Shown: positions 1 through 24,034 of the stretch, one piece after another
Layout of the letters: the number at the start of each line of letters is the position of its first letter
Position numbering within the stretch: the stretch's first letter is position 1
Virus record (IMG/VR): IMGVR_UViG_3300035698_006745
Span: 1 to 24,034 of that record
Strand: one strand, 5' to 3'
DNA from: a virus
DNA length: 24,034 bases
The notes under the pieces: generated by a model
What the model was told of the DNA's origin: nothing
The model's database searches: none
What the model saw: only the letters and a program-made list of their open reading frames with translations
Program-made: the position numbers and the translations under genes

Positions 1-480
1 GATGTTGAAGAATCCATCGTAAATCTGTCACCTGAAGTTCAAGCCTACATTAAGTCATTGAAAGATGGCACAATGGAAGCAAAGAAAGAAGCTGCTAAAC
101 TAGTGGCTGAGAAAAGACTTTCTACTTTTGTAGCTAGCCTTGATCAGTTGGACCAATTACCAATTCAGAGTGAAGTATTCGGACCTATTCTCATGAGAAT
201 AGCTGATTCAAGCCCTGATGATTATGCTAAGGTTTACGCTTTATTGAAAGCTGTAAATGGTATTCAAAACTTAGCAGCAATTTTCGTAGAAGAAGGGTCC
301 CTAGTGACTGAACCTGCAAACGCAGAGACGTCAATAGAGAGCAAGACCAAATTAATGCAAAAGGCTAATCCAGGAATGTCTTATGCCGTGGCTTACACCA
401 AAGCATTAGAAGAGAATCCTGAACTATACAGCCAAATGCGTGCCGACGCTGCAGAAGAATCTGTAGACATTTCTGAATAA
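1..480 (+). CDS. Scaffold / prohead-associated protein, 3' part only
   Basis: The reading frame is open from the first base, so this is the last 159 residues of a gene that starts upstream of the window. An in-frame TTG at 58 has no ribosome binding site and is not taken as a start. The protein is hydrophilic and mostly helical by composition, and ends in an acidic tail. The stretch NPGMSYAVAYTKALEENPEL near residues 117-136 resembles the C-terminal part of phage scaffold or Mu-I-like protease/scaffold proteins. Its place directly before the decoration and major capsid genes fits scaffold. The N-terminal half, which would show whether a protease domain is fused, is outside the window. The role is inferred from position and composition. 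Confidence 0.5.
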   Translation, partial: DVEESIVNLSPEVQAYIKSLKDGTMEAKKEAAKLVAEKRLSTFVASLDQLDQLPIQSEVFGPILMRIADSSPDDYAKVYALLKAVNGIQNLAAIFVEEGSLVTEPANAETSIESKTKLMQKANPGMSYAVAYTKALEENPELYSQMRADAAEESVDISE

Positions 481-492
481 GGAGGAAATATA

Positions 493-1236
493 ATGGGATA
501 CGAAATACCACAATTTAAAGAAACATTAGTGGCCGCAGCCGACTTGTCAGAAAAGCTTTATTATGCTGTTAAGCGTAACAGTGTAGGTAAAGCAGCTCTT
601 GCAGGTGCAGGGGTCGCAGGTGTAGGCGCAATAGTTTATGCCGCAGGACTTGCAGAAGAGATCACCGTAATTTCATCAGGAATTATGATGGGTATCTCAG
701 GTGCCGCTATTGCAATCAATGCACCAGTTACACCAGACTCAGCAGGTAAATTTGTTACCGCAACTGGAACAGACGCAGTTTGGGGCTATGCTCTTGTAGC
801 ATCAGCAGCCGCTGGAGTTATTATTCCAATCACAACCTTGGGCAGAGGGCAGTACGCTAGTCTTCCAGCACCAAATCAACAGGTAGCTATAGCATTACCA
901 TTAACAGCTCTAGATACAGCTGACGTATTAACAGACTTCATTCCAGGTTTCGCTGGTAAAATTATCGAAGTTGGTGTTATCATTGGTACTCCAGCATCTA
1001 CAGCTTCAAAAGATGGCGAAATACATGCAGAAATAGCTGCTGTAGAAGTAACCACAGGTGCAGTGGATCTTACAACTGCTCTTGCAACCCCTCGTGGTAA
1101 GGTTATAAAAGTCACTCCAACTGCTTTGAATATATTCAGTGCAGTGCAAGCGATTTCACTCGTATCAGATGCACCATCAGCAGTTTTTGTTGAGGGTGAT
1201 ATTACTGCATACATGATTCTTGAACGATCAGCCTAA
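493..1236 (+). CDS. Capsid decoration protein, DUF2190-like N-terminal domain
   Basis: 247 aa, preceded by GGAGG 12 bases after the scaffold-like gene stops. Residues about 1-115 are Ala/Gly/Val-rich with the pattern of DUF2190-type head decoration (cement) proteins: an early AADLSEKLYYAVKR segment, then a small beta domain rich in GAGVAGVGAI-like turns. Residues about 116-247 form a second beta-rich region that ends in a FVEGDI-x-AYMILE strand. DUF2190 proteins are usually about 110 aa, so this one carries an extra domain, perhaps a surface-exposed or trimerising module. The position immediately before the major capsid gene is typical of cement proteins. The first domain is recognised by pattern; the second is not identified. 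Confidence 0.65.
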   Translation: MGYEIPQFKETLVAAADLSEKLYYAVKRNSVGKAALAGAGVAGVGAIVYAAGLAEEITVISSGIMMGISGAAIAINAPVTPDSAGKFVTATGTDAVWGYALVASAAAGVIIPITTLGRGQYASLPAPNQQVAIALPLTALDTADVLTDFIPGFAGKIIEVGVIIGTPASTASKDGEIHAEIAAVEVTTGAVDLTTALATPRGKVIKVTPTALNIFSAVQAISLVSDAPSAVFVEGDITAYMILERSA

Positions 1237-1254
1237 ATAGGAAGGAGATAAATA

Positions 1255-2232
1255 ATGCCATCAAAAGCACAAACACATGTTGACAAGCCACTTACAAACG
1301 TAAGTGTAGCTTATGTACAAGAGCAAGAAGTTTATATTGCTGACAAAGTTTTTCCAATGCTTCCTGTTTCAAAACAGTCAGATATCTATTTTGAATATGA
1401 AATGGATGACTGGTATAGGAATGACGCGGCAGCGCGTGCACCTGGAGCAGAATCTGTTGGAGGCGACTATGAGATTGACCAGAATACTTATTTCTGCCAT
1501 AAATATAGTTTTCATAAAGACATAACAGAGGAAGAAATAACAAACACCGACGACCCATTACAAGCAGATAAAGATGCTGTAGAATTCGTCACCGACAAAC
1601 TCTTACTTAATAAAGAGATGAGATGGGCTTCAACCTATTTCGGTACAAGTATCTGGACAAACGATTGGACTGGAGCAAGCGCAACATCTCGAAGCTCTAA
1701 AGAGTTTTTATACTGGAACAATGCTTCAGCTAAACCAGCATTAGATATTAAACATATCGCAGGTATCATTCAGGGACTCACAGGCAAGCGTCCTAACACT
1801 ATGGTATTAGGGCGTCAAGTATTTGATGATCTATCTGAGTGTCCAGACATCCTTGATAGAATTAAACATACCGCCACTGGTGTACTTACCGTAGATCTTA
1901 TTGCGCAGGTAGTAGGTATCAAACGCGTATTTATCGCAGATGGTATCGTCAATAGTGCCGCCAAGGGAGCAACAAAGTCACTTGCTTTCATTTATGGAAA
2001 AAGCGCGTGGATTGGTTATGCTGAAGAAAAACCAGGTAAATATAAAGCTTCAGCGGGATATGTATTCGGTTGGAAGGGCCTTCTTGGTTCTTCACCTACT
2101 GGAACACGTATTCGTAGAATAGGATTACCTCTCGGTGGTGAAGGTAACGAGCGTATCGAATGTGATATGGCTTATGACATGAAGGTCATCGGTGCAGATC
2201 TTGGTGCATTCCTGTCAGGCATCGTTCAGTAA
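1255..2232 (+). CDS. Major capsid protein
   Basis: 325 aa with ribosome binding site GGAGAT at 1242-1249. The N-terminal region (YVQEQEVYIADKVFPMLPV, a DIYFEYEMDDW segment, then R-x-PGAESVGGDYEI) is typical of phage major capsid proteins of the HK97-fold group. So is the later segment KRPNTMVLGRQVFDDL, followed by a GYVFGWKG region near the C-terminus. The length of about 325 aa is normal for a capsid protein without a large delta domain. There is no sign of an internal protease-processing domain. It sits between the decoration gene and the connector genes. The fold assignment is family knowledge; self-assembly into the T=7-like shell is inferred. Confidence 0.85.
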   Translation: MPSKAQTHVDKPLTNVSVAYVQEQEVYIADKVFPMLPVSKQSDIYFEYEMDDWYRNDAAARAPGAESVGGDYEIDQNTYFCHKYSFHKDITEEEITNTDDPLQADKDAVEFVTDKLLLNKEMRWASTYFGTSIWTNDWTGASATSRSSKEFLYWNNASAKPALDIKHIAGIIQGLTGKRPNTMVLGRQVFDDLSECPDILDRIKHTATGVLTVDLIAQVVGIKRVFIADGIVNSAAKGATKSLAFIYGKSAWIGYAEEKPGKYKASAGYVFGWKGLLGSSPTGTRIRRIGLPLGGEGNERIECDMAYDMKVIGADLGAFLSGIVQ

Positions 2233-2699
2233 TGGACGAGCGCAGATTCAAAGTATTACGTGGGGACGTTTATTATAACGGAAACAATTATCCTGAAGGT
2301 TCATTTTTACCTGCAGGCGTAAGACAATTCGAGAGAGACAATATAGTTTACTCTCGTCGTGTTTCCCCGGTACCTTGGCCTTACACTCCTCCTGAAGTTG
2401 AGGAGGAGCTTGTAGTCGAAGTTCCAGCAGCAGCGGTACCTATAGTAGAGCTACCTTTAAACGTAGCACCAATCGAAATTGAAGTAGATTCAACTACTAC
2501 AGAAGAGGAAGATGCAGATGCGTCTATCTTAGAAGCCGCACAAGAGCTTGACGAAATATTAGGCATTGACTTCGATGCAGATGGACTCAATGAAGTTGAC
2601 GGGCCTGAATTTGAAGCCGAGGAATTAGAGGACACCCCACCCACTGGTACGTTGGAGCAAGCGCCTAAAGCTTTCCCGTCGTTTCTAAAGACTAATTAA
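2232..2699 (+). CDS. Acidic structural-region protein of unknown function
   Basis: 155 aa. The start codon overlaps the capsid stop as TAATG, so translation is probably coupled to the capsid gene. Residues 1-55 form a basic/aromatic N-terminal segment (RRFKVLRGDVYYNG, then VSPVPWPY). The remainder is rich in Glu, Asp, Pro and Val, and reads as disordered. Small genes after the capsid gene in siphophages often encode head-associated or head-tail proteins, but nothing here identifies this one. The strongly acidic tail could be an interaction or decoy surface. No function is assigned. Confidence 0.6.
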   Translation: MDERRFKVLRGDVYYNGNNYPEGSFLPAGVRQFERDNIVYSRRVSPVPWPYTPPEVEEELVVEVPAAAVPIVELPLNVAPIEIEVDSTTTEEEDADASILEAAQELDEILGIDFDADGLNEVDGPEFEAEELEDTPPTGTLEQAPKAFPSFLKTN

Positions 2700-2714
2700 G
2701 AGGAGGAGTTTATT

Positions 2715-3107
2715 ATGGCTTACACCTACGACTCTTCCCTTTTAGCTACAAGTGAATTAGCGGAAGTACGTTTTCTTATTGGAGATATTGGCCCTACCGA
2801 GGCAGCATTTTATTTAGATGACGAGGAAATCACTTATGTTTTAAGTGTTACTGGATCAGTTTTAGAGGCTGCTGTTATGTGTTGTAGGACGATAGTCGCA
2901 AGACTTTCTCGTAAATCAGATTACATGGTTGGACCCCATAAAGTATGGGCAAGCCAGTTACGCCAACAATTTAACCAGTTAGCTAAAGATTTAGAAAATC
3001 GGGCAATTGCTTATGGAGCACCCGCTTTTACTACTCCAGCAGATAAAGTATTTGAACAGGATATGATGAGTTCCTCTACAGGACACATTGATGTGGAGGA
3101 TGATTAG
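2715..3107 (+). CDS. Head-tail connector protein (adaptor, gp6-like)
   Basis: 130 aa behind a strong AGGAGGAG at 2701-2708. The layout matches small all-helical head-tail adaptors of the HK97 gp6/SPP1 gp15 type: an N-terminal ELAEVRFLIGD segment, an acidic DDEEITYVL turn, then an Ala-rich helix AAVMCCRTIVARLSRKSDYMVG and a QLRQQFNQLAKDLE helix. These form a ring beneath the portal. The gene position, first after the capsid block and before the head-closure gene, supports this. The stop abuts the next start codon. Confidence 0.75.
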   Translation: MAYTYDSSLLATSELAEVRFLIGDIGPTEAAFYLDDEEITYVLSVTGSVLEAAVMCCRTIVARLSRKSDYMVGPHKVWASQLRQQFNQLAKDLENRAIAYGAPAFTTPADKVFEQDMMSSSTGHIDVEDD

Positions 3108-3440
3108 ATGGAAGCTTGGATCGTTGCTGATTTAATTAAAGCTCCGGTAGTTGTATATTCATATGTCAGTACAAATACTGAAGGAACACGTACTTATGCA
3201 GAAGCTCCTCATAATATCTTAGGATATGAGGTAACTCAACAACGGATTGTGTATACACCTGAAGGAACAGAATACGTTTCAAATACACAACTTTACATCA
3301 CTACAGAATCATTAGCCTTGATGAATGTTCAAGACGATGTTATTTTGCAAGATGATTTAACAAGACGCCGTATGGTAGTTGCTAAAGACACTTGGCGCAC
3401 AGAACAGAATGTCATTTTATATGGTATTTTATATCTATAG
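3108..3440 (+). CDS. Head closure / head-tail joining protein
   Basis: 110 aa, beginning on the base after the previous stop (TAG ATG), so the two are probably translated together. The protein is beta-rich, with QQRIVYTPEGTEYVSNTQLYI and DDLTRRRMVV-x-KDTW segments. Size and composition fit the head-closure (stopper) proteins that plug the connector in siphophages. The assignment rests on gene order (adaptor, stopper, gp10-like, terminator, tail tube) and on the small beta-barrel-like composition, not on a motif. Confidence 0.55.
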   Translation: MEAWIVADLIKAPVVVYSYVSTNTEGTRTYAEAPHNILGYEVTQQRIVYTPEGTEYVSNTQLYITTESLALMNVQDDVILQDDLTRRRMVVAKDTWRTEQNVILYGILYL

Positions 3441-3449
3441 GAGGCGATT

Positions 3450-3878
3450 ATGCGTATAAAAGCGAGTATTAGTTCAGCCTCCCTTAGATTATTACAGGCA
3501 GAGCTAAAAACTTTGAGAGAACATCTTTACAGTCTCATACATGCTTACTTCTATGAAGAAGCATTAAAACTTTTAGCTTCAGCCAAAGGACAATGTCCGT
3601 ATGTAACAGGCACTTTACAAAGTTCTGGTTATGTGGAAGATCTTTCAGATGGAACAACTGTTTTATTTGTTATAGGTTTCGGCACACCCAAGAATTATAA
3701 AAGGCCTTTACAGCCCGGATTAAACGTAGATGATTATGCTATGTATGTACATGAAAACTTAATGGCTAATCACCCTATTGGTAATGCTAAATTTTTAGAA
3801 AATCCCGCGAATGAACTTAAGGCAAGAATACCCGCGGCAATAGCCCGGATAGTTAATATCGCCTTACAAGGAGGGTAA
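3450..3878 (+). CDS. HK97 gp10-like tail completion / neck protein
   Basis: 142 aa with AGGAGG at 3440-3445. An N-terminal helical region is followed by the segment AKGQCPYVTGTLQSSGYVE. This is the S/CP-x-x-TG-x-L-x-x-S signature of the HK97-gp10 (Phage_HK97_TLTM-type) minor tail/neck proteins. A VHENL-x-x-x-HPIGNAKFLENP segment follows, which is also typical. These proteins act at the head-tail joint. Neighbours on both sides are connector proteins, in agreement. Confidence 0.8.
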   Translation: MRIKASISSASLRLLQAELKTLREHLYSLIHAYFYEEALKLLASAKGQCPYVTGTLQSSGYVEDLSDGTTVLFVIGFGTPKNYKRPLQPGLNVDDYAMYVHENLMANHPIGNAKFLENPANELKARIPAAIARIVNIALQGG

Positions 3879-3881
3879 TGA

Positions 3882-4289
3882 ATGAATTTATTAGCAGAAC
3901 TTAAAGCTTATCTTATAGCCAACGATTTTGGTACTACGGCGACTGTCTTTACAGACTTTGAGCCCGATGCGCCAAACACGTTGATTGCTATTCATGAATA
4001 TCTTGGTAATACTATTCCTCATATAGGCGTAGCAGAACGAAATATTCAAATTAATGTTAGGAACATAAATGTGGCGACCGCAAGGACAACCGCTATTGGT
4101 ATTTATAGGTTATTTGCACAGGATGAAGCAGGGCAAGATAACGAAGGGGGTATCATTAATCTAACAGCAGACAGGTGGATAATACCATCTCCCAAACAGC
4201 CGCCTTTTAAGAACGGAGTTATGGTTAACAAATATACTCGGTTCACGTTTAATATGGGAGTACTTACTACTATGAAAGGAGAAACTTAA
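3882..4289 (+). CDS. Tail terminator protein (minor capsid protein family)
   Basis: 135 aa. The ATG at 3882 is chosen over the out-of-frame ATG at 3878 because AAGGAGGG at 3868-3875 is correctly spaced from it. The alpha-beta composition, with RNIQINVRNINVATARTTAIGIYRLF and a FTFNMGVL strand at the end, matches tail terminator proteins (lambda gpU-like / Minor_capsid_3 group) that cap the tail tube. It sits directly before the major tail protein, the usual place for the terminator. The stop abuts the next ATG. Confidence 0.65.
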   Translation: MNLLAELKAYLIANDFGTTATVFTDFEPDAPNTLIAIHEYLGNTIPHIGVAERNIQINVRNINVATARTTAIGIYRLFAQDEAGQDNEGGIINLTADRWIIPSPKQPPFKNGVMVNKYTRFTFNMGVLTTMKGET

Positions 4290-5177
4290 ATGGCAAATGA
4301 GAGTGCAAGAATTGGTTTAAAAGATGTTTACTATGCTCTACTAACTACTGACGAAGATGGCACGATAACATATCAAGCCCCTGTCGCAATGGCTGGTGGA
4401 ATGATGGCAAACATTTCAACAAACTCTTCACAAGAAACTTTATTCGCTGATGATGGTCCGTTTGAAATTGGCGCAACAATAGGTGTTATTGAACTAGAGT
4501 TGCAGTTAGCTGATATCACATTGGCAGTCCAAGCAATACTATTAGGCCACACAATGGCCGGGGGTGTATTAGAGCGTAGCGCTGATGCAGTTCCACCATA
4601 CTTAGCTTTAGGCTTTAAGTCTTTAAAAGCTAATGGTAGTTATAGATATGTTTGGCTATACAAGGGCAGATTCAGAGAACCTGATCTCAACCATGAGACT
4701 AAAGGTGATTCGATTAACTTCCAGGCACCTTCGATCTTTGGTAGCTTCGTTAAGCGTATTTATGACGATAATTGGATTAAACAAACTGACGAAGATGATC
4801 CAAACTATGTCACAGCAACAGGCGCAGCATGGTTTACAGCAGTTCAGGCAACTGACGATGTTACACCACCTACTTTATCTTCTGTAATTCCATTAGATGA
4901 AGCAGCAGCAGTAGCAGTAGACACAACTGCACAGTGGACAATGTCAGAAGAGATACTCGCAGCAGATATATCCAGCGAATTCTTCTACATTACAAAAGCC
5001 GATGGAACTATCCCAGCAGGTGTGCTTAGCAGTGCAGATAACATTGTTATTGTATTCACACCAACAGTCAATCTCGATGCAGCGAGTGATTACTTAATGG
5101 TTTGTGGTAAGGGTCTACGTGATCTAAACAGCAACTTGAAAGCAGCAGTCGACATCGACAACTTTACAACCGCTTAA
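4290..5177 (+). CDS. Major tail protein with C-terminal Ig-like (Big_5) domain
   Basis: 295 aa. Residues about 1-185 form the tail tube part: an N-terminal ARIGLKDVYYALLTTDEDG strand pair, AGGMMANIS, IGVIELELQLADI, then Y-x-x-VWLYKGRFREP and a QAPSIFGSF segment. These are typical of Gram-positive siphophage tube proteins. Residues about 190-295 begin TPPTLSSVIPLDEAAAVAVD and continue with TAQWTMSEEI and a VIVFTPTVNLDAASDYLM region. This is the pattern of bacterial Ig-like Big_5 (SbsA-type) domains, which are often added to phage structural proteins and project from the virion. No internal start is seen before the Ig part, so the fusion is constitutive. AAGGAG precedes the start. Confidence 0.85.
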   Translation: MANESARIGLKDVYYALLTTDEDGTITYQAPVAMAGGMMANISTNSSQETLFADDGPFEIGATIGVIELELQLADITLAVQAILLGHTMAGGVLERSADAVPPYLALGFKSLKANGSYRYVWLYKGRFREPDLNHETKGDSINFQAPSIFGSFVKRIYDDNWIKQTDEDDPNYVTATGAAWFTAVQATDDVTPPTLSSVIPLDEAAAVAVDTTAQWTMSEEILAADISSEFFYITKADGTIPAGVLSSADNIVIVFTPTVNLDAASDYLMVCGKGLRDLNSNLKAAVDIDNFTTA

Positions 5178-5191
5178 GAAAGGAGCATGAG

Positions 5192-5614
5192 ATGTCAAGA
5201 TTATCAGATATTAGACAGGAACCAACGAAACTAGAACTCGGTGGGCAAATATTTAACTTAAACTACAATCTCGCTGCTATGGCAGCACTTGAAAAACACT
5301 ATGGCTCTATGGAAAAAGTATTTCAGGGGTTACAAGGTGCAGATATGGAGACGATGCAGGTTTTTCTATATGCAGGCTTAGTAGAGGATATGCCTGATGT
5401 AACTATGGAAGAAGTAGAAAAGTCAGTAGGTTTAAGGTATTTTACCCCTGCAATGAATGCTATATATGATGCTTTCAGCATGGCCTTACCCGAAGATGAA
5501 AGAACAGAAGATGAAATAATGGAAGAGCAAGAAAAAAACGTAATAGCGGTGGAGAAGGAGTTAACGGTGCTGGATCTACCGAAACCGGTCTTTCTACCTC
5601 CAACAACGAAGTAA
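5192..5614 (+). CDS. Tail assembly chaperone, zero-frame product (gpG-like)
   Basis: 140 aa with AAAGGAG upstream. Helical protein with LELGGQIFNLNYNLAAMAALEKHYGS near the N-terminus, the usual opening of Gram-positive phage tail chaperones, and an acidic region around residues 95-113. It lies between the major tail protein and the tape measure, where lambda-type G/GT chaperones are found. It is the product made when ribosomes do not shift at the A AAA AAC site at 5533-5539. After that site the zero frame adds only 24 more residues, ending in a Pro-rich tail. The protein would coat the tape measure during tail assembly. Confidence 0.85.
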   Translation: MSRLSDIRQEPTKLELGGQIFNLNYNLAAMAALEKHYGSMEKVFQGLQGADMETMQVFLYAGLVEDMPDVTMEEVEKSVGLRYFTPAMNAIYDAFSMALPEDERTEDEIMEEQEKNVIAVEKELTVLDLPKPVFLPPTTK

Positions 5615-5808
5615 ATAATGATATCTGGGATTGGCCTTGGCTATGGTATATAGCTAAGGCTATTCTGCATCTGACTGAGCAAGAGTTCTGGAAGTCAAAT
5701 GCTAGAATATTAATTGAGCAAAGTAAAATACATTCTTTGGTGTTAGGTAATGAGCAAGAGAGTAAAGCAGCTAAACAAGCGACTACATACATTGATCAAA
5801 TCTTTTAA
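5192..5808 (+). CDS. Frameshifted tail assembly chaperone (gpGT-like), -1 frame
   Basis: The predicted product joins 5192-5539 to 5539-5808 by a -1 shift and is 205 aa long. The heptamer A AAA AAC (5533-5539) is in the correct register relative to the gpG frame (GAA AAA AAC). The -1 frame then stays open for 89 codons up to TAA at 5806-5808, 14 bases before the tape measure start. The added domain contains the run DIWDWPWLWYIAKAIL and then LTEQEFWKSN, typical of gpT-like extensions in Gram-positive phages. This region has no start codon with a ribosome binding site of its own. A 4-bp hairpin at 5565-5581 is the only downstream stimulator seen, and it is weak. Confidence 0.85.
5533..5539 (+). 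promoter_or_regulatory. Programmed -1 ribosomal frameshift site (A AAA AAC)
   Basis: This is an X XXY YYZ slippery heptamer whose phase matches the gpG reading frame. It is followed by an 89-codon open -1 frame with a recognisable tail-chaperone extension. The conserved G/GT frameshift of siphophage tail operons is established knowledge. Efficiency cannot be read from the sequence. Confidence 0.85.
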
Positions 5809-5822
5809 AGGGGGTTTAATAA

Positions 5823-8800
5823 ATGCCAGAAGGTTCAGGATTATCGACACTAAGAATAAATCTAAGAGCAGAAACACATGGACTCCTTTCTGATTTGGAT
5901 AGAATGGAAAAAGAGATACAGAAACGTAAAGGTCTGGATAGGTATCGTAAAACAGATAAATCAACGGGTGAATTTACAGGACATAAAGGTCTGGGCCCTA
6001 TTCAAAAACGTGCTGAGAAACTTAGACAAACTTGGCAGAGCGTTTTTAAGGCTTATCAAAAAGTTGCTCGTGCTGATGCCCCTAATATTAATCAAGAAAG
6101 AATCCAGAACTGGCAAAAACAGGGTGGCGCTGCTGCAGGTATAAAAAGACCGCAGCTAATGAATGAATTTTCTAAAGATGATGATATACCAAAGAATGCT
6201 CTTGAGGCACACAAACAGGAGATTGCTTTAATTCAGGAGAAGAACTTATTACTAAAAGAATCGCAGGTTATACGCCAGCAAATGGCTAGTATAACTAAGA
6301 AAGAAAACGCTGAAGCAGCAATATCTAAGAGTAAAGCCATGGGCGTTTTTCGTAACAAAAAACTAAACGCCGAAATGACAAACATGGCTCCTATGCCAAG
6401 TGTTCCAGCTGATTATCAGGCTTTTCAGAGTAAAGCTGCTGGTGCAAAAAGTATTACGGGAGATAAGGCTAAAGCCGCAGCTGCTGGGGCAGACCAATTA
6501 GCTGCTAGTACTAATAAAGTAACTACCGCAATGCAAGGCGTTGTAGGACCTACAACTGCCGCAGGTAATGCTGTTGCACAGACAGGGCAACAAGCGGCCG
6601 CAGCAGCAACTAAAACAGGAGAGCAGACATCTAGAGCGGCAACTAAATCTTCAGGTAAAACTGCCAGTACAGTTAAGAAGAACATGAAGGGAGCAGAAGA
6701 AGCTTTTGAGAAGGGTTTAGGCAAAAAGCCCAGAGCTGAGATATCAAAAACTGCGGAGCATGTTAATAAAAATGTATGGACAATGCATAGTTCTATTAAA
6801 GACTTTACTCGTGTTGCTTCAGGTATTGTAATGGCACAGGCTTTTTATAAGCTCGTTAATGCCTTAAAACAGGGTGTACAGGCTGTTATAGGTTTTAGGG
6901 GAGAATTAGATTCTGCCAAAATATCTTTCGATATGCTATTAGGTAGTGCAGGTAAAGCTAACGCTTTTATAGGTGATTTACAGGAATTCGCGGCTAGAAC
7001 TCCTTTCTCATTTAACGATGCTCGTATGGGTTCACAGCAATTGCTCGCTATGGGTTTTGCGGCTGAAAAGGTTATACCTACAATGCGCACATTGACTGAC
7101 GCTGCTGCTTTACAAGGAGCATCACCAGAAGCCATTAATCGTATTGTATTAGCTTTAGGACAGATAAAAACACAAGGTAAGTTAGCAGGACAAGAGATCA
7201 GACAGTTAGCTAATGCTAATATACCTATTTATGAAATATTAAAAGACAAACTTAATCTTACAGGCGACCAAATGAAAAATATTGGTGACTTAAGTATCAC
7301 GGCAGATCAAGCTATTAACGCTATCTTGTCGGGAATAAATGATCGTTTTGGTGGAGCATCAGAACGCATTGCACGTACCATGGGTGGTTTAATGACTACT
7401 GTTAAAGACACTAGTACTTTTCTAGCAGGTATGGCAATTGAAGCACCTTATGAAAGGGCGAAGGAAAGAGTTGCAGCATTAGCGGATAGGCTATTATTTC
7501 TTTGGCGCATAGCTAAAGCCTTCGGGCTTGGTAGAATGATGCAACAGATCGTGCCACCAAGTATGCAAATACCAATACAAACAATAGTAAACATGTTTAA
7601 ACAGCTTGGAGAAACATTAAAAGCTCTCTGGGCTTTAGGTGGGGCTTTTGGACAGCAATTTATGTATGTTTGGCAAGCCGTATCGCAGATAGTAACGCCT
7701 ATCATAATTGGGCTATTGCAAGGTTTAGCTAATTTAGCCAACTGGTTAGCAGCTAATCAAACATTTTTAAGGGCCTTTTCCATAGCTTTAGGTGGCATAC
7801 TACTAGCAAAAACAGCGGCTAAAGCTGTTGCTATGTTAGCATGGACATTAAAATTCGCTCTTGGAGCAACTTTTTCTTCTGTTGTATGGGGACTCACACT
7901 TGTTACGGCCGCCATATTGATGATCCCTGGTGCAGCCGCTTCAGCCATGTACGCATTACGGCAACTAGGTATCGCTATGAGCATGCTTTTTGGTGGCGGC
8001 GGTGGTGATATGTTCGGTGGAAAGAAACAAAAGAAAGAAATTGACGACTATGGTAGTGGTGTGGGCGGTATAGGCGATGAATGGGAAGATGTAGAAAAAG
8101 CAATAGGTGGGGCTTCGAAAAAGCAAAAAGGCTTTTTAGCTTCTTTTGATGAAGTCTTCGGTATACCTGATCCTGACTCCGGTGGTGGAAGTGCAGATGC
8201 ATTAGCTAAACTATTTGATAATCTCGGTGGCGGTGGAGGTTTTACTCCTCCTGAAGTTGATTGGGAGGAATGGTGGGAAGACTTCTGGGCGAGTCAAGAA
8301 AAAGTACAGGAAACATTGGATGAAGGCCCTTTAAAGGTAGCAATAGATTTCTGGACCGATCCCGCAACAACAGGTAAAGAAAAAGCAACAGAATTTTGGA
8401 GAGGCGTTCGAGAACTACTTAATCCTACAGCTTTTCTCGCACTACAGGTTGAGATGTGGGGTGGATGGCTAGACTATGCAGCTACAATGTTTGGTGGTCT
8501 GGCTGTTCTTGGAGTAGGGGCATTCAAAAAAATCAGAATGAGTATTATCACCTTCCAGATGAAAAGTAAAATTATCTTCTACGAGATTTATGCATCCGTC
8601 CTAAGGATTTTTGCAAACATATCAACTTTTGTAGGTGAGACCTGGGATACTATCACTAGTGATAGTGATACAAAATGGCAGACTATTAAAGACAATCTTG
8701 CCGAACATTGGGGCGAGATGTTTACAGAAATAAAGCTTATTTTTGGTAAGATAAAAGACCAATGGAATGCAATAGGTACTTTTTTTACGTCGGTCTGGAG

Positions 8801-9296
8801 TACCATTGCTGCGGGTATACGAGGTAGTATAGCCCTTATGGTGACCTCTTTAAATAATCTTATTAACAGAATAAATGAAGCTAAGAATGCTATGGGTGGA
8901 GGTTGGATACCAGATATACCCAATATACCAATCACGCCCAGTAGTCCCTCTGCGCCATCGGCTCCGACAACAGGGCCTTCTGGCGGTCAGATTAAAATCA
9001 AAGCAGCAGCTCGCGGAGGTATTTTAACTAGACACAGTCTTATAGAAGCAGCAGAAGGCAACAAGGCTGAAGCTATTATACCTTTACAAAATAAAGAAGC
9101 TATGGCGCCATTTATAGAGGCTCTATCAACGAGTTTGGCCTCGGTCTTATTGCCAGCGCTCTCAGGAGCAGGCGGAAGTGGAGGCAACAATTTACTTGTA
9201 GGAACACTTATTGGGGACGATGCAAGCTATAGAAAATTACAACGCATAATGCAACGATATAACACACAAGATGATACAAGGAGGAATGGTAGATAA
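5823..9296 (+). CDS. Tail tape measure protein
   Basis: 1157 aa, with GGGGG at 5810-5814 before the start. Residues about 1-340 are helical, charged and Ala-rich, including an AAAAATKTGEQ-type low-complexity stretch. Residues about 355-545 carry the tape-measure domain: FRGELDSAKISFDMLLGSAG, FAARTPFSFND, QQLLAMGF and LALGQIKTQGKLAGQEIRQL. Several hydrophobic stretches lie at about 600-735, as expected for a protein that enters the host membrane. They are followed by Gly-rich linkers near 724-735 and 797-810. The C-terminus has the ARGGILTRHSLIEAAEGNKAEAIIPL segment found at the end of many tape measures. No peptidase or lysozyme domain is apparent. About 1.5 angstroms per residue would give a tail of roughly 170 nm (inference). 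Confidence 0.92.
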   Translation: MPEGSGLSTLRINLRAETHGLLSDLDRMEKEIQKRKGLDRYRKTDKSTGEFTGHKGLGPIQKRAEKLRQTWQSVFKAYQKVARADAPNINQERIQNWQKQGGAAAGIKRPQLMNEFSKDDDIPKNALEAHKQEIALIQEKNLLLKESQVIRQQMASITKKENAEAAISKSKAMGVFRNKKLNAEMTNMAPMPSVPADYQAFQSKAAGAKSITGDKAKAAAAGADQLAASTNKVTTAMQGVVGPTTAAGNAVAQTGQQAAAAATKTGEQTSRAATKSSGKTASTVKKNMKGAEEAFEKGLGKKPRAEISKTAEHVNKNVWTMHSSIKDFTRVASGIVMAQAFYKLVNALKQGVQAVIGFRGELDSAKISFDMLLGSAGKANAFIGDLQEFAARTPFSFNDARMGSQQLLAMGFAAEKVIPTMRTLTDAAALQGASPEAINRIVLALGQIKTQGKLAGQEIRQLANANIPIYEILKDKLNLTGDQMKNIGDLSITADQAINAILSGINDRFGGASERIARTMGGLMTTVKDTSTFLAGMAIEAPYERAKERVAALADRLLFLWRIAKAFGLGRMMQQIVPPSMQIPIQTIVNMFKQLGETLKALWALGGAFGQQFMYVWQAVSQIVTPIIIGLLQGLANLANWLAANQTFLRAFSIALGGILLAKTAAKAVAMLAWTLKFALGATFSSVVWGLTLVTAAILMIPGAAASAMYALRQLGIAMSMLFGGGGGDMFGGKKQKKEIDDYGSGVGGIGDEWEDVEKAIGGASKKQKGFLASFDEVFGIPDPDSGGGSADALAKLFDNLGGGGGFTPPEVDWEEWWEDFWASQEKVQETLDEGPLKVAIDFWTDPATTGKEKATEFWRGVRELLNPTAFLALQVEMWGGWLDYAATMFGGLAVLGVGAFKKIRMSIITFQMKSKIIFYEIYASVLRIFANISTFVGETWDTITSDSDTKWQTIKDNLAEHWGEMFTEIKLIFGKIKDQWNAIGTFFTSVWSTIAAGIRGSIALMVTSLNNLINRINEAKNAMGGGWIPDIPNIPITPSSPSAPSAPTTGPSGGQIKIKAAARGGILTRHSLIEAAEGNKAEAIIPLQNKEAMAPFIEALSTSLASVLLPALSGAGGSGGNNLLVGTLIGDDASYRKLQRIMQRYNTQDDTRRNGR

Positions 9297-9646
9297 TGGC
9301 TTTTATACTAAATAGTATCACAGTGAAAAACCCACATAAATTTAAGATAAGCCGATATAAAATATCTAACTTAAAACGTTTAATGAGCGGCGACATGGGT
9401 GGATCACAAATAACTTCTAAGCGCAAATTCTTTTTTACTTATGAAGCAATTACATCTAGCGACTGGAATATTATGCTGTCCGCTATTTGGGATGGACCTA
9501 TGTTTTTTAGTTTATCTGTTCCATACCAAGGTAGCACCGTAACAGCAACCGTATATGTCGGTGAGATTCCCTCAGAACTACATGATGGCCACTTTGATGA
9601 TGGCTGGGTATGGAAAGGTGTAACTTTTAACCTAATAGAAAAATAA
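9296..9646 (+). CDS. Small tail protein, DUF6711-like
   Basis: 116 aa. The start overlaps the tape measure stop (TAATG). The sequence has ILNSITVKNPHKFKISRYKI at the start and then a series of beta strands with Trp residues, including SGDMGGSQITSKR, SDWNIMLSAIWDGPMFFSLSVPY and a C-terminal WVWKGVTFNLIEK. This is the look of the DUF6711 family found between tape measure and tail-tip genes in Gram-positive phages. A role at the distal tail, in place of a larger Dit protein, is inferred from position only. Confidence 0.65.
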   Translation: MAFILNSITVKNPHKFKISRYKISNLKRLMSGDMGGSQITSKRKFFFTYEAITSSDWNIMLSAIWDGPMFFSLSVPYQGSTVTATVYVGEIPSELHDGHFDDGWVWKGVTFNLIEK

Positions 9647-9656
9647 GGAGGCATTT

Positions 9657-11507
9657 ATGTTAAGCACATCAGCAATATTTAAAACTAAAATAATTGAAGC
9701 AGGGCGCATCATGTCTTCTAAAGTCGCAATAAATTTCTCTAATCCCTTACTAGACAAGTCTATCGTTATTTCGGAAGAAACCTTTGGCGACACACATGGT
9801 ACGAAGGAACAAGCCATGGATGGGCTATCTGAGGCTTTCGGTAAGAGATTTATTTGGGGCAGAGAAACCTGGGAGGATTCAGGCATGTGGGGTGGCGATG
9901 ATGTGCAGCTAGGTATCGTATCTGACGTAAAGAGCGATGCCTCAGGAAACGTAGCAGGATCTCCTTATTTCGAAGCAGCATTTTCAGCAAGCTCAGTATC
10001 ATTTTTAGATGTTGTAGGAGATGCATATCTAGATACTTACCCAGTAGATTTTATATTATCTCTTTATTATTCTAGTGCCTGGCATGTCGTGGATACAGTT
10101 ACAGGTAACACCCTGGTAGCATACACAAAAACACTAGCCTCAACTCTTACAGGAGTAACACAAGCAAAGATTGCTATTTCAAAGTGGAGCCGTGCTGAAT
10201 CTTTTATGGAAATAATAGAACTTACTGCAAATCGAGTTGAGAATTATTACTCTGGGGATCTAGTTTCTTGGAGTATTCTGGAAGAACTACAAAGTGATGA
10301 AGGGGCATTACCTCTAGGAAATGTTTCAGCAAATGAACTTAGTTTAGTAATGGATAATCCTGGAGATATTACGATAGCAGATCGAAAACGTAATGTTTTA
10401 GTACAAGTGTATGCAGGAGTATTGTTAACACCCTCTATACTTTATGAATATGTCCCTATGGGCTCCTTTTTTGTTAAGGAATGGATCATAGATAAGGGAG
10501 CAGACAATATAGATGTTTTGGCCTATGATATAATTAGTATTCTTGGTGAAGAGCCTCCGGCACTCATGGCTGTCATAGAAAGCACAGACGCCGAGGCTTT
10601 ATATGATCTTATTTTAGGTGATTCACAATTACCATCACCTTATTATAATATTGCTTCGGCCCTAAGTGCATATACTTATAATTTTGCTTGGGTCCCTGGG
10701 GATAATAAACAACAGCAACTTCGTTATATTGCATTAGCCACGCTAGGTAATGTAACTGGTAAAAGAGATGGTTTGGTGTATGCTGAGGCACCTTTAACTG
10801 CAGGAAGCAGTGTTAAGACATATTCGAACTCAGTTGATATTTATCTTGGAGGTAAACGACAATCAGGAAATGATATACAAGCAACAAAAGTGATCGTCGT
10901 TTGGTATGAGATGGCTAAGGCGGGCACACCTACGGTTATTATTGAGTCGATAGAGCCTTTAAGTATTCCAGTAAGTAGTTCCAAGGAATTCTTCTTGGCC
11001 TATAATTTAACAGAAGACCAATTAGCTGCTGCTGATGTTACTATCCCAATAATTACTGTAAGTGATGTAGGCGTTACAATCTCTTCTTGGGAGGCGTACC
11101 ATGCGGGGGTAAAGATAATCTTTGCTAACTCGACAGGGGGTATTGAAACAGTAGATACTATTACGGTTTCTGGTAAGGTTATAAGTGGCATTAAGCATGT
11201 CGTTTCGATGCAAGATGATGATGCGATATTGGATCACGGTATTATACCGTATTATGTGGACAATATCTTAATCCAGGATGAGGCTACAGCAGAAGCATTA
11301 GCAGAAAGTATATTAGATGTATATGCTGATCCAAATGATTTAGATGACTTAGAAACAATGGGTGACCCATCGGTTGAAATAACTGATGTAGTCAATGTTC
11401 CTGATGACGAAGAACTCACTGGTAATAAAGATATTCAAATATACAGACAAGAACACGACTTCTTGGGAGACCTTGAAAGTAGCGTTTATGGAAGGAAGGT
11501 GACATAA
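9657..11507 (+). CDS. Tail-tip / baseplate hub-like protein
   Basis: 616 aa with AAGGAGG upstream. Residues about 150-290 include AKIAISKWSRAESFMEIIEL, then LPLGNVSANELSLVMDNPGD and YVPMGSFFVKEWIIDKGADNIDVLAYD. These are recurrent features of Firmicutes phage tail-tip proteins that share the hub/gp27-like fold. The C-terminal third is acidic and beta-rich, with a VVSMQDDDAILDHGI-x-PYYVDNIL region and AEALAESILDVY. No peptidase motif (HxxEH-like) or carbohydrate-active motif is seen. Position after the tape measure and before the fibre genes supports a tail-tip role. The adhesin versus hub distinction is not resolved. Confidence 0.65.
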   Translation: MLSTSAIFKTKIIEAGRIMSSKVAINFSNPLLDKSIVISEETFGDTHGTKEQAMDGLSEAFGKRFIWGRETWEDSGMWGGDDVQLGIVSDVKSDASGNVAGSPYFEAAFSASSVSFLDVVGDAYLDTYPVDFILSLYYSSAWHVVDTVTGNTLVAYTKTLASTLTGVTQAKIAISKWSRAESFMEIIELTANRVENYYSGDLVSWSILEELQSDEGALPLGNVSANELSLVMDNPGDITIADRKRNVLVQVYAGVLLTPSILYEYVPMGSFFVKEWIIDKGADNIDVLAYDIISILGEEPPALMAVIESTDAEALYDLILGDSQLPSPYYNIASALSAYTYNFAWVPGDNKQQQLRYIALATLGNVTGKRDGLVYAEAPLTAGSSVKTYSNSVDIYLGGKRQSGNDIQATKVIVVWYEMAKAGTPTVIIESIEPLSIPVSSSKEFFLAYNLTEDQLAAADVTIPIITVSDVGVTISSWEAYHAGVKIIFANSTGGIETVDTITVSGKVISGIKHVVSMQDDDAILDHGIIPYYVDNILIQDEATAEALAESILDVYADPNDLDDLETMGDPSVEITDVVNVPDDEELTGNKDIQIYRQEHDFLGDLESSVYGRKVT

Positions 11508-12170
11508 ATGGCAGTATGGAGTGGGGCTTGGGAAACACCAGTAACGACACATGTGTCCGATGGTCGGCCTACATATGGCTTTGGTAATAGGGTAGAAGGT
11601 AACGTTAAATTATTGCATGACCCAAGCACAGTAACAGGAGTAAATGGTAACACTTATGCTGCATATGCATTAGGGAAAACCTTTGCTTTAATAGGTGCAA
11701 CAAATTACGCACAAACAACCCAAACAGATAATACTAATTTTCCTATATATGGTATATTAGAAACTGTTAACATTAGTGCTTCTTATCTAACGCAGGAACT
11801 TACAGGTATGGGCGACGATGGTGTTTGGAAAAGAACATATAATGGTACATGGACTATGTGGTATAAGATTACTAGTAAATATACCGCTAAGACTGCCCCA
11901 TATACCTTAGTATTCGCAGATCAAAATGACTTAATTTCGGTCGCTGCGGCTGATGACATTACTATTCCATTAAATAGTTCGGTGCCTTTTAAGCTAAATA
12001 CCGAGGTTACTATATTCTCGAATCATGCGACCGCAAGTACTATAATACCAATAGCAGGAGTTACACTACTTAGTTATAGTAGTTATTTAGATACTGGTGG
12101 TCAATACACAGCACTCACCATAAGGAAAATAGCCACAGATACATGGATAGTAGTTGGTGCATTGACATGA
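11508..12170 (+). CDS. Tail fibre / receptor-binding protein with pyocin-knob-like domain
   Basis: 220 aa, starting on the base after the preceding stop. Residues about 45-125 contain a short strand, NFPIYGILETVNISASYLTQEL, and then GDDGVWKRTYNGTWTMWYKI. That ending, a Y/W-rich W-x-x-WYKI strand after a repeating T-x-x-G-x-x-WKRTYNG-like motif, is characteristic of pyocin-knob modules in phage fibres. The C-terminal part (about 125-220) is a beta-rich domain of the type that closes many Gram-positive phage fibres. Receptor binding is inferred from domain type and place at the end of the tail module. Confidence 0.65.
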   Translation: MAVWSGAWETPVTTHVSDGRPTYGFGNRVEGNVKLLHDPSTVTGVNGNTYAAYALGKTFALIGATNYAQTTQTDNTNFPIYGILETVNISASYLTQELTGMGDDGVWKRTYNGTWTMWYKITSKYTAKTAPYTLVFADQNDLISVAAADDITIPLNSSVPFKLNTEVTIFSNHATASTIIPIAGVTLLSYSSYLDTGGQYTALTIRKIATDTWIVVGALT

Positions 12171-12730
12171 GTAGGATGTTAAATAGTATAGGTGTACCTA
12201 GCCAAGGATTGCAGTGTCTCTATTTAGATGGGACTGGGTATATATCTTTCCATAGTGATAGACCATCCTGTAGAGTGGTAATAATAGCAATACCTAAAAA
12301 TAATACTTCATGGTTCGCTAGAAGCGACCATTCAGGAAATATTTCAGGACAATTATCAAGAGTTTATATGGAATTTGACCGAGCGGCTGCACAAGTAAAT
12401 GGTGCTTCGTATAGTGAAGCAACGGGTGCGGTTTATGCTCCTGCCGAAACAGGACAAAAACACGAATATGAGTGTGAGTGGGCATACAATTCTCCCACCA
12501 TGAACGTTTATCAAGATAGCGTTATAATTAATAATTTAACCCCTATTACTAAGCCATGGGAGCCTATGAATGTAAGTGGTTTTGATATTAAACTACTAGA
12601 GGGTTTTGTCGGTTGGGTATTTACAGTAGATAGCTATTATACTACAACTACTTACAATGACTTTTCCAGGGACTTTAGAAACAACGCATCCCTGGTAGGA
12701 ATAACAAATGGTCTTATAACAAGAAAATAA
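12167..12730 (+). CDS. Distal tail or fibre-associated protein, unrecognised
   Basis: 187 aa. The ATG at 12167 is preferred because it overlaps the upstream stop as ATGA, the coupling used elsewhere in this genome. An in-frame ATG at 12143 would add 8 residues and overlap the previous gene by 28 bases. The sequence is beta-rich and aromatic, with LYLDGTGYISFHS, a WFARSDHSGNISGQL segment and VGWVFTVDSYYTTTTYNDF. It has the feel of a lectin-like or concanavalin-like beta sandwich but no diagnostic motif. Position between the fibre and holin genes suggests an adhesion or fibre-tip role. Confidence 0.6.
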   Translation: MSRMLNSIGVPSQGLQCLYLDGTGYISFHSDRPSCRVVIIAIPKNNTSWFARSDHSGNISGQLSRVYMEFDRAAAQVNGASYSEATGAVYAPAETGQKHEYECEWAYNSPTMNVYQDSVIINNLTPITKPWEPMNVSGFDIKLLEGFVGWVFTVDSYYTTTTYNDFSRDFRNNASLVGITNGLITRK

Positions 12731-12743
12731 ACAGGAGGAAATT

Positions 12744-13130
12744 ATGAATAAAACAAAGACAATTAGAGATGTGACTCTCTTCATTGCAGCATTAGGTTTT
12801 ATATTTATGTTGTTGGAAGTTTACTTTGGATGGGCTTTACAAGACTGGGGACAGATCGTATTACCTGTCGCAGCATTGTTTGTAGAGTTAGGTATCCTTG
12901 TTAGTACAGGAAAAGTGGCTATGCCACTAACCAAGGAAAGTTTTTTAGAGAAGCTTAAATCACCTTCCGCAATAGTGGCCTTTATGGCAGTTATCTTTTT
13001 TGTAGTCCAACGACTTACTAGTCCAATGGAAGCCAATATGATAATGCAAATGTTAGATACAATCGTAGTATTATTCTTCGGTTTTAACGTTTGGAACGAT
13101 CCTAATAATAGAACAGCAATAAGGAGTTGA
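12744..13130 (+). CDS. Holin
   Basis: 128 aa with AGGAGG at 12732-12737. Hydrophobic segments lie at about residues 10-28, 36-55, 74-90 and 100-116, giving three or four membrane passes. The N-terminus is short and basic, and the charged tail (NVWNDPNNRTAIRS) is hydrophilic. Directly upstream of the endolysin and after the tail genes, it is the obvious holin candidate. The family is not recognised with certainty. It would set the timing of lysis by permeabilising the membrane. Confidence 0.75.
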   Translation: MNKTKTIRDVTLFIAALGFIFMLLEVYFGWALQDWGQIVLPVAALFVELGILVSTGKVAMPLTKESFLEKLKSPSAIVAFMAVIFFVVQRLTSPMEANMIMQMLDTIVVLFFGFNVWNDPNNRTAIRS

Positions 13131-13135
13131 AGATA

Positions 13136-13966
13136 ATGAGCCATACAAACAACTTTTTAAGTTTAGCACGACAACAGGTAGGAGATGGTTACGTATATGG
13201 CTCTAATGGAGAAATTATGACTCCTGAGAGACTAGTGCAGTTACGCTCCTACCATCCAGACAACATTGATACTGACAAGTATGCGTATATTATGGATAAC
13301 TATATTGGTATACAATGCTTTGACTGTAGTGGATTAATCGTTTGGCTAAGTAGAGAGCTACAGCTTGATCAATCAGACTACAGTGCATCAAGACTCTTTT
13401 CAAATCAATGTGTTCACTTATCTAGAACAAACTTACTTGCAGGAGACTTAGTCTTCAAAGGTAGTTCTCCCGCAGGTATTTATCATGTGGGTATCTATTT
13501 AGGTAACGACCAAATCCTTGAAGCTAAAGGCACATACTATGGTGTGGTGATTTCACCTATAACATCTAAATGGACTTTCTTTGGCCGCTTAAGGATATTA
13601 CAGGATAGTAAGGAGACTACACCAATGCCTAAAGCAAAGTTTTATAACGTACAAGTACGCACATATCTTAACCTACGGAAATCCCCCAACACTGGTACGG
13701 TCATCACCAAGCTTTACGATGGTGATATGGTAGAATACAATAATGATGAAGAACACTCTGGTGGATATTTATGGTATAGAGTTGTATTTGAAGGCTTGGT
13801 TGGTTGGGTTGCTAGTACTTATTTAATTCCTGCACATGAAGAAACTATAGAGATACCTAATATTGATCCACCACCGCCTGGTAATACAGACTTAGAACAA
13901 ACAAATAGCTATCTTGATGAGGCTTTGCGTTTAATCAAGAAGGCACAAGATATACTTAATGAATAA
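13136..13966 (+). CDS. Endolysin: NlpC/P60 peptidase with SH3 cell-wall-binding domain
   Basis: 276 aa from the ATG at 13136, which follows GGAG at 13123-13126; an in-frame TTG at 13127 would add three residues but sits on the ribosome binding site. Residues about 5-155 are an NlpC/P60 cysteine peptidase: CFDCSGLIVW supplies catalytic Cys64, the YHVGIYLG strand supplies His117, and DLVFKG precedes it as usual. Residues about 168-231 form a bacterial SH3 domain (YLNLRKSPNTGTVITKLYDG to GWVASTYL). A Pro-rich linker and a short helix close the protein. It would cut peptide bonds of peptidoglycan. No signal peptide is present, so release depends on the holin. Confidence 0.9.
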   Translation: MSHTNNFLSLARQQVGDGYVYGSNGEIMTPERLVQLRSYHPDNIDTDKYAYIMDNYIGIQCFDCSGLIVWLSRELQLDQSDYSASRLFSNQCVHLSRTNLLAGDLVFKGSSPAGIYHVGIYLGNDQILEAKGTYYGVVISPITSKWTFFGRLRILQDSKETTPMPKAKFYNVQVRTYLNLRKSPNTGTVITKLYDGDMVEYNNDEEHSGGYLWYRVVFEGLVGWVASTYLIPAHEETIEIPNIDPPPPGNTDLEQTNSYLDEALRLIKKAQDILNE

Positions 13967-14017
13967 GGAGGAATACAATGACACAAAAGTATCATACTTT
14001 CAGAAGAGGCTGTTCCT

Positions 14018-14242
14018 GTGGCTGATAAATTCACTAAAGACGGAACGATTTCAGCAGATGGGTTAGTTCTATCTGCTGAAGTTATTGGAGTAGGTAAAGA
14101 TAAAGGTACATCAGAGGCGCGCTCAGTAGGTGAATTTATTCCTGCACCGAGCACTACATATGCGTTCAGAATTACAGGCCTCGCTGATAACGGAAACTCT
14201 TCAATTAAATTATCATGGTATGAACATACCGATAAGAACTAG
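14018..14242 (+). CDS. Small unknown protein, 5' end apparently frameshifted
   Basis: 74 aa if read from GTG at 14018, with AGAAGAGG at 14002-14009 as a possible ribosome binding site. The frame is open back to 13982 and would encode SIILSEEAVPVADKF before the GTG-adjacent region. A much better start signal (AAGGAGG at 13965-13971, ATG at 13978) lies in another frame and reads only 15 codons before TGA at 14023-14025. Removing one A from the AAAA at 13985-13988 would join the two into one 87-aa protein. The gene is therefore either a damaged or mis-sequenced ORF or uses the weaker GTG. The product is small, Gly/Ser/Thr-rich and beta-like. No family is recognised. Confidence 0.55.
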   Translation: MADKFTKDGTISADGLVLSAEVIGVGKDKGTSEARSVGEFIPAPSTTYAFRITGLADNGNSSIKLSWYEHTDKN

Positions 14243-14287
14243 GTCTTATTATGGTAGTAGAATATAAAGGTAAAGAGAGGAGACTAC

Positions 14288-14674
14288 GTGCCAAATCCAG
14301 TAACACATTCACAAATGACGTCCGCCATACAAGCAAGTGAAATGCGCATTATGGCGAAACAAGAAGAGACGAATCTCACACTAAAAGAAATCGCAGGTGA
14401 GTTTAAGGCCGGAGAATTACGTTTTAAGGCGATGGACACTAAAATCACCCAGGTAGCTAAAGATAGTGACATTTCTAATGCGCTTTTCCAGAAAGAAATG
14501 ATCCGGTGTATACAGTGTCAAGACGAAAGGCACGATAACGTAGTTAAACGACTTAAAGTACAAGAAGACAAACCCCTAAAGCGCATTAACGTTTTTGTTA
14601 TTGCCTTTGTTACGGCTATGGTGGCCATAGGTGCAGGCTTTATAGCAGATTTAATAAGGCATGCATTTTCTTAG
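14288..14674 (+). CDS. Coiled-coil protein with C-terminal membrane anchor, possible lysis accessory
   Basis: 128 aa from a GTG start preceded by GAGAGGAG at 14274-14281. Residues about 1-95 are charged and helical with heptad-like spacing (EETNLTLKEIAGEFKAGELRFKAM). Residues about 100-123 are one hydrophobic segment (INVFVIAFVTAMVAIGAGFI), followed by a short basic end. The architecture, a coiled coil with one C-terminal membrane pass at the end of a holin-endolysin block, resembles XhlA-type holin accessory proteins. No sequence signature proves it. It is the last gene before the late-operon terminator. Confidence 0.6.
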   Translation: MPNPVTHSQMTSAIQASEMRIMAKQEETNLTLKEIAGEFKAGELRFKAMDTKITQVAKDSDISNALFQKEMIRCIQCQDERHDNVVKRLKVQEDKPLKRINVFVIAFVTAMVAIGAGFIADLIRHAFS

Positions 14675-14709
14675 TCCTGTCCGATGTCTGGTAGGCATCT
14701 TATAATCCG

Positions 14710-14744
14710 AAACCGTGTAGGAGTGTTACTGCTGCACGGTTTTT
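14710..14744 (+). terminator. Intrinsic terminator of the late operon
   Basis: Stem AAACCGTG (14710-14717) pairs with CACGGTTT (14735-14742). Three further pairs including one G-U (14718-14720 with 14732-14734) extend it around an 11-base loop. A T-run follows at 14740-14744. It lies 36 bases after the last plus-strand gene. Confidence 0.75.
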
Positions 14745-14804
14745 ATTTCCCAAAGAAAAGAGAGACGCAAAAGTTAGGTTTCCTTGTTCCTATATTTGGG
14801 CAAC

Positions 14805-14833
14805 AAAAAAGCCCTATCACTTGGATAAGGCTT
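14805..14833 (-). terminator. Intrinsic terminator of the minus-strand replication/modification operon
   Basis: Read on the minus strand, AAGCCTTATC pairs with GATAGGGCTT across a 5-base loop, with one mismatch in ten, and is followed at once by six T (plus-strand A at 14805-14810). It lies 22 bases beyond the stop of the transporter gene and faces the terminator of the converging late operon. Confidence 0.8.
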
Positions 14834-14855
14834 CTCGTGGGGGTTATTTATATTT

Positions 14856-15494
14856 CTACTTTACTATTGCTCTCTTCTTAGTCGTACCTCGAAGCCATCT
14901 AACTAGCAAGTAGCAGAACGGTGTATCTACTAAAGCTATTATTAGTTTAATGGCGTATTGTGCTAGCATCATACCCCACATTGCTCCCCAAGGTAATACA
15001 CCCCAGAATGCTAATGATATAAATATGAAAGTATCAATTGCTTGCGACACTACAGTACTTGCGTTATTTCTTAACCATAAATGTTTTCCCTTAGTGATGG
15101 TCTTCCAAAAGTGAAACGCCCATACATCGTGTGTTTGCGATACAAGATATGCTACTAGTGATGCTCCAACTATTCTAGGCACTGCACCTAAGATAAGTTT
15201 GAAGGCCGCTTGATCACCCCAAAATACTGCTGGCGGTAAAGCTATAGCGGCATAAAACGCACCTACTAAAATCACATTAGCTAAAAAGCCAAGCCATACA
15301 ACTGTTTGTGCCTTCTTTTTACCGAACACCTCTGCTACAACGTCAGTAAACAAAAACGTGATTGGATACATAATTATACCCGCTGTAATCGCGATGTTGC
15401 CTATCATGAACAATTTGCTTGCTATGATGTTTGCGGCTAATAAGCATGTCACAAATATTGTGAATAGAATGCTATATTTAGTGTTTTGTTTCAT
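14856..15494 (-). CDS. yhhQ: Queuosine precursor transporter, YhhQ (VUT) family
   Basis: 212 aa integral membrane protein with about six hydrophobic segments. Family features visible are the N-terminal VTCLLAANIIASKLF segment, ITAGIIMYPITFLFTDVVAEVFGKKKA near residues 37-60, and RNNASTVVSQAIDTFIFISLAFWG near 142-165. The S-Q-x-x-D-T-x-x-F motif is conserved in YhhQ proteins. E. coli YhhQ imports preQ0 and preQ1. The gene follows QueC with an 11-base gap and has its own GGAGG, so import and synthesis of the same base are encoded together. It is the last gene of the operon and is followed by a terminator. Confidence 0.9.
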   Translation of the reverse strand: MKQNTKYSILFTIFVTCLLAANIIASKLFMIGNIAITAGIIMYPITFLFTDVVAEVFGKKKAQTVVWLGFLANVILVGAFYAAIALPPAVFWGDQAAFKLILGAVPRIVGASLVAYLVSQTHDVWAFHFWKTITKGKHLWLRNNASTVVSQAIDTFIFISLAFWGVLPWGAMWGMMLAQYAIKLIIALVDTPFCYLLVRWLRGTTKKRAIVK

Positions 15495-15504
15495 ATATTC
15501 CTCC

Positions 15505-16251
15505 TTAGTCGTTGTGCCCCCACGGCACGCATCCTGCCCAGATAATATCTATTGCATATTCCACTGGGTCAATCAAACCATTATATTTAAAAGCCTGAAT
15601 ACGGTCTAAACAAGTTCCGCATTTACCACACGCTATTTCGCCCCCGTCGTAACAACTATGCGTCCGCTCTAATGGTACCTTTAATATTTCTGCTATACGC
15701 ACAATATCTCCCTTTGTTCTCCATATATAAGGAGCATAAAAATGTACTTGTCCATTTGTTCCAATTTTGATAGCATCACCCATAGCAGTTACAAATTCTG
15801 GTGAGCAATCAGGATAAGCTGCCCCCGCATCATCTGAGTGAGCGCCGTAATAAACTTCCTTTGCACCTATTGTGTAAGCAAAAGCTGTTGCATGTGCTAA
15901 TAACACACCATTTCTGAAAGGCACGTAAGTTTTAACAATACCATCCGCTTTTAGGCTATCTGAATAACTCTCATGAGCTAAGTTTGCTTTCTTATCCATT
16001 AAGGGAGATAAATTAAATGGTCCCGCACCATAATCAGGAAGACCCATAACATGCATATTTATCCCATAGTAATTCGCCAACTTCTGTGCACGTTTTATCT
16101 CAATCTTATGGCGTTGTCCATAATCTATACATAAAGCACAGATTTCATCCTTTGGAAGCTTTCCTTCTACTTCTTCCCCTTTTATTAAGTCCGCTAATAA
16201 TGTCGTGCTATCCAATCCTCCCGAAAACAATACTACTTTATTTGGTGTCAT
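15505..16251 (-). CDS. queC: 7-cyano-7-deazaguanine (preQ0) synthase QueC
   Basis: 248 aa from the ATG at 16249-16251, which has GGAGG seven bases upstream; a longer in-frame start at 16284 would add an Arg-rich stretch with no homology look. The PP-loop motif SGGLDST is at residues 10-16, VPFRNG at 110-115 and HSDDAGAAYPDCSPEF near 138-153. The zinc site is C200-x7-C208-x2-C211-x2-C214. QueC converts 7-carboxy-7-deazaguanine and ammonia to preQ0 using ATP. All key motifs are intact. It overlaps the end of the 98-aa gene by 14 bases. FolE, QueD and QueE are not in the window, so the substrate must come from the host or from phage genes elsewhere. Confidence 0.93.
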   Translation of the reverse strand: MTPNKVVLFSGGLDSTTLLADLIKGEEVEGKLPKDEICALCIDYGQRHKIEIKRAQKLANYYGINMHVMGLPDYGAGPFNLSPLMDKKANLAHESYSDSLKADGIVKTYVPFRNGVLLAHATAFAYTIGAKEVYYGAHSDDAGAAYPDCSPEFVTAMGDAIKIGTNGQVHFYAPYIWRTKGDIVRIAEILKVPLERTHSCYDGGEIACGKCGTCLDRIQAFKYNGLIDPVEYAIDIIWAGCVPWGHND

Positions 16252-16534
16252 CTTTCTCCTCCTTCTGTTTATCCGTAAATACATGTAACATCAACGTATC
16301 ATTGAATAAACCAATAGTGTTTATAAAAGTTTTATCTTGTATGTCTTTATAATCCTGCCCTGTGCCCCTCATATATATCGGTACAAGCGTATGTGTGTCT
16401 TTATCAGAATCAAGTAGTACATAGAGCACTAACTCTTTACGCTGCTTCGCCATCGATAAAATACGAATAAGACCTTTAATGTCTACTGTTTGCTCATCTA
16501 CAACTGGAAGGGTATACTTATATACTGTAATCAT
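16238..16534 (-). CDS. 98-aa protein of unknown function
   Basis: Starts by ATGA overlap with the polymerase stop, with AAGGAG inside the last polymerase codons, and its own 3' end overlaps queC. It is therefore firmly part of the operon. The sequence is a compact alpha-beta protein (MITVYKYTLPVVDEQTV, a VLYVLLDSDKDTHTLVPIYMRGTG segment, a second beta strand pair and a charged tail). It resembles small DUF7352-type phage proteins that begin with a Tyr-Lys-Tyr strand. No catalytic motif is apparent. Its function is unknown; the location suggests a replication or modification accessory. Confidence 0.7.
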   Translation of the reverse strand: MITVYKYTLPVVDEQTVDIKGLIRILSMAKQRKELVLYVLLDSDKDTHTLVPIYMRGTGQDYKDIQDKTFINTIGLFNDTLMLHVFTDKQKEEKDDTK

Positions 16535-19011
16535 TTATTCTCCTTAATTTGTCTATACCATGTATCAAATCGCATATGATTCTTTTCACTGACTAATATT
16601 CTTCCTGATTCATCATCGTATTCAGTCAATTCTCCCCAGTTAAGGCCTATCTCTACGTCTGTTGTAAACTTAAGAGAAGCCCCCATCATCTTAGGTGCGC
16701 GTGACATATAATCAGCCACGGTTCTTAAAGCTGTCTGCACAACCTTATCATATGCAGGTAATTCTAATAGCAATGAGTCATGTACTAAGTTTACTATTTT
16801 AATCTTGGGCGATATCTGCGCCAATACAGGCTCCAACATAATAGAGGCGAGGAGTAAGCAATCAGAAGAAATTGATTGAATTGGAAAATTACGTGCTTCC
16901 TTCTGGAGTTTGAAGAGTGATTCTCTAGCTACTAGACCAAACCTTCTTCTTCTGCCAAATGGTGTTTCTAAATAATTACCTTCTCTAACCTGATTAGCAC
17001 ACCAGTTCAAATAGTCGCGTGCTTCAGGGTATGCATTTAGCCAGGCATCTAACATACGTTGCGCTTCTGCATGTGGTATGTTATACTCTTCAGCTAACGA
17101 ATGTGCTTCACGACCATATGGAATACCAAAGTTAACAGCTTTTGCACGCATATAATCTTTCTTGGAATACTCTTTACCAAATAATGCAATAGCAGTCTCA
17201 ACATGAAATTTTCTATCGTTTGCAAAGATGTTTGTTAGTACCTTATCTTTACTTAATACGGCAAGCCATCGGGACTCAGCACTCGAATAATCAACCTCTG
17301 CAAGAATCTTTCCCTCAGGTGCTATGAATGATTTTCGTATGTTACCCATGCCATTAGCTGATGGTTGGTTCTGCACGTTAGGTTCCTTACTACTCAATCT
17401 GCCTGTTGCTGTTACATGCAATGTAAAGTTCGATCTTACACGCCCATCTGTATCACGGCGATTCAAGAGACCATCTACATATGTTGACTTCTCTTTCTGT
17501 ACTGTCCTGTATTGCAAGATTTGTTCAATCAAATATGGCTTCGGTTCAATAGAGGCTAACACTTCTTTAGCGGTACTACGTTTCTTTCTTATCCTAGGCT
17601 TCAAATGCATCCTGTCAAATACCATCCAAGACACTTGCCCTGGCGAACCCGGATTAAATACGAAGGGAGCTGTCTTTGCCCCTGTATCTTTCATATAATC
17701 ATTCCTACTCCAGAACACTTCCGCTTCCCGTTGAATATCTTCTATTAGCTCTTCCAGTAATGCTGAATAGTCTATAGATAAGCCTTCCAAATACTCTGGG
17801 TCAATTAATAAGCCATTCTGTGAGACTCTTGATAAATGATTACCTGCAGGAATTAATAACTGTTCATATAACGCTTTTAGTTTAGGTTCTTTCTCTAACT
17901 CTTGTTCCAGTATCAAAGAGATACGCTGTGTATAGTCACAATCGACCGAGACACGCTCACAAAGAGCTTCAAAGAAAGATTCATACGAATCCAAGTTCAC
18001 AGCTTTCCAATTTTGATTCATTTTAAACTTATATTCAGGTGCTCCTAGATATACTTTGGACAAATATCCTAAATCGTGTGCGGATGTTTCATCTAAAGCG
18101 TAGTGTTGCAATATGGTATCGCGGTCAATAGAAACATCTCCCAAACCACGGCGCCATAAAATGCGCTTATCATACGTTCCGCCTTGCCACACCACTGGTA
18201 CGTCCGTTTCGGTAAAGAAACGAATATACTGGTCCATATTTTCTCTTGGCACAACATATACTCTGTTATCAGCATAAGAAAAACCGCCAACTAAAAATTC
18301 AGCTGTTCTATAATCTAAGCCTGTAGTCTCAATGTCTGCCCCAGCAAGTTTTAACTCACCTCTATTGCGTAAATCTTGAACATGTATTAAAGCCTCAGTT
18401 ACATCTTCGGGTGCCCATAATACTGTCCATTCTGTTTCTCCTAAATCTGCTATTGTTCCACCTTTAAGTACAGAACACACTTTTCTCATAGTTGTTAAAA
18501 ATGGTTTGTATTCATTAGGTGAATACTTAAACACACCGGGGTTTCTAGCATATACAGCCGTATACATATGGTCATCTTCTGTTATTACTTCTAACGACCT
18601 GCCGTAGTTATCTTTTATAGGTAGTTTATTATCGCAATGATATGTTTGCATTGCTGTTTTGCCACAAAGAAGAACTACTTGAGGTTTTACGCGTCTAATT
18701 TGTTCATGCAAATCTGTGCTGCAACGTACCATGGGGTCTGCTGCTAACTTTCCTTTTTTGATAACCTTAGGAATAGCACAGTAATAGGCTGCCGTGAATG
18801 CAATAGAATATTGACGTTCTGTCCAGCCACATTTTTGCAATGAACCTCTTATGATGTTGACTAAGTCTTTAGGCATCTGTTTATGCTGTATAGCTTGTAT
18901 CGTAAGTGTATCAAAAACAACTAGAATATCAAAATGTTCTCCATCTCGAACTTCTAGATGAACATACTTACTATATTCACACTGAGCACAATGATTTTGC
19001 ATTAAATCCAT
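16531..19011 (-). CDS. polA: Family A DNA polymerase with N-terminal uracil-DNA-glycosylase-like domain and 3'-5' exonuclease
   Basis: 826 aa with three parts. Residues 1-180 resemble type 4 uracil-DNA glycosylases: C8-x2-C11 and C78 and C97 occupy the iron-sulfur cysteine pattern, and KPQVVLLCGKTAMQ matches the family's P-x-x-V-x-x-x-G strand. The catalytic GEAPG and HPS motifs are replaced (VFDTLT and ARNPGV), so glycosylase activity is doubtful. Residues about 220-370 are a DnaQ-like exonuclease (D226-I-E228, then TYDKRIL near 279, and VDCDYTQR near 356). Residues about 380-826 are the polymerase: motif A DYSSAESR (D574), motif B K624-x3-F628-x3-YG, motif C VHDS (D745). The usual Glu after that Asp is Ser. 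A fused glycosylase-like domain is known in SPO1-type polymerases. It starts three bases after the dpdA stop. Confidence 0.92.
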   Translation of the reverse strand: MDLMQNHCAQCEYSKYVHLEVRDGEHFDILVVFDTLTIQAIQHKQMPKDLVNIIRGSLQKCGWTERQYSIAFTAAYYCAIPKVIKKGKLAADPMVRCSTDLHEQIRRVKPQVVLLCGKTAMQTYHCDNKLPIKDNYGRSLEVITEDDHMYTAVYARNPGVFKYSPNEYKPFLTTMRKVCSVLKGGTIADLGETEWTVLWAPEDVTEALIHVQDLRNRGELKLAGADIETTGLDYRTAEFLVGGFSYADNRVYVVPRENMDQYIRFFTETDVPVVWQGGTYDKRILWRRGLGDVSIDRDTILQHYALDETSAHDLGYLSKVYLGAPEYKFKMNQNWKAVNLDSYESFFEALCERVSVDCDYTQRISLILEQELEKEPKLKALYEQLLIPAGNHLSRVSQNGLLIDPEYLEGLSIDYSALLEELIEDIQREAEVFWSRNDYMKDTGAKTAPFVFNPGSPGQVSWMVFDRMHLKPRIRKKRSTAKEVLASIEPKPYLIEQILQYRTVQKEKSTYVDGLLNRRDTDGRVRSNFTLHVTATGRLSSKEPNVQNQPSANGMGNIRKSFIAPEGKILAEVDYSSAESRWLAVLSKDKVLTNIFANDRKFHVETAIALFGKEYSKKDYMRAKAVNFGIPYGREAHSLAEEYNIPHAEAQRMLDAWLNAYPEARDYLNWCANQVREGNYLETPFGRRRRFGLVARESLFKLQKEARNFPIQSISSDCLLLASIMLEPVLAQISPKIKIVNLVHDSLLLELPAYDKVVQTALRTVADYMSRAPKMMGASLKFTTDVEIGLNWGELTEYDDESGRILVSEKNHMRFDTWYRQIKENK

Positions 19012-19014
19012 AAA

Positions 19015-19830
19015 TTACACCAACTCTGTTACGTTTGATTTTGGGTCGCCAAGCTTTACACTTTTTCTCCATATACTTATATTACCTTCTAAGACAGCCC
19101 ATCCAGCATCTTCTGCTTGGAAATTAACTGCTCCTGAAGGGCGTACTGCTTCTGATATTTTTAACCCTGCACGACTATAGACATATGCTATAGCACTATC
19201 AACACCACGTATAGGCATAATGTAATCAGCCTTTTCTGCTTGTGCTAAAAGTGTTAGTTCTAATGGGTTATGCCAACAACCTAATAAATGAATCTCGTGT
19301 CCTTCTAGTTCTGTACCTAACTCTACTAAAGCGTCTAAACGTCCCTGGTTACTACCTATGTGGCATAATACTTTAGGAATACCTATTGAAGTATTCTTGA
19401 GATTCCAACTTAATATTTCACGGGCACACTCTAACCATTCACTTGAAGTTGCTCCCTGAGGAACAGCCATTAACTTAAATGGGTTTTCTGAACATAGGCC
19501 AAACTGGCGTGCGAAATCATCTGCAATAGAAATGGCCTCTTGTATACCTTTTAATGTTTCATTTTTATTCATGAACACATCAGGCAAGATAATCTCATCT
19601 GCGCCTATAGCAAAAGCTTTAGTTAAAAGCTCTCCCATTGGTCTTGGGTCGCCTTCTATGACACCGTTGTCCATAATCACGTATCTATCAGGCAGAGCTG
19701 CTTGTGCCTTAAAGAACTCTGTATATTTTGCATATCCAGGTTCATGCAGTAAATGCGCTAGGCATAAGTGATAGTCATCATCTTCAACCAAACTTAAATA
19801 AGGCTGAGGTAAAATCGTTGCTACTTTCAT
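19015..19830 (-). CDS. dpdA: DpdA-like DNA 7-deazaguanine transglycosylase (TGT superfamily)
   Basis: 271 aa. Visible family features are MDNGVIEG (D54, matching the DNG of phage DpdA and the D102 region of bacterial TGT), the strand ILPDVF at 80-86, MAVPQG at 121-126, GIPKVL with a following HIG at 150-159, IHLLGCWHNPLEL at 180-192, and RGVDSAIAY at 208-216. D211 is the likely nucleophile. The tRNA-type CxCxxC zinc site of TGT is absent, as expected for DNA-acting phage members. DpdA exchanges guanine in DNA for preQ0 or a relative. It overlaps the upstream diphosphohydrolase gene as ATGA and ends three bases before the polymerase. An older reading of such genes as tRNA enzymes is less likely given this context. 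Confidence 0.8.
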   Translation of the reverse strand: MKVATILPQPYLSLVEDDDYHLCLAHLLHEPGYAKYTEFFKAQAALPDRYVIMDNGVIEGDPRPMGELLTKAFAIGADEIILPDVFMNKNETLKGIQEAISIADDFARQFGLCSENPFKLMAVPQGATSSEWLECAREILSWNLKNTSIGIPKVLCHIGSNQGRLDALVELGTELEGHEIHLLGCWHNPLELTLLAQAEKADYIMPIRGVDSAIAYVYSRAGLKISEAVRPSGAVNFQAEDAGWAVLEGNISIWRKSVKLGDPKSNVTELV

Positions 19831-20288
19831 TCGTCTTCCTCCATATCTAATACGGCTTCTTGCCAGGTTTTTAACTTCTTGGGTATGCGTGATGCACTTA
19901 CGCTTTCTGCCTCTGCGACACTACCAAAAAATACAGTCGGTGCATTGAAGCGTGTAGGTATATCACATAGTTCAGGATGTGTTTCTTCCATGTGCATCAA
20001 GGCGCAGATGTTCCACGCAGCTGCTGCTAGATGGTCTTCCGTGTTGTCGCCTTGCAAATAGTTATTGATATGTCTCTTAGCGCTGTCTATCATATTACCA
20101 AAAGGTAATCCCTTTTCCCAATTACGTTCAGCATATTTAACTGCACCACCCTCATAGCGTAAAGCAATACGGTATTCAGCTATAGGTGACATTAAATCAT
20201 ATCTGCCCTTGCCTATATTTCCATCACGAACTGCCCCTGTGTCGAAGTCTCTACGACTACCTGTATCAGGTAAATTTTTCTGTACCAT
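19827..20288 (-). CDS. dATP/dGTP diphosphohydrolase-like protein (DUF5664)
   Basis: 153 aa, starting as TAATG overlap with the MazG gene stop and with AAGGAG just upstream. The sequence has RRDFDTGAVRDGNIGKGRYDL (residues 12-32), ALRYEGGAVKYAERNWEKG (42-60), DSAKRHINNYLQGD (68-81) and EDHLAAAAWN (84-93). These are the hallmarks of the all-alpha dATP/dGTP pyrophosphohydrolase domain (dGTP_diPhyd_N / DUF5664), related to MazG/MazZ. The acidic and His residues for metal binding are present. The C-terminal 40 residues are less conserved. It would adjust the dNTP pool during replication; which nucleotide it prefers is not readable. Confidence 0.8.
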   Translation of the reverse strand: MVQKNLPDTGSRRDFDTGAVRDGNIGKGRYDLMSPIAEYRIALRYEGGAVKYAERNWEKGLPFGNMIDSAKRHINNYLQGDNTEDHLAAAAWNICALMHMEETHPELCDIPTRFNAPTVFFGSVAEAESVSASRIPKKLKTWQEAVLDMEEDE

Positions 20289-20740
20289 TATTCTACTCCT
20301 TTTGGTTTTATGTTTGACATGTTATACTCAAGATTATCACATAGAATCTTACTATGTATCCTGTCGTATATTTTTGTGTCCTTAAAGGCCAGTTCTTTGC
20401 TATGTCTTTCATGCGCTGCTTTTTCTGTATAACCTTCTGAGTAGCGATGTCCGAGTTTTGCCGCGTTAAGTGAGGCTACGTCTTCTAGGCTAATACCAAA
20501 CGAAGTACACATAGCGGCTAGATACCATAAGATATCTCCTAGCTCTTTAGCGAGTTCCATAATGTCGAGTGATTCTTTATGAAAGAACGCATGTTTTATT
20601 AATTCAGACACTTCTCCAACTTCACCGCTTAGTCCTAAAGCCCAATCCATTATAACTGCTTGCTCAGGCATTAAAGAGTTATGTTTTTTAAATGTTTTTG
20701 TCGCCTCCTGTTGATATTCGTCGAAATTGTGTTTTTCCAT
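20288..20740 (-). CDS. MazG-like nucleoside triphosphate pyrophosphohydrolase
   Basis: 150 aa. The MazG metal-binding pattern is complete: E40-x2-E43, then E66-x2-D69 in LSGEVGEVSELIKH to ELAKELGDILWYLA. The N-terminal helix NFDEYQQEATKTF is also typical. After about residue 100 the sequence (HRYSEGYTEKAAHERHSKEL) is usual for phage versions, followed by a variable tail. It begins a run of overlapping genes leading to dpdA and the polymerase. Such enzymes hydrolyse (d)NTPs to monophosphates. A house-cleaning or pool-shaping role in phage replication is inferred. Confidence 0.85.
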   Translation of the reverse strand: MEKHNFDEYQQEATKTFKKHNSLMPEQAVIMDWALGLSGEVGEVSELIKHAFFHKESLDIMELAKELGDILWYLAAMCTSFGISLEDVASLNAAKLGHRYSEGYTEKAAHERHSKELAFKDTKIYDRIHSKILCDNLEYNMSNIKPKGVE

Positions 20741-20749
20741 TTTATCCTC

Positions 20750-20953
20750 CTATATTACTAATTTTTGCCCTCTAGGCTTAACTTTTTTATTTCCTCCACC
20801 TAGTGCTGTGAAGCAAGTCCATTTGCAACAGTTAAGACGTTTGTGCCCTTTCATCATATAAAAGACATGGCCTGAATGTAATGGAAACTCTGTTCCACAA
20901 TTCGCATATATTGCTGTGAGCTTTATTGCACAATCTCCTTCTAGTTTCTTCAT
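20750..20953 (-). CDS. Small cysteine-containing protein of unknown function
   Basis: 67 aa with a strong GGAGGGG at 20961-20967. It has five Cys (C8, C19, C42, C43, C47) and a basic C-terminus (GGGNKKVKPRGQKLV). The spacing is not a clear zinc ribbon, though C19 with the C42-C47 group could bind metal. It ends ten bases before the MazG gene, so it is probably the first gene of this operon. The gene lies just after the SSB terminator. No clear promoter is visible in the 70 bases before it. The function is unknown. Confidence 0.6.
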   Translation of the reverse strand: MKKLEGDCAIKLTAIYANCGTEFPLHSGHVFYMMKGHKRLNCCKWTCFTALGGGNKKVKPRGQKLVI

Positions 20954-21028
20954 ATTAAATCCCCTCCTTCACACCGCTAACTTTGGGCCTTCTCAGCTAG
21001 ACTTTGCAATTTGTCATTTTTAAGTAAT

Positions 21029-21057
21029 AAAAAAAGGAAGATATTTCTATCTCCCTT
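21029..21057 (-). terminator. Intrinsic terminator after the single-strand-binding protein gene
   Basis: On the minus strand AAGGGAGATA pairs with TATCTTCCTT over a GAAA tetraloop (ten pairs, one G-U), followed by eight T. It lies 14 bases after the SSB stop and separates that gene from the MazG-dpdA-polymerase operon. Confidence 0.88.
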
Positions 21058-21070
21058 AATTTAGGTGTTC

Positions 21071-21580
21071 CTAGTCTAGAAAAGTTCCTGAGCCTTCAGG
21101 TGCTAGTACATCGGCTACTCTATTCTGTTTTCCTGGGTACTCAGCGTTGCCGTTCGCTATTTTCAAACGAATCTGGCATAATGCTCCTGCGATGAGCCCT
21201 TGATCTGCTGCAGCCTGTGGATTAAAACTACCTACATCGACGTTAGGGCGTACACGTGTTAAGAAACCTTTAAGTTTTCCTCTTCCGAATTTGCCACCAT
21301 CTTTGCCACCTGCGAGTGTCATGTAATCATACAAAACTCTGCCAGCGAATTCGCCGTCAACAATTTTATACTTTAATGTGCACATAGGATTGCCCGTTGA
21401 AGAATCACCAAAATCAAACTCATCCACTACAGCATTATAAATGCCCTTAGGGATTAGTTCAAACGTTGGTTCAGAATCTTTGGTTAGGTCATAAACCATA
21501 CCTGCTGCGTCGTTAGCTCCTGATACTTTCGCATCAGCGTCAGCACCCTTGTTCCCAAATAAGCTTCTTTTCTCTGTCAT
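21071..21580 (-). CDS. ssb: Single-stranded DNA-binding protein, DUF669 family
   Basis: 169 aa with GGAGG six bases before the ATG. After a flexible N-terminus (about 1-38) the OB-like core has LIPKGIYNAVVDEFDFGDSS (42-61), TGNPMCTLKYKI (62-73), DGEFAGRVLYDY (75-86) and a GRGKLKGFL segment. These are typical of DUF669, a phage SSB family. The C-terminus ends in Asp, as in many SSBs. DUF669 genes usually sit with Sak4 and RecB/Cas4-like nucleases, as here, forming a recombination and replication module. The noncoding region upstream carries its likely promoter. Confidence 0.88.
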   Translation of the reverse strand: MTEKRSLFGNKGADADAKVSGANDAAGMVYDLTKDSEPTFELIPKGIYNAVVDEFDFGDSSTGNPMCTLKYKIVDGEFAGRVLYDYMTLAGGKDGGKFGRGKLKGFLTRVRPNVDVGSFNPQAAADQGLIAGALCQIRLKIANGNAEYPGKQNRVADVLAPEGSGTFLD

Positions 21581-21661
21581 ATGAACCTCCTACCCGACCT
21601 TATACTTCCCGACCATCCTCCCTCTATAATTCGGCATCATAGGATTTCCCCTAATCCACCG

Positions 21662-21690
21662 TTATATATACACGAGTATAAAGTTATTAA
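21662..21690 (-). promoter_or_regulatory. Candidate promoter for the ssb gene
   Basis: On the minus strand TTAATA (21690-21685) is followed 16-18 bases later by overlapping TATATA / TATAAC boxes (21668-21661). It lies just after the hairpin that would end the structured RNA and about 80 bases before the ssb ATG. The -35 box is a poor match, so this is tentative. A small hairpin GGATT/AATCC occurs in the leader. Confidence 0.35.
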
Positions 21691-21703
21691 ATTAAATTAA
21701 GAA

Positions 21704-21739
21704 GGCACCTAGACAAATGATGAGTAAAAACTAGATGCC
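21704..21739 (-). terminator. Possible 3' hairpin/terminator of the structured RNA
   Basis: On the minus strand GGCATCTAG pairs with CTAGGTGCC (nine pairs, one G-U) around an 18-base loop, followed by TTCTTAATTTAATTT. The tail is U-rich but broken by other bases, so termination would be partial or weak. Confidence 0.45.
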
Positions 21740-21746
21740 TAAAAAC

Positions 21747-21884
21747 ATGTATGGTACTTTATTTATAAGTCGCTCGCGACCCTACGAGCCATGGTTTGCA
21801 ATGCTTTATGGTACCATACATTAATAGTTGTAGTAATCGTCGTTGAGGCGACGAAAACGATTATACAATACCATAAGCAATGCA
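21747..21884 (-). repeat. Overlapping inverted repeats forming two competing helices
   Basis: The segment 21797-21821 holds a palindromic GGTACC shared by two helices. Bases 21811-21821 pair perfectly with 21747-21757 (11 bp). Bases 21797-21813 pair with 21869-21884 with one mismatch and one bulge. The two use the same GTA bases, so full formation of one shortens the other. Between the second pair lies a hairpin with a CGTCG/CGACG core at 21834-21863. Confidence 0.6.
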
Positions 21885-22021
21885 CTGGGGCCTGAATGGA
21901 TTTAGTCTATCGTATTAAGAATACTTATCCAAGCAAACGCACTAACGTATTATACCTTTTAACCCCAGCATATAATCTGTTAGATTTTGTCCTCAGCGTA
22001 TATTCGGCTAAACGTTCAGGC

Positions 22022-22111
22022 TGGTGGAAGAGACAGGATTTGAACCTATAATACCAATAACTTGACAACCATGCCCTTGTAATGGTTTCGAACCATTAAA
22101 GCCACTCTCCC
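22022..22111 (-). tRNA. tRNA-like element with encoded CCA; isotype unclear, anticodon arm abnormal
   Basis: On the minus strand GGGAGAG (22111-22105) pairs with CTCTTCC over seven positions (one G-U), followed by discriminator A and CCA at 22024-22022. A correct T arm, ATAGG-TTCAAAT-CCTGT, precedes the acceptor. The total of 90 bases fits a class II tRNA. The middle is odd: a D-loop-like AATGGTTCG has at most three pairs, and the best anticodon stem, CCAT/ATGG, leaves a nine-base loop TACAAGGGC without U33. A strong alternative hairpin AATGGTT-CGA-AACCATT would destroy that arm. If forced, the anticodon would be AAG (Leu). It is more likely a tRNA mimic or decayed tRNA within the structured RNA than a working tRNA. 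Confidence 0.45.
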
Positions 22112-22280
22112 ATAAAAAGGATACCTGTCCGCTTCGAGCGCGCCTGTGACGTCCACTCTCAATGATTCTGATACCCATCTATTCATTATAGGCGAATCGT
22201 CATGATTGAGGTTTTTATATGACCTAAAATTAATGGTGGGAAACCTTAGGTTCTAATGAACATGCGATTCGCTCTATATT

Positions 22281-22310
22281 ATTATAATATGAAAATTTTC
22301 GCTGAATTTG
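22281..22310 (-). promoter_or_regulatory. Candidate promoter of the structured RNA
   Basis: A perfect TATAAT (minus strand, 22286-22281) lies in an AT-rich stretch. Initiation at the G at 22274 would place the first stem (from 22272) at the very 5' end of the RNA. No good -35 box is found at 16-18 bases (the sequence there is CAAATTC), so an activator or a strong upstream AT element would be needed. Confidence 0.4.
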
Positions 22311-22337
22311 ACGGGATATCAATTTCAACTTATTGTT

Positions 22338-23306
22338 TTATTTATCCAGCGCTTTTCCCTGGTCTAATTGATATAGGTCCTTCATTGAGGGATCTTCTAT
22401 CCATAAGTCTTTAAAGACAGAACCAAAACGATTCTTAGCCGCGATATGTCTTCCTGCGTATTCTCCACCTTCAAGAATCAAGTTTCTGCGTATAATACCA
22501 CCTTCAAGTGTCTCACTCATTAACCAGCCTATGACATCCACTAAGCCACGAACATCGTTCGAAAGCTTACCAGGTAATAGAGGTTCGTAATGAAACTGCT
22601 TACGCGCATCAACTTCAGTATCATGTCCGCAAATAAATATACTATGTACAGGCAAGTCTCTATAACGACGCACTAAAAACTGTATCATCTCACGAGAACG
22701 TCCCCAGTCTTGATATTGTGCTGCATCTGGTTCCTTATCTAGTTCTTGCGTTACGGGGTTAATACCTAACAATTGATACATACAGTATTTCTGTGCTTCG
22801 GTAAGTGAATCTGATATAACTGTCCTGAACTCTTTAGGATGAGGTATAAGCTCTTCTAACTGTTCAGGTGTTAATTTAGCAGAATCAGGAACACCTGTTA
22901 TCTGCGCTTCTAGTCGACGTAGTTGTGTATAATCTTTTGCATCCCTAAAACGAACATGCAACTTAAGGAATTCAAAAATCTGTGCATATTGTTTATAACT
23001 TTGTACTGGGATAACTAAGAGATGGTCATTTGGATTAATGTCCTGTTCACGGCACTGCCTGGCAAGTTCTTTTAAGCCCTTTTCTCCACCTTCAAGTGAG
23101 ATGTATAAGATATCTCTCATCTCAGGTACGAAGATAGATGTTCCGGCTAAGAATGTTTTACCTGAACCATAGTCACCATAAAACAATATACACATCCAGT
23201 CGAAAGCCTCTTCTAGTGTTCTTGCTAGGAAAGGTCCCGCTGTGCGTATAGCTGCTGCTGGCGCTGTGGCTGGTGGTTTTAGTGTTCCTGGATTTTGTTG
23301 ACTCAT
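22338..23306 (-). CDS. Sak4-like AAA ATPase (phage recombinase / nucleotide-binding protein, AAA_24)
   Basis: 322 aa with GGAGG before the ATG. Walker A is GDYGSGKT at residues 44-51 and the Walker B strand is TVISDS at 161-166. The N-terminus (about 1-25) is Pro/Ala-rich and disordered. The layout and length fit the AAA_24/Sak4 group, Rad51-related single-domain recombinases that act with a partner SSB. Here the DUF669 SSB is the next protein-coding gene and a RecB/Cas4-like nuclease is immediately upstream, the usual partners. The start lies three bases after the nuclease stop codon. The strand-annealing activity is established for the family and inferred for this protein. Confidence 0.82.
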   Translation of the reverse strand: MSQQNPGTLKPPATAPAAAIRTAGPFLARTLEEAFDWMCILFYGDYGSGKTFLAGTSIFVPEMRDILYISLEGGEKGLKELARQCREQDINPNDHLLVIPVQSYKQYAQIFEFLKLHVRFRDAKDYTQLRRLEAQITGVPDSAKLTPEQLEELIPHPKEFRTVISDSLTEAQKYCMYQLLGINPVTQELDKEPDAAQYQDWGRSREMIQFLVRRYRDLPVHSIFICGHDTEVDARKQFHYEPLLPGKLSNDVRGLVDVIGWLMSETLEGGIIRRNLILEGGEYAGRHIAAKNRFGSVFKDLWIEDPSMKDLYQLDQGKALDK

Positions 23307-23308
23307 TT

Positions 23309-24034
23309 TTATTCCTCCAAATTTATTGACATGCCTTCCTCAGTACGCGCGTTATTGAAAATTAACCCTAGTACTGGTTCCGGTTGTGGTTCTACTACTT
23401 TAGCAGGTGGTGGTAGCTTTTTACGCCATTCATCCCTGTGTGCTTCTTCGCCCAAACCTCTTCGTTTAAATGCTAGATATAACTCGGTAGCTACTTCATC
23501 CATATCACCTTTATCAAAGGCCAAACAAATAGTTCTAAATGGGCAATCCCAAATACAGTCTCTTGTTGGGTTAGCAAAAAGACTTAGTCGGTGGTCTAAC
23601 ATCAATAGTGTCTCTTGTATGATTGCATTGTATGTCGCTTCCTTCTGTGATTGATTACGATGCAATAAATCCCAACGTATAAAAGAATCTCCTTCAGCTG
23701 TTTCTTTTACCAGTAATGCTTCTAACACATCAACATACTTTTCAGGCGCTTCATCTATAGAACCAAAATCCTCGATGATAGCCTCTTTCATAAGTATCGA
23801 TGTCGTCCCTTGGTTCTTAGCGCTACTCAAAGTGCCTGCTTTTACCCTTCGTGGCTTAAGTACTGCTTTCTTAGTTAATTGGTGATACACGAAGCCATAG
23901 ATAGGTGTTTGTAAAAACTGTTCCATAGCCCAGATATAAGCACTGACTTGATCATCCGTATCAAGCTTATTGGTATCAGCTCCTTTTGCTGTTTTGTAAT
24001 CTATCGCCCAGATACGTCCAAGATTGTCATATAC
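23309..24034 (-). CDS. RecB/Cas4-like PD-(D/E)XK exonuclease, C-terminal part
   Basis: The frame is open to the window edge, so this is the last 241 residues of a gene whose start lies beyond 24034; an internal ATG at 23926 should not be taken as its start. Near the edge the sequence reads WAIDYKTAKG, giving the D-x-K of the nuclease core (I-D-Y-K-T), and then DDQVSAYIWAMEQF, the Q-x3-Y motif of RecB-family nucleases. Further on, C-x3-C-x5-C in DCIWDCPFRTICLAF is the cysteine group of the Cas4/AddB-type iron-sulfur site; a fourth Cys would be in the missing part. It probably processes DNA ends for the Sak4-SSB recombination system. Confidence 0.82.
   Translation of the reverse strand, partial: VYDNLGRIWAIDYKTAKGADTNKLDTDDQVSAYIWAMEQFLQTPIYGFVYHQLTKKAVLKPRRVKAGTLSSAKNQGTTSILMKEAIIEDFGSIDEAPEKYVDVLEALLVKETAEGDSFIRWDLLHRNQSQKEATYNAIIQETLLMLDHRLSLFANPTRDCIWDCPFRTICLAFDKGDMDEVATELYLAFKRRGLGEEAHRDEWRKKLPPPAKVVEPQPEPVLGLIFNNARTEEGMSINLEE

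What the first reader, a model, noticed from the sequence alone, without database searches (positions are those of the whole stretch)
21704..22275. Large, highly folded noncoding RNA candidate in the replication region
In a densely packed phage genome a 757-base gene-free gap is striking. Its minus strand can form at least eight helices of 5-15 pairs, including a 12-bp stem at the 5' end, long-range helices either side of the tRNA-like element, and a hairpin with U-rich tail at the 3' end. A TATAAT box is placed so that the RNA would begin at the first stem. The length of about 570 nt and the phage setting match what is known for ROOL (near 600 nt) and GOLLD (near 800 nt) RNAs, whose role is unknown. 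If it belongs to neither family, it is a new large RNA.
Basis: partly seen in the sequence, partly recalled or inferred. Interest (0 to 1): 0.85.

Follow-up and report, generated by a model that had tools for sequence, protein, structure and literature searches.

The report
Phage leader RNA carrying tRNA-like cargo
The gene-free stretch is real and is very probably transcribed, but it looks less like one giant RNA machine than the long leader of a phage DNA-binding-protein gene, a spot where this phage family keeps its tRNAs, odd tRNA-like RNAs and other small structured RNAs.

Summary
The 757-nt ORF-free gap (21581-22337, minus strand) between a Sak4-like gene and a DUF669/SSB-like gene is real. 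Its 5' hairpin (22192-22272) and 3' domain (about 21690-21884) fold better than shuffled sequence. The middle does not, and there is no evidence for the long-range helices. ROOL and GOLLD are excluded by model. No homologue of the window's own RNA was found, so covariation could not be tested.

Fourteen related uncultivated phages show what the gap is: the leader of the SSB gene. It starts with a conserved promoter, ends in a conserved G-rich element, and carries variable RNA cargo between them. All 8 above-threshold tRNA hits in 653 kb of these phages lie in this gap. Several, including the window's, are non-canonical: intact acceptor and T arms, altered bodies. The window's element lacks a D arm and has a CGA anticodon, G3·U70 and an encoded ACCA.

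Following one relative's cargo exposed a covarying ~48-nt RNA motif in 34 viral contigs, on the tRNA strand wherever checked. It is absent from Rfam, INPHARED and GTDB, and not in the window.

Best reading: SSB-operon leader used as a tRNA/tRNA-like cargo site. Expression and function are inferred.

The parts
22275..22315 (-). Phage-family promoter: CCCGTCAAATTC ... TATTATAATAATATA; transcription inferred to start about 22272-22274
   Evidence: Same element opens the gap in 14 related phages and recurs elsewhere in their genomes. Not a sigma-70 match.
22192..22272 (-). 5'-terminal hairpin (GCGAATCGCATG / CATGACGATTCGC) with an inner CCTAAGG...TTTTAGG hairpin
   Evidence: z -5.1, pair probability at least 0.97 in the full transcript. 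By eye, most relatives also have a hairpin right after the promoter, of unrelated sequence.
22022..22111 (-). tRNA-like structure: acceptor GGGAGAG/CTCTTCC with G3.U70, A73 and encoded CCA; no D arm; anticodon arm AATGG-TTCGAAA-CCATT (22081-22097, anticodon CGA); about 31-nt insert; T arm 22033-22049
   Evidence: Rfam tRNA 31.6 bits with alignment; not called by ARAGORN; T-arm plus acceptor search.
21895..22021 (-). Linker without excess structure
   Evidence: z +0.4.
21797..21884 (-). Long hairpin A:B of the 3' domain with a nested hairpin
   Evidence: z -3.1 to -4.2 for the stretches holding it.
21740..21821 (-). Alternative hairpin B:C (11 bp, ATGTATGGTAC/GTACCATACAT) followed by GUUUUU; cannot coexist with A:B
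   Evidence: Perfect inverted repeat; -52.8 versus -56.4 kcal/mol for A:B. Switch function is inference.
21703..21740 (-). 3' hairpin AGGCATCTAG/CTAGGTGCCT, tail without a T run
   Evidence: z -4.4 for 21693-21750; no terminator by scan.
21608..21622 (-). G-tract element GGGAGGATGGTCGGG upstream of the SSB ribosome-binding site (AGGAGG, 21586-21591)
   Evidence: GGGN1-2GGN1-2GGN1-2GG in 11 of 15 phages, 0.09 expected from shuffles.
21071..21580 (-). DUF669 / SSB-like gene, downstream of the leader
   Evidence: Pfam DUF669 7e-8; PHROG 2300 (unknown function) best, PHROG 7778 and 378 single strand DNA binding protein.
22338..23306 (-). Sak4-like AAA annealing protein gene, upstream of the leader
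   Evidence: PHROG 124 3e-26, Pfam AAA_24.

Best explanation
The gap is the transcribed 5' leader of the phage SSB-like (DUF669) operon, used by this phage family as its site for tRNA and other structured-RNA cargo. A phage-class promoter just after the Sak4 gene starts a minus-strand RNA with a 5' stabilising hairpin. The RNA carries a non-canonical tRNA-like structure and a strongly folded 3' domain, and then continues as, or is cut away from, the SSB mRNA, which begins at a conserved G-rich leader. The intact acceptor/T-arm stack with encoded CCA would be the part recognised by host RNase P, tRNA 3' processing and possibly AlaRS (G3.U70), so the tRNA-like piece is probably cut out of the leader, splitting it into a 5' fragment, a tRNA-like RNA and the SSB mRNA. 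Shown: promoter and gap conservation, the tRNA-like anatomy, the location of tRNAs at this one locus in relatives, and the lack of ROOL/GOLLD. Inferred: transcription, processing, charging and effect on SSB expression.
For: Fourteen related phages have a promoter plus noncoding gap upstream of the SSB-like gene, directly after Sak4 in most. In 16 records (653 kb) all 8 tRNA hits over the cut-off lie in this gap. All 11 intact T arms in the gap set have an acceptor partner (10 with 7 of 7 pairs, one 6 of 7) at total lengths of 66-117 nt; shuffles give about 0.1 such T arm per set. Cargo is otherwise mostly unrelated between phages, and five relatives have only a short leader. The G-tract leader before SSB is in 11 of 15. 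The window's tRNA-like element aligns to the tRNA model with the D arm almost absent.
Against: No RNA data. The tRNA-like acceptor stem is not favoured in the full-length thermodynamic ensemble (0.04). The window's cargo has no found homologue, so selection on it is not shown. It may be terminated before SSB, or be an eroding tRNA.
Confidence: 0.6

Rival explanations
1. A single stand-alone large structured ncRNA (about 570 nt) of a new family that works like ROOL or GOLLD, with the tRNA-like element as a built-in domain.
For: Total fold z -4.1; promoter at the 5' end; GOLLD linkers sometimes contain tRNAs and both families sit near phage tRNA islands (PMC12286853).
Against: Structure excess is confined to the two ends. 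Relatives with the same locus do not share the RNA. No Rfam hit.
Confidence: 0.15
2. Cis-regulatory leader of the SSB gene: the mutually exclusive A:B and B:C hairpins act as an attenuator, and the G-tract element as a translational operator for the SSB, as in known phage single-strand-binding proteins that repress their own or other mRNAs.
For: Two near-isoenergetic exclusive folds, the second followed by GUUUUU. G-tract element conserved before SSB.
Against: The A/B/C arrangement was not looked for in relatives and their leaders share no sequence with it; no terminator by scan. Not exclusive with the best explanation.
Confidence: 0.13
3. A decayed tRNA gene with neutral spacer and ordinary hairpins.
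For: Low tRNA score, missing D arm, ARAGORN rejects it; no homologues.
Against: Every intact T arm of the family's gaps still has its acceptor partner, with no orphan T arms, although total length varies from 66 to 117 nt. Random decay should hit all arms. The 3' domain is the best-folded part of the minus strand.
Confidence: 0.12

Closest known systems
Phage tRNA islands/arrays
   Same: tRNAs and other structured RNAs clustered in one noncoding stretch, co-oriented
   Different: Very small, sits in the leader of an SSB-like gene with a conserved promoter, and holds mostly odd tRNA-like elements
ROOL RNA (RF03087)
   Same: Length, phage setting, tRNA neighbourhood
   Different: No covariance-model hit in the window gap or 16 related records
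GOLLD RNA (RF02032)
   Same: Phage setting; can hold a tRNA inside
   Different: No covariance-model hit in the window gap or 16 related records; no homologues
tmRNA tRNA-like domain (RF00023)
   Same: G3.U70, A73, CCA, reduced D arm; a sub-threshold match (18.6 bits, cut-off 47)
   Different: Has a normal-looking anticodon arm; no tmRNA call; far below the cut-off
Phage SSB translational operators (T4 gene 32 leader; G-rich M13 gene II leader bound by gene V protein; from memory)
   Same: G-rich or structured leader before, or regulated by, a single-strand-binding protein
   Different: Different protein family (DUF669); binding untested

Membership tests
ROOL (RF03087) | Match to the Rfam covariance model at or above 99.1 bits | tested here: not met
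   No hit at E<=10 in the gap or in 16 records; the same library detects ROOL at 318 bits in L064
GOLLD (RF02032) | Match to the Rfam covariance model at or above 150 bits | tested here: not met
   No hit at E<=10
GOLLD/ROOL | Multimeric RNA nanocage | not testable with these tools
   Structural property reported in PMC12286853
tRNA (RF00005) | Covariance-model score over the cut-off (29 bits) | tested here: met
   31.6 bits at 22025-22111
tRNA (RF00005) | Canonical cloverleaf with D arm, accepted by a tRNA finder | tested here: not met
   ARAGORN finds none; D arm almost absent and 27-nt insertion in the alignment
tmRNA (RF00023) | Model score over 47 bits and tag reading frame | tested here: not met
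   18.6 bits; ARAGORN finds no tmRNA
Phage tRNA island | tRNA genes concentrated in one noncoding locus conserved in relatives | tested here: met
   8 of 8 over-threshold hits at this gap in 16 records
New conserved large RNA family | Covarying structure across homologues | tested here: inconclusive
   No homologue of the window's cargo found

The most novel reading that the evidence does not exclude
The SSB leader of this phage family is a dedicated platform for non-decoding tRNA-like RNAs (acceptor/T minihelices with CCA, in the window an alanine-type G3.U70 element without D arm) and for new small RNA families such as the 48-nt three-helix motif. These would act as processing signals or decoys for tRNA-directed host enzymes rather than as decoding tRNAs, coupled to SSB expression.
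Probability: 0.2. Interest if true: 0.75.

Novelty: new variant of a known kind. Interest (0 to 1): 0.5.

Why it matters
It replaces a vague 'large RNA' with a testable locus: a conserved promoter, exchangeable RNA cargo and a G-rich SSB leader in a family of uncultivated phages. The tRNA-like elements with intact acceptor and T arms but altered bodies ask whether phages carry tRNA mimics for purposes other than decoding. The locus also led to a covarying 48-nt RNA motif found in 34 viral contigs (with tRNAs, on their strand, in 30 of 30 loci checked), absent from Rfam and from the searched phage and genome collections.

Tried and rejected
ROOL, GOLLD and tmRNA membership: rejected by model. 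Homologues of the window's own RNA by blastn in INPHARED: only chance and T-arm matches; in related gaps and in tRNA-array loci: promoter, T arm and leader only. The 48-nt motif model in the window: no hit at E<=5; the shared GCTTGGATAAG string is therefore treated as chance. SSB-like protein in viral contigs with the single sequence and in INPHARED: none. A promoter pattern with wrong fixed spacing found nothing and cost a scan; the corrected one found the same phage family plus one 4-kb contig, L094, whose ORFs were neither family-searched nor SSB-like by eye. Rfam miRNA and lncRNA matches are long-hairpin chance hits. A ~290-nt RNA shared by L007 and L008 was found in no other viral contig by exact pattern.

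Full report
WHAT IS THERE. The window is a 24-kb viral contig without a near match among 50,697 phage records. The gap 21581-22337 lies between two minus-strand genes: a Sak4-like AAA protein (22338-23306) and a DUF669/SSB-like protein (21071-21580). No long ORF crosses it. ARAGORN finds no tRNA. Rfam gives one hit above threshold, tRNA at 22025-22111 minus, 31.6 bits. No other family reaches significance at E up to 10 apart from a sub-threshold tmRNA match to the same tRNA-like piece.

FOLDING. The 596-nt minus strand folds at z -4.1 and the plus strand at -2.5. A genome-wide scan with 150-nt windows places the excess in 21676-21900 (z -4.2 and -3.6, first and third best of the minus strand). 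The centre, 21901-22125, is at about +0.9. Single parts: 5' hairpin 22180-22272 z -5.1; 3' hairpin 21693-21750 z -4.4; linker 21895-22022 +0.4; tRNA-like piece -1.2. So the 'eight helices over 570 nt' picture is overstated. The long-range helices around the tRNA-like element have no support beyond the energy model.

RELATIVES. Searching IMG/VR with the Sak4 and SSB-like proteins found 14 distinct related phages, 13 of them 51-65% identical in Sak4 and one (L046) found through the SSB-like protein. The SSB-like gene follows Sak4 directly in most; in the L010/L042 and L012/L054 contigs other sequence lies between. Each has a noncoding gap in front of the SSB-like gene, and each gap opens with the same promoter, CGTTAAAAAT...TTTTT..ATATTATATTAATATAAG, of which the window has a variant; a few carry one or more mismatches. 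The promoter recurs elsewhere in these genomes. By eye, most gaps continue with a hairpin of unrelated sequence. They end in a G-rich element before the SSB start: GGGN1-2GGN1-2GGN1-2GG in 11 of 15 phages, 0.09 expected. Two of the exceptions (L008, L009) have a hairpin between the G tracts. Between promoter and G-rich element the content ranges from almost nothing (L001, L003, L006, L042, L054) to about 1.3 kb (L005, L008) and is mostly unrelated between phages.

tRNA AND tRNA-LIKE CARGO. In 16 records (653 kb) all 8 tRNA hits above the cut-off lie in this gap. A search for an intact T arm alone found 11 in the gap set. Every one is followed by an acceptor strand with a partner upstream (10 with 7 of 7 pairs, one 6 of 7), at total lengths of 66 to 117 nt; shuffled sets give about 0.1 such T arm. 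Some are ordinary tRNAs (L014 Arg, L007 Met); others are not: four-base anticodons called by ARAGORN in L005 and L008, a 66-nt element in L005 that by eye lacks a D arm, and 90-117-nt bodies. The window's element has acceptor GGGAGAG/CTCTTCC with G3.U70, A73 and encoded CCA, an anticodon arm AATGG-TTCGAAA-CCATT (CGA), no D arm and about 31 extra bases. G3.U70 is the textbook identity element for AlaRS (own knowledge). By inspection only 2 of the 11 have it, so it is not a family rule. Intact outer arms with variable bodies argue against simple decay, but the set is small.

WHAT IT PROBABLY DOES. The conserved promoter is upstream of the cargo and the G-rich leader is downstream, which makes the cargo part of the SSB leader transcript. 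The simplest mechanism is host tRNA processing at the tRNA-like element, separating it from the SSB mRNA. This is inferred. A second layer may be regulation of SSB: in the 3' domain, hairpin A:B (21797-21884) and hairpin B:C (21811-21821 with 21747-21757, followed by GUUUUU) exclude each other and differ by 3.6 kcal/mol. This is an attenuator-like layout, untested. A weakness: in the full-transcript ensemble the tRNA-like acceptor stem has probability 0.04, against 0.98 alone.

KNOWN FAMILIES. ROOL and GOLLD give no hit in the window or 16 related records. The ROOL model does work here: it finds ROOL in two unrelated tRNA-bearing loci.

A BY-PRODUCT. L007, L008 and L046 carry in this gap a motif of about 48 nt, GGCTTGGGTAAGAGGACCCTGTAAGTAGTTGATAGTGGAACAATAACC. 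Its central 23 nt occur in 34 IMG/VR contigs, many over 100 kb. Ten of 15 base pairs show two-sided changes, covariation score 0.347 against 0.132 shuffled. It lies on the tRNA strand in 30 of 30 tRNA-bearing loci checked. It is inside a group I intron match in L079 and inside another conserved RNA in L007. It is absent from Rfam at E up to 10 except a chance hit, from INPHARED, from GTDB genomes by exact match, and as a sequence string from held papers. It is not in the window.

VERDICT. Real, partly structured, very probably transcribed; not ROOL or GOLLD; no proof that the window's RNA is itself conserved. Best filed as a new variant of a phage tRNA island embedded in an SSB leader.

Noticed in passing
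L062:3665-3735(+), L088:3148-3218(+), L083:14160-14230(-) and 30 further loci in L060-L093: Covarying ~48-nt three-helix RNA motif (GGCTTGGGTAAGAGGACCCTGTAAGTAGTTGATAGTGGAACAATAACC) in 34 viral contigs, with and co-oriented to tRNAs in 30 of 30 loci checked; not in Rfam, INPHARED or GTDB. Candidate new RNA family.
   Followed up: partly
21608-21622 minus, and SSB leaders of L001-L014, L042, L054: Conserved G-tract element GGGN1-2GGN1-2GGN1-2GG before the SSB-like gene in 11 of 15 phages, with a hairpin between the tracts in L008 and L009; possible two-tier G-quadruplex or SSB operator.
   Followed up: partly
L007 gap and L008 gap (L007:4788-5074, L008:4796-5046 approx.): A ~290-nt RNA with strongly conserved blocks shared by only these two phages.
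   Followed up: partly
L007, L008, L009 gaps: A long-stem hairpin module (GGCGGCAGCTTTAATCGGCTGTTGAAAGCC... in L007, similar in L008; by eye in L009; z down to -7.5) resembling a mobile or repeated hairpin element.
   Followed up: no
L005:5148-5219, L008:5140-5213: tRNA-like genes with four-base anticodons (CCTA, TTAA) as called by ARAGORN.
   Followed up: no
16531-19011 minus: Family A DNA polymerase with a predicted uracil-DNA-glycosylase domain at its N-terminus (Pfam UDG 4e-6, DNA_pol_A 6e-76).
   Followed up: no
14856-16284 minus: QueC-like gene next to a Vut_1 family transporter gene; suggests 7-deazaguanine chemistry on DNA or tRNA.
   Followed up: no
22275-22315 minus and relatives: The promoter of this phage family (CGTTAAAAAT...ATATTATATTAATATA) is not a sigma-70 match and recurs once to several times per relative.
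   Followed up: partly
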